Of a stretch of 64,000 nucleotides of DNA, positions 1 to 64,000 are shown piece by piece. A program made the translations under genes and the position numbers. The notes under the pieces were generated by a model. That model saw only the letters and a program-made list of their open reading frames with translations. It searched no databases and had not been told where the DNA came from. The number at the start of each line of letters is the position of its first letter. The first letter of the stretch is position 1. Origin of the DNA: Akkermansiaceae bacterium (GTDB lineage: Bacteria; Verrucomicrobiota; Verrucomicrobiia; Verrucomicrobiales; Akkermansiaceae); assembly GCA_017798145.1 (NCBI GenBank), contig CP059069.1:3519226-3583225 (forward strand). The letters are read 5' to 3'.

Positions 1-1
1 G

Positions 2-508
2 GGCGCGAAGTTCGAGGCCGCGAAAAACTCCATCGCCGGCAACACCTGCCTCTATGGCGCCACCGGCGGTTTCCTGTTTGCAAACGGCCGCGCCGGCGAG
101 CGCTTCGCCGTCCGCAACTCCGGCGCCACCGCCATCGTCGAGGGCGTGGGCGACCACGGCTGCGAATACATGACCAACGGCACCGTCGCCATCCTTGGCA
201 AGACCGGGAAAAACTTCGGAGCAGGCATGTCCGGCGGCACCGCTTTCGTCTATGACGTCGATGGGAAATTCTACTCCCGCGTCAACACCGAGATGGTCGT
301 CGCATTGCCCATCACCCGTCCGCAGGACATCGCCGAGGTGAAAGCCCTCATCGAGCTCCACGCCGCGAAAACCGGCTCCAAGCAAGCCGCCGCCCTTCTC
401 GCCGACTGGGAAACCACCGTCCGCAAGCTCGTCCGCGTGATCGCCAAGGAACGCGCCGACCTTGAGGCAGCCGAGGAGAAGCACGAAGCGGCATCGACCC
501 CGAAGTGA
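2..508 (+). CDS. gltB: Glutamate synthase large subunit, C-terminal end (partial)
   Basis: This is the last 168 residues of an open frame that enters from the left edge. The residues NSIAGNTCLYGATGG, RFAVRNSGA and VEGVGDHGCEYMTNG are the glycine-rich repeats of the C-terminal beta-helix (GXGXG) domain of glutamate synthase. That domain follows the amidotransferase and FMN/Fe-S domains in the complete enzyme, which makes two glutamates from glutamine and 2-oxoglutarate in the cytosol. The charged C-terminal tail fits bacterial GltB. The start and the catalytic domains lie outside the window. The next gene is convergent, so the transcript probably ends near 510-530. Confidence 0.93.
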   Translation, partial: GAKFEAAKNSIAGNTCLYGATGGFLFANGRAGERFAVRNSGATAIVEGVGDHGCEYMTNGTVAILGKTGKNFGAGMSGGTAFVYDVDGKFYSRVNTEMVVALPITRPQDIAEVKALIELHAAKTGSKQAAALLADWETTVRKLVRVIAKERADLEAAEEKHEAASTPK

Positions 509-530
509 CTCGTTGGCCAAAGGCAGGATC

Positions 531-782
531 TCACTCCTTCCACCAGTCCCCGTCCTTCTCCCAGGCCTCCCGCTTGTCCTCCGTGCGGCTGGCCGCCTTG
601 ACCTGTTTGGCGGATTTCTCATCCCTTTCCAATTCATCGAGCAGGTTGTCCACGCCGGCATCCCGCCTCGAGGCATTCCGCGCCATGCAGGCAAACAGTA
701 TCAGAATGACGCTGAAGCTGAGGAAAATCGTTCCCAGCATGGCGACCGCAAACACATCGGCAACTGTCATTCCCGGCGACAT
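531..782 (-). CDS. Small single-pass membrane protein, unknown function
   Basis: An 83-residue protein. One hydrophobic segment at about residues 8-31 (VFAVAMLGTIFLSFSVILIL) is followed by a charged tail rich in Asp, Glu, Lys and Trp that ends DGDWWKE. The layout suggests an inner-membrane protein with a short cytoplasmic tail. It lies convergent to gltB and divergent from the YlbF-like gene. I do not recognise a family. It is kept as a gene because the membrane/charged architecture is coherent and no better frame exists on the other strand. Confidence 0.55.
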   Translation of the reverse strand: MSPGMTVADVFAVAMLGTIFLSFSVILILFACMARNASRRDAGVDNLLDELERDEKSAKQVKAASRTEDKREAWEKDGDWWKE

Positions 783-887
783 TCAGGCCGGATGGTTGCA
801 CAGCCGGTTGCAGTGCACAAGCGGCCTGGCCCGCATTTCCTGAAAATGACGGTTGCACCGGTTCCGCCGCCGCCCTACCACTTTCCC

Positions 888-1325
888 ATGAGCACACTAC
901 TCGAGAAAACATCCATCGTTTCCAAGACCAAGGAACTCTGCGCCCAGATCGCGGAAGACTCGCAATTCATCAAGCTCCAGGCCGATGTCGAACGCTTCCT
1001 CTCCGACGATGCCGCGAAGCTGCAATACCAGTCGGTCCACGAGAAGGGCGAGGAGCTGCACCACAAGCAGCACGCAGGAGTGGAACTCGGTGCCGCCGAA
1101 ATCAAGGCTTTTGAGGATGCCCGCGACGCACTGTTCGATAACAAGGTCGCCGCTGACTTCATGGACGCCCAGCGCGCGCTGGAGAGCATCCAGAAGCAGA
1201 TCGGGAAATATGTCAGCATGACCCTCGAGCTCGGCCGCGTCCCTACCGACGAGGAAGTGGAGGAAGCCCAGAACGGCGGCGGTTGCTGCGGTGGCGGCGG
1301 CGGCGGTGGTGGTTGCTGCGGCTGA
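888..1325 (+). CDS. YlbF/YmcA-family protein with Cys/Gly-rich tail
   Basis: A 145-residue, mostly helical protein. The body (MSTLLEKTSIVSKTKELC onward, about residues 1-125) fits the YlbF/YmcA family of small helical proteins, which in Bacillus act with YaaT in the Ric complex that modulates RNase Y and binds Fe-S clusters. The last 20 residues are almost only Gly and Cys, with two CC pairs separated by eight glycines. This looks like a metal or Fe-S ligand segment. The frame is open back to 462, but ATG 888 is chosen because it starts the conserved part. The following hydrolase starts 20 bp downstream. The function is inferred from the fold family only. Confidence 0.72.
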   Translation: MSTLLEKTSIVSKTKELCAQIAEDSQFIKLQADVERFLSDDAAKLQYQSVHEKGEELHHKQHAGVELGAAEIKAFEDARDALFDNKVAADFMDAQRALESIQKQIGKYVSMTLELGRVPTDEEVEEAQNGGGCCGGGGGGGGCCG

Positions 1326-1345
1326 TCCCTCGCTCCGCGAAATAC

Positions 1346-2143
1346 GTGTCTCTGGACGCCGCATACCTGACTTTCCTCGGCACCGGCACCTCCGTCGGAG
1401 TCCCCGTCATAGGATGCAACTGCCCGGTCTGCAAATCCCCCGACCCGCGCAACAACCGCACCCGCGCCTCCATCCTGGTCAGTACCGGGGAAACCACTGT
1501 CCTCGTCGATTCCGGGCCCGACCTCCGAGAGCAGGCGCTGCGGGAAGGGATTTCGATGATCGACGCGGTCATCTACACCCACTCCCACCTCGACCATGTC
1601 GCGGGCTTCGATGAGATGCGCGCCTTCTGCTGGGGGAAAGATGAGCCGCTGCCGCTTTATGCCACCGTATCCTGCATCGGCGTCCTCAAATCCATGTTCG
1701 GCTGGGCTTTCCTCCCGGACAACACGCACAGGGGCTATATCCGCCCGGCACCGCACCCCATCTCCGGGGAATTCCGCATCGGCGATCTGACAGTCCGTCC
1801 TTTGCCAGTGCTCCACGGCTCCGTCGAGACCATAGGCCTGCTTCTCGAAACGGATGCCGGTTTCCGCCTCTCCTATCTCCCGGATGTGAAATCCATCCCG
1901 GAGACCACCATGGCGATGATGGGAAACCTGGACCTGCTCATCATCGACGCCCTCCGGGACACACCCCATCCGACGCATCTTTCGCTCCCGGAGGCGATCG
2001 AGATTTCCGAAAAGCTAGCTCCCCGCAAAACCCTGCTCACCCACATCAGCCACGATCTCGATCACGCAAGCCTTGCCGCAATGCTCCCGGAAGGGGTATC
2101 ACCCGCCCATGACGGCCTGCGCGTGAAACTCGGGCTGCCCTGA
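1346..2143 (+). CDS. MBL-fold metallo-hydrolase, PhnP/YycJ-like
   Basis: About 265 residues. [22 protein letters not shown] at the N-terminus, then the metal motif [13 protein letters not shown] (HxHxDH) near residue 75, and later LPVLHG, LPDVK, IIDALR and [10 protein letters not shown], are the ordered metal-ligand blocks of the metallo-beta-lactamase fold. The Cys pair near the N-terminus and the overall order resemble PhnP phosphodiesterases; it may hydrolyse a cyclic phosphodiester. GTG 1346 is chosen so as not to overlap the YlbF-like gene. The frame is open to 1283, so an overlapping start is possible. The xthA start follows after 5 bp, which suggests co-transcription. Confidence 0.85.
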
Positions 2144-2148
2144 AGCCT

Positions 2149-2907
2149 ATGAAACTCATCTCCTGGAACGTCAACGGCATCCGCGCCGCCCTGAACAAGG
2201 GCTTGGCCGATTTCCTCTCCGCCGAAAACCCCGATATCCTCTGCCTGCAGGAAACCAAGGCGCGCGAGGAGCAGGTGGAGCTGCCGCTGGAATTCGGCGC
2301 CTACAAATCCTACTGGAACTCCGCCGAGAAACCGGGCTACTCCGGCACCGCGATCTTCACCAAAGCAGCTCCACTTTCCTGCACCCACGGCTTCGGCATC
2401 GCCGAGCATGACAAGGAAGGCCGGGTCATCACCCTGGAGTATCCGGATTTCCACCTCGTCAACGTTTACACCGTCAACGCCCAGGACGAGCTGCGCCGCC
2501 TGCCCTACCGCCTCCAATGGGACGCCGCATTCCGCAAGCACCTCATCACCCTTGCGGAAACCAAGCCGGTGATTTTCTGCGGAGACCTGAACGTCGCCCA
2601 CAAGGAGATCGACCTCGCCCGCCCGAGGGAAAACCGCAAGAGCGCCGGTTTTTCCGACGAGGAGCGCGCCAGCTTCACCGAGCTGCTCGAAAGCGGCTTC
2701 ATCGATTCCTTCCGCCATCTTTATCCCGACAGAACCGAGGCCTATTCCTGGTGGTCATACCGGGGCGGGGCGCGGGAGCGAAACGTCGGCTGGAGGATCG
2801 ACTACTTCGGGCTCTCACCCGCCCTGATCGACCGTCTTGCGGAGGCCACGATCCATCCGCATGTATTGGGATCGGATCATTGCCCGGTGGGGCTTGTACT
2901 GAAGTGA
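2149..2907 (+). CDS. xthA: Exodeoxyribonuclease III
   Basis: A 252-residue enzyme of the EEP (endonuclease/exonuclease/phosphatase) superfamily. [15 protein letters not shown] at the start, ILCLQETKA (metal-binding Glu), [22 protein letters not shown] (catalytic Asp and Asn) and the final [10 protein letters not shown] (general-base Asp-His) are the canonical AP-endonuclease motifs in order and spacing. It acts in base excision repair, cutting at abasic sites and removing 3' blocks. Full length for the ExoIII family. The start is well defined by the conserved MKLISWN. Confidence 0.95.
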
Positions 2908-3018
2908 GCGGGACGCGAGATATTCCCTCTTGCATGCGTATGGGTGAGGGCTTTCCGGGTTCATTTCCCCGGGTGTCGGCAGGTATGCTGCATGTCGGTG
3001 CCGGAAACGCATTGAAAG

Positions 3019-4992
3019 TTGACGCCATGCGTGCAAGTTTCGCCCGTGATTCCGCCTTCCGCAGCCGCCTCCAAACCCGCCAAGACCAAGCCAGCCAAGG
3101 GCTGGTCCACCGAAAAATCCGCCGAGCTCTACGGCGTGGAGGCTTGGGGGCATAAGTTTTTCCATGTCAACAAGGACGGTCACGTGACCGTGAAGCTCGA
3201 GGACGGCGAGAACAGCGCCAAGGTTTCCCTGCACGATGTCGTCGAGGGCTTGCGCGACCGGGGCACCCACCTGCCGGTGCTGCTCCGTTTCCGCGATCTC
3301 CTCCATTCCCGCATCACCGAGATCAACGAAGCCTTCCGCGAGGCGATCAAGGTCACCAAATACCATGGCAACTATCGCGGCGTCTATCCGATCAAGGTCA
3401 ACCAGCAGCGCCAGGTCATCGAGGAGATCGCCGAGTTCGGGAAAAAATACCACTACGGCCTCGAGGCCGGATCGAAGCCGGAGCTTATCGCCGCGCTCGC
3501 GCACATGCACGATCCCGAGGCCTACATCATCTGCAACGGCTACAAGGACGAGGAGTTCATCGACCTCGCCCTGCACTCCCAGAAAATGGGCATGAAGATC
3601 ATGCTTGTCCTGGAAATGCCCAGCGAGCTCGGCCTCATCCTGGAGCGTTCCCGCAAGATCGGCGTGCTGCCCAACCTCGGCATCCGCATCCGCCTTTCCA
3701 CCAAAGGATCCGGCCACTGGCAGGAATCGGCGGGCGACAAGTCCGTCTTCGGCCTCAATGCCGCGCAGGTCATCGAGGTCGTGGATTCGCTCAAGGAATC
3801 CGGCCACCTCGCCTGCCTGAAAATGCTCCACTACCACCAGGGCAGCCAGATTCCGAACATCGCCGCCATCCGCGAGGGTTGCACCGAGGCGGTGCGCATG
3901 TATTGCGACCTTGTCAAGGAAGGCGCACCCATGGGCGTTCTCGACATCGGCGGCGGCATGGCCGTGGACTACGATGGCTCCCACACGAACTTCGCCTCCT
4001 CCTGCAACTACTCCATCCAGGAATACTGCACCGACATCGTAGAGGTCATCGCCCAGCAGTGCGACCGCGTCGGAGTGAAGCACCCGAACCTGATTTCCGA
4101 ATCCGGCCGCGCCGTGGTCTCCTACTATTCGGTGCTGGTTTTCAACATCCTCGATGTCACCTCCGCCCAGACCACGGACAAGGAGCCGGTCATGCCGGAA
4201 AAGGCTCCGCAGAACCTGACGAACCTGTTCCACGTCAACAAGACGCTGAGCAAAAAGAACCTCCAGGAATCGATGAACGACGCGGTCTATTACCGCGACC
4301 AGGTGCGGGCCATGTTCCTCTACGGCGCCGCCACCCTCCGCGAGCGCGGCCTTGCCGAGGCGTGGTACTGGCACATCCTCACCCGCATCTCGAACATGAT
4401 CTCCGACATGGACGACGTGCCCGAGGAGCTCACCGAACTCTCCAACAGCCTCGCCGATTTCTACTACGGGAATTTCTCGCTCTTCCAGTCCCTGCCCGAC
4501 TCCTGGGCCATCGACCAGCTCTTCCCCGTGCTCCCCATCCACCGCCTCGACGAAAGGCCGAAACACCGCGCCGTCCTCGCCGACATCACCTGCGATTGCG
4601 ATGGCAAGATCGACCGCTTCATCGACAAGGAGGATGTCGCGAAAGTCCTGCCACTCCATGACCTGAAACCCGACGAGCCCTACTACATCGGCATCTTCCT
4701 CGTCGGAGCCTACCAGGAAACCCTCGGCGACCTCCACAACCTGTTAGGCGATACCAATGTCGTCGGCGTCCATTTGGAAAAAGGCAAGCCCGTCTACACC
4801 CACGAGGTCGAGGGCGACACCGTCGCCGACGTGCTATCCTATGTGGAGTTCGACCCCAAGGAACTCGTCTCGAGATTCCGCAACTTCGCCGAAAAAGCCG
4901 TGAACGACGGCCGCATTTCCCCGAAGGAGCGCAAGGAGATCATGGATCTCTACCGCGACGGGCTGGGCGGATACACGTATTTCGAGAGCTGA
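3019..4992 (+). CDS. speA: Biosynthetic arginine decarboxylase
   Basis: About 650 residues, full length for SpeA. It converts arginine to agmatine, the first step of the agmatine route to polyamines. YRGVYPIKVNQQRQVIEEI carries the PLP-binding lysine, HYHQGSQIPNI and LDIGGGMAVDYDG are typical blocks of this fold-III (alanine-racemase-like) decarboxylase, and ISESGRAVVSYYSVLVF and ADITCDCDGKIDRF complete the barrel and C-terminal domain. The start is uncertain: the frame opens at TTG 3019, with GTG at 3031 and 3046 also possible, because the first 30 residues are a low-complexity Ala/Pro/Lys leader. Confidence 0.95.
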   Translation: MTPCVQVSPVIPPSAAASKPAKTKPAKGWSTEKSAELYGVEAWGHKFFHVNKDGHVTVKLEDGENSAKVSLHDVVEGLRDRGTHLPVLLRFRDLLHSRITEINEAFREAIKVTKYHGNYRGVYPIKVNQQRQVIEEIAEFGKKYHYGLEAGSKPELIAALAHMHDPEAYIICNGYKDEEFIDLALHSQKMGMKIMLVLEMPSELGLILERSRKIGVLPNLGIRIRLSTKGSGHWQESAGDKSVFGLNAAQVIEVVDSLKESGHLACLKMLHYHQGSQIPNIAAIREGCTEAVRMYCDLVKEGAPMGVLDIGGGMAVDYDGSHTNFASSCNYSIQEYCTDIVEVIAQQCDRVGVKHPNLISESGRAVVSYYSVLVFNILDVTSAQTTDKEPVMPEKAPQNLTNLFHVNKTLSKKNLQESMNDAVYYRDQVRAMFLYGAATLRERGLAEAWYWHILTRISNMISDMDDVPEELTELSNSLADFYYGNFSLFQSLPDSWAIDQLFPVLPIHRLDERPKHRAVLADITCDCDGKIDRFIDKEDVAKVLPLHDLKPDEPYYIGIFLVGAYQETLGDLHNLLGDTNVVGVHLEKGKPVYTHEVEGDTVADVLSYVEFDPKELVSRFRNFAEKAVNDGRISPKERKEIMDLYRDGLGGYTYFES

Positions 4993-5071
4993 GTCGGGGA
5001 GATCGCGATGACGGCCATCGCCCTCAGCCACTTCGCCGGAATGCGAGTTGCCCTTTGGGGTGCGGGTGGGG

Positions 5072-5917
5072 TCATTCTGACGCTGCCGCCATATCGAGAA
5101 TCGCGGCGGGGGGCAGGCCGCCTTGGCGGAGGCTGCGGATGGATTTCGCGGCATCGCGCTTGGCAAGGCGGATGCCGTTCTCATCGCGGACGAGGGCGTG
5201 GTGCAGGTAGGTGGGCTCCGGGAAGCCGAGGATGGCCTGGAGCTGGCGCTGGACGTGGGTGGCCCCTAACAGATCCTCGCCGCGGGTCACGTGGCTGACT
5301 TTTTGGAAGGCATCGTCCACGACGACGGCCAGATGGTAGGAGGTGCCTATGTCCTTGCGGGCGAGGACAACATCCCCGTTGACCATGGTGCTGACCGCTG
5401 TGGTGGTGCCGTGGCGGAGATCGTGGAATGAGATTTCGCCGTGGAGGGCGGCGGCTTTCGCGGAGTTGAGCCGCCAGGTGTGGGGTTCGCCGGCGGCGAT
5501 GCGTGCCTTCGTTTCCAAGCCGTCGAGGTCACGGCAGAGGCCGGGGTAGAGCAGCGCTTCGCTGCCATGGGGGGCGGCGAGGATTTTCCCGATTTCCGCC
5601 TGGATGTCCTTGCGGGTGCAGAAGCAGGGATAGGCGAGGCCGAGTTCGCGGATGCGATGCAGGGCGGCGGCGTAGGCTTCGAGGCGGTTGCTCTGGCGGA
5701 TCGGCTCACCGTCCCAGGTGAGGCCTAGCCATTGGAGGTCCTGCTCGATGCGGGTGTAGCATTCCTCCTTCACGCGGGTGTCATCGATGTCCTCGTGGCG
5801 GAGCAGGAAGGTGCCGCCGGATTTCCTGGCGAGTTCGCGGGCGACCTTGGCGGCCAGGATGTGGCCGAGGTGGAGATCACCGGTGGGGCTGGGGGCGAAT
5901 CTGGTGGTGACGATCAT
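5072..5917 (-). CDS. gluQ: Glutamyl-Q tRNA(Asp) synthetase
   Basis: A 281-residue truncated glutamyl-tRNA synthetase paralogue. It has the HIGH-type motif (APSPTGDLHLGH) and a KMSKS-type position (IRLAKRDAAKS), but ends after the catalytic core and lacks the anticodon-binding domain. That fits GluQ, which attaches glutamate to queuosine in the tRNA(Asp) anticodon. CFCTRKDIQAEI and LYPGLCRDL supply cysteines of the usual zinc site. The start IVTTRFAPSPTG is the conserved N-terminus. It lies directly downstream of the S41 peptidase gene on the same strand (43 bp gap). Confidence 0.93.
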   Translation of the reverse strand: MIVTTRFAPSPTGDLHLGHILAAKVARELARKSGGTFLLRHEDIDDTRVKEECYTRIEQDLQWLGLTWDGEPIRQSNRLEAYAAALHRIRELGLAYPCFCTRKDIQAEIGKILAAPHGSEALLYPGLCRDLDGLETKARIAAGEPHTWRLNSAKAAALHGEISFHDLRHGTTTAVSTMVNGDVVLARKDIGTSYHLAVVVDDAFQKVSHVTRGEDLLGATHVQRQLQAILGFPEPTYLHHALVRDENGIRLAKRDAAKSIRSLRQGGLPPAAILDMAAASE

Positions 5918-5960
5918 GTCAGGAATGGTGCTCCCACGAAGACACGAGGGGAAGAGGATG

Positions 5961-7172
5961 CTATTTCGGGAGGGCTTCGATGGCAGCCTTGATGGCGGGG
6001 TCTGTCCATGCGCCGAGGGCGGATTTTTCGGCGGGGGTGAGGGAATCGGGATGGCCGGATTGCTGGAAGAAATCGCGGTCGCTCTGCGTGAACCCGATGG
6101 CGATGTCCGGAGCGATGCCCTTGAGGTGTGGGGTGTTTCCGGAAGGGGTGTGGTAGGTGGCGATGGTGAGGCGGAGGGCGGTGCCGCTGCCCATGGGGAT
6201 GATGTTCTGGACGCTGCCTTTGCCGTAGCTTTTCTCGCCGATGACAGTGGCGCGCTTGAGATCGTGGAGGGAGCCGGCGGTGAGCTCGGAGGCGGAGGCG
6301 GAGTTTCGGTCGATGAGGACGGCGATGGGATAATCGCGTTTGCGTCGCTGGCGATCCGGGGTTTTGAGGAATTCCTCGGGCTTTCCGCGCTCGCGGACGG
6401 AGACGACGGCGGTGGCGGGCGGGACGAAGAGGCCGAGGATTTTCACGGTCTGGTGGAGATCGCCGCCGCCGTTCTCGCGGAGATCGAGGATCAGGGATTT
6501 CATGCCCTTGTCCTCAAGCTCGTCGAGTGCGGCTTCGACTTCCCGGCTGCACTTGGCTCCGAAGGAGGCGAGCCGGATGTAGCCGGTTTCGGCGTGGCCG
6601 GGGAGGGGGGCGGCGATGGTGACTGACCTTTCCTCGACGTATCGGTGGGTCAGTTCCATCTCGATCTCGCCGGGGCGTTCGGGGTTGCGGAGGGTGAGTT
6701 TGGTTTTCGCCCCGGGGACTCCTTGGAGGCTGGCGAGGGTTTCGGAAAGACCGGCTGCGCCGGGCTCGGCGCCGTTGATTTTCAGAATGGTGGTGCGCGG
6801 GACGATACCCGCCTTGGCGGCCGGGCCGGATGGGGCGACGGAGGAGACGAAGGTTTTTCCGGAGTCCATGCCGATGCTGAGCCCGAGTGACTTGATCTCG
6901 TTGTCGAGTGTGCCTTCCCCGGTGATCATCTGCCTCATCTCGGGGTGGATGAAAGAGGAGTGCGCGTCGAGGCTGGAGAGCATCCCGTCGAGCGCTTGGT
7001 TGATGAGCTGGTCGTAGGTGAGCTTGTCGAGGTCCGGATGGCGGGCGCGGACGGTTTCGAGCACTTCGACGAAGCGTTCGAGGGCGGGGTAGGCAGCTTC
7101 CTTGGGATCGGCGGGCGCTGTTTCTGCGTTGGCGGAAAGCAGCGAGGCGAGGAGGATGGATGGCAATCTCAC
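5961..7172 (-). CDS. C-terminal-processing peptidase, S41 family
   Basis: About 403 residues. A short hydrophobic leader (LPSILLASLLSANA) is followed by an N-terminal helical part, a PDZ domain (ILKINGAEPGAAGLSETLASL) and the S41 catalytic domain. SASASELTAGSLHDLKRA carries the nucleophilic Ser and GEKSYGKGSVQ the Lys of the Ser/Lys dyad. It is probably exported and processes periplasmic or envelope proteins. GTG 7172 is proposed because it starts at the signal peptide; an in-frame ATG at 7247 would add a basic leader. The frame stays open further upstream, but that stretch overlaps apt on the other strand. Confidence 0.88.
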   Translation of the reverse strand: MRLPSILLASLLSANAETAPADPKEAAYPALERFVEVLETVRARHPDLDKLTYDQLINQALDGMLSSLDAHSSFIHPEMRQMITGEGTLDNEIKSLGLSIGMDSGKTFVSSVAPSGPAAKAGIVPRTTILKINGAEPGAAGLSETLASLQGVPGAKTKLTLRNPERPGEIEMELTHRYVEERSVTIAAPLPGHAETGYIRLASFGAKCSREVEAALDELEDKGMKSLILDLRENGGGDLHQTVKILGLFVPPATAVVSVRERGKPEEFLKTPDRQRRKRDYPIAVLIDRNSASASELTAGSLHDLKRATVIGEKSYGKGSVQNIIPMGSGTALRLTIATYHTPSGNTPHLKGIAPDIAIGFTQSDRDFFQQSGHPDSLTPAEKSALGAWTDPAIKAAIEALPK

Positions 7173-7293
7173 TGGGAATGGAGTACCACCGAAGGGGCGT
7201 GTGTGGGAGGAAAATTTCCGGGCGGGATGTTTGCTCGGTGATCCCATCTTTCCGAATGGCTTGCCCTGCGGCGGGATGCGGGTAGCCTCACGC

Positions 7294-7812
7294 ATGGTTG
7301 AGCGGCTGAGAGAAGCGGTAAGGGATGTGCAGGGTTTCCCGAAGGAGGGGATCGTTTTCAAGGACATCACCCCCATCCTTGGCGACGGGGAGCTTTTCAG
7401 GCTTTCGATCGACATGCTATGCGCGACGGCGGGGAACGAGAAGGTGGACAAGGTGGTGGGGATCGATGCACGCGGTTTCATCTTTGCTGCGGCGGTTGCG
7501 GACAGGCTGGGTGCGGGCTTTGTGCCGGTCAGGAAAAAGGGCAAGCTGCCATGGAAGTGCAGCGAGGCGGCCTATGCGCTGGAGTATGGCGAGGCGGTGG
7601 TGGAGATCCACGAGGATGCGGTGAAGCCCGGGGAGAAGGTGCTGCTGGTGGATGATCTGCTGGCGACGGGCGGCACGGCGGCTGCGGCGCTGAAACTCCT
7701 CGATGGGCTCGGCGCGGAGATCGTGGCGGTGTCTTTCCTGATCGAGCTTTCTTTCCTCAAGGGGCGGGACAAGCTTGCGAAGCATGAGGTGCTGTCTATC
7801 CTGGACTACTGA
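7294..7812 (+). CDS. apt: Adenine phosphoribosyltransferase
   Basis: A 172-residue purine-salvage enzyme that makes AMP from adenine and PRPP. FPKEGIVFKDITPIL is the typical N-terminal block, VVGIDARGFIF matches the adenine-binding strand, and VLLVDDLLATGGTAAAALKLL is the PRPP-binding loop. Length is standard. ATG 7294 gives the usual N-terminus; another ATG at 7276 is in frame. It is transcribed divergently from the S41 peptidase, so the region 7173-7293 probably holds promoters for both. The NACHT gene follows on the same strand after 60 bp. Confidence 0.95.
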   Translation: MVERLREAVRDVQGFPKEGIVFKDITPILGDGELFRLSIDMLCATAGNEKVDKVVGIDARGFIFAAAVADRLGAGFVPVRKKGKLPWKCSEAAYALEYGEAVVEIHEDAVKPGEKVLLVDDLLATGGTAAAALKLLDGLGAEIVAVSFLIELSFLKGRDKLAKHEVLSILDY

Positions 7813-7872
7813 GCCCCGGAGACACGTTTTCTTGCTTTCCAACGCGCACGATTCCTGCTTTCAAGAGCATTG

Positions 7873-9747
7873 ATGGCAGCTGTTCGCAAACCACGCACGT
7901 CCCCTCCCGACAACGAACACCCGCTCCGGGATCTACTGCTTGTCGCCGGAATCGTGCTCGCCGCGCTGCAGGTGATCCCTGTCTATGTTTCCTCAAGGAC
8001 GACCGTGCTGGTGATCGTGGCTGCGGTGGTGGTGGCAAGCGGCTTCGCCTATTTCTTGCTCCGGGTAAGGGGAAGGGTGGAGTTCCCATGGAAGAGGGCG
8101 GCACTGCCGCTGGGTGTGGTGGCGCTTTTCGGCGGGGCGACGTTCTTCGGGCAGTACTCGCTGCGCACACAGCTGAACGCCATCGCCGATGCCAATACAG
8201 CCGCGAGCATGGAGCCAGATCCGGATCTCAGGAGGTATCTTGATGCGGCATTCGACGAGCACTCTTCCCAGTGGAACGGCCAGTTCGAGCGGCTCTACGC
8301 CCGCCCGACGCTCTATCTCCTGACTAGGGTGGGGACTGATGCCAAGCCGACCGAGGTGCAGAACTGCATCTTGCTCTGGCGGTCTGGCAGCGCGGGGATA
8401 GGCAAGGAATTCGTGGGTGTGGCGGGGATCGCCGGCGAGACGTTGCCACAGACCGCCAACGACATCGATCACACGGCCCAGCGCTATCTTTCCTACGTGC
8501 AGCGCCCCATGGCGGACAGCGACCTGCTGAACCGCAACACGAAGGGAGAGGGGGATTCGGTCTCCACGGTAGATGACATCCCAAGGTGCATCCTTGTGTT
8601 GGGTGACCCGGCTTCCGGTAAATCGAGCATGCTGGACCGGATCGACATGATCCAGGCGCGCCGTGCGCGGGGCAGCATGACCGAGCCGATTCCTGTTTTG
8701 ATCCGACTCAAGGGACTCGCCGGGCCGGATCCGGATCTTCTCCACAAGATGGTATCGGAGCGTCTCGGTGCCTGTTCACCCAAGGTGCTAGGCAAGAGGA
8801 ACCTCGTGCTTCTGGTCGACGCGCTGGACGAGACGGTGAATCCGGTCGCGACCTCAGAAGCGATCGCGAAGCTGATGAGCCGGGAACCGTATTCAAAAAC
8901 GGTGGACCGGATCATCGTCACCGGGCGTGTGCTCAACTACACCTCCACGATCCATGGGTATCCGCAAGCCCTCCGCTACAAGGGATTCACGACGGCCATA
9001 CTTTATGGGCTGGACCAAACCGCGATCGAGAAGCGTATCCTTTCCAGCTCGCTTGCGAGCGACCAGAAATCGAAGATCATGCAGAAACTCGCGGACGATA
9101 GCAGCCGTTCCGCGTGGCTGCAGTTCCTGCGCATGCCGATGAACTTCGACCTGATCTCGGAAATCATGGGCGAGCTGGAACCTGGCGACATCGGCCACGG
9201 ACAGACGGAGATCCTGCGGCGCTTCGTCAAGAACCGCTTCGAGCAGAAGAACATCGTCGGAGCGGAGCGGGATGCAGGCATCTCGCTACTAAGGACGATC
9301 GCGCTGAACACTCTTTCGGATGGGGTTTCGGCACGCAGCCGGGAGTTCGGGCTCAAGGATGGGCTCGCGCGCGGAGGGGCGTACGGGTCGATTGATGTGC
9401 CGGGTGCGGAGCTTGATGCCATCCGCAGGCGACTCTCCGACCTGCTTCTCACGGGGTTGATCCAGGACAAGGGTGGCGACCGCTACAAGTTCTGCCACCT
9501 GAATCTGCAGGACTTTTTCATCTCCGAGGCTTTGCATGACCTTTCGGAAGTGGATCCTTCGGACGTGGCATGGAGGCAGATTATTCTTTTCTTCGCGGGC
9601 AGGTCTGATGGGGATCTGGCGCTAAAATTAGTGAAGGAGCACCGGGATGCGAACGCCACGCAATACCTCGAGGAACTACTAAGGCAGGTGAACGGGATAC
9701 GCGAGAGCCTGCACCAAAACCTTCCGCTTTCGTACGGGGCGAAATGA
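7873..9747 (+). CDS. Membrane-anchored NACHT (STAND) NTPase
   Basis: A 624-residue protein. Three hydrophobic segments lie at about residues 21-40, 44-63 and 76-93. A soluble stretch follows, then a NACHT-type P-loop ATPase with Walker A GDPASGKSS at 244-252 and Walker B LVLLVDALDET at 311-321. The acidic DALDE form is typical of NACHT/STAND proteins. The C-terminal 300 residues are helical and end without recognisable repeats. STAND proteins sense a ligand and oligomerise; bacterial NACHT proteins include single-gene anti-phage systems. Here the membrane part could be anchor or effector. A housekeeping role is also possible, since its neighbours are apt and pgi. Confidence 0.8.
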   Translation: MAAVRKPRTSPPDNEHPLRDLLLVAGIVLAALQVIPVYVSSRTTVLVIVAAVVVASGFAYFLLRVRGRVEFPWKRAALPLGVVALFGGATFFGQYSLRTQLNAIADANTAASMEPDPDLRRYLDAAFDEHSSQWNGQFERLYARPTLYLLTRVGTDAKPTEVQNCILLWRSGSAGIGKEFVGVAGIAGETLPQTANDIDHTAQRYLSYVQRPMADSDLLNRNTKGEGDSVSTVDDIPRCILVLGDPASGKSSMLDRIDMIQARRARGSMTEPIPVLIRLKGLAGPDPDLLHKMVSERLGACSPKVLGKRNLVLLVDALDETVNPVATSEAIAKLMSREPYSKTVDRIIVTGRVLNYTSTIHGYPQALRYKGFTTAILYGLDQTAIEKRILSSSLASDQKSKIMQKLADDSSRSAWLQFLRMPMNFDLISEIMGELEPGDIGHGQTEILRRFVKNRFEQKNIVGAERDAGISLLRTIALNTLSDGVSARSREFGLKDGLARGGAYGSIDVPGAELDAIRRRLSDLLLTGLIQDKGGDRYKFCHLNLQDFFISEALHDLSEVDPSDVAWRQIILFFAGRSDGDLALKLVKEHRDANATQYLEELLRQVNGIRESLHQNLPLSYGAK

Positions 9748-9756
9748 CGGGCGCGG

Positions 9757-9775
9757 AGGGTTCAGGACCCTTTTT
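9757..9775 (+). terminator. Weak rho-independent terminator after the NACHT gene
   Basis: A 5-bp stem AGGGT/ACCCT with a 5-nt loop is followed directly by five T residues, 10 bp after the NACHT stop codon. Position and T-run suit a terminator, but the stem is short. Confidence 0.4.
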
Positions 9776-9864
9776 CGCTTGGTTGGCGGCGGTGCGGCGG
9801 TCACATTATCCATGCAGGCAAGAATGAAGCCTAGCAGTCGGTCGTTCATCGGCCATGTCAAAAT

Positions 9865-11409
9865 ATGAGCTGGAAAAGTTACAACGAGAGTTTGGTGCGA
9901 TACGATGATCTGGGCTTCACCCTGGATCTCTCGCTGATGGATGTGGATCAGGGATATCGGGATGGTTTGGCGGGAAAGGTTTCCAAGGCCTTCGCCGACA
10001 TGGTCGCGCTTGAGGGCGGCGCCATGGCAAATCCCGACGAGGGGCGTATGGTGGGGCACTACTGGCTTCGCAACGCGGATCTGGCTCCTTCGCCGGAGAT
10101 CAAGGCGCAGGTGACCGAGCCGATCAAGGCGCTGAAAAAATTCGCGGAAAAAGTTCACACCGGAAATGTCCGCGCCGCGAACGGCAGCCCTTTCAAAAGC
10201 ATACTCCTCATCGGCATAGGCGGCTCCGCGCTTGGTCCGCAGCTGGTTTCCCAGGCGATAGGGCAGAAGGCCAAGATGCCCATCCATTTCCTGGACAACA
10301 CGGATCCGCAGGGCATCGACGACACGCTGGCGGCCATTGAGCTTGAGCGGGCGCTGGTTCTGGTGATCTCGAAATCCGGCGGCACACCGGAGACGCGCAA
10401 CGGGATGCTTGAGGCCAAGGCGGCCTTCGAGAAGGCCGGGATCGACTTCGGGAAGCACGCGGTGGCGGTGACGGGTGTGGGTTCCAAGCTGGACAAGTTC
10501 GCCGTGGAGCAGGGATTCATCGCCCGTTTTCCGATGGAGGATTGGGTGGGCGGGAGAACATCCGTGCTTTCCACGGTTGGACTGGTGCCTGCCGCGTTGC
10601 AGGGGCTGGACATCGACGCGATGCTGGCCGGTGCCGCCGTAATGGATGAGAGGACGCGCCAGCAGGATGCCGGGAAAAACGCGGCGATGCAGCTCGCCAT
10701 CGCCTGGCACAAGGCTACCAACGGCAAGGGCGAGAAGGACATGGTGGTGCTGCCCTACAAGGATTCGCTGGTGCTGTTTTCCAAATACCTCCAGCAGCTG
10801 GTGATGGAATCCCTGGGCAAGGAAAAGGATCTCGATGGCAAGGCCGTCAACCAGGGCATCGCGGTCTATGGGAACAAGGGCTCGACGGATCAGCACGCAT
10901 ACGTCCAGCAGCTCCGCGACGGGGTGAACAATTTCTTCGCGACCTTCATCGAGGTGCGCCACGGGCGGAAACGGAAATCCATCGAGGTGGAGCCGGGCAA
11001 CCTCAGCCAGGATTATCTTCAGGGCTTCATGCGCGGCACCCGCAGCGCCCTGTATGAGAATGGCCGGAAATCGCTCACGATCTCGGTCTATGAGGTGACG
11101 CCCCATACGTTGGGCATGCTGATCGCCCTCTTCGAGCGGGCGGTTTCCTTCTATGCCTCGCTCGTCAACATCAACGCCTACCACCAGCCGGGCGTTGAGG
11201 CGGGGAAGGCCGCCGCCGCCACCTTCCTCAATCTCCTGGGACAAGTCCGCAGCCGCCTCGTCTCGGAAGCGAAGAACGCGGAGCAGGTGGCCTTCGAGGT
11301 CGATGGCGATCCGGAGGCGGTCTATCACTGCCTCGTCCACCTTGCCAACAACGGCGAGGCGCAGATGTCCATGGGCAAGACTCCGGCGGACGATCTCTTC
11401 CAGCTCTGA
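9865..11409 (+). CDS. pgi: Glucose-6-phosphate isomerase
   Basis: A 514-residue glycolytic enzyme that interconverts glucose-6-phosphate and fructose-6-phosphate. SILLIGIGGSALGPQL and VLVISKSGGTPETRNGM are the two sugar-phosphate-binding (SIS) motifs. GNKGSTDQHAYVQQLRDG carries the conserved region with the catalytic Gln/His, and AYHQPGVEAGKAAA the C-terminal signature with the catalytic Lys. Length is normal for a bacterial PGI. It follows the NACHT gene after a possible terminator, with its own upstream spacer of about 115 bp. Confidence 0.97.
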   Translation: MSWKSYNESLVRYDDLGFTLDLSLMDVDQGYRDGLAGKVSKAFADMVALEGGAMANPDEGRMVGHYWLRNADLAPSPEIKAQVTEPIKALKKFAEKVHTGNVRAANGSPFKSILLIGIGGSALGPQLVSQAIGQKAKMPIHFLDNTDPQGIDDTLAAIELERALVLVISKSGGTPETRNGMLEAKAAFEKAGIDFGKHAVAVTGVGSKLDKFAVEQGFIARFPMEDWVGGRTSVLSTVGLVPAALQGLDIDAMLAGAAVMDERTRQQDAGKNAAMQLAIAWHKATNGKGEKDMVVLPYKDSLVLFSKYLQQLVMESLGKEKDLDGKAVNQGIAVYGNKGSTDQHAYVQQLRDGVNNFFATFIEVRHGRKRKSIEVEPGNLSQDYLQGFMRGTRSALYENGRKSLTISVYEVTPHTLGMLIALFERAVSFYASLVNINAYHQPGVEAGKAAAATFLNLLGQVRSRLVSEAKNAEQVAFEVDGDPEAVYHCLVHLANNGEAQMSMGKTPADDLFQL

Positions 11410-11460
11410 ATCGCGGAACTTTAGGGTTTCATGTTCGGGGTTTGGGGGTAATTTTCCGGC

Positions 11461-11853
11461 GTGGCCATCATGGAAATTTCGGAAAAGGCTCAGCGGGAGC
11501 TTGCCTCTTTGCTGGCGGTCAAGGCGTCATCCCCAACTGCCGGGCTGCGGCTCGGCGTGAGCAAGGGGGGCTGTGCGGGCTGGCAGTACGAGATGAAAGT
11601 CGCGGAGCCTGAGGCGGGCGACGAGGTCGTGGAGCGGGGTGGGGTGCGGGTGATCGTCGCGGCGGACAGCTTGGAGAAGCTGCGCGGCTGCGAGGTGGAT
11701 TACACCGATGATCTGACCGATTCCGGATTCAAGATCAACAATCCCAAGGCGCGGCGCTCCTGCGGCTGTGGGACATCCTTCGAGCCGGAGGATGAGCCGG
11801 AAGGCAGCGGTGCGGAGGACGGGGAAGTCTGTGGCGGGGGAGGCGCAGCGTAG
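11461..11853 (+). CDS. IscA/ErpA-type iron-sulfur carrier (HesB family)
   Basis: A 130-residue A-type carrier that delivers Fe-S clusters to apo-proteins. The three ligand cysteines of the family are present: GGCAGWQYEM in the first half and RRSCGCGTSFE near the end. KINNPKA precedes the CGC motif as usual. An acidic tail with a final CGGGGAA follows and is longer than in typical IscA. GTG 11461 is the first start; ATG 11470 is an alternative. The next gene begins 3 bp after the stop, so the two are co-transcribed. Confidence 0.9.
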   Translation: MAIMEISEKAQRELASLLAVKASSPTAGLRLGVSKGGCAGWQYEMKVAEPEAGDEVVERGGVRVIVAADSLEKLRGCEVDYTDDLTDSGFKINNPKARRSCGCGTSFEPEDEPEGSGAEDGEVCGGGGAA

Positions 11854-11856
11854 GGC

Positions 11857-12612
11857 GTGGCTGCGAACCGGCGTAGGAAAAATCCGCTCGACGACGAGGC
11901 GCCACGCAGGCCCGCGTATTTCTGGTGGTTCCTTGCCAACATCCTTGCGCTCTGCTTCGCGATCTTCAGCTGGGCGATCTGCCTGAACATTTTCGGCATG
12001 CCCGAGAACCCGCGCAACTACGCCATCCTCAAAAAGCTCGACCGCCTGCCAAAGCTCAAGCGCTACACAGTGCTCGATGTTCCGAACGGGAACGCCCTCA
12101 ACCCCAGCGAACTCTACGGAAAATACTTCGGCCTCGATGAGTCGAAGCGCGAGAGCCTCAACTCGCTGCTGATGCGCAACTACATGCGCAACTTCGACAA
12201 GGATCTGCTGCTCACCTACGTGGAGGGGGATTTCCAGGTCATCGAGGTCAGGAAGCTTGGCAAGGGCAGCTTCATACAGCCGGGCTTCGCGATCCGCGCC
12301 CAGGCCATGGTGAGGCCGGACGATTTCACGGAAGCGGTCGGCTTCCCCGTGGTCATCGAGTACATTTTCCCCACGGATAACGCCGATGCCGCCGATAGGT
12401 TCAGCCCCGGCGACATCCTGGAGGTCAGCAAGAACCCGAACTGCGCGGCGGTTGTCAACGTATCCAAGGTCGTCGTGGACGAGGAGCCCGCGCTGCAGCT
12501 CACCGTCATCCCCATCGCCTACGGCCCTTACCGGATCGGGAACGAGAAATCGTTTTCCATCGAGCCTCCGGAGGAACTCAGTCCCGCCGCAGGGCTTCCG
12601 CTCTGGAAGTGA
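11857..12612 (+). CDS. Single-pass membrane protein of unknown function
   Basis: A 251-residue protein starting at GTG. A basic N-terminus is followed by one transmembrane segment at about residues 20-46 (FWWFLANILALCFAIFSW), then a soluble domain of about 200 residues that is probably periplasmic. Blocks such as KLKRYTVLDVPNGNAL, LYGKYFGLDE and FPVVIEYIFPT suggest a defined globular fold, but I do not recognise a family. It starts 3 bp after the IscA-type gene and ends 12 bp before the convergent oxidoreductase. Confidence 0.75.
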   Translation: MAANRRRKNPLDDEAPRRPAYFWWFLANILALCFAIFSWAICLNIFGMPENPRNYAILKKLDRLPKLKRYTVLDVPNGNALNPSELYGKYFGLDESKRESLNSLLMRNYMRNFDKDLLLTYVEGDFQVIEVRKLGKGSFIQPGFAIRAQAMVRPDDFTEAVGFPVVIEYIFPTDNADAADRFSPGDILEVSKNPNCAAVVNVSKVVVDEEPALQLTVIPIAYGPYRIGNEKSFSIEPPEELSPAAGLPLWK

Positions 12613-12624
12613 GTTTTGTTGGGT

Positions 12625-13668
12625 TCACACGTTCACCTTTATCCCGCCGTTCTGTGCGGATTGGTAGATTGCGCGGATCACCGCGACAGCCTTGCGCGCC
12701 TCGCCCGCATGGGTGAAGCACTGGCGGCCTTCCACGATGGATTGGACGACCTCCTCGAAGTTCCGCTGGTGCTGGTAGAAATTGATCGCCGAAGGGTCGT
12801 TCGCGCCGAGTCCCGCCCCCTGGCCTTTCATCAGGGTGGACTTGATCTCGGCATCCTCCGGTTTCTCCTCCCGGAAATCCCATAGCTCGAAGGACTCGTC
12901 GGCAAGGAACACCGATCCGTCCGTCCCCGCGAGCTGGACGCGGGCGGGATGGCCGTCCTTGGACCAGGTGCAGGTGGAGCATTCGATGACTCCGAGCGCA
13001 CCGTTCTCGAACTCGACGGTCGCGACAACGATGTCCTCCACCTCGATGCGCTCGTGTGCGAGGCATGCGGTTGTGGCCTGCACGGATTTGATGGGGCCGG
13101 CGAGATAAACGAGGGCGTCGACGGTATGGACGGATTGGTTCATCAGTGCTCCGCCGCCATCCAGCGCCCATGTGCCGCGCCAGCCGGCGGAATCGTAGTA
13201 TGCCTGGTCGCGGTACCATTTCACGTAGCAGGATGCGGAGGTGAGTCTTCCGAAACGGCCTTCGTCTGCGGCTTTCTTGAATGCATCCATGCCCGGGTGG
13301 AAGCGGCGGTTGAGGACTGCGGAAAGTGTCCTTCCGTTTTTCTCCGCAGCGGCGATGAGCCGGTCGATGCGCTCCGTGGTGATTTCAAGCGGCTTCTCGC
13401 AGATCACGTGCTTGCCGGCGTTGAGTGCGGCGAGGGCTGGATCAAGGTGCGCGCCGGAGGGCGTGCCTATGGTGACGATCTCAAGTTCGGGATCGGCAAG
13501 GAAATCCTCCATGTTCGAAAACGCTTTCCCGCCGTATTCCGCAGCGAGTTTTTCCGCAGCCTCACCGCGCAGGTCGAAGACGGAGTGAAGATCCCCGCCC
13601 GTCATGGCGGTGATGGCCTTTGCATGGAAGTGGCCGATCATGCCGGCTCCGATGATTCCGAATTTCAT
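12625..13668 (-). CDS. Gfo/Idh/MocA-family oxidoreductase
   Basis: A 347-residue NAD(P)-dependent sugar-type dehydrogenase. MKFGIIGAGMIGHFHAKAI is the Rossmann dinucleotide-binding motif, VTIGTPSGAH and HVICEKPLE are the family signature (the Lys of EKP is catalytic), and GGGALMNQSVHTVDALVYL carries the second catalytic region. Substrate cannot be deduced. Verrucomicrobiota usually hold many paralogues. ATG 13668 is chosen over the longer frame (to 13719) because it starts exactly at the Rossmann strand. Confidence 0.9.
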   Translation of the reverse strand: MKFGIIGAGMIGHFHAKAITAMTGGDLHSVFDLRGEAAEKLAAEYGGKAFSNMEDFLADPELEIVTIGTPSGAHLDPALAALNAGKHVICEKPLEITTERIDRLIAAAEKNGRTLSAVLNRRFHPGMDAFKKAADEGRFGRLTSASCYVKWYRDQAYYDSAGWRGTWALDGGGALMNQSVHTVDALVYLAGPIKSVQATTACLAHERIEVEDIVVATVEFENGALGVIECSTCTWSKDGHPARVQLAGTDGSVFLADESFELWDFREEKPEDAEIKSTLMKGQGAGLGANDPSAINFYQHQRNFEEVVQSIVEGRQCFTHAGEARKAVAVIRAIYQSAQNGGIKVNV

Positions 13669-13850
13669 GTGGGAAATGGTGTTGTTAGGTTTTCGGGGGC
13701 TGATTTCCTCCGCAGCCATCCTTGGCCAAGCTGGGTGGGGCTGGCAAGGGTCTCTTTCCGGGAAAGTTTCATTCCTCGGTGGGGAAACGCTTCCGGGAAT
13801 GACCCAATCCCGGCTTGCATCGGTGGCTGCAAAGCGTTCATCTCCCCCGT

Positions 13851-14102
13851 ATGGAATCGCACGAATGGAATGAGCGGACGGAGGAGGGGAAGCGGTTTTA
13901 CCGCGCCAACTTCCATGGCAATGAGTGGAGCATCATCACCACCCTCAAGACCGATCCTGACTGGGAGCCCATCGATCAGCCTTCCGAGGAGCTTTGGCGG
14001 GAGCTTCGCGACATCGTCTGGAAAAAATACCAGCGCAAACGCTGCCCTTGGGAGCGCGTGGCGTCCATCGACAAGATCCTCGGGGACGAGGTGCCTGAGT
14101 GA
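13851..14102 (+). CDS. Small conserved-looking hypothetical protein
   Basis: An 83-residue acidic/basic mixed protein rich in Trp and Glu (WNERTEEGKRFYRANFHGNEWSI in the first third). No membrane segment or known motif is visible. Its charged composition and dense aromatic content look like a real folded small protein rather than a shadow frame; the long minus-strand frame here has low-complexity composition. It lies alone between the divergent oxidoreductase and the convergent aminotransferase gene. Confidence 0.6.
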   Translation: MESHEWNERTEEGKRFYRANFHGNEWSIITTLKTDPDWEPIDQPSEELWRELRDIVWKKYQRKRCPWERVASIDKILGDEVPE

Positions 14103-14156
14103 TCCGTTCCCGCCGTCCGGATTCAAGCGGGGGCAAGCTGCGGCCGCTGGCCCGGG

Positions 14157-15221
14157 TTAGAGGACATCGTCCATCGCATCGATGAGTTCCTGCATGGTGG
14201 CTTCGGTTTCGTTGCCCATGTTGGAGATGCGGAAGGTGCTGCCCTTGATCTTGCCGTAGCCGCCGTTGATGAGGAAATTGTGTTTCGTCTTCAAGGCCTT
14301 GATGAAGCCGGAGAGGTCGAAGCCGTCCGGGGTGGCGAAGCAGGTGAGGGCGAAGGAACGGTTGCCCTCCGGCGCGAAGAGCTGGAAGCCGTGCTGCGCT
14401 CCCCAAGCATGGATCATCGCGTTGGTCTTAGCATGGCGCGCCTTGCGGGCGGCGAAGCCTTCCCTTGCGATTTCGCCGAGGATGTATTGCAGGCCGAAGA
14501 GGGTGGAGATGGCCGGTGTGGTGGGGGTGTTGTTGGCCGCGTGGTTTTTGGCGAACTCGATGAAATCGAAGTAGTAGCCGCGGTTCGGGGTTCCCTTGAC
14601 GCGCTCCATGGCCGCCTCCGAGACCGCGAAGAGTGCGAGGCCAGGGGGGAGTGCCAGGGCTTTCTGGACACCGGCGAGGCAAACATCGATGCCGTGCTTG
14701 TCCATGTCGATATCCACGGTGGAGAGCGAGGAAACGGTGTCCACGATGAGCATGGTGTCCGGGAAGGATTTCACGGCGGAGCAGATTCCTGAGAGGTCGT
14801 TGAGGACGCCGGTTGAGGTTTCCGAGTGGATGAAGGTGACGGTGTCGAAGCCGCCTTCGGCGAGTTTGGCACGGACGGTTTCCGGATCGATGGCCTCACC
14901 CCATTCCACCTGGACGGCCTCGGCTTCGTAGCCGCATTTCTTGGCGACATCGATCCACTTGTCGGAGAATGCGCCGCAGCAGAGGCAGAGGACTTTTTTG
15001 CGGGCGAGGTTGCGCAGTGCGCCTTCCATCACGCCCCATGCGGAGGAGGTGGAGAGAAAAACGGGGCGCTCGGTGCCGAAGATTTCTTTCAGGCCGGGCT
15101 GAAGCGAGGCGTAGAGTTCTTCGAAATCCTTTCCGCGGTGGCCGATCATTGTGTGAGACATCGCCGCGAAGGTTTCCGGCGAGACATCGACGGGGCCTGG
15201 GTTGAAAAGTTTTGGGGACAT
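14157..15221 (-). CDS. Class-V aminotransferase (alanine-glyoxylate/serine type)
   Basis: A 354-residue PLP enzyme. MSPKLFNPGPVDVSPE, MIGHRGKDFEELY and TSSAWGVMEGAL are the N-terminal blocks of the alanine-glyoxylate/serine-pyruvate aminotransferase group. VDTVSSLS and CLAGVQKALALPPGLA give the PLP-binding Asp and the Schiff-base Lys. It may act in serine/glycine or phosphonate metabolism; the substrate is not certain. It is the last gene of a minus-strand run with hisC and dapA (33 bp after dapA), so an amino-acid biosynthesis operon is likely. Confidence 0.9.
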   Translation of the reverse strand: MSPKLFNPGPVDVSPETFAAMSHTMIGHRGKDFEELYASLQPGLKEIFGTERPVFLSTSSAWGVMEGALRNLARKKVLCLCCGAFSDKWIDVAKKCGYEAEAVQVEWGEAIDPETVRAKLAEGGFDTVTFIHSETSTGVLNDLSGICSAVKSFPDTMLIVDTVSSLSTVDIDMDKHGIDVCLAGVQKALALPPGLALFAVSEAAMERVKGTPNRGYYFDFIEFAKNHAANNTPTTPAISTLFGLQYILGEIAREGFAARKARHAKTNAMIHAWGAQHGFQLFAPEGNRSFALTCFATPDGFDLSGFIKALKTKHNFLINGGYGKIKGSTFRISNMGNETEATMQELIDAMDDVL

Positions 15222-15254
15222 AAGGGTGAAAGCTGAAATGCTGGAAAGCTGGAA

Positions 15255-16136
15255 CTAGATGAGGTTGTAGGATCTCAGGAGGGCGCGGAGGGCGACGAGG
15301 TTGTCGTCGGACATGGGCGCGAGGGGGAGGCGGAGTTCGTCGGAGCAGTGGCCTTGCATGGAGACGGCGGTCTTGATGGGGACGGGATTCACGTCGAGGG
15401 ACATGAGGCCGCGCATCAGCGGGTAGTATTGCTTTTGGATGGCGAGGGCTTCCGCGAACTCACCGGCGAGGCAGTGTGCGAGGAGCTTGGACATGACATC
15501 CGGGATCAGGTTCGATGCGACGGAGACGAGTCCGTTTGCGCCGCAGGATACGAAGGGCAGGGTGAGCGGATCGTCGCCGCAAAGGATGCCGAAGCCATCC
15601 GGCAATGCCTGGACGAGCTGGTTGACGCGATCCACCGAGCCGCCCGCTTCCTTGATGGCGGTGATGTTCTTGCAGTCGGCAGCGAGGCGGGCGGCTGTTT
15701 CGGGGGCGATCTCGATGGATGAGCGGCCGGGCACGCTGTAGAGCATGATGGGAAGCGTGGTGGAATCCGCGATGGCCTTGAAATGGAGGTGGAGCCCTTG
15801 CTGCGAGGGCTTGTTGTAGTAGGGGCAGACCTGGAGGGAGCCGTCCGCTCCAAGATCTTCGGCGGCCTTGGTGAGCTCGATGGCTTCGGCGGTGGCGTTG
15901 GCGCCGGTGCCGGCGATGACCTTGACCCGGCCTTTCGCGAATTCCACGGCGAGGCGGATGACCTCGATGTGCTCCGCGGTGTCGAGTGTCGGGGATTCAC
16001 CGGTGGTGCCGACCGGGACGATGCCGGTGACGCCTCCGGCGACCTGGCGCTCGATGAGCGCTTCGAAAGCCGGGACATCGACCTTGCCGTCGCGGAAAGG
16101 GGTGATGAGGGCGGTGTGGATGCCTGTGAAGTTCAT
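15255..16136 (-). CDS. dapA: 4-Hydroxy-tetrahydrodipicolinate synthase
   Basis: A 293-residue class-I aldolase of the lysine/diaminopimelate pathway, condensing pyruvate with aspartate semialdehyde. GIVPVGTTGESPTLD binds the pyruvate carboxylate, IMLYSVPGRSSIEI holds the catalytic Tyr, and ITAIKEAGGSVDRV the Schiff-base Lys. Full length with the usual N-terminus MNFTGIHTALITPF. It sits between hisC (upstream, 41 bp) and the class-V aminotransferase. Confidence 0.95.
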   Translation of the reverse strand: MNFTGIHTALITPFRDGKVDVPAFEALIERQVAGGVTGIVPVGTTGESPTLDTAEHIEVIRLAVEFAKGRVKVIAGTGANATAEAIELTKAAEDLGADGSLQVCPYYNKPSQQGLHLHFKAIADSTTLPIMLYSVPGRSSIEIAPETAARLAADCKNITAIKEAGGSVDRVNQLVQALPDGFGILCGDDPLTLPFVSCGANGLVSVASNLIPDVMSKLLAHCLAGEFAEALAIQKQYYPLMRGLMSLDVNPVPIKTAVSMQGHCSDELRLPLAPMSDDNLVALRALLRSYNLI

Positions 16137-16177
16137 GGGAAGGGCTTAGTGGGAGGGGAGTGGAAAGTAAACAGTGA

Positions 16178-17281
16178 TCAGTGATCAGTGGATTTAAGAA
16201 CGGCATCGAGGACTTCGAGGGCGCGGGCGTTTTCCTTTTCTGTGCCGATGGATATCCGCACCCAGCCGGGGAGTTTGTAGCCGCCCATGGCGCGGACAAT
16301 GACTCCCTGTTTGAGCATTTCGGTAAAAACCATATTGCCGTCGCCGACCTCGACGAGGATGAAATTCGCGACCGAAGGGACGAATTTCAGGCGGCGTTGG
16401 TCGAAGGCTTTTTCGTAGAAGGCGAGGCCTTCGCGGTTCGCCTGCTTGGTTTTTTCGATGTGGTCGGTGTCATCGAGCGCGGCGAGTGCTGCTGCCTGTG
16501 CGAGGGCGTTGGTGTTGAAAGGCTGGCGGGCTTTCTGGAGCAGGGCGGCAATCGGTTCCGGAGCGATGCCATAACCGATCCGAAGGGCGGCGAGGCCGTG
16601 GATTTTCGAGCAGGTGCGCAGTACGATGACGTTTTTCCCGGCGCGGACGTGCTTGAGGACATCCGGCGGGGTGTCGAGGAACTCGAAGTATGCCTCGTCG
16701 AAAACGGCGATCACATGCGGCGGGAGTTTTTCCACGAAGGTGTCGATGGCCTCCTGGGTCACCTGGGTGCCGGTGGGGTTGTTCGGGTTCGCGATGAAAA
16801 CGAGGCGGGTGTTGTCCGTGATCGCGGCGGCCATCGCATCGAGATCGTGGATGAAATCCGGGTCATCGACCTCGACGTATTTCGCGCCGAAGAGGGTGGC
16901 CATGAGCTTATAGACGACGAAGGCGTGTTTCGCGGCGATGAGTTCCGCATCGCGGTTCAGGAAGGTGTGGCAGAGCAGTTCGATGATCTCGTTCGAGCCA
17001 TTTCCGAGAATGATGTTCTGGATCCCGAAACCGAGCCTTTCCGCGATTGCGGTGCGCAGCTTGAAGCCGCCGCCATCCGGATAAATATGGGCGGACGGGA
17101 TGGCATCGCGCATCGCCTGCTGGGCGAGGGGCGAGGGGCCGAGGGGGTTCTCATTGGAGGCGACTTTTACGATGGATGCCGGGTCGAGGCCAAGCTCGCG
17201 GGCGGTTTCCTCGATGGGTTTTCCGGGTTCGTAGGCGACGAGGTCGCAGACGAAGGAGTTGGCGAAATCGGAGATGGGCAT
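16178..17281 (-). CDS. hisC: Histidinol-phosphate aminotransferase
   Basis: A 367-residue fold-I PLP aminotransferase. YEPGKPIEETARELGLD and KVASNENPLGPSPLA at the N-terminus are typical of HisC. FIANPNNPTGT, FDEAYFEFLD and LRTCSKIHGLAALRIGYG hold the PLP contacts and Schiff-base Lys, and RAMGGYKLPGWVRISIGT the C-terminal Arg that binds the substrate phosphate/carboxylate. Related enzymes can use tyrosine or phenylalanine. ATG 17281 is preferred to the upstream in-frame 17326. It is probably first in the hisC-dapA-aminotransferase unit. Confidence 0.92.
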   Translation of the reverse strand: MPISDFANSFVCDLVAYEPGKPIEETARELGLDPASIVKVASNENPLGPSPLAQQAMRDAIPSAHIYPDGGGFKLRTAIAERLGFGIQNIILGNGSNEIIELLCHTFLNRDAELIAAKHAFVVYKLMATLFGAKYVEVDDPDFIHDLDAMAAAITDNTRLVFIANPNNPTGTQVTQEAIDTFVEKLPPHVIAVFDEAYFEFLDTPPDVLKHVRAGKNVIVLRTCSKIHGLAALRIGYGIAPEPIAALLQKARQPFNTNALAQAAALAALDDTDHIEKTKQANREGLAFYEKAFDQRRLKFVPSVANFILVEVGDGNMVFTEMLKQGVIVRAMGGYKLPGWVRISIGTEKENARALEVLDAVLKSTDH

Positions 17282-17344
17282 GGCGGGAAGGTGGGATGGT
17301 GGGCAAAAGCTGAAAAGCTGAAACACTGAAAAGCTGAAATCATT

Positions 17345-18775
17345 TCAGCGCAAGGCGAATGCCAGCCATGGGAGCACGAGAGCCATGCCAGCGGCGGCGA
17401 GGAGGCCGGGGAGGAGGAAATCGCCGGAGCTTAGGCGCTCGGTGCTGTGGGCGATGGCGTTGGGAGGTGTGGAAATGGGCAGGGCCATGGCCGCCGAGCA
17501 ACTTATGGCGATGGAGATGATGATGAGCGAGGGATCGGCGTCGCCCGCGAGGCTGGAGGCCAGGGGGATGAGCAATGCGGCGGCGGCGGTGTTGCTCATC
17601 AGGTTTGAGAGAAAGAGCCCGAGCAGGCTGAAGACGGCCGCGATGGAGAGGATGCCTAGATTTCCGGGGACAAGGCTGGCGAACCATTGCGCCAGCCCCG
17701 TGACCTCAACGCCGACCCCGAGCGAAAGCCCTCCCGCGAGCAGCAGCAGCACATCCCATGGCAGAACCCGCATGTCGCGCGCACCGATGACGCCGGAGAC
17801 GGCCAGCGCGACGATGGGGATAAAGGAAACGACGGGCGAGGGGATGCCGGTGAGCGACTCTCCCATCCACATGGCCACGGTGACCGCGAAGACGATCATC
17901 ACGGTGATGCGGTGGCGCTTCTGGCGGGCGTCGCCTTCGAGGGAGGAGTCGAGGTTGATCGCGGGTTTTTCGCCGCCGCCACGGAGGTAGATGCGCCAGA
18001 TCAGGAGATAGACAGCCGCCGCGAGAAGCAGGGCGGGAGGGAGTGCGATGGCCATCCATTTCATGAAATCGATCTTGCCCTGGAGCTGGCCCGCCGCGAT
18101 GGCGTTGGGCGGGGTGCCGATGATGGTGCCGATCCCGCCGAGGTTCGCCCCGGCTGCGACGGCGAGCACCAGGCCTTTCGCGAGGCGGCTTTCCTTCGGC
18201 AGGCCTGCGAGGACAGGGGCGGTGACGGCGATCATCATCGCGGCGGTGGCGGTGTTCGACATGAACATGCTGAATAGGAAGGTGATCGCCATCACGCTGG
18301 CGACTAGCTTCGCCGGACTGGTGGCGAAGCGGCCCAGGACCATGCCGGCGAGCCATTTGTCGAGCTGTGTCTTCGAGCAGCCGTGGGCGAGGACGAAGCC
18401 TCCGAGGAAGAGCCACATGGTGGGGGATGACCATGGCTCGACGAAGGTCGTCCATGCCTTGGTGTCGCCCTCCGGAGCCCATACGCCGCCGGGATTCCCG
18501 AGGATTGCGATCTGCAGGCCGATGACGAGGAGAGCGACCGCAAAGGCGGGCATGGCCTCGGTCACCCAGAGCGCGGCGGCAAAGACCATGATGCCCAGCG
18601 AGGCCATTGCGCCGGGCGGGAGCGTGGCGAAAATTTCCGAGCCGAGGATGCCGGGCAGGAAAACGACGGCCAGCGCGAGCAGGGCGCAACCGAGCGTTTT
18701 GAGCATTCCCTGGCGCTCCGTCCGCTCGAAGGATCCTAACAGTCGCTTCGCCTGTGCCCGCGTGTCCATGAACAT
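17345..18775 (-). CDS. DASS-family (SLC13) sodium/anion symporter
   Basis: A 476-residue polytopic membrane protein with about 11-12 hydrophobic helices. The paired SNT-type motifs of divalent-anion/sodium symporters are present twice: MSNTATAAMM followed by GTPPNAIA, and MSNTAAAALL followed by STPPNAIA. This internal duplication is diagnostic of the family. Likely cargo is a dicarboxylate (succinate, malate) or sulfate; this cannot be decided here. The ArsC-like, nuclease and M23 genes follow upstream on the same strand. Confidence 0.9.
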   Translation of the reverse strand: MFMDTRAQAKRLLGSFERTERQGMLKTLGCALLALAVVFLPGILGSEIFATLPPGAMASLGIMVFAAALWVTEAMPAFAVALLVIGLQIAILGNPGGVWAPEGDTKAWTTFVEPWSSPTMWLFLGGFVLAHGCSKTQLDKWLAGMVLGRFATSPAKLVASVMAITFLFSMFMSNTATAAMMIAVTAPVLAGLPKESRLAKGLVLAVAAGANLGGIGTIIGTPPNAIAAGQLQGKIDFMKWMAIALPPALLLAAAVYLLIWRIYLRGGGEKPAINLDSSLEGDARQKRHRITVMIVFAVTVAMWMGESLTGIPSPVVSFIPIVALAVSGVIGARDMRVLPWDVLLLLAGGLSLGVGVEVTGLAQWFASLVPGNLGILSIAAVFSLLGLFLSNLMSNTAAAALLIPLASSLAGDADPSLIIISIAISCSAAMALPISTPPNAIAHSTERLSSGDFLLPGLLAAAGMALVLPWLAFALR

Positions 18776-18816
18776 GGTCGGGATGATAGGGGTGCGGGGC
18801 GGCTTTTCCCAGTCCG

Positions 18817-19173
18817 TTAGATCGCGAGCGCCTGCTTCCAGGCACCGGGATCGAAGCCGGTGAGCGCCGTTTCGCCGGAAACGAGGAAAGGCCGCTTGAT
18901 CAGGTTGCCGTTGGAGGAGAGGAGTGCGATGGCCTCTTTTTCGGAAAGGGTGGGCAGGCGTTCCTTCATGTTGAGGGAGCGGTAGTCCTGGCCGGAGGTG
19001 TTGAAGAGCTTGCGGATCTCGCCGGTGGCGGCAAGGGCTTGGCGGAGATCGGCTGCGGAGGGCGGGTTTTCCCGGATCGGGATTTCCTCGAAAGGGATGT
19101 CGTTTTCCCGGAGGAATTTCGCTGCCTTGCGGCAGGTGTCGCAGCTTTTGAGGGTGTAAATTTCAACTTTCAA
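18817..19173 (-). CDS. ArsC/Spx-family thioredoxin-fold protein
   Basis: A 118-residue thioredoxin-fold protein. VEIYTLKSCDTCRKAAKFL holds a CxxC at the N-terminus, and IPFEEIPIRENPPSAADLRQAL plus IKRPFLVSG match the arsenate-reductase (YffB/Spx-like) family. It could be a reductase or redox sensor; arsenate reduction is not proven. The frame lacks an ATG at the conserved start, so TTG 19173 is proposed. The frame is open further upstream, but that part is proline-rich shadow sequence. Confidence 0.8.
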   Translation of the reverse strand: MKVEIYTLKSCDTCRKAAKFLRENDIPFEEIPIRENPPSAADLRQALAATGEIRKLFNTSGQDYRSLNMKERLPTLSEKEAIALLSSNGNLIKRPFLVSGETALTGFDPGAWKQALAI

Positions 19174-19214
19174 AATCAAACTTTCAAGGAAATGGGGAGG
19201 CTGGCCGGCTGAAG

Positions 19215-19883
19215 TCAGCGCTCCTTTGGCCGGAGGGCGCGGAGGCGGCTTTCCTGTGCCCGCTCGGATGTGCCGTCGGGGAGGGAGGCACCCTTGGTAT
19301 GGATGCGGGCGTAGCCCTTTTCGACCAGCAATTCGTGGAGGAAGCGGGTTTTGCCGTTGTAGCTGAGCTCGATGAAGCCGTGGTAGCGCTTGTCGTTGAA
19401 CGGGCTGTCCCATTCGGTGTGGAGGGTGAAAGGTGCTTTGCCGAGATGGGTGAGGGTGAAATCCTTGGCTTTTTTCCCGATCTCGACGGCCTGTTCGGAG
19501 GTGATGCCGCCCATGTCAGCCGCCTGGTCGGCGATGCGACCGTGGTTGTTCCGCCCGCCCCCGTAGTTCTTGAACGCGCTTTCGGGGGTGTCCACGAAAT
19601 AGAGCCGGATGATCTCGGAGCGACCGTCCGGGAGCTTCACCCGGAAACTGTCGCCATCGTTTCCACGGTCTGATACGAGTGTGCAGCCGGCGTAGGTGTC
19701 GTAGAGTCCGGTGCGGCTGCTTGCTCCGGCAGGTTCCGAGGACTGAGCCTGCGGGCTCTGCGTTTTTTCCCGCAGACTCCCGAGATCGCCCTGCCTGTAG
19801 GCATCGAAACCCCATAGCAGGACTGCCGCGACGAGGATCAGGATGGGGACGATGGATTTCGATTTCGAAGGTTTGCGGGACAT
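19215..19883 (-). CDS. Membrane-anchored thermonuclease-like (SNase) protein
   Basis: A 222-residue protein. A basic start (MSRKPSKSKS) precedes one hydrophobic segment (IVPILILVAAVLLWGF), so it is probably anchored or secreted. The second half fits the staphylococcal-nuclease fold: LVSDRGNDGDSFRVKLPDG, IRLYFVDTPES and HELLVEKGYARIHT cover the beta-barrel, the calcium/active-site Asp positions and the C-terminal helices. It may cut extracellular or periplasmic nucleic acid. ATG 19883 is chosen as the start of the basic signal region. Confidence 0.82.
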   Translation of the reverse strand: MSRKPSKSKSIVPILILVAAVLLWGFDAYRQGDLGSLREKTQSPQAQSSEPAGASSRTGLYDTYAGCTLVSDRGNDGDSFRVKLPDGRSEIIRLYFVDTPESAFKNYGGGRNNHGRIADQAADMGGITSEQAVEIGKKAKDFTLTHLGKAPFTLHTEWDSPFNDKRYHGFIELSYNGKTRFLHELLVEKGYARIHTKGASLPDGTSERAQESRLRALRPKER

Positions 19884-19984
19884 GATGGCAGAAAACCCCA
19901 AACTCCGGGTTTTACATCCAAGTGAACAGGGAGAGCCTCAAACGTATTTCTTGCTTGGGGTTTGAAGTTTGGGGTTTGAAAGTT

Positions 19985-20665
19985 TCAAAGGCCTTTGAAT
20001 CCGGCGTATTCCTTGTAGGTGCCGGTGGGGACGGATACGCTGCGCCACTCGCGGTTCAGTCTGCGGTATTTGTTGATGAACTGGGTCGGATCCGCCCAGT
20101 TCGCGAGATCGGACGGCACACCGCTGCGTTGCATTCCGATGGTGATGTTGTGGCGGATCTCGAAGTGGAGGTGAGCCGGATACATGCCGAAGTTGCTGCC
20201 TATCGTGCCGACCTGCTGGCCGCGTTTTACGGTCTGGCCTGTCTTGACCATCAGGTTGTGCAGGTGCCCGTAGAGCGAATCCACATACTTCACCTGGCCG
20301 CTGGCGGGATCCCGGTAGGCGTGGCGGATGAGCACCACGTTTCCCCAGCCTTTGCGGACATTGTGGGCAAATGTGACGATGCCGTTCGCGCAAGAATACA
20401 CGGGATCGCCCAGATCCGAATCGCCGCCGCCGCGCCCGTTCCAATCCTCCCCGAAGTGCTGGGGGGAACGCAGGCGGAGTCCGCGCGCCTTGTAGTAGCC
20501 CGCCGCATCCGGTTTGCCGACCGGGAAGTCGAAGCCGTCCGCGATGTTGACCTTGGCGGCGGCGTGGGCGGGCACCGACAGGATGAACATGCACAGGGCA
20601 AGGCAAGGGAGCGCGACATGCGACCCCAGATTCCAAAAGCCGTGCGGTTCATCGGTTTTATCCAT
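19985..20665 (-). CDS. M23-family zinc metallopeptidase (LytM type)
   Basis: A 226-residue exported peptidase. A hydrophobic leader (LPCLALCMFILSVPAHAAA) is followed by a LytM domain. HFGEDWNG, DLGDPVYSCANGIVTFA, SLYGHLHNLMVKTGQTV and MYPAHLHFEIRH supply the zinc ligands and general-base His in the usual order. It probably cuts peptidoglycan cross-links or acts as a division/envelope regulator. ATG 20665 is chosen; an upstream in-frame start at 20725 adds another hydrophobic stretch. The same-strand gene at 20787-21203 lies upstream. Confidence 0.86.
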   Translation of the reverse strand: MDKTDEPHGFWNLGSHVALPCLALCMFILSVPAHAAAKVNIADGFDFPVGKPDAAGYYKARGLRLRSPQHFGEDWNGRGGGDSDLGDPVYSCANGIVTFAHNVRKGWGNVVLIRHAYRDPASGQVKYVDSLYGHLHNLMVKTGQTVKRGQQVGTIGSNFGMYPAHLHFEIRHNITIGMQRSGVPSDLANWADPTQFINKYRRLNREWRSVSVPTGTYKEYAGFKGL

Positions 20666-20786
20666 CCGCGCCCATTTCAGTACCGCAGCGCAAGCCGAGG
20701 CAAGGGAAAAGAGCAGTCCGGCCAAGGTGGGCGATCATTCGCGGGTTCCTTTCCCTGGCTTGATCGCCGTGCCCGACCCGGGTGTG

Positions 20787-21203
20787 TCATGGTAGGGTCA
20801 CCGATCCGATGGGATGCAGTTTGCCGTCCGGATCTCGGTATCTGAGCTCATAGGTGCCGCGAGCCAGCCCCTTGGCCGGGATGTATCCGGGGTAGCTTTT
20901 TTTACCAATCAGGCCGTAGTCGGCAGTGATGTGGATCTCATTTCCCTTCACCGAGACATGGACTTTCTTGTTCATCAATGCGGAATGGACGATGTCGGTC
21001 TCGAATTTGATCGGGATCCTGAGCTCACCGTCCCCAGCCACGGCAGGGGTGCCCACCACGATTCCTTTTGGAGCGAAGAAATTCCTGGGTTTCTTTTCCG
21101 CGAATGCGGTGGCCGGGATGGATGCGGCAAGCATGCAGAGCAGCAGGGTTGCGCCGCTGCGGGGGAATGGGGATTTCCGGTTGGTCGATGTCCTCGGTTC
21201 CAT
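20787..21203 (-). CDS. Secreted hypothetical protein
   Basis: A 138-residue protein with a clear signal peptide (SGATLLLCMLAASIPATAFA, cleavage after AFA), then a beta-rich mature part of about 100 residues (FFAPKGIVVGTPAVAGDGE, KVHVSVKGNEIHIT, YELRYRDPDGKLHP). The pattern resembles an Ig-like beta sandwich, but no family is recognised. It is upstream of the M23 peptidase on the same strand and might share its envelope role. The frame remains open to 21527, but that part overlaps divergent genes. Confidence 0.65.
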   Translation of the reverse strand: MEPRTSTNRKSPFPRSGATLLLCMLAASIPATAFAEKKPRNFFAPKGIVVGTPAVAGDGELRIPIKFETDIVHSALMNKKVHVSVKGNEIHITADYGLIGKKSYPGYIPAKGLARGTYELRYRDPDGKLHPIGSVTLP

Positions 21204-21327
21204 AGGGTGCCATTCTTCGGCGCAACCGCCGCGATGTAAGTAAAGGCAATGTAAAAACGATCTTGCCCGTTTCGATGGATTTCCGGATTCGGCTTGGAGA
21301 TGCGGTGGGTTTCTGGAAAATGGGGCG

Positions 21328-21600
21328 ATGCAAAGCGATTGGGAAAGCAGCAGGGGGATCGCGAAGGCCATCCTCCGCGACCGTGGCATGCGGCGCAGGT
21401 GGCTGGGGCGCTTGCTGCTCTTCACCATGGGATGGATGGCGGTCGGGCTATGGGGGATCGCCTCCTGGCTCGGCCAGGAGGCGTGGAGGTTTCTTCTCTG
21501 GTGGGGGGGCTGTGCCGTGCTGGCCATGATCCTGATGCTTTTTGCGCTCTATGATGCGCTGGCGGTGGTGCGGGAGGAGAGGGGGAAGATCGATGAGTGA
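21328..21600 (+). CDS. Small two-helix membrane protein
   Basis: A 90-residue protein with a basic amphipathic N-terminus (KAILRDRGMRRRWLGR) and two hydrophobic segments (LLLFTMGWMAVGLWGIASWL and FLLWWGGCAVLAMILMLF), ending in a charged tail. Both ends are probably cytoplasmic. Its stop overlaps the start of the GH13 gene by 8 bp, which indicates translational coupling. The function is unknown. Confidence 0.72.
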   Translation: MQSDWESSRGIAKAILRDRGMRRRWLGRLLLFTMGWMAVGLWGIASWLGQEAWRFLLWWGGCAVLAMILMLFALYDALAVVREERGKIDE

Positions 21601-23398
21601 TGAAAAAGCGGCGGAACGGGCGGTGATCTATCAGCTGCTGGTGCGGACTTTCGGAAACACCAATCCGAATGGGAAACCGGGCGGGACGATGGGGGAGAAC
21701 GGTTGCGGGAAATTCAGCGACATCAATGCGGCGGCGCTCGCTTCGATCAAGGCGATGGGTTTCAACCACATCTGGCTCACCGGAGTGATCGAGCAGGCAA
21801 GCGCGACGGCGTATCCGGGACGCCCGGCCGATGCTCCGGACATCCTCAAGGGCATGGCCGGCAGCCCGTATGCGATCCGCGATTACTTCGATGTTTGCCC
21901 GGACTATGCGGTGGAGCCGGAGAACCGCATCGCCGAGTTCCGCGATCTTGTGGACAGATGCCGGAAGCATGGCTTGCGTGTGATCATCGATTTCGTCCCG
22001 AACCATGTGGCGCGGAGCTATGCATCGGATGTGCGGCCGGAGCTTTCCTTCGGCGAGGGCGACCGGAAGGATGTTTTTTTCGACCGCGACAACCATTTCT
22101 ACTACCTCGGTGAGTCCGATCCGGGAGGCGGCCCGCCGCTGAAAATGCCCACAGCGGACATGCCCGGCTGCACCGGGCTGTTCGCTCCGGAGACGGATTT
22201 CGGGCGTGTGACGGGAAACAACGCAATCACCTGGTCGCCCTCGATCCACGATTGGTATGAGACGGTGAAGCTGAACTACGGCCACGATTTCACGAAAGGC
22301 AGGGCGACCGGTCATCTCCCGGCGCCGGATACGGCGGAGGACGAGGTGCCGCGCACCTGGCGTACGATGGACAGCATTCTGGCGTATTGGCAGGAAATGG
22401 GGGTGGATGGCTTCCGTGCGGACATGGCGCACATGGTGCCGATGGAGTTCTGGGGCTGGGTGGTGAAAAGGGCGCGGAGCCGGGATGCGGATGTTTTTTT
22501 CATGGCCGAGGCCTATGACGGCGATCCGGCGAAACTGACCGATGGGGATGTGCTGGACGAGCTTTTGAAAGCCGGTTTCAACGGTGCCTATGAGCACCCG
22601 GCCTACAAGGTCCTGCAGGGCATCCACGAACAGGGGAAATGGGCGAACGACCTCGACCCCGAGACTTTTGGCGGCGAACGCTTCCACCGCTGCATCCGCT
22701 ATCTGGAGAACCACGACGAGGTGCGCATCGCAAACCCCCAGCATTGGGGCGGGGCGGGGATGGATGCGGGAAGGGCGGCGGCGGCGGTGATGTTCGGCAT
22801 GAGCCGGGCGGCGATCATGCTCTACTCCGGCCAGGAAGTCGGCGAGCCGGCGATCGGCGCGGAGGGTTTCAGCGGCGACGACGGGAGGACATCGATCTTC
22901 GACTACACCAGCATGCCTGAGTTCCGGAAATGGGTGAACGGCGGCAGATATGACGGGGCCGGGCTTTCCGCGCAACAGAAGTCCCTGCGTTCATTTTACG
23001 CGGAACTGATCTCCATCCTGAGGGAACCGGCCTTTGCGGACGGCGAGTTCTACGGACTGAATTTCGCAAACCGGGGGAATCCGGACTTCGGGCGCATGGC
23101 GGGCGAAACGGTTTCCGGCCACTGGCTCTATGCCTTCCTGCGCTACGATGGGAGAAGCGGGCAGGGGTTTCTCTGCATCGCGAATTTCCATGCCTCAGCC
23201 ACCCTCAGGAACGTGAAAGTCATCATCCCGGATGATGCTCTCCGTTTCATCGGGAAAGGAAAATTCAAGTCGATCGATTGCAGGGGGCGCCTGGGCGATG
23301 GCTCCGATATCGAGATGATCTGGGACGGCGAGCCCTCCGCAGAACTCTGCATCGGCGATGTCCCGCCCAGCGGTGTCCGTTATTACGAGTTGAAATGA
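21593..23398 (+). CDS. GH13 alpha-amylase-family glycoside hydrolase
   Basis: A 601-residue cytosolic-looking enzyme without signal peptide. VIYQLLVRTFG starts the barrel and VIIDFVPNHVAR is conserved region I. GVDGFRADMAHM carries the nucleophile Asp (region II), FFMAEAYDG the acid/base Glu (region III) and IRYLENHDEVRI the transition-state Asp (region IV). A beta-sandwich C-terminal domain follows. Probable substrates are alpha-glucans or maltooligosaccharides; the subfamily is not resolved. Its start overlaps the small membrane protein gene. Confidence 0.9.
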   Translation: MSDEKAAERAVIYQLLVRTFGNTNPNGKPGGTMGENGCGKFSDINAAALASIKAMGFNHIWLTGVIEQASATAYPGRPADAPDILKGMAGSPYAIRDYFDVCPDYAVEPENRIAEFRDLVDRCRKHGLRVIIDFVPNHVARSYASDVRPELSFGEGDRKDVFFDRDNHFYYLGESDPGGGPPLKMPTADMPGCTGLFAPETDFGRVTGNNAITWSPSIHDWYETVKLNYGHDFTKGRATGHLPAPDTAEDEVPRTWRTMDSILAYWQEMGVDGFRADMAHMVPMEFWGWVVKRARSRDADVFFMAEAYDGDPAKLTDGDVLDELLKAGFNGAYEHPAYKVLQGIHEQGKWANDLDPETFGGERFHRCIRYLENHDEVRIANPQHWGGAGMDAGRAAAAVMFGMSRAAIMLYSGQEVGEPAIGAEGFSGDDGRTSIFDYTSMPEFRKWVNGGRYDGAGLSAQQKSLRSFYAELISILREPAFADGEFYGLNFANRGNPDFGRMAGETVSGHWLYAFLRYDGRSGQGFLCIANFHASATLRNVKVIIPDDALRFIGKGKFKSIDCRGRLGDGSDIEMIWDGEPSAELCIGDVPPSGVRYYELK

Positions 23399-23425
23399 TC
23401 GCCGCCTCAGGTTGGACTGGCGGCC

Positions 23426-24397
23426 ATGGATTTCGAAGAAAAGGCGAGGGCTGTCATCGGCATGGAGGCGGACAGCCTGCGGGACATGGCTTCGCGCATC
23501 GGCCCCGGTTTTGGTGAGGCCGTCCGGCTGATCCAGGAATCGCTGGAAGCAAGGGGCAAGGTGGTCATCGTCGGCGTCGGGAAATCCGGGAACGTCGGCC
23601 ACAAGATCGCCGCGACCCTCAACTCCACCGGCGCGACCTCCGTCGTCCTCAATTCCCAGAACGCGCTCCATGGCGATCTCGGCCTGCTCTCCGACGGCGA
23701 TGTGGTGCTGGCGCTTTCCTATTCCGGCGAGACCGATGAGTTGCTGGGATTGCTGCCGTTTCTGCGCAGCTTTGATGTCAAGGTCATCGCGCTCTGTGGC
23801 AAGGCGGACTCCTCCCTCTCGCGCTCTGCGGATGTTTTTCTCGATACCTCGGTCTCCCGCGAGGCCTGCCCGATGAACTTGGCCCCGACCTCCTCCTCCA
23901 CCGCGATGATGGTGATGGGCGATGCGCTGGCCATGGTGCTGCTCGAAGCGCGCGGTTTCACCGAACACGATTTCGCCCGCTACCACCCCGGCGGTTCGTT
24001 GGGCCGGGCGCTGCTGCTCAAGGTGGGCGATGTGATGCGCCGCGAGGAAAAAATGCCCACCGTCCCGCTTTCCGCGCAGGTGATCGATGCCGTGGCGGAA
24101 ATGAACCGCAGCCGCGCCGGAGCCTGCCTCATCCTCGGAGAGCAGGGCACCCTGGCCGGGATTTTCACCCACGGGGATTTCGCCCGCGGCTACGAGAAAA
24201 ATTCCGGTCTCGGCGCATTGCCCGTGGCCGATCTGATGACGCGCGACCCGATCTCCCTCACCGAGGATTCGCTCGCGGTGGAGGCCGTGAAAAAGGTCGG
24301 CGAGAAACGCATCGACGATATCGTGGTCGTCAACGCCGAGGGCAAACCCGTCGGCCTGATCGATGCCCAGGATCTCGCCCGGCTGAAACTCGTCTGA
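23426..24397 (+). CDS. kdsD: D-arabinose 5-phosphate isomerase (KpsF/GutQ type)
   Basis: A 323-residue enzyme with an N-terminal SIS domain (VVIVGVGKSGNVGHKIAATL, ALSYSGETDELL, TSSSTAMMVMGDALA) followed by HPGGSLGRALLL and two CBS domains (about residues 205-323). It makes arabinose 5-phosphate for KDO, the inner-core sugar of lipopolysaccharide. That fits a Gram-negative-type envelope. The stop codon is followed immediately by the ATG of the flavoprotein gene. Confidence 0.93.
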   Translation: MDFEEKARAVIGMEADSLRDMASRIGPGFGEAVRLIQESLEARGKVVIVGVGKSGNVGHKIAATLNSTGATSVVLNSQNALHGDLGLLSDGDVVLALSYSGETDELLGLLPFLRSFDVKVIALCGKADSSLSRSADVFLDTSVSREACPMNLAPTSSSTAMMVMGDALAMVLLEARGFTEHDFARYHPGGSLGRALLLKVGDVMRREEKMPTVPLSAQVIDAVAEMNRSRAGACLILGEQGTLAGIFTHGDFARGYEKNSGLGALPVADLMTRDPISLTEDSLAVEAVKKVGEKRIDDIVVVNAEGKPVGLIDAQDLARLKLV

Positions 24398-25564
24398 ATG
24401 GAAGGGATCGACATTGCCATCATCGGCGGTGGCCCGGCGGGGCTGCGTGCGTCCGAGGTGGCGGCGGAAACGGGGCGAAAGGTCGTCGTGTTCGACGGCA
24501 AGCCCTCGGTGGGCAGGAAATTCCTCGTGGCCGGAAAAGGCGGGCTGAACCTAACGCATGAGGGGGGCTTGGAAGCTTTCGTCGCGAATTATCAAGGGGC
24601 AGGGGATTGGAGGGGCATGATCGCGAATTTCGATAACACCGCACTGCGGGCATGGAGTCACGGGCTGGGGCTGGAAACATTCCAGGCATCCAGCGGCAGG
24701 GTCTATCCGAAGGCTCTCAAAGGGGCGCCCGTGCTCCGCGCCTGGCTGGCGAGGCTGAGGGAAAAGGGGGTGGAAATCCGACCGCGGCACCTCTGGACGG
24801 AGCTTCTTCCCGGCAACGTGCTCCGCTTCGCGAACGGCGCGGAAGTCCGGGGGACGGCTGTCGTTTTCGCCCTCGGCGGCGGCTCCTGGCCCAAGACCGG
24901 ATCGGATGGCGGATGGGTCGAGAAATTCCGGGAACTCGGGATAGGTTGTTCACAATTGCTCCCATCGAACTGCGGATGGGAGTGCGGCTGGATGCCCGAA
25001 ACCCTTGCCGCCGCCGAGGGATTGCCGATCAAGAATATCTCCGTGAGCGCCGGAGAAACGACCGTTTCCGGCGAGCTTTTGCTTACCCGGTATGGCCTGG
25101 AGGGCGGAGCCATCTACGCCCTGGGTCGCGAGCTCAGGGCGATGGAGCAGCCGCGTATCCACATCGACTTCAAGCCGACCTTCCGATGTGAACAACTTGT
25201 GGAGAAACTTGGCGGCAACTCCGGGGATTTCCTGGAGAGCGCGATCCGCCGCTGGAAACTCGGCAAAGCGGCAGCAGCCATTCTTTCCGAAAAGCACCCG
25301 GAATCCCCGGCCGCCCTCGCAGCTTTGGCCAAGTCCTGCCCCATCGCCTTCACCGGATCCCGCCCCCTCGCCGAGGCGATCTCTTCGGCCGGGGGGATTT
25401 CATGGGAAGAACTCGATGCGAACCTCATGCTGCGGAAATTTCCCGGAGTCTTCGCATGCGGAGAGATGATCGATTGGGATGCGCCGACAGGAGGATACCT
25501 GCTCCAGGCCGCCTTTGCCACCGGAACAAGAGCCGGAACGGCGGCGGGCGTGTTCCCAGGGTAG
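24398..25564 (+). CDS. FAD-dependent oxidoreductase, HI0933/TIGR03862-like
   Basis: A 388-residue flavoprotein. IAIIGGGPAGLRASEVAAETG binds the FAD ADP moiety and GRKFLVAGKGGLNLTH is the family signature. ALGGGSWPKTGSDGGW and FACGEMIDWDAPTGGYLLQAAFATG close the FAD site. The family (BaiN/YhiN-like) has no firmly known general role. The gene starts on the base after the kdsD stop, so they are co-transcribed. Confidence 0.88.
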   Translation: MEGIDIAIIGGGPAGLRASEVAAETGRKVVVFDGKPSVGRKFLVAGKGGLNLTHEGGLEAFVANYQGAGDWRGMIANFDNTALRAWSHGLGLETFQASSGRVYPKALKGAPVLRAWLARLREKGVEIRPRHLWTELLPGNVLRFANGAEVRGTAVVFALGGGSWPKTGSDGGWVEKFRELGIGCSQLLPSNCGWECGWMPETLAAAEGLPIKNISVSAGETTVSGELLLTRYGLEGGAIYALGRELRAMEQPRIHIDFKPTFRCEQLVEKLGGNSGDFLESAIRRWKLGKAAAAILSEKHPESPAALAALAKSCPIAFTGSRPLAEAISSAGGISWEELDANLMLRKFPGVFACGEMIDWDAPTGGYLLQAAFATGTRAGTAAGVFPG

Positions 25565-25695
25565 CCTGCGCGGAGCTCCCTCCTCCGCGCTCCGCGGCTT
25601 CGGAGGGCACCCCTGCAAGCCTGGGCCGAATGGCATAAGCCGGGTTGGGCTTGGTCCGGCCATGCGTATTTCAGAAGGACATGAGCGGGGTGCAA

Positions 25696-25719
25696 GGATG
25701 CGGGTCGAAACCCGCATCC
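25696..25719. repeat. Perfect 10-bp hairpin with CGAA loop in an intergenic region
   Basis: GGATGCGGGT and ACCCGCATCC form a perfect 10-bp stem around CGAA. It lies in the 198-bp gap 25565-25762 between two convergent genes. There is no T-run on either side, so it is not a classic terminator, though its position between convergent genes would suit one. The rest of the gap shows no gene. Confidence 0.6.
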
Positions 25720-25762
25720 CTTGGTGGGCTTAATCCCGCTCTCCATCATCGGCGAATCGGGT

Positions 25763-26251
25763 TCACCAGCCGAGCAGCCTTGTTACGGCGGCTCGGAGGG
25801 CGGTTTCGAGGATGGCTGCATCCGCGTGGCTGAGTGGGATGGTGACTTTCCCGACCGTTTTGTCGCCCGCGTCCTGCCGGGAGAGGGAGACGAGGTAGGG
25901 TGCTCGTTCCGGATCGTCGCGGCGGGAGAGGTTGAAGGCGCTGTTGGATTTCTCGGTCTTGTGGAAGAGTTTCGCCTCGTCCTCGCGGCCTTGGAGGACA
26001 GAGAGTGCGGCACCGAGATCGGGCATGCCCCATTTCATGATGATCTTGTTTTCCCAGTCGAACTGGCGCTCGCCGGTCTGCGGGGCGGCATCGACGAAGA
26101 CCGCGCCCTTGGAAGGGTTCAGTCCGAAGCGGATGACCCCGCCGTTGCCGCGGGAGTTCGGTTTGTAAATCGCATGTTCCGGCAGGCGCTCGTAGCCGTT
26201 GTTCTCGGTGCGTGTGCTTGTTGGCGTGGTTTCGGTAGGTAGTGCGTTCAT
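25763..26251 (-). CDS. Whirly-like single-stranded-DNA-binding protein (proposed)
   Basis: A 162-residue protein. After a Thr-rich leader, residues 29-162 resemble the plant Whirly fold in order: IYKPNSRG, SKGAVFVDAAPQTGERQFDWENK (compare GVRQYDWSRK in Whirly proteins), a helix MPDLGAALSVLQGREDEAKLF, strands YLVSLSRQD and KVTIPLS, a helix ADAAILETALRAA, and a final LLGW. Whirly proteins bind single-stranded DNA as tetramers or larger assemblies and protect organelle genomes. A perfect Verrucomicrobiota LexA site lies 64 bp upstream of the start. I infer a DNA-damage-induced ssDNA-binding protein. The similarity was judged by eye and needs a profile search. Confidence 0.68.
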   Translation of the reverse strand: MNALPTETTPTSTRTENNGYERLPEHAIYKPNSRGNGGVIRFGLNPSKGAVFVDAAPQTGERQFDWENKIIMKWGMPDLGAALSVLQGREDEAKLFHKTEKSNSAFNLSRRDDPERAPYLVSLSRQDAGDKTVGKVTIPLSHADAAILETALRAAVTRLLGW

Positions 26252-26315
26252 GGCTGTGTTTGGTGTTGTTAGGAGTAATCACATGAACATCTTTTTCCGG
26301 GGATGGCAAGGAAAA

Positions 26316-26329
26316 TGTTCGGATGAACA
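26316..26329. promoter_or_regulatory. LexA (SOS) box, Verrucomicrobiota type
   Basis: TGTTC-GGAT-GAACA is an exact match to the 14-bp palindrome TGTTC-N4-GAACA reported for LexA of Verrucomicrobiota. It is embedded in a 9-bp perfect stem (26312-26333) followed by two further T residues. It lies 64 bp upstream of the Whirly-like gene and 66 bp downstream of the next gene's stop, so it should control the Whirly-like gene. A weaker half-site (GAACA at about 26285) is closer to the start. No other full match was found in this window by eye. Confidence 0.75.
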
Positions 26330-26395
26330 TTTTTTGGGGATCGCCTAGCCCAGATCGCGCACAAACGGCATGGCCGCGCGGAAGATATCCGCCCC

Positions 26396-27859
26396 TCAGT
26401 CCAGCGCTTTGGCGAAGGCGGCGATGATGGTGTCAACCGGCTCGAGTCCGACGGAGATGCGGAGGAGGTTGGTGGGGACGCCACAGTCCTCGGTCCAGCC
26501 GAGTTCCTCGTAGTGGGCGAGGAGGGTGTAGGGGCAGACGAGGGTGAAGGCGGTGCCGAAGGATGGGCCTTTGGAAAGCTCCAGGGCGTCGTACACCTTG
26601 GGTGCCTTTTTCGGGTTTGCGAGGGCGATGGAAAGAAGCCCGCCGTGGCCGCCGTTTTTGCGCATCACCGCCTCGTAGCGCGGGGTGTTGGTGAGGGACG
26701 GGTGCCAGATGTTCCCGATGGCGGGGTGATCCTTGAGGAAGGCGACGAGGGCGAGGGCGTTCGCGTTGATGGCCTTGTTGCGCTTTGCGTAGCCCTTGAG
26801 GTTGGAGAGCAGCACCTCGGCATCGGCAATGTAGAGCGGGGCGCACTCGGCGGCGTCTGTGGAAATGGACTCCGTGAGAACCTCGGCCAACGGGGAATCG
26901 GCGGAAACGGTGGCGGCGCCAGCCATGACATCGCCGGCCCCGGAGACCCATTTCGTGAGGGAGGAGGTGAGGATGTCCGCAAAGCGGAGGGCGTCCACAT
27001 TGAGCGGGCCGGTGGCGGAATCGTCGAGCACGAGGGGGGTGCGGGAGAAGCGGCAGGCTTCGTGGACGCGCTTCGCGTCGATGGTGCGGAGCAGGGGGTT
27101 GGATGGGATTTCGGCGAAGACTCCCGCGAATTCGCCGGCGCGGATTCGTTGGAGCGCTTCGTCGAAGGACTCGCCCTCGGCCTCGTTGAGATAGACGACG
27201 CCGTTGCCGAAGCGTTCCTGGATTTTGAGGGAATCGACGTAAGGGAACTCGAGCTGGAGGGTCTTTTTGCCCTCCCTGAGGCCGGGTAGGGAGCGGAGGG
27301 CGGAGAGGGCGGCGGAGATGCCGCTTGAGAAAAGGAAGGTTTTATCGGGGTCACCGCCGTTGAGCTTGGCGATGGCACGTGAGAGGAGGTGGGATTTCGA
27401 GCCCAAGCGGAGCTCGCCGTCCAGGTAGTCCTGGGCTTGGCGGGAGGAGACGCCTTCGCCGGAGAAGCGCCAGTATTGGCTGGCGAGGATTTTGGCTTTT
27501 GCGGGGAAAATGAGCGCTTGGAAGCCGTTGTAGGAGGTGCTGCGCACGGCGCTCTCGGAATGCCTCTCCAGCCAGCGGTGGGCGCGCTGTGAGGAGAGTT
27601 TCGTTGGCAGAACCAGGACGTCCTCGCCATCGGAGGCGAGTTCGGCGCGGGCGTTGTCGATGAGCCGCTCGACGGTGGGATGTTTGAAAAAGCGGGGGTA
27701 GCCGGTGCGCAGCCTTCTGATGATTTTTTCACGGCCTTCCTCATAGCCGACGACCGCCTCCCAGGACGGGAGGCAGACGGAGCAGGCATGGGTGGAATCC
27801 GGCAGCGGAATGCCGAGATCCTCCTCTTGCCACGCGGGGTTTGCCAGGAGATCGCGCAC
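26396..27859 (-). CDS. Cystathionine gamma-synthase-like PLP enzyme, fungal-type architecture
   Basis: A 487-residue fold-I PLP enzyme of the Cys/Met metabolism family. The catalytic part holds FAEIPSNPLLRTID, LVLDDSATGPL and SSLTKWVSGAGDVMAGA (PLP Lys in TKW). About 140 residues precede it, including ACSVCLPSWEAVVGYEEG and GYPRFFKHPTVERL. From memory these match the N-terminal region of fungal cystathionine gamma-synthases (STR2/met-7 type), which is absent from ordinary bacterial MetB. It probably joins cysteine to an activated homoserine. Upstream is the secreted hydrolase gene on the same strand. Confidence 0.8.
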   Translation of the reverse strand: MRDLLANPAWQEEDLGIPLPDSTHACSVCLPSWEAVVGYEEGREKIIRRLRTGYPRFFKHPTVERLIDNARAELASDGEDVLVLPTKLSSQRAHRWLERHSESAVRSTSYNGFQALIFPAKAKILASQYWRFSGEGVSSRQAQDYLDGELRLGSKSHLLSRAIAKLNGGDPDKTFLFSSGISAALSALRSLPGLREGKKTLQLEFPYVDSLKIQERFGNGVVYLNEAEGESFDEALQRIRAGEFAGVFAEIPSNPLLRTIDAKRVHEACRFSRTPLVLDDSATGPLNVDALRFADILTSSLTKWVSGAGDVMAGAATVSADSPLAEVLTESISTDAAECAPLYIADAEVLLSNLKGYAKRNKAINANALALVAFLKDHPAIGNIWHPSLTNTPRYEAVMRKNGGHGGLLSIALANPKKAPKVYDALELSKGPSFGTAFTLVCPYTLLAHYEELGWTEDCGVPTNLLRISVGLEPVDTIIAAFAKALD

Positions 27860-27918
27860 AGGTGGTAGATGAACCGGGAGGGCGGCTTGGGCAAGCCTGT
27901 TTCGCGACTACGGGCACC

Positions 27919-28722
27919 TCACCTGCCTGCGGCGGCCAGGGCTTCGGCGACGATGAAATCCGTTAGAGGCTGGGATTGGAACCAGTGGGCGCCCATATCG
28001 TGGCCGCCGGCGGGGACCGTCTCAAGCATCCATGGGCCTCCCAGTGCCTTGTAACGTTTCATGAGTTCGCCCGAGTTCGCATCCAATGGAACGGTTTTGT
28101 CATTGTCGCCATGGATGTGGAAGAGCGGCACCTTCGCTTTCGCCAGCGGGGCGAGCCGGGAGATGGGATTGTGTTCGCCGAGTTTCGCCTCGAGTTCCGC
28201 CGCAGTCATGTGGTAGGCACCGGCCGCACGCCCGACGCCCGGGTAGCTGACGATGTTGCAGACCGGATAGATCCCGGCGATGGCGGCCACCGATTGCGGT
28301 TTTTCCACCGCCCAGTTGTAGAGCATCAGGCCACCGCGGCTGCGGGCGAGAAGCACGGGTTTTGCGGAGAGCTTCCGTTTCCCTGTCAGGTAGGCGTGGT
28401 AATCGTTGTAGGTTTTCCTCCCATCGGGGCTGCCGTAGGACTCGCCGACATCGATGCCGGCGATAGCGATGCCCTTGGCGAGGAAGCGGCTGAACATCCA
28501 GACCTCGGCCTTGGAGGGAAGCCCTTCCAAGGTAGGCGCATACCAGACCCATGGGTTGCCAGGGAAGGGTGTTTCCGGGGAAATCAGGAATGCCTCATGG
28601 CCATCGAAAACCAGGCTCTCTCCGGGCAGGGGGAGCTGTTTTGTTCCCGGGGCGACTTCACCGGAAAACGCGCAAATCATGGTGGACGCAGAGAACAGGG
28701 CTGCGAGAGGGAAGGGCTTCAT
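27919..28722 (-). CDS. Secreted alpha/beta hydrolase
   Basis: A 267-residue protein with a signal peptide (PLAALFSASTMICAFSGEV) and an alpha/beta-hydrolase fold. LLARSRGGLMLYNWA is the nucleophile elbow with Ser in ARSRG, FHIHGDNDKTVPLD the acid strand, and VPAGGHDMGAHW the catalytic His. GIDVGESYGSPDGR lies at the oxyanion side. It could be an esterase or peptidase of polysaccharide or xenobiotic breakdown; the substrate is unknown. Confidence 0.8.
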   Translation of the reverse strand: MKPFPLAALFSASTMICAFSGEVAPGTKQLPLPGESLVFDGHEAFLISPETPFPGNPWVWYAPTLEGLPSKAEVWMFSRFLAKGIAIAGIDVGESYGSPDGRKTYNDYHAYLTGKRKLSAKPVLLARSRGGLMLYNWAVEKPQSVAAIAGIYPVCNIVSYPGVGRAAGAYHMTAAELEAKLGEHNPISRLAPLAKAKVPLFHIHGDNDKTVPLDANSGELMKRYKALGGPWMLETVPAGGHDMGAHWFQSQPLTDFIVAEALAAAGR

Positions 28723-28811
28723 GGGCTGGATGCTCTTGGGATGCGAGGGGGTGATGTGAGACGCGGAAAGGGGGGCTGTGCGGGGCGTTTTTCTGGCTGC
28801 GGGGTGGGTGC

Positions 28812-30470
28812 CTACGGGTGCGCTTGGTGGACGGTGACCTGCGTGAATGGGATGACCCAGCCGTTCTCGTTGCAGACCTCCACGCAGATGGCCTGGATTT
28901 TCCTCTGGAGGGCATTGTAGCGGTGTGCCACGGAGCCGTCGAAATCGGCGAGCACGGTGTAGTCCAGTGAGGATGCGGATGCGGAAGAGAATTCTGTCTT
29001 GATTGAGCGTATCGCATCGCGGCCATAGTCACAAAGCAGACTTGCTTTGAGCGCTTCGCTGAAAACCTCCGGGATCGTGGTGGTGCAGTCCGCCTGATGC
29101 CGGTAGTCGATGCCAAACACGATGCTGAGCCGGAAGCCTTTGGAGAGGTTTTCCGGGGCGAGCTCCAGGAAGTCTGCGGTGGGATAGGTTTTCATGCTGC
29201 CGCCGAGCCTGAGGACAACCACCTGATCCGGCGTTTGGGTGATGGTTTTGCCATAGGTGCCGTCGGAGAGGATCACCCAATCATCTTCTTCTGTGGGGAA
29301 CCACACCTCTTTCTGGGTGACCGGGCGCGAGATCATGCCCATGACATCGCGGATGGGGATGCGCATCATGCCACCCTTGAGGTTCGGGTTGGTGAATGTG
29401 GTGAAAAACCCGAGGGAGGAGACCTTCCATGGCAGGCCTTGGTAGATGACGCGCTCGCCCTCGCGGACGGAGCCGAGGTTGAGGATCATGCGGATCTGTT
29501 CAAGGTAGGGCGGGATTGCGGTTTTTCCCGCCCATGCCACGCCGATGAGGAAAATGACGACGAGGGTGAGCAGCAGCCAGTCGCCACGTGCATAGAACGC
29601 GAGGATCACTGCGGCGAGTGCCACGAGGCCGGCGGTGGCTGCCGCGAGGACATCGGAAAGGCGGCTGGTGAAGTTGTTGGCATCCTTTTTGTGGACGGGG
29701 CTGATGCGCCGTATCCATGAGTAGATTTTCCGGGTGGCGAGGAAGCCGGACACCCCTGCCAAGAGGGCGATGAGCAGGTTCATTCCCCTGCTCTTGAAAA
29801 ATTGGCTCAGACCCGTGGAAAGGGTTTCCCAGAGCGAGCGCTGCTCGCGGGTTCGGTTCTCGATCTGGACTTTGCTGACGGCGATCTGGCTGAGAGCCTC
29901 CGCCTGGCGGCTGGCCCAGAGGGCGCGGGCGGACTTTAGCTCGGAGGACAGCACCTCGCTGCTGCTGTTTTGGATGAGGGAGTCGATCCGTGCCAGCACG
30001 GTGTCCGCCTTGTTTTTCCTATCCTGCCATTTTGCGTTGAGTTTGCGCAGCGCATCCAGCTCGCGGGGTTTTGAGGTGGCATCCCGGATTTCGCTCAGCA
30101 CCGGTTGCACCAGTTCGCTGATCTGCTCCTGGATGCCCGTACCGGCAGCCGGCTCGCCCTCGTATTCCGCCGCCTCCGAGCCTCCCACGATGTCCCTGAA
30201 ATTGTCGCGAAGCTGGCCGACCCTCTCGCGCTCGGCATCGATGCGGGACTGGATTTCCTGGCGCGCATCCTCCGTGTCCGCGGCCTTGATCTCCTCCTGG
30301 AGCTTGTTCAGCTCGGCGAGCGCGGCGGATAGGGGTTCCGCGATGGTCTTGAGCGATCCGAGGCTCCTCTTGGTCGCTGCGGGCTTGGCGGCTTCACCGG
30401 ACTGGGTTTCCTGGGCATGGACGGAACCGGATGCCGCCAGGGCAAAGGCAAGAACTAGATACCATCGCAT
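28812..30470 (-). CDS. MscS-family mechanosensitive channel with coiled-coil periplasmic region
   Basis: A 552-residue protein. A signal peptide (YLVLAFALAASGSVHA) precedes about 200 residues rich in Glu/Lys/Ala heptads (predicted periplasmic coiled coil). Transmembrane helices follow (GMNLLIALLAGVSGFLATR, DVLAAATAGLVALAAVILAF, DWLLLTLVVIFLIGVAW). The MscS beta domain (GSVREGERVIYQGLPWKVSSLGFFTT, MRIPIRD) and the C-terminal alpha/beta domain come last. It probably relieves osmotic pressure, with a large sensor region as in MscK/YbdG-like relatives. Confidence 0.88.
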   Translation of the reverse strand: MRWYLVLAFALAASGSVHAQETQSGEAAKPAATKRSLGSLKTIAEPLSAALAELNKLQEEIKAADTEDARQEIQSRIDAERERVGQLRDNFRDIVGGSEAAEYEGEPAAGTGIQEQISELVQPVLSEIRDATSKPRELDALRKLNAKWQDRKNKADTVLARIDSLIQNSSSEVLSSELKSARALWASRQAEALSQIAVSKVQIENRTREQRSLWETLSTGLSQFFKSRGMNLLIALLAGVSGFLATRKIYSWIRRISPVHKKDANNFTSRLSDVLAAATAGLVALAAVILAFYARGDWLLLTLVVIFLIGVAWAGKTAIPPYLEQIRMILNLGSVREGERVIYQGLPWKVSSLGFFTTFTNPNLKGGMMRIPIRDVMGMISRPVTQKEVWFPTEEDDWVILSDGTYGKTITQTPDQVVVLRLGGSMKTYPTADFLELAPENLSKGFRLSIVFGIDYRHQADCTTTIPEVFSEALKASLLCDYGRDAIRSIKTEFSSASASSLDYTVLADFDGSVAHRYNALQRKIQAICVEVCNENGWVIPFTQVTVHQAHP

Positions 30471-30526
30471 GCCACGAGCATGGCCCGATATCCGGGTGCG
30501 TGCAACGCGGAGTTTCCCGGTGTTGG

Positions 30527-31609
30527 TCAGAGCAGGTTTTGCGGGAGGATCTCGGAGAGTTTCTTGATGGCATCCGCCTGGTGGCGGTTGGCGATGAGCA
30601 GGGAGTCCCCGGTTTTCACGACGATGAGATCATCGACGCCGAGCAGTGCGATGTGGATGTCCGGGGTTGCGTTGAAAACGATGTTGTTTTGGGAGTCGAT
30701 CTGGGAGACGGCGCAGTTGGTGCGGTTGTCGCCGTCCTTTTCCTGGAGGTATTTTGCGATGGAGACCCATGAGCCGACATCGTCCCAATCGAAGGTGGCC
30801 TCGATGTTGAGCACGCGGTCGGCGTTTTCCATGAGCGCGTAGTCGATGGAGATGGGGGTGAGCGCGGGGAACTGGGCGGAGACGGTTGCGGATAGATCGG
30901 AACTCCTGCGCAGCTCGGAAACGAAGTCCGCCAGCTCCGGCGAGTGTGCGGCGAGCTGCCCGATGACGGTGGGCAATGACCAAACGAACATCCCTGCATT
31001 CCAGGAAAATCCGCCTGACTCGAGGAACTGGGCGGCCAGCTCGGGGTTGGGTTTTTCGCGGAAGCGTTTCACCTCATACGGCGGGTGCTGGCCGGTGAAC
31101 CCGGCGATTACGGCTTTGCCGCCGCGCTCGATGTAACCGTACGACGGGCACGGCCAGGTGGGGCGTATGCCGATGGTTACAAGGCCATCGGAGCCGGCGG
31201 CGATGGCGAGCGCATCACGCATCACGGACTGGTAGGCGGCGGTGTCGGTGATGAGCTGGTCTGCCGGCAGCACCATCATCACGGCTTCCGGGTTTCGCGC
31301 GGCGACGATGCCAATGCCGAGGGCGACGGCGGGTGCGGTGTCGCGCTTGGCGGGCTCCGCGTAAATGTTTTCCGCAGGCAGCATGGGTACGGCGGCGCGG
31401 ACGGCATCGACTTGCAGCGAGTTGGTGAGGATGAGTATGTTTTCAAACGGCACAAGCCCTTCGAGGCGCGTGACCGTTTGTTCGAGGAGTGTGCCGGTGC
31501 CGAAAAGATCCAGCAGTTGCTTGGGCTTGTCGTTGCGGCTCAGGGGCCAGAAACGGGTGCCGGAGCCGCCGGCGAGGATGAGTGCGTAGGTGTTTTCCGG
31601 AGAGGTCAT
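30527..31609 (-). CDS. manC: Mannose-1-phosphate guanylyltransferase
   Basis: A 360-residue nucleotidyltransferase that makes GDP-mannose for cell-surface glycans. YALILAGGSGTRFWPLSRNDKPKQLLDL is the nucleotide-binding signature, MMVLPADQLITD the metal/substrate block, and FREKPNPELAAQFL and FSWNAGMFVW the mannose-1-phosphate site. The phosphomannose-isomerase half of bifunctional enzymes is absent. ATG 31609 is chosen in place of the longer frame to 31663. Confidence 0.92.
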   Translation of the reverse strand: MTSPENTYALILAGGSGTRFWPLSRNDKPKQLLDLFGTGTLLEQTVTRLEGLVPFENILILTNSLQVDAVRAAVPMLPAENIYAEPAKRDTAPAVALGIGIVAARNPEAVMMVLPADQLITDTAAYQSVMRDALAIAAGSDGLVTIGIRPTWPCPSYGYIERGGKAVIAGFTGQHPPYEVKRFREKPNPELAAQFLESGGFSWNAGMFVWSLPTVIGQLAAHSPELADFVSELRRSSDLSATVSAQFPALTPISIDYALMENADRVLNIEATFDWDDVGSWVSIAKYLQEKDGDNRTNCAVSQIDSQNNIVFNATPDIHIALLGVDDLIVVKTGDSLLIANRHQADAIKKLSEILPQNLL

Positions 31610-31711
31610 GCGGGCGGAGGCTAGCGGAAGCTGCGGGATGGGAAAGCCACAATTCCAGGGCACATGCTTTTACGAGTTGTCGTCCGTGAAAGGGATGGCT
31701 ATGATGGCGGC

Positions 31712-32035
31712 ATGGCAGATGCGCACATAGATACGACCCCGGTATGGGTGGAAGGCAGCGCCCTGGCGGCTCCGGTGATCCTTGGGGCGGCAACAGGGCT
31801 TTTGGTGGGCAACCTCATGAACTCCGGCGCAAGGCGGGGTCTTGGCGTCGGCCTCGGAATCCTTGGCCTCGCGGCGCTGCTGCCCTTTGCGGCGGATGGT
31901 GTCGCCGCCCTCATCACCGGGCCGCGCAGCAAATTCGGGGTGCGCCGCAAGATCCAGAAAATCCGCGATATCGGAATCGGCTCCCCCTTTCACGATGAGG
32001 TGGACGAGGAGCTGCGCGAGCGCGGCGTGATCTGA
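31712..32035 (+). CDS. Small membrane protein of unknown function
   Basis: A 107-residue protein with two closely spaced hydrophobic, Gly/Ala/Leu-rich segments (AAPVILGAATGLLVGNLM and LGVGLGILGLAALLPFAADGVAALI), then a basic/acidic tail (KFGVRRKIQKIRDIG, EVDEELRERGVI). ATG 31712 starts at MADAHIDTTPVW; the frame is open to 31664. No known family. It lies upstream of the sigma-factor gene, separated by a 260-bp regulatory gap. Confidence 0.65.
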   Translation: MADAHIDTTPVWVEGSALAAPVILGAATGLLVGNLMNSGARRGLGVGLGILGLAALLPFAADGVAALITGPRSKFGVRRKIQKIRDIGIGSPFHDEVDEELRERGVI

Positions 32036-32072
32036 TATCGCCCGGGTGACAGAAAGTCCCGGTGCGACGTTT

Positions 32073-32094
32073 TTGTCACAATCCGTTGTGACAA
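32073..32094. promoter_or_regulatory. Perfect 9-bp inverted repeat upstream of the sigma-factor gene
   Basis: TTGTCACAA and TTGTGACAA flank TCCG: a perfect dyad of the size bound by a dimeric helix-turn-helix regulator. It lies about 200 bp upstream of the sigma-factor ATG in the 260-bp gap 32036-32295. A second short dyad (GTATGC-TATG-GCATAC) is present near 32166. The arrangement suggests regulated transcription of the sigma factor. The binding protein is unknown. Confidence 0.55.
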
Positions 32095-32295
32095 TCCCTG
32101 CTTTCCTGCGCTGGGTTGCATTCGCGGAGCACTCATTATCAACGGGTTGGGTCTTAGGTATGGAGTATGCTATGGCATACGTACCTGGATTCCAAGCAGT
32201 TGGCCTTTCCGCGAAATCAAAAATAACCAGACGAAAATGGGAATAAAAGACCTCCCTGCGACGTTTACTAGGTAGATACTAACCACTGATAAACC

Positions 32296-33147
32296 ATGTC
32301 CTACGAATCCGACTCCAGCCTGAAGCTCTATTTGCGCGAAATTTCCAAGACTCCGCTCCTGACCATCGAGGAGGAAATCGAGCTTGCCGAGCGCATCAAG
32401 GATGGCGATGGCGAAGCCCGCGCCCACATGATCCGAGCGAACCTGCGCCTGGTCGTGAAAATCGCTCAGGACTACTCGAACTACGGCCTGCCCGTCATGG
32501 ACCTAATCTCCGAAGGCAACATCGGCCTGATGAAGGCGGTGGAGCGTTTCGACCCTGAAAAAGGCGGAAAGCTTTCGACCTATGCCGCATGGTGGATCAA
32601 GCAATCCATCAAGCGCGCCCTGGCCAACCAATCCAAAACGATACGCCTGCCCGTCCACATGGTGGACAAGATCGCGAAAATGCGCCGCATTTCCTCGATG
32701 CTTGCGGAAGCCCTCGGCCGCGAGCCGACCGATGAGGAGCTTGCCGAGGAGGTGGGTCTCCCGCGCCGCAAGATGGCCATGCTCAAGCAGGCATCGCAGC
32801 GCCCCACATCCCTGGACGCCCCGATCAATGACGGGGAATCCACGGCCTACGGCGAAATCATCAGCGACGAGCGCGCCGAGAATCCCCTCGATATGCTCGC
32901 CGACAAGAACCTTCACGGCGAAATCGACGGCCTGCTCTCCATCCTCGACGAGCGCGAGCGCCGCATCATCGACGAACGCTTCGGCCTCAATGGCAAGAAG
33001 CCGCTGACCCTCGAGGAGGTGGGGCGTGAGTTCGGTGTGACCCGCGAGCGTATCCGGCAGCTCCAGAATTCCGCGCTCACCAAGATGCGTCGCGCCCTGC
33101 GCAAGAAGGAAAAGCCGGCTCCCAAGCCGGTCACTGGCCTTGCCTGA
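32296..33147 (+). CDS. Sigma-70 family RNA polymerase sigma factor (RpoD/SigA-like, short)
   Basis: A 283-residue sigma factor with regions 1.2 to 4.2 but no region 1.1. SSLKLYLREISKTPLLT is region 1.2 and ANLRLVVKIAQDY with LISEGNIGLMKAVERFDP is region 2. FSTYA-type LSTYAAWWIKQSIKRA is 2.3/2.4 and IRLPVHMVDKI is region 3.0. LTLEEVGREFGVTRERIRQLQNSALTKMR is the region-4.2 helix-turn-helix that reads the -35 box. The absence of region 1.1 suggests a group-1/2 factor of compact type. A strong terminator follows, and an inverted repeat upstream suggests regulation. Confidence 0.93.
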   Translation: MSYESDSSLKLYLREISKTPLLTIEEEIELAERIKDGDGEARAHMIRANLRLVVKIAQDYSNYGLPVMDLISEGNIGLMKAVERFDPEKGGKLSTYAAWWIKQSIKRALANQSKTIRLPVHMVDKIAKMRRISSMLAEALGREPTDEELAEEVGLPRRKMAMLKQASQRPTSLDAPINDGESTAYGEIISDERAENPLDMLADKNLHGEIDGLLSILDERERRIIDERFGLNGKKPLTLEEVGREFGVTRERIRQLQNSALTKMRRALRKKEKPAPKPVTGLA

Positions 33148-33167
33148 GTCTCTTACCATCCGAGAAA

Positions 33168-33200
33168 GGTCGCAGGATTCGTCCTGCGGCCTTTTTCCGT
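33168..33200 (+). terminator. Rho-independent terminator of the sigma-factor gene
   Basis: A 10-bp stem (GGTCGCAGGA with TCCTGCGGCC, one G-U pair) closes a stable TTCG tetraloop and is followed by five T residues and a further T-rich stretch. It begins 20 bp after the sigma-factor stop codon. Confidence 0.9.
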
Positions 33201-33207
33201 TTTGTCC

Positions 33208-33645
33208 CTAAAGCCCTGTGCTCTCGATGAGGGCGCGGAGCTGTTTCTGGAATTCCTGGATGTCCTCATTGCTGGGCTGGTAGCCGGGGGTGTTCGGATC
33301 GAGGCTGGGGCGTCCGGTCTGATCCAGCATCCAGATCGCCGTCTCCCCGTCCGAGAACTCCGCCCTGCCGCTCACGATGGCTCCCGGAATGGCCACGTTG
33401 TCCATGGTGACGGTGACCTTTCCGGTTGGAATGGCCGCAGCCATGGCGGGCTGGGCTTCTTCCTTTTTCTCCTCCAGCAGCTCGATGCCCAGATCGAGCA
33501 CCAGGAAACGGGTGTCCATGTAAGTCACGGAAATCCCGAACTCCTCCCTCATCCTAAGCTGTATGGCCGGCAGCTGCGCGCCTTCCGCAGCCCATGCGCG
33601 GATTGAGGCGACCTGATCTTCCGAGAGTTGCTTGGTGCTGAACAT
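33208..33645 (-). CDS. Conserved-looking hypothetical protein
   Basis: A 145-residue soluble protein. The N-terminal third (QLSEDQVASIRAWAAEGAQL, LRMREEFGISVTYMDTRFLV) looks like a helix-turn-helix-like segment that reads a degenerate sequence. The rest is beta-rich (TGKVTVTMDNVAIPGAIVSG, FSDGETAIWMLDQTGR), with an acidic C-terminus. No family is recognised. It converges on the sigma-factor gene across the terminator. Confidence 0.7.
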   Translation of the reverse strand: MFSTKQLSEDQVASIRAWAAEGAQLPAIQLRMREEFGISVTYMDTRFLVLDLGIELLEEKKEEAQPAMAAAIPTGKVTVTMDNVAIPGAIVSGRAEFSDGETAIWMLDQTGRPSLDPNTPGYQPSNEDIQEFQKQLRALIESTGL

Positions 33646-33705
33646 GCGCCGATTCTGCCGAACATTCCGGCTTTGCCCAGACTAATGAGCATGGCGTCCC
33701 CACGA

Positions 33706-33737
33706 AAAAACCGCCGCCCCCACGGACGACGGTTTTT
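33706..33737. terminator. Bidirectional hairpin terminator between two minus-strand genes
   Basis: AAAAACCG(C/T)CG arms pair over 11 bp (one wobble pair) around a G/C-rich loop, giving A-runs on one side and T-runs on the other for either direction. It lies just after the redoxin stop codon (minus strand) and would end that transcript before the next gene. Confidence 0.75.
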
Positions 33738-33769
33738 ACCGAAACACAACAGACGGATTACTACGAAAA

Positions 33770-34366
33770 TCAATATTTCACGCCGCAGCCATAGGGCTCG
33801 TTCTTGGCGTTGGCCACTTCCTTGCCTGCGAGGACGGCGTCAAGCGCATTGGCGAAAAGCGGATCCGCGCCTTCGATGTCTGCGGCGTTGGTGGATGGCT
33901 TTGAGTCGATCGCGCCCGAGTAGGCGAGGGTGCCGTCCTTGGCGACGATCATCATGTGCGGGGTGACCTTTGCTCCATAGGCCTTGCCTACGGCACCATC
34001 GGCATCCACCAGGACCTGGGTGGCCTTGCTGCCTTCCGCATCGATTTTTTCAGCGAGCTTGGAGGCTTCCATGTAGCCTTGCTTGCCCTCGGCGGAGGAG
34101 TTCACCGTGATCCAAACGACATCCTTGCTGGTGTAGTCGGATTGGAGCTTCTGCATGTTCTTCGATGAATAATGTTTCACCACGAACGGGCAACCGAAGT
34201 TGAGCCATTCCAATACCACGACTTTGCCCTTGTAGTCCGAGAGGCTGACCTTCTCGTTCTTGACGTTGGTCGCCGTGAAGGCCGGCGCTTCCTTGCCGAT
34301 TTCAGCGGCATGGCTGAATGCAAGGCTGAATGCTGCTGCGATGGTGGCTGTGATGGAGTATTTCAT
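33770..34366 (-). CDS. Secreted thioredoxin-fold protein (peroxiredoxin/redoxin-like)
   Basis: A 198-residue exported protein with signal peptide (TATIAAAFSLAFSHAAEIG) and a redoxin domain: IGKEAPAFTATNVKNEKVSL, VVVLEWLNFGCPFVVKHY and KVTPHMMIVAKDGTL (cis-Pro). The active-site region has a single Cys (FGCPF), unlike CxxC thioredoxins, so it resembles a one-Cys peroxiredoxin-like protein. A second Cys sits near the end (YGCGVKY) and might be a partner. It probably acts in periplasmic peroxide or thiol metabolism. Confidence 0.85.
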   Translation of the reverse strand: MKYSITATIAAAFSLAFSHAAEIGKEAPAFTATNVKNEKVSLSDYKGKVVVLEWLNFGCPFVVKHYSSKNMQKLQSDYTSKDVVWITVNSSAEGKQGYMEASKLAEKIDAEGSKATQVLVDADGAVGKAYGAKVTPHMMIVAKDGTLAYSGAIDSKPSTNAADIEGADPLFANALDAVLAGKEVANAKNEPYGCGVKY

Positions 34367-34485
34367 TGTTTTGGGAAGTTTGTTTTACAGGGACAATAAA
34401 TCAGCGTCCCCAGCGAAGCGTCCTGTCTCGAAAAATTCGTTTTTTCCGGAAAATGATTTCCGGGCGGCGGACACTCCCGGTTTCT

Positions 34486-35538
34486 TCAGCGGATGAAGGT
34501 GCAGAGCAGTCCGATCGCGGCCTTGATTGAGGCAAGCGATGCGGTTTCCTCCGCAGTGTGGTAGCCGGTCGTGGGGATCTGGAGGGTGGTGCCGTTGATC
34601 TGCCCGCCGCTGGCCGCCACCAGCCTGCCGAGCTCCGTTCTACCCAGCGATGAGGGTTTTTCACGCAGAAGGTTCTGCTGCTCGATCCACTCGTCCTTGA
34701 AGGTGTGGGAGATGCCCAGCACATCGCAGCGGTTCGCGATCTCCTCGGTGAACCTGGGGTCGAACTCCGCGGACGCGTCCTTGCGGCGGAGCACCAGATC
34801 CTGCGCGGCCGCTGCCTCAGGCGTAGGGTAGGGGCTGGTGTCCAGCACCAGGAGGCGGTTGGTGAAAATACCCTCCCTCTGCAGCCAGGCCAGCGCATAG
34901 CGCCAGCTCCTGCCAGCCTCTTCCTGCGCCGTGAACAACGCAGTGCCCTTGAACCCGATGCGGTAGAGATAGATGATGAGCGCCACGCTCACGACGTTGT
35001 CGAGCTGCGCGGAGATATGGCTCTCCGAGAGGCTGAGCCGATCCAGGAAGGCCACCGGCGTGCCCGGCTCCAGGTAGTCGAGTCCGTCGAGCTCGAAGAT
35101 CAGGTTCGAGCGCTTCGGGCACAGATAGCCGGAGGAAATCGTGCCCTGGCCGATGTAGGTGCCGGTGTAGGGCAAGTGCGCCTGCACCCGCTGGCCGGTG
35201 AAACGGTCCGCGATGGTCGCCACCATCTGCTCGGATACGGAATCCCCCGTCAGCTCCCCCCGGTTCCCGGCGATGAACGCCGCATACTGGAACTCGTTCG
35301 GGCCTGTGCAAACGAGGCCGTTCCTGTCGATGTGCGCGGAGAGGATCACGCTATCCGGATCGCTTCCGCGGGCCACGAGGATCCCGCTGTGGCGCTCCAC
35401 CGAGATGTCGATTTCCTCAAGTTCCCGCCGCAGCACCCGGAAAAAGGAATCCTCCGCGCCCACCACGGAAGGCTCCCGGATCAGGTGGCGCAGAGTGATG
35501 AGGAACGCGGAGAGGTCGGCGGTTGGCGAGGGATGCAT
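34486..35538 (-). CDS. M42-family metal-dependent aminopeptidase
   Basis: A 350-residue dinuclear metallopeptidase. VILSAHIDRNGLV gives the first metal His/Asp, ISAQLDNVVSV the bridging Asp, and LFTAQEEAGRSW the catalytic Glu-Glu pair. VLDTSPYPTPEAA supplies the next Asp and IPTTGYHTAEETASL the last His. These match the M42 (glutamyl-aminopeptidase/PepA-TET) order. TET enzymes degrade short peptides in the cytosol. No signal peptide is visible. The gene stands between the redoxin and the DsbD-alpha genes. Confidence 0.85.
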   Translation of the reverse strand: MHPSPTADLSAFLITLRHLIREPSVVGAEDSFFRVLRRELEEIDISVERHSGILVARGSDPDSVILSAHIDRNGLVCTGPNEFQYAAFIAGNRGELTGDSVSEQMVATIADRFTGQRVQAHLPYTGTYIGQGTISSGYLCPKRSNLIFELDGLDYLEPGTPVAFLDRLSLSESHISAQLDNVVSVALIIYLYRIGFKGTALFTAQEEAGRSWRYALAWLQREGIFTNRLLVLDTSPYPTPEAAAAQDLVLRRKDASAEFDPRFTEEIANRCDVLGISHTFKDEWIEQQNLLREKPSSLGRTELGRLVAASGGQINGTTLQIPTTGYHTAEETASLASIKAAIGLLCTFIR

Positions 35539-35595
35539 CTCTGTGCGGGGATCTTTAGCAGGAAATGCGCCGCACCATGCAGGGAAAAATATTCC

Positions 35596-36372
35596 TCAAT
35601 CCTCCCCAACCGTCCATGCCGTCCCGTCCTGGGACAGCAGAAGCAACGCGAACTTGCCCGCACTCCCTTCGAGATACTCGCTTTTCTTCGCGGTGGCTTC
35701 CCATGTGTTTTTGGCTCCCTTGTGCGGCCCGAAGCTGGGCTTGGATCCCGGGTCGATGACGTTCCGGGTGATGGGAAAGAGCTCGCAGCTTGTGGGGTCG
35801 AGGGGATGCCCCGGTGGCAGGGTGAGGAGGATGGAGATGTCATCCGCCGAGTTCCGGGCAACGAGCGAGGAACCCTCCAGCTTCCTTGGGAGCCTTTGGT
35901 GGGCGGCATCGACCAAAGCCTTGTCCGGTGCAATGGCAAGCTTGAGCGTTTGCTCTCCGGGGATGCAGCTTTCGTCATTGCAGGCGAGCCATGACAGCGT
36001 GGCACTCATGGCAGGCAGGGCACCTGAAAATCCGGCTGGAGGTGTGATCGTGAGCGCCAGGTCGATTTTCCCCTCGTATCCAAAACCGGGCAAATCACCC
36101 GTCATGAAACGCTTCGGCGCTGGATGCTGGATTTCCCCGGCAGACCAGCCTTCGGGCAGCGCTGCCTGGAAGGCAATCGGCATTCCGCCCTCGCCCGGAT
36201 TGACCCAATATGTGTGCCAGCCCTCATCCACGGTCATGCGGATGACGGTGCGGACGGGGGAACCAGCGGTAACATCGCTTTTCTCCGCATGCCAAACCGC
36301 GCTGGCATGGCCACCGCCACGGGCACCGGCAATTGGAATCAGGAGCGCGACCAGGAGAGGGATCTGTTTCAT
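35596..36372 (-). CDS. Secreted DsbD-alpha (N-terminal) domain protein
   Basis: A 258-residue protein with a signal peptide (KQIPLLVALLIPIAGARGG). Its domain matches the N-terminal DsbD region: VDEGWHTYWVNPGEGGMPIAFQA, PKRFMTGDLPGFGYEGKIDL and LSWLACNDESCIPGEQTLKL, where the CxxxxC pair is the redox centre. The transmembrane and thioredoxin parts of DsbD are missing, so it is a stand-alone periplasmic thiol-exchange domain. It is the last chromosomal gene before the tRNA-Thr. Confidence 0.82.
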   Translation of the reverse strand: MKQIPLLVALLIPIAGARGGGHASAVWHAEKSDVTAGSPVRTVIRMTVDEGWHTYWVNPGEGGMPIAFQAALPEGWSAGEIQHPAPKRFMTGDLPGFGYEGKIDLALTITPPAGFSGALPAMSATLSWLACNDESCIPGEQTLKLAIAPDKALVDAAHQRLPRKLEGSSLVARNSADDISILLTLPPGHPLDPTSCELFPITRNVIDPGSKPSFGPHKGAKNTWEATAKKSEYLEGSAGKFALLLLSQDGTAWTVGED

Positions 36373-36504
36373 GGATCTCACCATGAAGGAGGATGCCGCC
36401 CCGCGCAAGCGGTCGCACAAACAAAGCCATCTCGGAAATCATCAAAACTCCGCTTGCCGTGCCCCGCCGCTTTTGCTTCCCTTCCCCCCTCGCACAAGCC
36501 ATGC

Positions 36505-36579
36505 GCCGCTGTAGCTCAGGGGTAGAGCAGCTCATTCGTAATGAGCAGGTCGTCGGTTCAAATCCGACCAGCGGCTCCA
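36505..36579 (+). tRNA. tRNA-Thr (anticodon CGT)
   Basis: A 75-nt cloverleaf: acceptor GCCGCTG with CAGCGGC, D arm GCTC...GAGC, anticodon stem-loop GCTCA-TTCGTAA-TGAGC with anticodon CGT (reads ACG), T arm GTCGG-TTCAAAT-CCGAC, discriminator T and encoded CCA. Its 3' half recurs at 38682-38711 and 53812-53856, which marks it as the integration target of the following island. Confidence 0.95.
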
Positions 36580-36636
36580 CTTATTTTACGGGATTTTCCT
36601 TATGTCTCATAAGGTTTTCCGCTCAGGGCACTCAGA

Positions 36637-36731
36637 GAGGCTATTCTGTGGGTTTACGCCGGAATCCGCCGAAATCCGACAAAACGGTGCATTTTTGGCA
36701 ACTGTTTTGGCAACTATTTTAGGTTTCTTAA
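36637..36731. repeat. Left-end sequence of element 1
   Basis: A stretch of 95 bp that contains TTTTGGCAACTGTTTTGGCA and ends TTTCTTAA. It aligns by eye over its whole length with 38768-38862, with about one difference in five bases. It holds a short internal direct repeat (TTTTGGCAAC twice). The rest of the gap 36580-36866 holds no gene. Confidence 0.7.
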
Positions 36732-36866
36732 TGAATTGGGGATTTTGATTTCGTCCGATAATTCGTTTGGCATTGTCTTTAGTGGGAGCCGACCCTTGGA
36801 GAAATCGTGCGCATGGCCTTGATGATGATCGACCGAGCGGGGATTCACCAACGCTGCTTGCGCTGC

Positions 36867-37898
36867 TCAATCCAGCAGCTTTTCGAGGTCGGCCAAGAGG
36901 GCGTTGACCAACGATGCGCCGCGTAAGCCGGGTTTGGCTTGCATGGCATGAACGCGTCCTGCTTGGGCCAGCGCTGCGGTGCAGTCATAGAGAGCGTCAC
37001 GCAGTTTCGCAGCTTGGAAGTGCTCGGATGTGTCGTCGAGGCCCGGCTTGCCAATGGTTTCGGCGAAGTGGGTGACGACAGAGAACAGCGGCATCCAATC
37101 GACCCACACGGGGAAACCGGCAGCGTCCTCGGTGGCGGGGCAGAGCAGCTCCTGCCAACTCTCGCGACGGGGGACAGAGAAGTGTTTTTCCCTGCCGATG
37201 CGTATCGATGCCACCTGTCCGGACTCGGCCATCTCGTTGAGGATCTGTTGGATGGATTTGGAGAAGTAGCCGGTGGAGCGGGCGATGGCGGCGGGGTGGC
37301 CCGATTCGTGGGTCAAGAGCCATGCCATGATCTCCGCGCGGGCGTTCACGCCGAGCAGCGCGCGCAAGGTGAAGATCAGGTTCTGTCGGTTCTGAGGATC
37401 GGGAGCTTGGCTCATCCCGCGGAGATCGAGAGCCCCGCGCATCAGACCGTGTTTGGAAAAGGTGGGATCCGCATCCATGGAATTGGAAATGGGTTTCCCA
37501 TCCTTCCCGATGAAGAAGCCTTCCGGCTCGGAGGCTTCCACAGATTCATCGACGAGCACACGCCACTTGCGGTGCGCGACTTGGCGACCGATGACTTCAG
37601 CGATGGCAGCAAGCACGCGGGGATCGGCAACCCCCGGCCAGTTCTTGTTGAGTCCCTGCAGGCGTTGCAGGCTGATGCGGTTGCCGAATTTCACCAGCCA
37701 GTCGACAGCCTCGTCCATCAGGCGTGAGTCGTGCCGACCGAAGCGGGTCGTGGCCAGGATGAGGGCTTCGGGGTCGATGATGCGCTTGTCATCCGGGCGT
37801 GCGTATCCGGCGGCACCTATGGAGGACCATTGGTGCCAGAGCAGGTCGATCATCTTCCGGGTGATCTGACTAAGTGAATGTTGGAATGAGGTCGGCAT
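36867..37898 (-). CDS. Winged-helix protein paired with a nucleotidyltransferase (AbiEi-like role proposed)
   Basis: A 343-residue protein. The N-terminal two-thirds is helical with no known motif. A winged helix-turn-helix lies at about residues 205-260 (AEIMAWLLTHESGHPAAIARSTG, SKSIQQILNEMAESGQV). ATG 37898 lies inside the end of the upstream nucleotidyltransferase gene (29-bp overlap), so the two are translationally coupled. The pair resembles AbiE-type toxin-antitoxin modules, where a winged-helix protein represses and neutralises a nucleotidyltransferase, but the gene order and size differ. The frame is open to 38024, upstream of the chosen start. Confidence 0.75.
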   Translation of the reverse strand: MPTSFQHSLSQITRKMIDLLWHQWSSIGAAGYARPDDKRIIDPEALILATTRFGRHDSRLMDEAVDWLVKFGNRISLQRLQGLNKNWPGVADPRVLAAIAEVIGRQVAHRKWRVLVDESVEASEPEGFFIGKDGKPISNSMDADPTFSKHGLMRGALDLRGMSQAPDPQNRQNLIFTLRALLGVNARAEIMAWLLTHESGHPAAIARSTGYFSKSIQQILNEMAESGQVASIRIGREKHFSVPRRESWQELLCPATEDAAGFPVWVDWMPLFSVVTHFAETIGKPGLDDTSEHFQAAKLRDALYDCTAALAQAGRVHAMQAKPGLRGASLVNALLADLEKLLD

Positions 37899-38460
37899 GT
37901 CCGAGTTCCTGGAGCAGGGGATGAAGTTTGTGATGGCTGGAGGTGCCGTGAAGGTGCTGGAGTATCCAACGAAGTGATCCCTCCGTCTCTGCGCGGTTTG
38001 GGCTGAGAGAAAGCAGGTCCTCAATGTCGCGGCGCTGGTCGCGGCCGAGAGCTGCGCTGAGTTTGAGGAGTATCAGGCCAGGTCTGCCGATGAAGCTGAC
38101 CTTGAGGGTCTGACCGTATTCGCGGGTGTCGATGTCTTGCCAGAAACTGGTGGGAAGCAGGGAAAGGTCGAAACCATGGAGCGAAGCAGCTCCGTTGAGC
38201 CAATCCGAGTCGAGGCGCAATTCTACAGCGACTTTCGCAGCCGCATCTTTCACGGGTGCTGGCAGCGGGTAGGCGCTAATGACATTGCCCTCCCATTCTC
38301 GCAATGCCATGACGTCAACGTCCTTGGTTGGGCGGGTGCTCAGGCGCTGAGCGATCAGGGCGCTGCCACCACCAACGACCAACCAAACGGGTGCAGATCT
38401 CCCATCAGCGAGGAATTCGCCAAGGAGATTGAGCGCGCGCGTGAGATTGTCCTCGTTCAT
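37870..38460 (-). CDS. AbiEii-like nucleotidyltransferase
   Basis: A 196-residue protein. WLVVGGGSALIAQRL followed by RPTKDVDVM at residues 27-51 is the GGS...DxD signature of minimal nucleotidyltransferases (the AbiEii/DUF6036 group). GRPGLILLKLSAALGRDQRRDIEDL matches the Lys-containing helix of that group. AbiEii-type enzymes add nucleotides to tRNA and act as toxins. The start ATG 38460 and its upstream region are repeated in decayed form at 53541-53615, so both island elements once carried this gene. It is the first gene of the two-gene unit with the winged-helix protein. Confidence 0.78.
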   Translation of the reverse strand: MNEDNLTRALNLLGEFLADGRSAPVWLVVGGGSALIAQRLSTRPTKDVDVMALREWEGNVISAYPLPAPVKDAAAKVAVELRLDSDWLNGAASLHGFDLSLLPTSFWQDIDTREYGQTLKVSFIGRPGLILLKLSAALGRDQRRDIEDLLSLSPNRAETEGSLRWILQHLHGTSSHHKLHPLLQELGHADLIPTFT

Positions 38461-38681
38461 GGGAATACTGTCTACACATCCAATAAGGATGTTTCAACGA
38501 TATTCTAAAAAAGTGCCTCCGTGCAGCGCATTTTGCGTGGGGTGGTCGTGAATTCCACTCAATTTCACTCACCTTATTCACCACAAAATTGGTTGGAATG
38601 CGTGGAATGAGCCAAATGCTCGGAAAATGGCCGTTGAGGGTCAACGAGTTACGCGTTTATGACCCCTTCGTAAGGGGTAGA

Positions 38682-38711
38682 TCGTCGGTTCAAATCCGAC
38701 CAGCGGCTCCA
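38682..38711 (+). repeat. Internal att copy: 30-bp repeat of the tRNA-Thr 3' end
   Basis: The 30 bases are identical to 36550-36579 (T arm, acceptor and CCA). Upstream similarity reaches the anticodon loop (TTCGTAA), but the anticodon stem and 5' half are missing, so it is not a functional tRNA. It marks the junction between the two island elements. Confidence 0.92.
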
Positions 38712-38767
38712 TTGGTTTCCCAAGGAAATAACCTTATTCGAAGGGAATTAGCCCACATGAGCGCAGA

Positions 38768-38862
38768 GAACTTATTCCGTGGGTTTCCGCTCGATTCCGT
38801 CAGAATCCGGGAAAACGGTGCGTTTTTGGCAACCGTTTTGGCAACCGTTTAAGGTTTCTTAA
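38768..38862. repeat. Left-end sequence of element 2
   Basis: It aligns with 36637-36731 over 95 bp, including AAAACGGTGC, the double TTTTGGCAAC and TTTCTTAA. Position relative to the att copy is similar (57 bp in both cases). It supports two related elements in tandem. Confidence 0.7.
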
Positions 38863-38909
38863 CTATTTCTCTGCCTGACTTTCTGCGGAAGGCGGCTGAC
38901 GATTAACAA

Positions 38910-39224
38910 ATGAGCAAGTCTCCTGCAAAGAATGAGACCTCCGGCTACCCGGAGTATGGGGTCAATTCCGGGATCATCCGTGGGTTCTTCGATCCGCCTA
39001 GCCTTCCATCTCATCGACCCGGGGCCGCGTTGACTGCTCCAATCCGGTTTGCCAATACAGAGTTGATCGCGATCGCCGACTTTCAACACGCCGAACTGAT
39101 CGGAGCCCAGCACAGCACCAACCTGGCTGGCTTGGAGAACGACCAACTCAAGACCCACGACCTGCAAGGATTGCTCGACATATCTGAGATCATGGAGATG
39201 AACCTGCAGGCGACGGAAGGGTGA
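38910..39224 (+). CDS. Hypothetical ORF, doubtful
   Basis: A 104-residue frame with no recognised motif and no hydrophobic segment. The C-terminal part (ANTELIAIADFQHAELIGAQ, NLAGLENDQLKTHDLQGLLD) is helix-forming. It is the only plausible frame between the island junction and the repeat protein. It may be a remnant of an inactivated gene. Confidence 0.3.
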   Translation: MSKSPAKNETSGYPEYGVNSGIIRGFFDPPSLPSHRPGAALTAPIRFANTELIAIADFQHAELIGAQHSTNLAGLENDQLKTHDLQGLLDISEIMEMNLQATEG

Positions 39225-39250
39225 TGCCTCCTACAACCCCGATGGAAGAC

Positions 39251-39805
39251 TCACCTTCCGTTCACTCCCGGCAGAACGGGCACCTTCGCACCGCCCTGGC
39301 ACTTCCCGCTGCCTGAGCTGCTGCCAATCAGGCGACCCGAGGCATCGCGCCGTGTGCCGCTGAATGATCCCGAGGGGCTGCCGTTGGTCGTCTGGTTGCC
39401 GGTCAGTCGCCCTGATGCGTCACGATACTGCGTGCTGCTGCCAAACCCGGAGTTTCTGCTGGTGTTGGCGCTTCCGGCCAGACGTCCGCTCGCGTCCCGG
39501 TAAGTGGTGCGCGACGAACCGGACGAGGAACCCTGGGTCGAGGCGGATCCGGTCAACCGGCCGCTGGCGTCGCGGTAAGTGGTTTGTGAGCTTCCACCGG
39601 AGTTCGGCCGGGTGGTGGCGGTGCCAATGATCCGCCCCGAGGCATCCCGGATTGTGGACCGCACCGTCCCACCCGACTGGCTCTGGCGGTCGATGGTCTG
39701 GACGATCCGCCCGGAGGAATCGCGAACCACCTCCCGGCAGGTCTGGGCGGGGGACGTTGTGGAGAGGACTAGGACGAACAGGAAGCGGAATAGGAATGTC
39801 TTCAT
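39251..39805 (-). CDS. Secreted protein made of six 25-residue RDASGR repeats
   Basis: A 184-residue protein: signal peptide (KTFLFRFLFVLVLSTTSPA), then six tandem repeats of about 25 residues with the core (Y/R/I)RDASGR(L/I)xG followed by Ser/Thr/Gly linkers, and a short tail with GKCQGGAKVPVLPG. Two cysteines (TCREVV near the start and GKCQGG near the end) could form a disulfide that closes the array. The function is unknown; the repeat type suggests an extracellular beta structure. DNA repeats are 75 bp. Confidence 0.75.
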   Translation of the reverse strand: MKTFLFRFLFVLVLSTTSPAQTCREVVRDSSGRIVQTIDRQSQSGGTVRSTIRDASGRIIGTATTRPNSGGSSQTTYRDASGRLTGSASTQGSSSGSSRTTYRDASGRLAGSANTSRNSGFGSSTQYRDASGRLTGNQTTNGSPSGSFSGTRRDASGRLIGSSSGSGKCQGGAKVPVLPGVNGR

Positions 39806-39862
39806 GGGGGAGTGGGACGGTGCGGACCGCAGATTCATTCAAAATCCCAAAAGGCTGACCCA

Positions 39863-39878
39863 AAATTTGTCCCACCCC
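39863..39878 (+). promoter_or_regulatory. Shared upstream 16-mer, copy 1
   Basis: AAATTTGTCCCACCCC lies 44 bp upstream of the SLOG-like gene. The identical 16-mer occurs upstream of the gene at 40649 and a variant upstream of the gene at 41311, always 40-46 bp before the start codon. It may be a promoter or leader element shared by these genes. Confidence 0.5.
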
Positions 39879-39922
39879 CTTTGGTAGAAACTGTATTCTT
39901 CAAAACGAAACCTCTCCATCGC

Positions 39923-40525
39923 ATGACCCTTGATGAATTCTCCCGCTTGATCTTCCTCAACTCCCATCCCGTGATTCTCGTGGAAGGCCGCAGATCCATC
40001 ACGGAATCCGCCATGCAGTCAGCCCAAAGGCTGACCGCCGCAATGGCCGGTCGCTTTCCCGACCTGCGCTTCCGCTCGGGCAATGCCTCCGGCGCCGACG
40101 AGGCCTTTTCCTCCGGCGTCATCGCCACCGCTCCCGGGCGGCTCGAAATCATCGCCCCTTACGCCAGCCACCGGAAACGCCAACGCCACCCGCTCGTCCA
40201 GTACGATTCCCCGGAATCGCTTGAGCCCGCCAACCTCGAATCCATCAAGACCCTCACCGCCGCCGCCACCCCTTCCAACCGCGGCCTGATGAAATGCTAC
40301 GGGCGCGGCGGCCGGGCCGGCGCACAAGCTGCCTGCCTGATCCGTGACACCCTCAAGGTCACCGGCATCCCCGGTCGCCTCACTCCTCCCGTCGCCGCGC
40401 TCTTTTGGGTCGATCCCAACGACCCCGAGGCCGGCGGCACCGGCCACACGATCCGCGTCTGCCACAGCAACGGAGTCCCCACCATCTTCCAGAATCACTG
40501 GGAGAGCTGGCTTGAATCCATATAG
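39923..40525 (+). CDS. SLOG-fold (DprA/YspA-like) protein
   Basis: A 200-residue protein. VILVEGRRSITESAMQSAQ and FRSGNASGADEAFSSGV are the nucleotide/ligand-binding Rossmann-like blocks of SLOG-superfamily proteins, with the Gly-rich GNASGAD at residues 53-59 followed by IIAPYASHRKRQ. SLOG domains occur in defence systems as sensors or processors of nucleotide-derived signals. The C-terminal half (CYGRGGRAGAQAACLIRDT, ALFWVDPNDPEAGGTGHTIRV) is consistent with this. ATG 39923 starts after the shared upstream 16-mer. Confidence 0.68.
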   Translation: MTLDEFSRLIFLNSHPVILVEGRRSITESAMQSAQRLTAAMAGRFPDLRFRSGNASGADEAFSSGVIATAPGRLEIIAPYASHRKRQRHPLVQYDSPESLEPANLESIKTLTAAATPSNRGLMKCYGRGGRAGAQAACLIRDTLKVTGIPGRLTPPVAALFWVDPNDPEAGGTGHTIRVCHSNGVPTIFQNHWESWLESI

Positions 40526-40586
40526 CTCGCGGCTGTCCGGCTACCGTTCTGCGCCCGGTTTTGAAAATTTCCAACAGCATGCCCCC

Positions 40587-40602
40587 AAATTTGTCCCACC
40601 CC
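40587..40602 (+). promoter_or_regulatory. Shared upstream 16-mer, copy 2
   Basis: The 16 bases are identical to 39863-39878. It lies 46 bp upstream of the next ATG and is followed by GCATAGGGTTC, of which the end (TAGGGTTC) recurs after copy 3. Confidence 0.5.
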
Positions 40603-40648
40603 TCCGCATAGGGTTCAATCCCAAGAACTCCGTACCACCGACCCTGCC

Positions 40649-40978
40649 ATGGATACCTTCGCCCCCGGCGACCGCGTCGTCGCCATCAACACGGACCTGT
40701 CCGCTCCCATCTGCGGGCCTCCGAATCCTGAGACCCACCAGTTCCGTTTCCCCGACGGCCCGCTGCGCAGGGACGTGATTTACCACGTCAAATCGGTTCA
40801 TTCCTCAAGGGACGGCAACCAAGGTCTCCACATCACCGGCCTCCGCGTCCAATGGGGTTCCAATGGTGAGATTCCATGGAACTCCAGCCGCTTCCGCAAG
40901 GTGGAAACCCTGCACACCCAAGCGCCGAAGAAACGCCGGCTAAAAGTTCTAGAGCCCATTCTCCTCGCGACCCCTTGA
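40649..40978 (+). CDS. Small protein of a paralogous pair, copy A
   Basis: A 109-residue protein. FAPGDRVVAINTDLSAP opens a small beta-barrel-like domain, followed by FPDGPLRRDVIYHVKSV, HITGLRVQWGSNGEIPW and SSRFRKVETL, and a basic tail (KKRRLKVLEP). The same blocks occur in the protein at 41311-41670. The N-terminal part resembles SH3-like or CAP-Gly-like barrels that bind proteins or nucleic acid. No function is assigned. It carries the shared 16-mer upstream. Confidence 0.7.
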   Translation: MDTFAPGDRVVAINTDLSAPICGPPNPETHQFRFPDGPLRRDVIYHVKSVHSSRDGNQGLHITGLRVQWGSNGEIPWNSSRFRKVETLHTQAPKKRRLKVLEPILLATP

Positions 40979-40991
40979 CCCCCGACACTAA

Positions 40992-41249
40992 TCCAACCAT
41001 GCCCTCCTCAGCCGCAACCCCCGCGAATGCACCGAGGAAGAGGACAGCCCCGGTTGCATCCGCCACACCTCCATCCACAAGGCCAAGGGACTCGACTCCA
41101 AGGCCGTCATCCTCATCGGCATGCCGCCACACGAAAAACTCGCCACCGCCTACGACCACTTCTCCTGGTTCATGGCCGTCAGCCGCGCCCGGCAGTCGCT
41201 GGCGATTTTGGAAAATGGCGGACTTTGTTCAGAGGGGAGTTCGACATGA
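40992..41249 (+). pseudogene. Fragment of a UvrD/Rep-type helicase, C-terminal end
   Basis: An open frame without start codon reads RHTSIHKAKGLDSKAVILIG, then YDHFSWFMAVSRARQSLAIL and a stop. These are helicase motifs V and VI of superfamily-1 (UvrD/Rep/PcrA) enzymes: the S-H-K-x-KGL block and the SRA arginine finger. All upstream motifs are absent, and the frame is closed at 40989. It is a remnant of a lost helicase gene lying between the two paralogous small genes. Confidence 0.75.
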
Positions 41250-41255
41250 CCCCGT

Positions 41256-41270
41256 AAATGCCCCACCCCT
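41256..41270 (+). promoter_or_regulatory. Shared upstream element, diverged copy 3
   Basis: AAATGCCCCACCCCT is a variant of the upstream 16-mer with two bases deleted and one changed, followed after a short gap by TAGGGTTC, which also follows copy 2. It lies 40 bp upstream of ATG 41311. Confidence 0.4.
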
Positions 41271-41310
41271 GCTGCTAGGGTTCGGTCATAACAGTTTCCA
41301 CCAAACCAGT

Positions 41311-41670
41311 ATGCACGCCCAAGATAGACCCCATCCCTTCGCCCCGGGCGACCGAGTCGTCGCGATCGACACCCGGCAAGGCCCCTTGTTGTGGGAAGAC
41401 CCGCGCGACAAGAACCTGATCACCACTCCCGACGGCCCTCCCCGTAAGGGCGTTGTCTACTATGTGGAACGGATCATGCACACCAAATCCGGCTCTCCCG
41501 GTGTCATCATCACGGGATTGCGGAGCTACTGGAATAATCTTGAACTGCCATGGTGCGCATCCCGCTTCAGAAAGGTGGATACCCTCAAAGGCCACGTGCC
41601 GAATAAGCGGCGGAGGAAAGAACCGGCCCTCAACTTGCTCTGCCCAGCCTCAATTTCATTGATCCTCTAA
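41311..41670 (+). CDS. Small protein of a paralogous pair, copy B
   Basis: A 119-residue paralogue of the protein at 40649-40978: FAPGDRVVAIDTRQGPL, PDGPPRKGVVYYVERI, VIITGLRSYWNNLELPW and SRFRKVDTLKG align block by block, then a basic tail (PNKRRRKEPAL). Its stop lies 23 bp before the start of the large HIT-PLD-helicase gene, so the two are probably co-transcribed. The duplication suggests a role linked to that system, such as an adaptor. The frame is open to 40876, but homology begins at 41311. Confidence 0.7.
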   Translation: MHAQDRPHPFAPGDRVVAIDTRQGPLLWEDPRDKNLITTPDGPPRKGVVYYVERIMHTKSGSPGVIITGLRSYWNNLELPWCASRFRKVDTLKGHVPNKRRRKEPALNLLCPASISLIL

Positions 41671-41693
41671 CGGCAATTTTGTCATATCCGCCT

Positions 41694-44600
41694 ATGAGCC
41701 AATTTGAGTCGCCATTCCTCGCCGTTCCAGCGAGTGACTGGCTCTGCTCGAACGACCTCGCCTTCGCCATCTTTGATGGATTCCCAGTCTCACCTGGACA
41801 TGTCCTTGTCACCACCCGCCGCATTGTCGAAACGTGGTTTGATGCGACGGACGAGGAGCAAGCCGCGCTGATGGCTTTGGTAAAAGAGGCCAAGCGCCTG
41901 CTCGACATTCAACTCGCACCGCAGCCCGACGGCTACAACGTGGGCTTCAACTCCGGTGCCGCTTCCGGCCAAACCGTGCCGCACGTGCATATCCATGTGA
42001 TCCCGCGCTACCTGGGAGATATGCCCGACCCACGCGGCGGTGTGCGCCATGTCATCCCCGAGAAGGGGAACTACCTTACCGATAAATCCAAAAAATCCGG
42101 CACTCCTCCAACGCTCACGCTTTCCACCGGCCAACCCCACTCGCCGCTCTGGAAAAGCATAGGACAGCGAGTTTCCTCCGCCGTTGAGGTGGATCTTCTT
42201 GCCTCGTTCATCCAGCCCTCCGGACTCGACCTCATCCAGCAATCGATTTTCTCTGCGTTGCGCAGTGGAGGTAGAATCCGGATACTCGTCGGCGATTATC
42301 TCTATATCACCTCTGCGGAAGCGTTGCGACGATTGGTTGGTTGGATGTCGCTGGCTGATGAAATTCTGGACAATAGCCCTCTCGAAGTCCGGCTGGCGGA
42401 AATCTCGAAACTCCCATCCAAGCCAGCCTCATTCCACCCCAAAGCATGGCGCATCATCGATTCATCCGGCGGCCTTCTCGTCGTCGGAAGCAGCAATCTT
42501 TCCAAGGCCGCACTAGAAACCGGAGTCGAATGGAACATGATTGGCCAGACCACCGGCTCCACACCCATCGATCTGGAGCTGGCTCACGCGTTCACCGATC
42601 TCTGGCAGCAATCCACTCCACTGGATAATGCGCTAGTCTCCCGATATGCCCTACACGCCAAGGAAGCGTATCGCAAGTTCATCCCGCCCGAGTCCGTCGA
42701 TATACCCGCGACCCTCTTCCCACCGCGCCCATGGCAGCGTGGAGCCTTGGAGTCCCTCGATCAGATCCGCGCAGATGCATATCGGCGAGCTCTCATTGCC
42801 GTCGCCACCGGCCTTGGAAAAACCTGGCTTGCGGCCTTCGATGTGCTGGCCGTCGGGAAATCCCTCAAACGCCAACCCCGCGTTCTGATTATCGCCCACC
42901 GCGCTGAAATCCTGATACAAGCCGAAGCCACCATCCGCACAGCGATGAAGTCGGAATGGGACGAAACGCGCGTCACTTGGTATCTCGGCGCGAACAGCGA
43001 CATGAGCGGTGACCTCGTCGTCGCCTCGGTGCAAAAGCTCACGCGTCCCGAAGGACTCGCTGCATTGGAGAAACAGAACTTCGACTATGTAGTCATCGAC
43101 GAAGTCCATCACGCCCAAGCCCCCAGCTACAGGCGGGTCATGGCTCGGCTCAACGCCACCTTCACCCTCGGTCTAACAGCGACCCCGGAGCGCACCGATG
43201 GCGTGGATGTGGCATCGCTATTTGATGACGTTCTTGCGTGGCAGGCCACCGTCGGCGACGGCATTGCGGAAGGATCGCTGGTTCCCTTCCACTACCTCGG
43301 TCTCAAGGACGACGTGGACTTCGAACAAATCCCTTGGCGAAACGGTCGCTTCGATCCCACCGCGCTGGAGGAAAAACTCGAAAACAGCGAACGGATGGAA
43401 CGGCTGTGGGCTGCATGGCAAACGGATCCCGATGCCCGCACGCTCGTGTTCTGCTGCTCCCGTCGCCACGCGCTCTACACACGCGACTGGCTCCACCGCC
43501 GCCATGTCCGTGCCGCCGCCGTTTTCTCCGGTGCCGGCGGCGATCCACGCAGCGACAGCCTCACCGATTTCATTGACGGCAAACTCCAAGCCCTCTGCGT
43601 GGTCGATCTCTTCAACGAAGGCCTCGACGTCCCGCACGTGGACCGCGTGGTCATGCTGCGCCCCACCGAATCCAAAGTTATCTTCCTCCAACAACTCGGC
43701 CGTGGTCTCCGCGCCGCAGATCACAAGCTGCGGCTGAAAGTCATCGACTTCGTCGGCAATCACCGCGTCTTCACCAGCCGCCTCACCCATCTGCTTTCCC
43801 TCGGCAACCAATCCGCCACCTGGACGCACCTGAAAAAATTCCTCCAAGGCGGCACCCCGGATCTCCCCGAGGGCTGCCTGCTAGACCTCGAAGTCGAGGC
43901 CAAGGAGCTGATGCTGCGCCTCCTGCCCAACACCGGCTCCGCCGTCGTCGAAGCCTACCGCAGCATGCGCGACGAACGCGGCCGCCGACCCTCGCCCAGC
44001 GAGTTGTTCCACCACGGCTACCTGCCCCGCACCCTCGCCGCCCGCTTCGGCTTATGGTTCGGCTTCATCTCCGAGGAAAACGATCTCACCGAACACGAGC
44101 GACAGGTCTTCGCCTCCTTCGAGTCCTGGCTCGCCATGCTGGAGGCCACCAGCCTCAACAAATCCTACAAGATGGTCGTCCTCCGCGTGCTGCTGGATCG
44201 CGACGCGCTGTGGGACGGCATGGAAATCGAAACCCTCGCCGCCGCCTGCCGCGAGTTCCTCCTTTCCCACCCGACCCTCCGCGAGGACTTGCCACCGACC
44301 AAGGAGTTCCCCGATCCCGCCCAGGCACCCATCGAGCGCTGGGCCAAGTGGTGGCTCGAATGGCCGCTGTCCCGCTGGATGGACGAGCAGGCCGGACGTC
44401 ATTGGTTCAAGCGCGACGGCGACCGCTTCCTCGCCGCCTTCCCGTGCTCGGAAAGCCTCCGTCCCGACTTCGAATCGATGACCGCCGAACTGGTGGACTA
44501 CCGCCTCGCCCACTACGCGAAGAACCGCCTCCAAGCTGCCGCCGCACCCGGCGCAGGCCGATTCGTCGCCAAGGTCAGCCATTCAGGCGGCAAACCCATC

Positions 44601-45395
44601 CTGCGCCTCCCCACCGTCGAGGAACTCCCCGGCCGCCCCATCGGCCCGACGACCGCCACCCTGCCCGATGGCAGCCAGTGGGTGTTCAAATTCGTCAAGA
44701 TCGCCTGCAACGTCGCCTCGCCGCACGGCAGCGAGGAAAATCAGATCCTTCCGCTCCTTCGAGGGTGGTTCGGCGAGAACGCCGGTGCTCCCGGCACAAA
44801 TTACCAAGTCGCCTTCACCAAGTCCGAGGCCGGATGGACTGTCGAACCTGTCGAAGTCGCCAGCCCATGGCGGACAGTTCCCGTATTGATAGACACCAAG
44901 GATCGGAACGAACGGGCGCTGCCTGGCTTCATCGAGCAGCCCGCTGCCAAGGAGCGATTCACCCGTTTCGTTCCTGTTTACAGCCTCGAAGCTGCCGCAG
45001 GTCTGTGGGGGCCGGAAATGTCACCTGAGGAGATTGGCTGGGCAGAAACTCCCGGGGTCACCATTAAGCCCGGGATGTTCATCGCCAAGGTTCGGGGCCA
45101 ATCCATGGAACCGAAAATCAAGGACGGGGCGTGGTGCCTGTTCCGCCCCTGCCCACAAGGTTCGCGGGAAGGACGCATCGTTCTCGTCCAGTTCAACTCC
45201 CGCGGCGATCTGGAAGACGGCGGACGTTTCACCATCAAAAAATACCGCTCGGTCAAGAGCGTATCGGAGGATGGCTGGAAACACGAGCGCATTGAACTTC
45301 TCCCGCTGAACCCGGACTACAACCCAATCACCGTCGAACCCCATGAGGGATCGGAGATGATGGTGCTTGGGGAATGGGTATCCGTAATCAGTTGA
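41694..45395 (+). CDS. HIT - PLD - SF2 helicase - S24 peptidase fusion protein
   Basis: A 1233-residue protein with four recognisable units. Residues 1-130: HIT domain with VPHVHIHVIPR (catalytic His triad, about 97-101). Residues 160-290: phospholipase-D-like nuclease, FHPKAW (HxK at 248-250) and VVGSSNLSK. Residues 340-800: SF2 helicase with AVATGLGKT (371-377), VVIDEVHHA, LGLTATPER, and in the second half LFNEGLDVPHVDR and QQLGRGLRA. Residues 1093-1233: LexA/UmuD-type S24 domain with GQSMEPKIKDG (Ser about 1137), FTIKKY (Lys about 1182) and an AAAG sequence at about 1100-1103 in the place of a self-cleavage site. I infer a multi-domain defence or repair protein. ATG 41694 is preferred to TTG 41679. 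Confidence 0.85.
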   Translation: MSQFESPFLAVPASDWLCSNDLAFAIFDGFPVSPGHVLVTTRRIVETWFDATDEEQAALMALVKEAKRLLDIQLAPQPDGYNVGFNSGAASGQTVPHVHIHVIPRYLGDMPDPRGGVRHVIPEKGNYLTDKSKKSGTPPTLTLSTGQPHSPLWKSIGQRVSSAVEVDLLASFIQPSGLDLIQQSIFSALRSGGRIRILVGDYLYITSAEALRRLVGWMSLADEILDNSPLEVRLAEISKLPSKPASFHPKAWRIIDSSGGLLVVGSSNLSKAALETGVEWNMIGQTTGSTPIDLELAHAFTDLWQQSTPLDNALVSRYALHAKEAYRKFIPPESVDIPATLFPPRPWQRGALESLDQIRADAYRRALIAVATGLGKTWLAAFDVLAVGKSLKRQPRVLIIAHRAEILIQAEATIRTAMKSEWDETRVTWYLGANSDMSGDLVVASVQKLTRPEGLAALEKQNFDYVVIDEVHHAQAPSYRRVMARLNATFTLGLTATPERTDGVDVASLFDDVLAWQATVGDGIAEGSLVPFHYLGLKDDVDFEQIPWRNGRFDPTALEEKLENSERMERLWAAWQTDPDARTLVFCCSRRHALYTRDWLHRRHVRAAAVFSGAGGDPRSDSLTDFIDGKLQALCVVDLFNEGLDVPHVDRVVMLRPTESKVIFLQQLGRGLRAADHKLRLKVIDFVGNHRVFTSRLTHLLSLGNQSATWTHLKKFLQGGTPDLPEGCLLDLEVEAKELMLRLLPNTGSAVVEAYRSMRDERGRRPSPSELFHHGYLPRTLAARFGLWFGFISEENDLTEHERQVFASFESWLAMLEATSLNKSYKMVVLRVLLDRDALWDGMEIETLAAACREFLLSHPTLREDLPPTKEFPDPAQAPIERWAKWWLEWPLSRWMDEQAGRHWFKRDGDRFLAAFPCSESLRPDFESMTAELVDYRLAHYAKNRLQAAAAPGAGRFVAKVSHSGGKPILRLPTVEELPGRPIGPTTATLPDGSQWVFKFVKIACNVASPHGSEENQILPLLRGWFGENAGAPGTNYQVAFTKSEAGWTVEPVEVASPWRTVPVLIDTKDRNERALPGFIEQPAAKERFTRFVPVYSLEAAAGLWGPEMSPEEIGWAETPGVTIKPGMFIAKVRGQSMEPKIKDGAWCLFRPCPQGSREGRIVLVQFNSRGDLEDGGRFTIKKYRSVKSVSEDGWKHERIELLPLNPDYNPITVEPHEGSEMMVLGEWVSVIS

Positions 45396-45535
45396 TTCAT
45401 CGGGTCTTGGCACTACAGGAATCGATCCACGAACTGGATTGGTCTGCATCCGGAAATACAGGGACATTCGGAGTGACAAGCGGGACAGGAAGCTTAACCT
45501 AACCAAAGTTCCTTGGGTGAGGGGGAATCTGTATC

Positions 45536-46519
45536 ATGATTATCAAAAAAGCTGACGAGAAGAAGGCACAAATTGTAGAGCTAGAGGCATTGGCGGTCGC
45601 GCGTAACGCCAGTCCGGACGTCCGCAAGCGGATCGAGCAGGAAATCCGGAACATGCGAGCAGGCATAAAGGGCGAAGAAGAAGCGGCCTACGAAATCGAT
45701 TTTCACTTCGGAGCAGCAAAGAACTATGCGGTCATTCACGACTTGCGGCTCGAAGTCCAAGGCCGGGTAGCCCAGATTGATCACCTTGTGATTGGGCGGT
45801 TCCTCGACTTCTGGGTCTGCGAGACTAAGAATTTCTGCGAGGGGATAGCGATCAACGAACAGGGAGAATGCTCCCGGTTTTTCAAGAACAAGCCCTATGG
45901 GATGGCTTCGCCCTTTGAGCAAAACAAGAAGCACATCATGGTTCTGGGCTCTTTGTTCAAGACCGGTATGGTGCAGCTACCGACGAGACTGGGGTTCGCC
46001 ATCAAGCCGAACATGACCAGCGTGGTGCTGGTGTCCAAAAACGCCCGCATCAGCCGTCCGAAGACGAAAGTTGCTGGTGTGGAGAGCATCATCAAAAGTG
46101 ATCAGTTCAGGTCAATGATCGAGCGCACCAACGACAGTGACAACAATCCCTTGATCATGGCGAAACTGATCGGCACAGACACGCTGGAAAACCTTGCACG
46201 TGCCATCGCGTCACAACACAAGCCGATTGAATTTAATTGGGCCGGCAAGTTCGGATTTTCGGAATCGTCACCCATATCCGCTTTTGCCAACGAAGCTAGA
46301 GCACATGCCACGCCCCCACCGCTGCCAATTTCGGATGTCGATTCTATCGGCAGTGATGAACTTAGATCAGCCACAGAGGATCAAAAAACGCTTAAAAAGA
46401 AGCTGATCTGTGCCAAGTGTTCAGAGCCAGTGCCTTTTCAGGTGGCGAGGTTCTGCTGGCTCAATAAAGGGAGGTTTGCAGACGGGATCTACTGCCGGGA
46501 ATGCCAAAAGGCGGTTTAG
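45536..46519 (+). CDS. NERD-domain protein with C-terminal zinc ribbon
   Basis: A 327-residue protein. EEEAAYEIDFHFG, VAQIDHLVIGRFLDFWVCETKNF (Asp 82, Glu 96, Lys 98) form the nuclease-related NERD core (D...ExK type of the restriction-nuclease fold). A linker of about 90 residues leads to a zinc-ribbon-like tail, ICAKCSEPVPFQVARFCWLN and YCRECQK (four Cys in two CxxC pairs, plus one more Cys). It likely cuts or binds DNA. It follows the HIT-PLD-helicase gene on the same strand after 140 bp and may belong to the same system. Confidence 0.8.
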   Translation: MIIKKADEKKAQIVELEALAVARNASPDVRKRIEQEIRNMRAGIKGEEEAAYEIDFHFGAAKNYAVIHDLRLEVQGRVAQIDHLVIGRFLDFWVCETKNFCEGIAINEQGECSRFFKNKPYGMASPFEQNKKHIMVLGSLFKTGMVQLPTRLGFAIKPNMTSVVLVSKNARISRPKTKVAGVESIIKSDQFRSMIERTNDSDNNPLIMAKLIGTDTLENLARAIASQHKPIEFNWAGKFGFSESSPISAFANEARAHATPPPLPISDVDSIGSDELRSATEDQKTLKKKLICAKCSEPVPFQVARFCWLNKGRFADGIYCRECQKAV

Positions 46520-46594
46520 ACCTTACTCGGCATCAATCTTAGTTGATAGCATTCTCGATTTGATCAATTTATCGGGTCTAAGCAGGTGTCTGCT

Positions 46595-47506
46595 TCAAAT
46601 CCAATGCTTTTTCCGATGCCATTCTAAGTGCGCCTTTTCCGGCCGGAGTCTGGCGAGGCTGTGGAAGTGGAGCGCCTGACCGTTGAAGGCTGAGAGGAGT
46701 CGTCCGTGGGGTGAGCTTTCGGTGAAACGGCTTTTGGCGACGTGAACGAGGAGGTCATCACCCTGTGGAATTACCGTCCACAGCCCTTGGTCGAACATCC
46801 AGTGGGCGTCGGGGGTGAGGGCGAGTCCGTTGCGGGGATCGTCGTTGCCGCTGATGGCGTGCTGGTGGATGTGGGCGGCCTGGACGATGGAAGTGGTCTC
46901 TGTGTCGAGGCGGTAGCCGGTGAGGGCGCAGGTGAAGTAGTAGCCGCTGAGGACGTCACTCTTGAATCGCGAGTCGCGGCCTTTTTTCTGTTGGGCTTTG
47001 AATTCGTCGGCCTGGTCGCGGAGGGCTTTGATTTCAGCGGTTTCCGGCACCGGAAGGCCGAGCCGGGCGCAGAGCATGATCTGTTCCCTGGGCGTAAAGT
47101 AAATGGTGACGAGGGTTGTGCGCGCCTTGCGCCGGAAGTCCGCATCCTGAAGGCAGGCGTGGAGGTTAGGATCGAGTGAACAGAGACGGGTGGTGGCCTT
47201 GGCAAGCGAGGCTTGGCCATCGGCAGTGAAGCGCTCCCAGATCTTGTCCCGGTCGCCGCCGAGGGCATGGAATGGCATGGGGATGTCCGGTTGGTTCCGC
47301 TGGCGTTCGAGGACGAGTTCCCAGTAATCGCGGAAGCGGGAGACGAGTCGGACGTCGAATTTCACCCAGCCGTCGGGAACGTCACCGGCTTCAATCAGGT
47401 CGATGACCGTAAGCAACATCAACGGCTTGTGTGGCGCGATGCCGCGCTCTGCCGTGCGAGCGGCATTGAGGTTGGCGAGGTTGCCGAGCCAGTGGATGCA
47501 GTTCAT
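46595..47506 (-). CDS. HNH endonuclease with putative phosphorothioate-binding (SBD-like) N-terminus
   Basis: A 303-residue protein. The N-terminus (GIAPHKPLMLLTVIDLIEAG) resembles the sulfur-binding domain of ScoMcrA-type enzymes, which recognise phosphorothioated DNA. The C-terminal part holds an HNH motif: CALTGYRLD, VQAAHIHQHAISGNDDP, RNGLALTPDAHWMFDQGLW. It may be a type IV restriction enzyme. That fits the phosphorothioation-related genes nearby. Its ATG overlaps the stop of the small upstream gene by 4 bp (ATGA), so the two are coupled. Confidence 0.75.
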   Translation of the reverse strand: MNCIHWLGNLANLNAARTAERGIAPHKPLMLLTVIDLIEAGDVPDGWVKFDVRLVSRFRDYWELVLERQRNQPDIPMPFHALGGDRDKIWERFTADGQASLAKATTRLCSLDPNLHACLQDADFRRKARTTLVTIYFTPREQIMLCARLGLPVPETAEIKALRDQADEFKAQQKKGRDSRFKSDVLSGYYFTCALTGYRLDTETTSIVQAAHIHQHAISGNDDPRNGLALTPDAHWMFDQGLWTVIPQGDDLLVHVAKSRFTESSPHGRLLSAFNGQALHFHSLARLRPEKAHLEWHRKKHWI

Positions 47507-47709
47507 CGGAGAGAAGGTGGGCGAAGTGTATCGGACAGATCCGGCAGCCCAGTTGAACCCTGTTCGGCGATGAATTTGCGGGAAGCGGCGGCTTGCATCA
47601 AAACCCGTTCGATCGGAGCGTGTTGCATCTGGGCAAGTGCCTTTCGGGCAGCAAGGTCATGAGGGTGGGGCAGAGTGACTTTGCGCGATGGATTCTCCTG
47701 TTCGGGCAT
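47503..47709 (-). CDS. Small protein coupled to the HNH nuclease
   Basis: A 68-residue protein (PHPHDLAARKALAQMQHAPIE and QAAASRKFIAEQG are the main helices). Its stop overlaps the HNH start as ATGA. No known motif; it might be an accessory or immunity-type protein. Confidence 0.5.
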   Translation of the reverse strand: MPEQENPSRKVTLPHPHDLAARKALAQMQHAPIERVLMQAAASRKFIAEQGSTGLPDLSDTLRPPSLR

Positions 47710-47959
47710 AGGCTGGATCGTAGCAACAGATGCGGGAGCGCCAAGGCAGGAATCGTCATGGGATCAATTCCGTGGCTTCACGAAATGGATCCCAGCGTAA
47801 ATCGCGCAGGAAACCGAGAAATGCCTTTGCCGCTGTACGGAGCGGGGTAAACTGCCACTCCCCGCCGGGGATCGCATTCCCGGCCTGACGCCCCGCTTCT
47901 CCAGGGCGTTTCTTTTTGGAGAACGCTTCAATATCACCCTCGAATGTGACCATGGATTC

Positions 47960-48007
47960 CAGATCTTTGACCATTTTCGTGACGTCACGAAAATGGTCAA
48001 AGATCTG
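47960..48007. repeat. 48-bp perfect palindrome
   Basis: Bases 47960-47983 are the exact reverse complement of 47984-48007, with no spacer (centre GTGAC-GTCAC). It lies in the gene-poor gap 47710-48186, just before the cysteine-desulfurase fragment. Such long perfect palindromes are unstable in cells and are usually operator sites, recombination ends or very recent inverted duplications. No gene was recognised in 47710-47959. Confidence 0.93.
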
Positions 48008-48033
48008 CCGATCCACGATGGCTTCGCAGCCAT

Positions 48034-48156
48034 GTGATCAAGGCGATGGGCTGCGGCGACGACGAGGCCAACGAGGCGATCCGGCTGAGTTGGTGCCACC
48101 TGACGCCGGAGGTGGATTGGGAGGCTGTGGCGGAGCGGGTGAGGGGTTTGCTCTAG
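48034..48156 (+). pseudogene. C-terminal fragment of a cysteine desulfurase (copy 1)
   Basis: An open frame reads MGCGDDEANEAIRLSWCHL then TPEVDWEAVAERVRGLL and stops at 48156. It matches the C-terminal end of NifS/IscS-type cysteine desulfurases. In phosphorothioation loci that enzyme (DndA) supplies sulfur. Only the last 40 residues remain, directly after the palindrome. A second copy of the same fragment lies at 51330-51521. Confidence 0.75.
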
Positions 48157-48186
48157 GCATGACGAGTGACCCCAATCACTTTTGCC

Positions 48187-48516
48187 CTATCCTTCGGGAT
48201 CTTCCAGCAATCGTTCAGGGAGATCGCGTGCTCCGTGCATGACGCGTTCGATGCGGAGGGTGTCGCTTTCGAGATAAAAGAGCAGGTGGCAGTCAAAAGG
48301 GCTTTTCACCTGGATGCTGCGAATATGAGCGAGTTCGGGCGCTCGAAAACGGCGGCGGCGTCCTATGCCCGGCCACTCGGCGATCCTCAAAATCGTTTCA
48401 TGCACTGCCAGCAAATAACGCTCCGCCACGTCGAGGTCGGCATTTTCCAGATACCAGCGGTATTGGAGGGTCATATCCTGCTCAGCCCGCAGGGCAATCG
48501 ACACTTCCAGGCTCAT
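48187..48516 (-). CDS. parE: RelE/ParE-family toxin
   Basis: A 109-residue protein of the ParE/RelE fold. LRAEQDMTLQYRWYLENADLD, RIAEWPGIGRRRRFRAPEL and CHLLFYLESDTLRIERVMHGARDL cover the helical hairpin, the central strands and the end of the fold typical of ParE. It probably poisons gyrase or, if RelE-like, cleaves mRNA. It is preceded by the antitoxin gene with a 4-bp overlap (ATGA). The pair sits between the cysteine-desulfurase fragment and the phosphorothioation methyltransferase gene. Confidence 0.85.
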   Translation of the reverse strand: MSLEVSIALRAEQDMTLQYRWYLENADLDVAERYLLAVHETILRIAEWPGIGRRRRFRAPELAHIRSIQVKSPFDCHLLFYLESDTLRIERVMHGARDLPERLLEDPEG

Positions 48517-48749
48517 GCGATGGAGCGAGCGTGCCGGCGGATGCGATCCAAGACAGCGGCATCATAGGGCTGATGCGGGGAAACAACGCCTTCCAAAATG
48601 GCAGCTTCGAGGGCAGGAGATTCGTCGAATTCCTGCCGTTCGAGGACGCGCAGCGCCTCACGAACGACATCTCCTTCGTCGGCATAACGACCGGTGTGGA
48701 CGAGACGATCCACAAGCTGGTTTAACGCAGGCGGAAGGGTGACTGTCAT
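48513..48749 (-). CDS. parD: ParD-family antitoxin
   Basis: A 78-residue protein with a ribbon-helix-helix start (VTLPPALNQLVDRLVHTGRY), then DEGDVVREALRVLERQE, the second helix region. It represses its own operon and neutralises ParE. ATG 48749 gives the canonical N-terminus MTVTLPP; the frame also reads upstream through GTG 48767. Confidence 0.85.
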   Translation of the reverse strand: MTVTLPPALNQLVDRLVHTGRYADEGDVVREALRVLERQEFDESPALEAAILEGVVSPHQPYDAAVLDRIRRHARSIA

Positions 48750-48803
48750 GCCGACATGGTAATCCACAGCCGGATTCTGTCCAGACCGGGATTGCGGTGA
48801 TTG

Positions 48804-50795
48804 TCACCGCATATCGCGATTCCATCGCTCCCACTTTTCCTTCGACGGGCCGTAGCCGATGGTTTCCTCGCGGAGGCCGAGCTTGCGGAGTTTCGCGCTG
48901 AAGCGGTTCATCTTCGGGCGATCAGGGTGATCCTTGGGGAGGAAGCGTTCCTTGAAGAAGAGGAGCTGGTGTTCGGCTCCCGTGGTGTGGTCGGTTACGG
49001 TGACGAAGAGCCGCTTGAGATCGATCTTGATGCGGGTGAGCAGCTGGGGGAGCGCGGCTTTATCGAAGTCCCGGTAGTAGTGGAAGGTGAGCTTGCGGGA
49101 ATGCAGGTGGATCTTGATTAGGTCGGCCTCGCGCGGGTTACCGTAGAGACGGGCGGCGCACTCGACATAGACGCGGAGGATGACGGGCAGCTCGTCGAGC
49201 AGGCTGCGGTGGAAAGTGAAGTGGGCTTCGTTCGGATCGAGGTGGCCGAAGTCGAGCTGGGAGGCGGCGATTTCGAGTTCGTCGGGATCGCCGGCGGCGA
49301 ACATGAGTTCGCGGGCTTTTTCCTCGGCGTTCGCGTAGCTGCCGAAGAAGGAGCGCAGGTCGCGCTGGAGGCGGAGGGAGAGCTGGTTGAAGGGAATTTT
49401 CCACCGGAGCTGGGCGGCGGCCACGAAGACGAGGAGATCCTCTTTGCGGCGCTGGCGGGCGGCGTTGAAAGTCGGTTCGCCGAAGCGGTCGATGAAGAGC
49501 TGGAGGGCGCGCGGCAGGGAGCCGCAGGCTTGGCGGACTTCCGCAAGGCGGTCGAATTCCTCCTCGCGGGGCATGCGGCCGAGTTCGAGCACGGACTCCC
49601 AGTAGGCGTCGAGAAGCTCGCGGTGGATGTCGTAGGGATCGCGCTTCGCCTTGAGCGCCCGTAGCAGGCCGAGCTTCCGCGAGAGCGATTCCCAATCGAT
49701 GAAACGGCGGGAGCGCTGCACGAGGAAATCATGGAGATCGGCGGTGTCGCGGAAGACCAGATAGATGCCGAGGCCGACGGGAACGGCTTCGGTGTGGAGG
49801 GAGTCTTCAATGAGTGACTGAATTTCAGACGGTTCGAAGAATTTCTGGAAGGTGTCGCGACTGGTGATCACACCATCCCCGAAGGATCGGATGTCGTCGT
49901 AGGCTTCCTGGCCGGCGATGAGGGTGGATACGAGCAAGGCGCGGCGGGTGTGTTGCCAGGCATCGACAAGCGCCTCGACGCGCTCTGCGGGATCTTCGAT
50001 GACATTGAGCACGAAGCCGAGGTTGACGACATCGGCGGGTTGCTTCGGTGCATCGGGTGCATGGACAGGATCCCAGCCGCCGGACTCGTGGCCGAGTTTG
50101 GAAACCGCTTCGACATCGCCGCCGTGGCCGCAGCCGTAGTCGAAGAAGGAATCGCCGCGGCGGAGCTGGCCGAGTTCGATCAGGGTTTTTACCGGCTTGG
50201 AGATTTCACGGCGGACGAGGGCGGTCTTGTGGCGCTGGATTTTCCTTTTCGGGGTGGTGGTTGCCTGGAGTGGCTTATCACCGGTTTCAACAAGCCGGTG
50301 GCCCTTGAAGCAGAGTCCGCGCTCGGAAAGGGCGCGTTCCCAGTTCAGGCGGAAACCGATGCGGGAGGTGTCTTCCAAGAGGCCGGCGGCTTCCTCCTGC
50401 TTCGTGAGCTTGGCAAATTTTCCGTGGTGCGGGTGATCGGCAGGGATGAAGGTTTCCTTGCGGTGGAGGATGGGCGGGTTGGCGCGGCTGCGGTAGTCGT
50501 CGCGGCGGGATTTCCCGGTGACCAGATCCACGAGCACCGCCTCCGCGAGTTCCGGGTGGGGATCCTTTTCAAAGTCGGGATAGGAGAGGAACGAGACCTT
50601 CGGCGAGCCCGTGTGGATTTTGAGCAGGTTGAACGCGGAGCCGATGTCCAGCCGTTTGCGGAGCTCCGACACCGTGATGCGGAGAAGCGGAGGAATTCGC
50701 GGGTCGTCGCCGGGATCGAGCAGATACACCGCGCCGGGAAGCCGCTTGCCGTAGGGCAGGGCGTCGAGGGCTTGGCGGTATTCGGCGGCGGTCAT
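48804..50795 (-). CDS. DNA phosphorothioation-associated putative methyltransferase
   Basis: A 663-residue protein. Residues 212-230 (RRGDSFFDYGCGHGGDVEA) are a SAM-binding motif I, and ADVVNLGFVLNVIEDPAERV a later Rossmann block. Together with the length they fit the methyltransferase family that occurs beside dnd (DNA phosphorothioation) genes. The N-terminal (about 57-140) and C-terminal (about 575-650) parts resemble each other: LLKIHTGSPKVSFLSYPDF / LIKIHLHSRKLTFHYYRDF, and later HPHHGKFAKLT / HPDRPKMNRFS. So a duplicated domain brackets the methyltransferase. No dndB-E genes are in the window. Confidence 0.8.
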   Translation of the reverse strand: MTAAEYRQALDALPYGKRLPGAVYLLDPGDDPRIPPLLRITVSELRKRLDIGSAFNLLKIHTGSPKVSFLSYPDFEKDPHPELAEAVLVDLVTGKSRRDDYRSRANPPILHRKETFIPADHPHHGKFAKLTKQEEAAGLLEDTSRIGFRLNWERALSERGLCFKGHRLVETGDKPLQATTTPKRKIQRHKTALVRREISKPVKTLIELGQLRRGDSFFDYGCGHGGDVEAVSKLGHESGGWDPVHAPDAPKQPADVVNLGFVLNVIEDPAERVEALVDAWQHTRRALLVSTLIAGQEAYDDIRSFGDGVITSRDTFQKFFEPSEIQSLIEDSLHTEAVPVGLGIYLVFRDTADLHDFLVQRSRRFIDWESLSRKLGLLRALKAKRDPYDIHRELLDAYWESVLELGRMPREEEFDRLAEVRQACGSLPRALQLFIDRFGEPTFNAARQRRKEDLLVFVAAAQLRWKIPFNQLSLRLQRDLRSFFGSYANAEEKARELMFAAGDPDELEIAASQLDFGHLDPNEAHFTFHRSLLDELPVILRVYVECAARLYGNPREADLIKIHLHSRKLTFHYYRDFDKAALPQLLTRIKIDLKRLFVTVTDHTTGAEHQLLFFKERFLPKDHPDRPKMNRFSAKLRKLGLREETIGYGPSKEKWERWNRDMR

Positions 50796-50801
50796 CCCGT
50801 T

Positions 50802-51134
50802 TCATGGAATCCACTTAATGCCGCTCTGGAGCCAGCCTTCCGGGCCTGTGGTGCGGCCTTTCTTTCCGGGAGTCTCACGGAACTTGAAGTAGGTTCTCAT
50901 CTTTGTTTTGCCGTCGCGTGGATCGGAGTAGTTCCGGCGTTCGAAATCGAGGATAGTCCCGGCGTTGAACGAGGGCTCAGTCTTGTTCCGATGAATGTGG
51001 AGATCGGCACCCACCATGGATGCCGCCCTTGCCACGGAAACATACCATGCGCCGGTTTCACAGATTCCATCCACAGGGTCAGCAGGCTGCGGGAGTTCGG
51101 TATCCGGTTTGTTGTGAAGATGAAGCGTGGCCAT
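50802..51134 (-). CDS. Small hypothetical protein upstream of the methyltransferase
   Basis: A 110-residue basic protein. WYVSVARAASMVGADLHIHR and ILDFERRNYSDPRDGKTKMR suggest a small alpha/beta fold with exposed basic residues. It ends 6 bp before the methyltransferase start and is therefore probably co-transcribed. No known family; phosphorothioation loci do include small uncharacterised genes. Confidence 0.6.
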   Translation of the reverse strand: MATLHLHNKPDTELPQPADPVDGICETGAWYVSVARAASMVGADLHIHRNKTEPSFNAGTILDFERRNYSDPRDGKTKMRTYFKFRETPGKKGRTTGPEGWLQSGIKWIP

Positions 51135-51329
51135 GGCTTGCAGCTTGGCAGCGGGCTTCTTGCAGGGTCAATGCACAAGACCAGAGGGCGGTCGCGTAAA
51201 GGGCTTCGCCCCCCCAGCGCTACGTTGCAAGGTGGCTGCCCTTGGTTTCATGCCCTTTCCGGTGAATGCGCCTTTGCGTTTTGGATCAGGGCCGACCGGG
51301 CCGGATCAGCCCTACCTTTGGGGGGCGCT

Positions 51330-51521
51330 GTCAAGGCAATGGGCTGCGGCGACGACGAGGCCAACGAGGCGATCCGGCTGAGCTGGTGCCACCTGACGCC
51401 GGAGGTGGATTGCCCTCCATCGGGCCAGCCGGAATGCGTCCTCCGGATCGCTTGCTATGAGGCGCAAATGCGCCCACCGGATTGGGAGGCTGTGGCGGAG
51501 CGGGTGAGGGGTTTGCTTTGA
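51330..51521 (+). pseudogene. C-terminal fragment of a cysteine desulfurase (copy 2, with insert)
   Basis: The same fragment as at 48034-48156, but a 72-bp in-frame insert sits after PEVD (51415-51486). The insert is flanked by a 6-bp direct repeat (GGATTG), as after insertion of a small mobile sequence. The frame ends in the same VAERVRGLL and a stop. It is converged upon by the methyltransferase fragment at 51529-51878. Confidence 0.72.
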
Positions 51522-51528
51522 GCGGCAA

Positions 51529-51878
51529 TCACGAATCACGCGCTTCATTCCGAGTGTATGCCTCCCACTTTTCCTTCGAAGGCCCGTAGCCGATGGTTTC
51601 CTCGCGGAGGCCGAGTTTGCGAAGCTTGGCGCTGAACCGCTGCATCTTCGCGCGATCCGGATGATCCTTTGCGAGGAAGCGTTCTTTGAAAAACAGGAGC
51701 TGATGTTCCAGGCCGGTGGTGTGGTCGATGACGGTGACGAAGAGGCGCTTGAGGTCGATCTTGATGCGGGTGAGTAGCTCTGGGAGGGGTGCTTTCTCGA
51801 AGTCCCGGTAGTAGTGGAAGGTGAGTTTCCGCGAGTGGAGGTGGATCTTGATGAGATCGGCCTCGAGCGGGTTTCCTC
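51529..51878 (-). pseudogene. C-terminal fragment of the phosphorothioation-associated methyltransferase
   Basis: A duplicate of the last 110 codons of the gene at 48804: LIKIHLHSRKLTFHYYRD, LLTRIKIDLKRLF, EHQLLFFKERFLAKDHPDR and LGLREETIGYGPSKEKWE are all readable on the minus strand. The tail differs (AYTRNEARDS), and similarity stops abruptly at about 51878, where LysR-like sequence begins. It shows a recombined segment duplication. Confidence 0.75.
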
Positions 51879-52098
51879 ATTTACGGATCTCGTCAGGATT
51901 GTGGAATCGGGACAGGCCGCCGCCGTCCTACCCGATCTCGCCGCCGTGGACTTCGATCCAAAGCGATTCGCCGCGCAACCTATCGGTGAGCTGCCACGCA
52001 GGGAATTTGTTTTAATCGCCAATGCCAGGAGCCTCGATCGCTCGGGAATCCCAAGTGGGGTTGCTCCAAAAATGGGCAAGCTGCTGAAGCGGGGCTGA
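51879..52098 (+). pseudogene. C-terminal scrap of a LysR-type regulator
   Basis: The plus frame reads FTDLVRIVESGQAAAVLPDL, then RRREFVLIANARSLD-like text (PRREFVLIANARSLDRSGI), which fits the end of a LysR effector-binding domain. The DNA-binding part is missing. The fragment begins exactly where the methyltransferase duplication ends, so this is a recombination scar. The frame is formally open upstream to 51814 across the junction. Confidence 0.5.
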
Positions 52099-52135
52099 GG
52101 ATTCTCATACCACTGCATTGGATTCTGCCGGAGCG

Positions 52136-53218
52136 TCAGCCCTTCTGCATCTCGCTCACTTCCTTGCGGACCATTTTGGCCAGTTCGGGCGGGAAAATGA
52201 CCTTTGCATGGCTGCCGAAGCTGAGCACCCACCGGACAACTTCCTCAAGGCGCCCCACCTCGAAGCGCACCTCGACCTTGTTGCCGTGGTCGTCGAGAGG
52301 CGTCACCTCCTGTGTCGGGTGCCAGCGTCGCTCCTGGGCCAGCCGCGCGGCGTAATTCCGCAGCTCCAGCCTGACGATATGGCGCGTATCGTCGCCCTCG
52401 ACATTCCAGACCCCGAATGACCGGTTGAGATAGGCCGCCCCGTTGAAATCCTCCGGCCGCTCGAACTGGCTCTGCAGAATCCGCACCCGCGACATGCGGG
52501 GCAGGGCGAAGGTGCGCAGCGCACCGCGGTCGAGGTCATGGGCGATGAGATACCACCCGCCTTCCACCTCCCCGAGATGGAGGGGCTGCGCCTTGCGCGG
52601 TTCCGCGCGTTCGCCCGCCAGCTTGCGGTAGTGGAAGGCAATTTCCGTCTGGTCCAGGATGGCCTTGGCAAGCTGCCCGAAGGGTTTGATCAGGCTTTGG
52701 TCTTGCTGCACGGATTTGTGGGAAAACGCCTCGTCCAGATCCGACCACGTGAACTGGATCCGCCCCAGCATGCCGCGTGTGATCTTGGCGAAAGCCGAGC
52801 CGAGCGCATCGGCAAGGCGCGTGCCGCGGATCCCCTGGAGAGCTGTGCGGGTGAAGAACAAGGTCGCCAGCTCATCGGTGGAAATCTCGAACACCGGGAA
52901 ATCCGAAACATCGCCGTCGTAGCGGTAGCCGTGGAGGTCGTCGCAATAGGTCAGGGGCAAGCCCATGGTGTCTCGCATGAAGGTGATGTCCCGCTGGATG
53001 GTTTTTCGATCCACTTCGAGGGCTTTGGCAAGCGTCGAGCAGTTGGGCAGATCCCCGCTTCTGATGCGTGCGTGGATCTCGTAGATCCGCTGCATGGGTC
53101 GCCGCGTCCTGCCATCCCGCTGGGCAGTTTCCTTTTGAATCTCGGCCGAGGCTTCCATCTTCGACTTGCGTTCGCTGGGTTTCGCTTTCACGCGGTTGCT
53201 TGTTGTGGATTTCGCCAT
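52136..53218 (-). CDS. WYL-domain transcriptional regulator
   Basis: A 360-residue protein. The N-terminal part has a DeoR/winged-helix fold (RIYEIHARIRSGDLPNCSTL, VDRKTIQRDITFMRDTMG), followed by a WYL domain (QPLHLGEVEGGWYLIAHDLDR) and a WCX-like C-terminal part (EVTPLDDHGNKVEVRFEVG, WVLSFGSHAKV). WYL regulators are typical of defence islands (BrxR/CapW type) and can sense nucleic acids or nucleotides. It may control the island genes. The start ATG 53218 faces the end region of the island. Confidence 0.85.
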   Translation of the reverse strand: MAKSTTSNRVKAKPSERKSKMEASAEIQKETAQRDGRTRRPMQRIYEIHARIRSGDLPNCSTLAKALEVDRKTIQRDITFMRDTMGLPLTYCDDLHGYRYDGDVSDFPVFEISTDELATLFFTRTALQGIRGTRLADALGSAFAKITRGMLGRIQFTWSDLDEAFSHKSVQQDQSLIKPFGQLAKAILDQTEIAFHYRKLAGERAEPRKAQPLHLGEVEGGWYLIAHDLDRGALRTFALPRMSRVRILQSQFERPEDFNGAAYLNRSFGVWNVEGDDTRHIVRLELRNYAARLAQERRWHPTQEVTPLDDHGNKVEVRFEVGRLEEVVRWVLSFGSHAKVIFPPELAKMVRKEVSEMQKG

Positions 53219-53540
53219 GCCTCCGTAAATCTATGGGATAGCGGCGGGGTAGGGGAAGGAGGATCCGCGGCGTTACATGCCGCAATCTCGCGAGCAGTTT
53301 GTTTCGGAATTGATCCTAACGATTTGTTTTCAGGGTTCGGGCTTGATAAAGGATGGTATGTGCGATCCGTCAAAAGAGAAGACGCCCACGGTAGAGGGGC
53401 TGCGTGCCGCGCGGCATGCGGGGTTCGCTGCAGCGATCAGCCTCTGTTCTGCAAAGGAGCGTAAACGCTCACTGAAATCCTACGTGGCACAGGATGCCAG
53501 GCGGGGATCGCAAGTCATGAAACTGGGAGAGGCTTTGAAG
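53219..53540. other. Gene-poor stretch at the end of the island
   Basis: Only one plus-strand frame (53277-53729) is open, with no known motif; a part of it (CSAKERKRSLKSYVAQDARR) could be a decayed gene. It overlaps the nucleotidyltransferase remnant on the other strand. The first part should hold the promoter of the WYL regulator (minus strand). No RNA gene or terminator was recognised. Confidence 0.4.
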
Positions 53541-53615
53541 GGGTGCGGAGGATCCATCGACGAGAAACTCGCCGAGGAGACGGAGCGCTTTGGTGAGGTC
53601 TTCCCCGTTCTGGAA
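53541..53615 (-). pseudogene. 5' remnant of the AbiEii-like nucleotidyltransferase gene
   Basis: The minus frame reads NGEDLTKALRLLGEFLVDGSS, which matches NEDNLTRALNLLGEFLADGRS at the start of the intact gene at 37870-38460. The upstream region also matches. After about 25 codons the similarity ends. So element 2 once carried the same gene pair as element 1 and lost it. Confidence 0.72.
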
Positions 53616-53811
53616 AATTCCGTTTGCGCATCCAAACCGGATGTTTCGACAAAATTTCAAATAAGTGCCTTCTTGCGGCTCATTTTCGGTGGGGTGGTCG
53701 TGGATTTTCCCTTCACCTTATTCACCTAAAATGGCCTGGGATGCGTGGCATGAGCCAAGCACCCAGAAAATGGCCATTGATGGTCAACGAGTTATGCGTT
53801 TAGGCGTAGCC

Positions 53812-53856
53812 TTCGCCATGAGCAGGACGTCGGCTTGAATCCGACCAGGGGCTCCA
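53812..53856 (+). repeat. Distal, decayed att copy of the tRNA-Thr 3' end
   Basis: It aligns without gaps with tRNA bases 36535-36579, anticodon loop to CCA, with six differences (for example ACGTCGGCTTGAATCCGACC in the T arm). Element 2 ends here and chromosomal genes resume. The decay suggests an old integration or loss of selection on this copy. Confidence 0.85.
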
Positions 53857-53963
53857 TTGTCATTTCAACTGGGGACGGCCTGTTTCATCGGACGGACATT
53901 TCGGAATTCCGGCTATGAGTTTGGGTTTGTAGGGAGGAGTGAGACTTGGTTGACTGCGTCGAG

Positions 53964-55013
53964 ATGCAATTCCAAAACCCCCTTGTCGTTTTGTTTGCCA
54001 TCGCCCCGATGGTTGCAGCGGATCCTCTCAGCTATGACAATCTGCCCCTGGGATCTGAGGAGAAGCCATTGGTGTTGCGCACCTACATGCCGGATCCGGG
54101 GCTTGATCCAGGCTACTTCGCCCACCACGGGAAAGCATCCAAATCGCCGAAATACAATCCCGGCACAGGCATGGACGTGAAGGGCGAATACGCGCCCATC
54201 AAGGGGTTGCCCGCAGCCATCGGTGTCAACCACGGGCCGGCGCTTTCCTATGCCTTCGATACCATCGAGTGCCGCATCGCCTATGCGTGGCAGGGCGGTT
54301 TCATCGACATGTATCCGTATTGGGGGGATGTCCAGCGGGGCAGCCGCCTCAGCTACAACTACGTCCCGCATCTCGTTGGCATCCTTTTTTACAAAGCCGA
54401 TCCGATGTCGGAAATCCGTGTCGACGGGAAACGGATGACCGATCTGGGGAACCCGAAGTTCATCGGCTATGACATGGAGAAAGGGATCCCGGTTTTTCTT
54501 TTCTCGCGGGGCGGGCATGATTTCAGGCTCAAGGTGGGACCTGAAACCGGAACACCGCTTTCTTACTCGTTCACACTGAGCTCGCCGCAAAAAATCGGCC
54601 TGACCTACGGAGCCGCTCCGGGAGAAAAGGCCACCAACATCCTTACCCACACGCTCACCGGCACAAGCCTTGCCAGTTTCCAGGGTTTTCCCCGCGACAT
54701 GAAGCTCAAGGAGGCCAGCATCGCCAACGGCCAACTCCTCTTCGACAGCCTCGGCTGCTCCGCCTGCCACTCCATCGACGGATCCCTCGGCCACGGCCCC
54801 ACGCTCGCCGGGGTCTATGGAGGTGAGCGTATTGTCGAGGGGCAAAAGGATGCCGTGAAGGCGGACAAGGAATACATCATCGAGTCGATCAAGGCACCCG
54901 CGGCGAAGACAGTGAAAGGCTTTCCGCCAAACTACATGCCTCCCTACGCCCTCAAGGATCTCGAATATGAATCCCTGTTTCTCTTCATCGAATCCATCGC
55001 CAAGGGTGAATGA
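53964..55013 (+). CDS. Exported cytochrome c domain protein
   Basis: A 349-residue protein with a hydrophobic leader (NPLVVLFAIAPMVAADP). The body has no known domain until a C-terminal cytochrome c segment with one haem motif, LFDSLGCSACHSIDGSLGHGP (CxxCH), and later YIIESIKAP and NYMPPYALKDLE with the axial Met. It is probably a periplasmic electron carrier or part of a dehydrogenase. ATG 53964 is chosen; the frame opens at TTG 53946. It is the first chromosomal gene after the island, followed by a beta-propeller protein. Confidence 0.8.
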   Translation: MQFQNPLVVLFAIAPMVAADPLSYDNLPLGSEEKPLVLRTYMPDPGLDPGYFAHHGKASKSPKYNPGTGMDVKGEYAPIKGLPAAIGVNHGPALSYAFDTIECRIAYAWQGGFIDMYPYWGDVQRGSRLSYNYVPHLVGILFYKADPMSEIRVDGKRMTDLGNPKFIGYDMEKGIPVFLFSRGGHDFRLKVGPETGTPLSYSFTLSSPQKIGLTYGAAPGEKATNILTHTLTGTSLASFQGFPRDMKLKEASIANGQLLFDSLGCSACHSIDGSLGHGPTLAGVYGGERIVEGQKDAVKADKEYIIESIKAPAAKTVKGFPPNYMPPYALKDLEYESLFLFIESIAKGE

Positions 55014-55082
55014 AAAGCCCGAAAGACCGTTGGCTGCCGGACTTCCCCTGATTGGTGCCTCCATCTTTTCCCCGCCTTCGCC

Positions 55083-56552
55083 ATGAAATCCCTCCTGTTT
55101 CTCGCAATCCTCAGTTCCGCCGTCGCGGCGGAATTCAAGGCCTCCTACAGGCTCGATGACATCCTCCTCCCGGCGGGTGTCCCTCCCGAGGTCGGCGGCA
55201 TCACCTTTGGTCCCGACGGCTTCCTTTACGTCTGCCTGCGCCGCTCCGACGTGTTCCGCGCCATGCCTGTCGCCGATCCGAAGGCTTTCGGTTGGAAGCA
55301 CTTCGCCAGCGGGTTTCACAACGGCTGCGGCATCGTTTCCCCGGAAGCCGGGAAAATCCTCGTCAGCCAGATGGCCGAGCTCACCTCCGCCGCCGACACG
55401 GATGGCGACGGCGTCGCCGACCAGTACCGAAAGGTTGCCGATGACTGGGGTCTTTCCGGGAATTATCATGAGACCAACCACCTCACGCCGGACGGCAAGG
55501 GCGGTTACTTCCTTGCCATCGGCACCGCATCCTACAACGGCCCGACCTTTGAGCATACCAAGGGCGAATATTCGGAGATCGGGCGGCGCGGGCGGAATTT
55601 CTCCGCCGTGAAAAACCGTGGCTGGGTACTCCACGTCGACAGCAATGGGATCATCCGCCCCTGGGCCTCCGGTTTCCGCATGCACAACGGCATCTACACC
55701 GATCCCGACGGCGAGACGTGGTGCGGCGACAACCAAGGGGACTGGAAGGCCGTCACCCCTTTCTATCATGTTGAAAAGGGCAAATTCTACGGCCATCCCG
55801 CCTCCCTTGTCTGGGACAGGGATTGGCCTGCGGACAAAGACCCGACGCTCACCTACCGCAACGATCTCGATGCTTACAACAGGCATCGTACCGAGGCCGC
55901 CGTCCTCATCCCGCACGGCTTCTGCCGCTCCGCCTCCGAGCCGGCCATGATCCCTCGCAACGGCTCTTTTGGCGAAGCATACGCGGGTCAATACATCCTT
56001 CCGGACAACAACGGCACCCGCCTCTGCCGGATTGCCGTGGAGAAAATCAATGGGCGGTTCCAGGGCATGGCGACCTATCTCCAGGACGGCGGTGGCCTGC
56101 GCTCGGGCAACAACCGCCTCGCCTTCTCGCCGGACGGGAAGCAGCTCTACATAGGCCAGACCGTGCGCGGCTGGGGCAAGCCGGCCGAGGGGCTGCAGCG
56201 CATCACCTATCTGGGCGGAACGCCTTTCGACGTGAAGGACATCAGGATCACCAGGGACGGATTCCGGCTGAACTTCACCGCCGATGTGCCGGAAATCGCC
56301 GCCGACTCGGTCAAGGTCTCATCGGCGGTTTACCAATCGAAATGGACCTATGGGAATTCCGCCGAGAGACAGGAAAGCCACAAGGTTGGAAAGTCCAGCA
56401 GGTCGGGCGCCCGCTCCATCGACATCACGCTCTCCGGATTCGTTGCCGGGAAAGTCTATGAGATCAAGCTCCCGGAATTGGTCTCCGCCGATGGCTCCAA
56501 GCTCCACAACAGGACCTTCCACTACACGGCCCATAACATTCCCGGGGAGTGA
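55083..56552 (+). CDS. Exported beta-propeller protein, dehydrogenase-like (PVC type)
   Basis: A 489-residue protein with signal peptide (KSLLFLAILSSAVAAEF). Repeats such as GGITFGPDGFLYVCLRRSD, ADTDGDGVADQYRKVADDWG, HETNHLTPDGKGGYFLAIG, IRPWASGFRMHNGIYTDPDG and NNRLAFSPDGKQLYIGQTVRG form a beta-propeller like that of PQQ-type glucose/sorbosone dehydrogenases and of Planctomycetes/Verrucomicrobia membrane-bound dehydrogenase domains. A beta-rich C-terminal domain follows. It likely pairs with the neighbouring cytochrome c in periplasmic sugar oxidation. Confidence 0.8.
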   Translation: MKSLLFLAILSSAVAAEFKASYRLDDILLPAGVPPEVGGITFGPDGFLYVCLRRSDVFRAMPVADPKAFGWKHFASGFHNGCGIVSPEAGKILVSQMAELTSAADTDGDGVADQYRKVADDWGLSGNYHETNHLTPDGKGGYFLAIGTASYNGPTFEHTKGEYSEIGRRGRNFSAVKNRGWVLHVDSNGIIRPWASGFRMHNGIYTDPDGETWCGDNQGDWKAVTPFYHVEKGKFYGHPASLVWDRDWPADKDPTLTYRNDLDAYNRHRTEAAVLIPHGFCRSASEPAMIPRNGSFGEAYAGQYILPDNNGTRLCRIAVEKINGRFQGMATYLQDGGGLRSGNNRLAFSPDGKQLYIGQTVRGWGKPAEGLQRITYLGGTPFDVKDIRITRDGFRLNFTADVPEIAADSVKVSSAVYQSKWTYGNSAERQESHKVGKSSRSGARSIDITLSGFVAGKVYEIKLPELVSADGSKLHNRTFHYTAHNIPGE

Positions 56553-56564
56553 AGCCGGAAGGGT

Positions 56565-58759
56565 TCACCGCAAGGCCTGCAGGTAGTTTTTCCGGAGCTT
56601 CTCGGACTGGCGCTTGGCATCGCTGAGGGATTTGATCGCGTTGTCCACGCCGCTGCGCGTTGCTGCGAGAGATGCCTCCATGTCCCGGAGGGTGTCGGAA
56701 AGGTTTTTTACCGAGGCATCAAGGGCGCGGAGCGTTGCCAGGGCTTCATCGCACCCGGTCGCGGAGGTGCCAAGCATCGCGGCGAACGCATCGCGCTCGG
56801 ATCGCTTCGCGGCAAGCGCGGAGCTCGGGCCGTCCAGGGTGGAAAGCGCCTGGTGGAAGGTGCCGATCTCCGCCTCGCAACGTTCCGTCAGGGCGAGCGC
56901 TTCCCTGGCGGCCTTGAGGGCGTGGGTGTTGATCGCCGCAGCCGTCCATGATTTTTCCTGCTCGCGGAGCGATGCGATCTCCGCCCTGGCGGATGCGATG
57001 ATGTCTTGGGATCCCCCCGTCGGCTTGGCTGCTTGTGCCTGCTTTTTGGCCGCCTCAAGCGCTGCCAGGGCAGGGGCGATCCTTGCCTTTGCGGCATCGC
57101 GGGTTTTCGCAGCGGCCTGAAGTTCCGCAGCGGCTTTCCCGGCCTCGGGCGTGCTGCCTTCGGAAGGATTAAACTTCGCAAGGTTCCTTGTGGCCTGCTG
57201 GAAGCCGCTTTCGCAGGCCGCGAGGATTTTCTCCGCTTGCCGGTGGTTCTTCTCCGCCGTGGAGAGGCGTTCTGCGGCTTCGGCGGCGGACTTTGCGGCG
57301 AGGCCTGCGGAGGCTTCCGCCTGTGCGATTCTTTTCTGGGCGGTGGTGATGCGCTGCGCGATGAGGTGCAGGCGGGTTTCTATGCTAGGCGGGTTGGAGG
57401 GCAGGGTGGCGAGTTCCGCGTTTCCCTTTTCCTCTGAGGAAAATGCGTGGACGCTTCCGGCGGCATCGGCGACGAAGGCGCGTTTCCCATCCCAGGCGAT
57501 GGCGGCGGCGGTGGGCAGGGCGGGGATTGCGATCTCACGGAGCTGGTTGAAATCCGGCTTCCAGAGCCTGGCTTTCCCGTCGCGGTAATGGTGACGAATG
57601 CGCCGCCCTTCGCGAAGGCAAATGCGGTGACCCCGCCGGGATGCGCATCGAGCTTTTTCACCTCTGTTCCGTTGTTCATTTCCCAGAAGCGCACCGAGCC
57701 TTCCTCGGAAGCGGAGGCGAGCAGGTTGGAATCCGAGCGGAAGGACAGTGCGGTGATGCCGGCCTGGTGGCCGCGCAGGGTGTGGAATTCGTTCGCCGTT
57801 TCCGCCTCCCAGACCCAGACGCCGCCGTTGCGGTCGCCGCTTGCCAGCAAGATTCCGTCCGGGGAAATGTCGAGCGCGGTGATCCAGTCTGTGTGCTTCT
57901 TGATGGAGTGAAGCTGGTCGCCGGTGCGGGTGTCCCAGAGCTTGAGCAGCTTCGAGGGGCCGCCGGTGGCCACGATGTCGAAGGACGGGCGGATGTCCGC
58001 CGCGAGTATGGAGTCGAATTCCTTTCCGGCGGAGACGGCGCGGGATCCGTCGGTGACATCGAAGGTAACGGTCAGGCCGTTTTTTCCGGGGATGCCGCCG
58101 CCGACGATGAGGTAGCGCGCGTCCGGCGTGAAGGCCAGGGAGATCGGATCGCCCTCGGGAAAGGGAAGGATTCCGATGAGTTCCAGCGTGTCGGTATGGT
58201 GGAGCAGAACCTGTTTCTGGCCGGTGACGGCAAGCAGCGGTGCCCAAGGCGAGGCGGCGATCGCATGCACGGCGGATGCCTTCTCGGTGATCACCTGCGG
58301 CTCTAACAGCAGATGCTCCGGCATCGGGGGCGGGCCGTCCCGGCTTCGCCGAGGATCGGAGCGGAGGCTTGTCTCGAACTTCGGCTTGGATGCCTTCCGT
58401 GCGGTGGAGGACTTGGTTTCCAAGAGGCCTCCCTCGATCCATTTCACGATGAGGTCGATCTGGGCGCCTGAGAGCTTTTCACCCTCGGGAGGCATCTCCG
58501 GCTCCACGGTGTGTTTTACGCAATTCACCAGCGTGGAGGAGGTGTCGCCGGGCTCGACGACCTTGCCTGAGGAGCCGCCCCTGATGGTGCCCGCGTAGTT
58601 GGAGAGATCGAGGCCGCCCTTGGTCTTGTCCGGGTTATGGCAGTTCAGGCAGGCTTGCTCGAAGATCGGGAAGATATGGTCGTCATAGGAGACCTTCTCC
58701 TGGGCGGGGAGCAGCGCTGAGGCGATCAGGGAGATGGCAGTGAAGCGTAGCAATGCCAC
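56565..58759 (-). CDS. Cytochrome c - WD40 - coiled-coil protein, needs a -1 frameshift
   Basis: The first frame (58759 to 57380) gives a signal peptide, a planctomycete-type cytochrome c domain with ACLNCHN (CxxCH) and WD40 repeats (WDTRTGDQLHSIKKHTDWIT, LASASEEGSVRFWEMNNG). The last WD repeat is broken: the conserved RLWKPDF continues only in the -1 frame, which runs to 56565 and adds a long coiled coil (about 270 residues). The switch lies at 57572-57578, where the mRNA reads G-GGA-AAG, a perfect X-XXY-YYZ slippery heptamer; slippage yields T-G-K-A-R-L-W, matching the WD repeat. So either programmed frameshifting (731-aa and 459-aa products) or a one-base loss in the genome or read. Confidence 0.75.
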
Positions 58760-58804
58760 GAATACGGCAATACAGCCCCGCAGATTTCAGGAAACCCGCT
58801 TGCT

Positions 58805-59095
58805 TCATTCGATCCCGAGTTCCTTCCGGAGCAGGAGATCCAGCTCGGTCTTGCCAGGTTTGAGGCATTCGGAATCACCGAGCTTGATGATCTGTGTCCG
58901 CTTTTCCGTCTCGCCGATCGCGAGGTAGGTGATCTTTCCGTTGGGCAGGCCGGCATACATGGTGGCGGCGACCTTGCCGAAGAAGCGCCCGTCACCGCCC
59001 TCGTCAGTCATGATTTCCCCGGACTCCGAGGTGAAGCCGTCGAAGCGGGAGCGGATCGCCGAGTCGATGTATTGCTGGATTTCCTGCGTGGTCAT
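58805..59095 (-). CDS. Small hypothetical protein
   Basis: A 96-residue acidic protein: QQYIDSAIRSRFDGFTSESG, then a beta-rich middle (MYAGLPNGKITYLAIGET) and GKTELDLLLRKELGIE at the end. No family recognised. ATG 59095 gives the compact form; the frame is open far upstream over the aldo/keto reductase gene. It lies 45 bp upstream of the cytochrome-WD40 gene on the same strand. Confidence 0.55.
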   Translation of the reverse strand: MTTQEIQQYIDSAIRSRFDGFTSESGEIMTDEGGDGRFFGKVAATMYAGLPNGKITYLAIGETEKRTQIIKLGDSECLKPGKTELDLLLRKELGIE

Positions 59096-59183
59096 GGGAT
59101 GTTGGTCGGCACATATGCTCGCAGAGGGCAGGGTTATATCAAGGTCGGCGTGCCCGGCCCGCACCAACAACCGATCCCAGGCC

Positions 59184-60101
59184 ATGAACATCACCCGCAG
59201 ACACTCGCTCAAGCTCATCGGCACCGGCGCCACCGCGCTGGCCGCCTGCCCCGGCACCACATTCGCCGGTGAGACATTCCGGAAAATCCCCGCCAGCGGA
59301 GAATCGCTCCCCGTGATCGGGATGGGCACCTGGCGCACCTTCAACGTAGGCGGCGACAATGTCCTGCGCGACGCCCGCACCGAAGTGCTCAAGGCATTCT
59401 TTGCCAACGGCGGGCGCATGGTCGATTGCTCCCCGATGTATGGCTCCGCCCGCGAAGTCCTGGGCCATGCCCTGCGCAAAGCCGGCATCCCGGAGAAACT
59501 TTTCTCCGCTGAGAAAATCTGGACCGAAGATGGCTCGGCGACGCGCGCCCAGGCGGCGGAGTCGGCGGGTATGTGGGGCGTGAAACGCTTCGATCTCATG
59601 CAGATCCACAACCTGGTTGGATGGAAGGAGCATCTCGCCGCCCTGCGTGAGATGAAGCAGGAAGGGATGATCCGTCACATCGGCATCACCACCTCGCACG
59701 GGCGACGGCATGGGGACCTTGAAAAAATCATGGGCAGCGAGGATCTGGATTTCGTTCAGCTGACGTACAACCTCACGCACCGCGAGGTCGAGGCGAGGCT
59801 CCTTCCGTTGGCTGCGGAAAAGGGCATCGCGGTGATCGCGAACAGGCCTTTCGACGGAGGCGATCTCATCGGTTCCCTGGTTCGGAAGAAAGCCCCGCTC
59901 CCCGGCTGGGCGGCGGAGATCGATTGCGAGAGCTGGGCGCAGTTCCTGCTGAAGTTCGTTGTTTCCCACCCCGCCCTGACATGTGCCATTCCTGCCACCA
60001 GCAAGGTGGCGCACATGAAGGACAACATGGCGGCCCGCCTGGGGCGGATGCCGGATGAGGCGATGCGCAAGCGCATGATCGGATATGTCGCCAATCTGTG
60101 A
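59184..60101 (+). CDS. Aldo/keto reductase with twin-arginine leader
   Basis: A 305-residue protein starting MNITRRHSLKLIGTGATAL, a twin-arginine (RR) export signal, so it is probably moved folded to the periplasm with its cofactor. SLPVIGMGTWRTFNVGG and VDCSPMYGSAREVLGHAL (catalytic Asp/Tyr) fit the AKR barrel, as do LFSAEKIW (Lys position) and LMQIHNL (His). The barrel end (KKAPLPGWAAEIDCESWAQF, TSKVAHMKDNMAA) follows. NAD(P)-dependent sugar or aldehyde reduction is possible. Confidence 0.85.
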   Translation: MNITRRHSLKLIGTGATALAACPGTTFAGETFRKIPASGESLPVIGMGTWRTFNVGGDNVLRDARTEVLKAFFANGGRMVDCSPMYGSAREVLGHALRKAGIPEKLFSAEKIWTEDGSATRAQAAESAGMWGVKRFDLMQIHNLVGWKEHLAALREMKQEGMIRHIGITTSHGRRHGDLEKIMGSEDLDFVQLTYNLTHREVEARLLPLAAEKGIAVIANRPFDGGDLIGSLVRKKAPLPGWAAEIDCESWAQFLLKFVVSHPALTCAIPATSKVAHMKDNMAARLGRMPDEAMRKRMIGYVANL

Positions 60102-60103
60102 GG

Positions 60104-60796
60104 ATGAACGGGGGTTTGGGCAGCTACTCTGTGAGCCATTTCATCCCGTTCACGGATGAGGTGTATTTCCGTCTCTTCGAGCGGCAGTCAGAGGCATGGT
60201 GGCCCGCGCACCTGTTGATGCTCGCGATGGGTGCCGCAAGCATCGTGCTGGCATGTCTCGGGACGATGCGCCCGCTTTCGGTTTTGCTCGCGCTTACCTT
60301 CGCGGCCTGTGGGATCACCTTTCATCTGAAGCTGTACGCGGAGCTTACACCTGTGGGCACGATCTTCGGCAGGGCGTTTCTCCTGCAGGCGGCGCTCATC
60401 GTGATCTGGGGTTTTGCCACAAGATCCCGCGATGTGTTCCGCCCTTCTGTCCATGCCATCAGCGGGGTGGTGATCGCCGTTTCCGGCATCGTCCTCTTCC
60501 CCATCCTGTCGCTGCTGGCAGGACGCGGATGGGCGGGGGCCGAGTGTTTCGGCATGGCGCCGGATCCCACGGTTTGCCTCTTGCTTGGGATCGTTCTCCT
60601 CTGTGCGCGTCCCGCATGGCTACTGCTCCTGTTGCCCATCCCCCTGCTCTGGGCGGTCACCACCGGGGCGACCCTCGACGCGCTGGGAGCGCCCTTCGCG
60701 AGGTGCCTGCCTTTCATCGCCGCGGGCAGCGTGGTCATCGCGATCTGGAAAGCCGTGCTGCCGCGCTTGCGTGGATCCGGCGCGGGCGGTGGATGA
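60104..60796 (+). CDS. Polytopic membrane protein, DUF6064-like
   Basis: A 230-residue protein with six or seven hydrophobic segments (HLLMLAMGAASIVLACLGTM, LSVLLALTFAACGITFHLKL, AFLLQAALIVIWGFATR and others). The N-terminal FTDEVYFRLFERQSEAWWPAH resembles the DUF6064 family of uncharacterised membrane proteins. Its start is just after or within the end of the aldo/keto reductase gene (GTG 60098 or ATG 60104), so the two are co-transcribed. Confidence 0.7.
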   Translation: MNGGLGSYSVSHFIPFTDEVYFRLFERQSEAWWPAHLLMLAMGAASIVLACLGTMRPLSVLLALTFAACGITFHLKLYAELTPVGTIFGRAFLLQAALIVIWGFATRSRDVFRPSVHAISGVVIAVSGIVLFPILSLLAGRGWAGAECFGMAPDPTVCLLLGIVLLCARPAWLLLLLPIPLLWAVTTGATLDALGAPFARCLPFIAAGSVVIAIWKAVLPRLRGSGAGGG

Positions 60797-60817
60797 GTGC
60801 GGGAATTCCCCCTTTGG

Positions 60818-63340
60818 TCATCCCTGTGTTTCCAGACCGATGAAGTGCAGGATCGGTTGTTTCCCCTGGTCGCTGGCTGCGAGATCCAGGTGGAAGGTGG
60901 CGAGGTGGTCGTTGGTTTCCCCGTGATCCACGAGGGTCTGTTCGATGATCCAGGTGGATTTTTCCGGCAGCTCCCGGACACGGGTGTGCTTGCGGTTGCG
61001 GGCTTCGGGGTCGAGTCGGAATGCTCCGCGCGCTTCGCCGAAAGCGGCAATGCCTTGCTGGAGTGTGGCGGCGGATGATTCGGATCTGACGAGAGACAGG
61101 GCGTGTTCGGTACGGCCTTGGGCGAGGGATTTGATGAACTCGAAGACGACGGCGCGGGTGGCTTTCAGCAGGGCGGCCTTGTTGCGGGTGTAAGGGATTT
61201 CGCGCTCCGGTTTTTGGTCGGGTTTCGCGGTAATTGTCTCCGGATTGCGGAGTTTCTCCCATTCATCGAGGAGGGAGGAGTCGGTGTTGCGGATGATGTC
61301 CCCGAAGAAATCCTCGGCTTCCTCCAGCTCCGGGGTCTTTTGATTGGTCGGGACGGTCTGGGCGAGGATCTTGTAAACCTCAGTCAGGTGGCGCAGCAGG
61401 ATCGCCTCGCTTTTCTCCAAGCCGTAATTCTTGATGTAGTCCTCAAAGGACGAGTAGTCCGAGAACATTTCCCGGGCGATGGATTTCGGGCGCACCCCGG
61501 CTTCCTTGGCCCAGGGATTGTTGAGGACGAATTCGTTGTAGGTCGCGTAGATGAATTCCTTGCCGGGTTTGGGATGCTCCACCTGTTCCAGTGCGTCCAT
61601 CCGTTGGTCGTATTCCATCCCGTCCGCCTTCATTTCCGCGACGAGCCTGTCCTTCGCCTTGTCCACCTGCTTGCGCAGCACCTGCGATGGATCCTCTACG
61701 ATGGCCTCGGCGAGCGAGATGACATTGAGGGTGTGGGCAGGGTCGTTGGCATCGAGTTTTTGGAGCGCCTCGATCATGTAGGTCGCCAGCGCCTGGTTGA
61801 GCGAAAAGTCATCCTGGAGCTCGATGTTCAGCGCCACCTTCGCCGGGCCGGTGCGCTGATCCTCAGGGATAATGCGCAGGATATTTCCCTCTACTAGGCC
61901 ACGGAAAAGCTCGAAGGCGCGTTTGCGTAGTGCGGCTTTTTTCGAGGGAGTCTCATGGCAGTCCCGGATGATGCGGCGCAGCTCCGCGCAGCCATCATGA
62001 TCCGAGCGGGAAAGGACGTTGAGCAGCATCCCGTGGCGCATCACGAAGGACGAGCTGAGTTTTTCCGGGGGCGAGTCGATGAGTTTCCGGAAGGTGTTCT
62101 CATCCCAGTTCACGAAGCCATTTTCCGGCGGCTTTCGTTTCATCGCCTTGGATTTCCCTCCCTTTGCGGCAGCCTTGGCATCCGCCTTGATGTTGGCGAT
62201 GACATGCTCGGGCGCCTGCGCGACTACGAACCCGAGGTCGTCGAAGCCCCGCCGTCCCGCCCGTCCGGCGATCTGTTTGAAATCCCTAACGGCCAGTGTT
62301 TTCGTGGACTGGCCGCCGTATTTGAAAAGCTGGGTGAAGACCACCGTGCGGATGGGGACGTTGACGCCGACCCCGAGCGTATCCGTTCCGCAGATGACTT
62401 TCAGCAAGCCCTTCTGGGCGAGCTTTTCCACCAGCGTACGGTATTTCGGCAGCAGCCCGGCGTGGTGGATGCCGAGGCCGTGGCGGAGGAGTTTTTTCAT
62501 CTCTTTCCCGTAGGGGCTGCGGAAATCTGCATCGATCAGGATCTCGGCGATGGCTTCCTTTTCCTCCTTGGAGCAGAAATTCCGGCTCATCAGATCCTGC
62601 GCGGTCTTGGCGCAGGCGAGCTGTGAAAAATGGACGAGGTAGATCGGCGCGCGGTTTGCTTCGACAAGTTCCTCGATCTTTTCCTCAAGCGCCGTCGTCG
62701 AGTAATCGAACTCCAGCGGCACCGGTCTGTCCTCCGATTTCACCAGCACCGCCGGCGCTCCTGTTAGCTTGGTGATGGATTCCTGGAAAAATGCGGTGTC
62801 CCCGATCGTGGCGGACATGAGCAGGAAGCGTGATTGCGGCAGGGTGAGCAGCGGGATCTGCCATGCCACCCCGCGCTCATGATCCGAGTAGTAGTGGAAC
62901 TCGTCCATGATCACGTCATCGGCGGAGGCGCTGGCACCCTCGCGCAATGCCAAGTTGGCGAGGATTTCCGCCGTGCAGCAGATCACCGGGGCGGAAGGGT
63001 TCACCGTTGCATCGCCGGTGATCATCCCGACCTTTTCGGGGCCGAAGGTGTTGCAGAGGGAGAGGAATTTCTCGTTGGCCAGCGCCTTGATCGGGACGGT
63101 GTAGTAGGATCGACGACCGAGGCAGATCGCGCGGAACTGCAGCGCCAGCGCGACCAGGGATTTCCCCGATCCCGTGGGGGTGTTGAGGATCACGTTGTTC
63201 CCTGCGAAGAGTTCAAGGATCGCCTCCTCCTGGTGGTCGTAAGGCGTGGTTCCGGATTCCTCAAGATAGGCCAGGAAGACTCCGAGGATCTCGTCGGAGG
63301 AGGTCGGGTCTGGAACATTTTCGGGCGAGAGGGCGGGCAT
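60818..63340 (-). CDS. Ski2-like DEAD/DEAH helicase (DUF3516 type)
   Basis: An 840-residue SF2 helicase. [11 protein letters not shown] (Q-motif-like), [14 protein letters not shown] (Walker A), [15 protein letters not shown] (DEFH box), LMSATIGDT, then [16 protein letters not shown] and [16 protein letters not shown] (motif VI). A long C-terminal part follows, with [15 protein letters not shown]-like helices ([20 protein letters not shown]). The layout matches Ski2-like RNA helicases of bacteria with a DUF3516 C-terminal region. It may unwind structured RNA. The start ATG 63340 fits. Confidence 0.88.
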
Positions 63341-63531
63341 CTGGGGAGGAGTTTAGGCGGGGATTTCCGGAACTCCAAGGCTTGGCAGCAATGGGTTATG
63401 AAGAATGGCTCGCACATTGCCCGGGATTCAAAGCCCGTCATCCAAAGTACGGGTCTTTAACCGGTAATCATTGCTAATACCGGAAATTTGAAGTTTTGGA
63501 AACTTATGAATAATGAATTTGCGTCTTATGC

Positions 63532-63810
63532 ATGAGGATAACCTCGGACATCGAAAAACCTGTTCTGGAATGCCTCAAAAGGCTTCAGAAAAAGGAAAAA
63601 TCCCGTTGGGCAAAAATCGCCTCCCTTCTGCTTGCGGAAGCGCTGTCGCGTGAGTCTTCAAGGAAACCGAGCGAAGCACGCCTGCGGTGGATTTCCGCGC
63701 CGATGGGGGCGAAGGTGGATCTCGCCGATAAGGCTGCCCTCTACCGCGAGATGGAGACACCCTGGTGCCCGATGCGCACATCGCCACAATCCTGCGGTTG
63801 CATGGGGTGA
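63532..63810 (+). CDS. VapB-like antitoxin fused or truncated near its end
   Basis: A 92-residue frame. The first two-thirds (MRITSDIEKPVLECLKRLQK, AKIASLLLAEALSRESSR) fits a ribbon-helix-helix antitoxin of the VapB type, then RLRWISAPMGAKVDLADKAALY. The last residues (METPWCPMRTSPQSCGCMG) are in the wrong frame for the PIN-domain sequence that follows. The antitoxin may still be functional. The toxin is broken, see next entry. Confidence 0.6.
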   Translation: MRITSDIEKPVLECLKRLQKKEKSRWAKIASLLLAEALSRESSRKPSEARLRWISAPMGAKVDLADKAALYREMETPWCPMRTSPQSCGCMG

Positions 63811-63917
63811 ATCGCATCTACACTGCGGACACGGATTACCTGAAATTCGGTTTCCTCGAGATCATCAATCCGCTGGCCTGGGGGGCGGCGAGCCTCGCGG
63901 TCGCCCTCCATCCGTAA
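63756..63917 (+). pseudogene. C-terminal fragment of a VapC-type PIN toxin
   Basis: In the third frame the sequence reads DTLVPDAHIATILRLHGVNR then IYTADTDYLKFGFLEIINPL, the conserved end of PIN-domain VapC toxins (Asp-rich TADTDY block). The N-terminal two-thirds is missing, so a deletion joined the end of the antitoxin region to the end of the toxin. The toxin must be inactive. Confidence 0.7.
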
Positions 63918-63924
63918 GCATTGG

Positions 63925-64000
63925 CTAGCCGCCTGCGAATACCGGGTTGAAGCCGGCTTCTGTGAGAATGCGTTTCACCTCTTCGCGCTTGTCGCCCTGA
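63925..64000 (-). CDS. yciH: SUI1/YciH-family translation factor, C-terminal end (partial)
   Basis: The minus frame entering from the right edge ends QGDKREEVKRILTEAGFNPV then FAGG and a TAG stop. This matches the conserved C-terminus of bacterial SUI1/YciH (eIF1-like) proteins (QGD-x-R-x-x-V...GF...AGG). These proteins bind the small ribosomal subunit and influence start-codon choice. Only 24 residues are inside the window. Confidence 0.8.
   Translation of the reverse strand, partial: QGDKREEVKRILTEAGFNPVFAGG

Follow-up and report, generated by a model that had tools for sequence, protein, structure and literature searches.

A Whirly-family protein gene headed by a LexA-type palindrome in an Akkermansiaceae-like bacterium

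In plants, Whirly proteins protect the DNA of chloroplasts and mitochondria. Passages of two reviews describe these proteins as plant-specific (PMC9070903) or as unique to plants (PMC6963530). The 64-kb stretch of DNA analysed here (the window), part of a host genome of 4.39 Mb in a single contig, holds a gene for a 162-aa protein that a first-pass annotation took for a Whirly under the control of LexA. The locus raises three questions: whether the protein is a Whirly, whether its gene belongs to the SOS regulon, and what such a protein would do in a bacterium.

The gene lies at 25763..26251 on the minus strand, with its ATG at 26251, and the C-terminal end of the product reads ...TRLLGW. The first ~25 residues are variable and poorly ordered, and the Whirly domain, residues ~26-162, is basic (computed pI 9.3; 8.0 for the entire protein). 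Pfam PF08536 (Whirly) matched residues 48-150 with E=1.7e-8 and 34.8 bits, against a cut-off of 23, and was the sole Pfam family listed for the protein at E<=10; NCBIfam and PHROGs gave no family for it. A single-sequence search of the PDB returned six sequences at E<=10, all of them Whirlies, with potato WHY2 at the top (E=1.2e-10). The window's protein was then aligned with 43 relatives, drawn from 66 sequences with a defined start. Each of the 44 aligned sequences, which include two members (L014 and L015) of the second, SSB-linked subfamily described below, individually matched Pfam Whirly at E<=0.01, and three other Pfam families each weakly matched one member. An AlphaFold2 model computed from these same 44 rows, L014 and L015 again included, had a pLDDT of 89.9 and the order E-E-E-E-H-E-E-E-E-H, that is, two four-stranded sheets with a helix after each. 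With this predicted model Foldseek ranked Whirlies first, and VIA-align superposed 133-136 residues on WHY1, WHY2, WHY3, StWhy2 and PBF-2 with Z 16.5-18.2 and rmsd 1.9-2.3 Å, the best match being Arabidopsis WHY2 (4kop; Z 18.2, rmsd 2.1 Å, 133 aligned). The Whirly identity put forward by the first-pass annotation was borne out by the profile search, the PDB sequence search and the predicted structure. An assignment to PUR-alpha was rejected: the model reached Z 7.9-8.7 with fly and human PUR-alpha and 4.8 with Borrelia PUR, and for these PUR-repeat proteins there was neither a PUR profile match in Pfam nor a PDB sequence match.

The blocks that had first pointed to a Whirly fared unequally. 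GERQFDWENK, KLFH and the terminal LLGW are all there and keep their order in an alignment to WHY2 of potato and of Arabidopsis. The supposed likeness of a Lys-Gly strand did not hold up, since the plant KGKAAL motif is absent and the corresponding region reads YKPNSRGNGGVIRF, a stretch whose letters YKPN-RG-GG--RF the bacterial relatives conserve. Passages on the plant proteins report that KGKAAL is required for 24-mer assembly and protection (PMC6963530) and for ssDNA binding (PMC9070903), and that algal and Marchantia (liverwort) Whirly-like proteins likewise lack it (PMC9070903). Because KGKAAL is absent, we speak of a Whirly-family protein, not of a higher-plant-type WHIRLY. Compared with the plant Whirlies (WHY1/WHY2/WHY3, PBF-2 p24), the protein is alike in its Pfam match, in the order of the conserved blocks, in predicted fold and in the terminal Gly-Trp; it differs in being encoded by a bacterial chromosomal gene with a LexA-type box, in having YKPNSRGNGGVIRF for KGKAAL, and in an identity of only about 24%. 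Judged by profile match and predicted fold, the 162-aa bacterial protein belongs to the Whirly domain family, and what is new is that a family and fold already known turn up in bacteria, and there in a new regulatory setting.

That setting is given by a perfect TGTTC-N4-GAACA palindrome, TGTTCATCCGAACA on the gene's strand, at 26316..26329. It sits 64 bp before the Whirly ATG, as the first pass had stated, and is the only perfect copy in the 64-kb window, where shuffles average 0.03. This palindrome is reportedly the LexA site of Verrucomicrobia. A degenerate second site with two mismatches, TGTTCATGTGATTA on the gene's strand, lies between the box and the ATG at 26276..26289; it is weak on its own, and tandem sites are present in several orthologues. 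The promoter/leader region of the gene, at 26252..26345 on the minus strand, was searched in the window for a sigma-70 consensus and none was found. Upstream lies a gene for a Cys/Met metabolism PLP-dependent enzyme (26396..27859, same minus strand), whose end is at 26396; downstream, an HI0933-like flavoprotein gene (24398..25564, plus strand) is convergent with the Whirly gene. Both are unrelated to a Whirly system, and the palindrome therefore heads what looks like a single-gene Whirly unit.

The use of the same palindrome elsewhere in the host genome was examined by pattern scanning. Five perfect sites were found, against none for a reversed control pattern, four of them standing before recA, lexA, a Y-family polymerase gene and the Whirly gene, the fifth falling within a SET-domain ORF. 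The recA gene (L003) and the lexA gene (L005, an S24 peptidase with a LexA DNA-binding domain) were named by both Pfam and NCBIfam, above the NCBIfam cut-offs; the polymerase (L001) was named by its Pfam IMS match, the NCBIfam Pol IV models scoring below their cut-offs. The Whirly promoter region accordingly carries a site like those of lexA and recA, and the likeness to the verrucomicrobial SOS regulon is that recA and lexA of the same genome carry the palindrome of the Whirly gene. In the portions of the literature searched, no Whirly gene was found as a member of an SOS regulon. Since one of the five perfect boxes is intragenic, perfect matches can arise without regulation. When one mismatch was allowed the scan gave 44 sites, against 19 for the control, so one-mismatch sites alone carry little weight. 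The intragenic palindrome, at L002:1501-1514 in the SET-domain ORF, adjoins dnaG and is probably due to chance.

Conservation of the box was followed through the Akkermansiaceae-like family, in which Pfam Whirly was matched at E<=0.001 in 66 of 260 genomes (65 above the cut-off) and in 4 of 16 genera; genus g2, probably Akkermansia proper, is not among the four. The Pfam search gave no Whirly in the other 194 genomes, some of them incomplete, and Whirly is therefore dispensable. All 66 loci, the host genome's own included, were judged by one counting rule: a site no more than 300 bp before the conserved domain. A site with at most one mismatch was present in 63 of the 66 and was perfect in 51; the exceptions were L065, L067 and L060, the last with only 36 bp upstream. 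The 19,536 bases upstream of the domain held 78 sites (51 perfect, 27 one-mismatch), and the remaining 186,449 bases of the same loci held one perfect site and no one-mismatch site. In 62 upstream regions the half-sites are kept while the spacer letters and the surrounding DNA vary. What the consensus of these regions (letters common to at least half of the rows) shows beyond the half-sites is little else than a few consecutive Ts and a TTG-like element directly after the box, a layout as expected of an operator beside a -35 element; in some loci the box lies instead a few bases before the ATG.

No conserved operon partner was found in the 66 loci, and the neighbours vary. At least 16 of the 66 have a PriA-like gene (replication restart; named by Pfam at L011) upstream, on the strand opposite to Whirly, and 7 have a GyrA-like neighbour, named by eye; these counts miss loci at which the true ORF gave way to a longer spurious one, as happened to PriA at L011. 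At L139, L024, L027 and other loci the PriA-like gene is divergent from a LexA-boxed Whirly gene, so that one box might serve both genes.

A scan of genome contigs extended the comparison. Among the best 80 of 126 loci, 47 had a site with at most one mismatch within 400 bp, and 31 of the 33 others have enough upstream sequence to judge; no title among the 80 names another phylum, and one reads only 'uncultured bacterium'. Fourteen named control genomes gave no Whirly. In the sister family (f2, Verrucomicrobiaceae-like) Whirly was present in 24 of 68 genomes, and no box with at most one mismatch was found upstream in any of the 24, two of which (L225 and L226) offer only 115 and 160 bp. These locus sets are not independent: the best 80 of 126 include 49 of the 66 loci of the Akkermansiaceae-like family and 20 of the 24 of the sister family. 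The sister-family loci suggest a constitutive whirly promoter. By eye, their upstream regions (L205-L223) often show TTGTCA/TTGCCA-like letters, then TTTTA before the ATG, and no box. On a protein tree, 4 changes suffice to explain the box label over 90 labelled rows, far below shuffles, and the box-less rows stand mostly outside the box-bearing group, with 50 of the 93 inner branches open. The tree left out L007 (decayed), L075 and L076 (contig-cut ends), L014/L015 and named loci with an identical protein, and the box labels of L008, L066 and L069 were set by hand.

A second Whirly subfamily was reached from two weak Whirly matches elsewhere in the phylum, L014, just above the Pfam cut-off, and L015, below it. 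The profile seeded with these matched 52 of 387 phylum genomes; six of the matches are of the window's Whirly type, among them the window gene itself at E=1.6e-12. In 23 of the 30 best-scoring loci an ssb gene lies upstream on the same strand, within 100 bp in 18 and up to about 500 bp away in the others; one ssb was named by Pfam and the others by phmmer. The relationship is distant: only 6 of 27 members match Pfam Whirly individually at E<=0.01, and the subfamily profile gave no significant Whirly in the PDB, WHY2 (E=0.74) ranking below coatomer beta (E=0.087). When the two subfamilies were aligned by hhalign without shared rows (A5 vs A4), however, the probability was 99.8 with E=6.3e-29 over 148 columns, and the predicted model of the second subfamily (pLDDT 90.0) gave Z 17.7 to both WHY1 and WHY2. 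The alignment A4 contains 27 of the 30 loci, L173, L181 and L184 (the last with an odd frame) having been left out. A perfect LexA-type site is missing upstream in all 30 loci; one-mismatch sites occur at three (L172, L185 and L186), in one case within 300 bp. The ssb-whirly pairs lie in L157-L186, for example at L157:1501-2064 with ssb just upstream, and at L014/L158 a GxxExxY-type ORF, named by eye, stands between the two genes.

To place the missing box, perfect sites were sought in 16 genomes of box-less loci. Thirteen have some and G242, G341 and G615 have none; in G612 and G616 the control pattern equals or exceeds the count of perfect sites. Four genomes of the SSB-linked subfamily, G242, G038, G162 and G341, gave 0, 1, 3 and 0 sites against 1, 0, 12 and 0 for the control, and thus no sign of a LexA-type motif in use. 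Of 17 perfect-site loci taken from box-less genomes, five were scanned for gene family. A perfect site stands at recA in L199, from the Prosthecobacter-titled sister-family genome G610, whose Whirly locus is L108 (= L214), and in L192, from the genome of the box-less exception L067; others lie near Y-family polymerases at L195 and, with an ORF between, at L198. At L203:273-1499 a perfect site precedes a radical-SAM repair gene linked to uracil-DNA glycosylase (TIGR03916), matching an SOS-controlled uracil-DNA glycosylase system reported for Verrucomicrobia in a passage of PMC8565304. With the box at the recA, polymerase and L203 genes and not at whirly, the SOS motif is still used in these genomes, just not at whirly.

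The SOS-controlled Whirly of the first-pass annotation is supported; homologues without the box, which were to count against it, do so only in part. Its co-conservation with the box holds in the Akkermansiaceae-like family, and box-less homologues do exist in the sister family and, with nearly no boxes, in the SSB-linked subfamily. SOS control is thus a property of the Akkermansiaceae-like family and not of Verrucomicrobiota, and was either gained in that family or lost outside it; nor is damage control essential to the protein's role. A universal SOS Whirly in Verrucomicrobiota was rejected, as f2 lacks the box in all 24 yet the f2 genome G610 keeps the box at recA.

The best reading of the window's protein is a bacterial ssDNA-binding partner of SSB, SOS-controlled in the Akkermansiaceae-like family. 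We consider it likely that this Whirly is repressed by LexA, is induced in the SOS response and coats ssDNA beside SSB during RecA-dependent repair. In the SOS response, RecA filaments trigger LexA self-cleavage. LexA would repress whirly by binding the palindrome 64 bp before its ATG; damage would expose ssDNA, RecA filaments would provoke LexA cleavage, and the freed whirly promoter would be switched on together with recA, lexA and the translesion polymerase. Whirly, probably a tetramer, would then coat ssDNA at gaps, stalled forks and resected breaks alongside ordinary SSB, would limit wrong (microhomology-type) annealing while RecA-dependent repair and restart go on, and may hand intermediates to RecA or to PriA restart. 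LexA binding and induction, ssDNA binding, the oligomer state and the repair role are what we infer for Whirly here, the steps after promoter release by analogy with plant Whirly biochemistry and from the company the gene keeps. Plant Whirlies are described in a passage of PMC6963530 as binding ssDNA, and plants without WHY1/WHY3 as accumulating rearrangements at microhomologies. The likeness to SSB lies in a presumed ssDNA ligand and in the ssb gene near the distant Whirly subfamily; the OB fold of SSB differs from the Whirly fold, and the host genome has its own, separate ssb gene at G000:C1:4267977, so Whirly does not replace SSB.

According to passages of PMC9070903 and PMC6963530, plant Whirlies also compact the nucleoids of organelles and were originally discovered as transcription factors in the nucleus. 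The bacterial protein might similarly be nucleoid-associated or transcriptional, coating or remodelling DNA or regulating promoters and not acting on repair intermediates, and the solitary Whirly gene with its variable neighbours would suit such a function. We think this unlikely, because co-regulation with recA, lexA and the Y-family polymerase, together with the ssb pairing of the distant subfamily, points to ssDNA metabolism.

The fold itself brings in RNA. MRP1 and MRP2, the guide-RNA-binding, RNA-editing proteins of trypanosomes, have a related fold, and their chains gave Z 16.1-16.6 to the model. That the window's protein acts on RNA as they do is nevertheless very unlikely: their identity to it is 13-14%, against 24% for Whirlies, no MRP chain was among the six PDB sequence matches, and SOS control and the ssb linkage favour DNA.

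Control by LexA could also be a misreading of the palindrome, which might be bound by another regulator or be non-functional, with a constitutive gene as seemingly in the sister family. The retention of a box-less gene by that family would agree with this, as would the fact that the motif is assigned to LexA in this phylum by an earlier report. The identical palindrome before lexA and recA of the host genome, and the keeping of the box in nearly all family loci despite varying flanks and spacer, make this highly improbable. That the Whirly gene travels on a phage or another mobile element, as its patchy presence in the family, its variable neighbours and a decayed second copy in the host genome might suggest, is scarcely credible, for a pattern-based scan of 2.9 million viral contigs and searches of 50,697 phage and 72,556 plasmid records gave no relative, the neighbours in the window are of housekeeping type, and the Whirly protein has no PHROG match.

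With LexA-controlled coating of ssDNA beside SSB as the preferred reading, a family described as plant-specific extends into bacteria, where its branch seems to belong to DNA repair. The parts of the open-licence literature searched contained no account of a bacterial Whirly; the Pfam model already detects bacterial Whirlies, and database entries may therefore list them without comment. The bacterial Whirly is a new candidate member of the SOS response, and its branch, with SOS control and ssb linkage, offers a genetically simple setting for the fold's action on ssDNA in repair. With this branch, the question of where the plant guardians of organelle genomes came from can also be put to the test. 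Tentatively, and with more doubt than conviction, we suggest that Whirly may be an ancient bacterial SSB accessory, in line with the ssb-whirly gene pairs in several families of one phylum, turned into a LexA-controlled, damage-specific ssDNA guard in the Akkermansiaceae-like family, and the source of the plant organelle Whirlies.

The decayed second Whirly copy of the host genome (L007) lies outside the window, at G000:C1:2770109-2770264 with flanks. Its N- and C-terminal pieces are in different frames, the middle is gone, and there is no box nearby. By eye, the C-terminal piece is closer to the L040/L047 type than to the intact Whirly gene.
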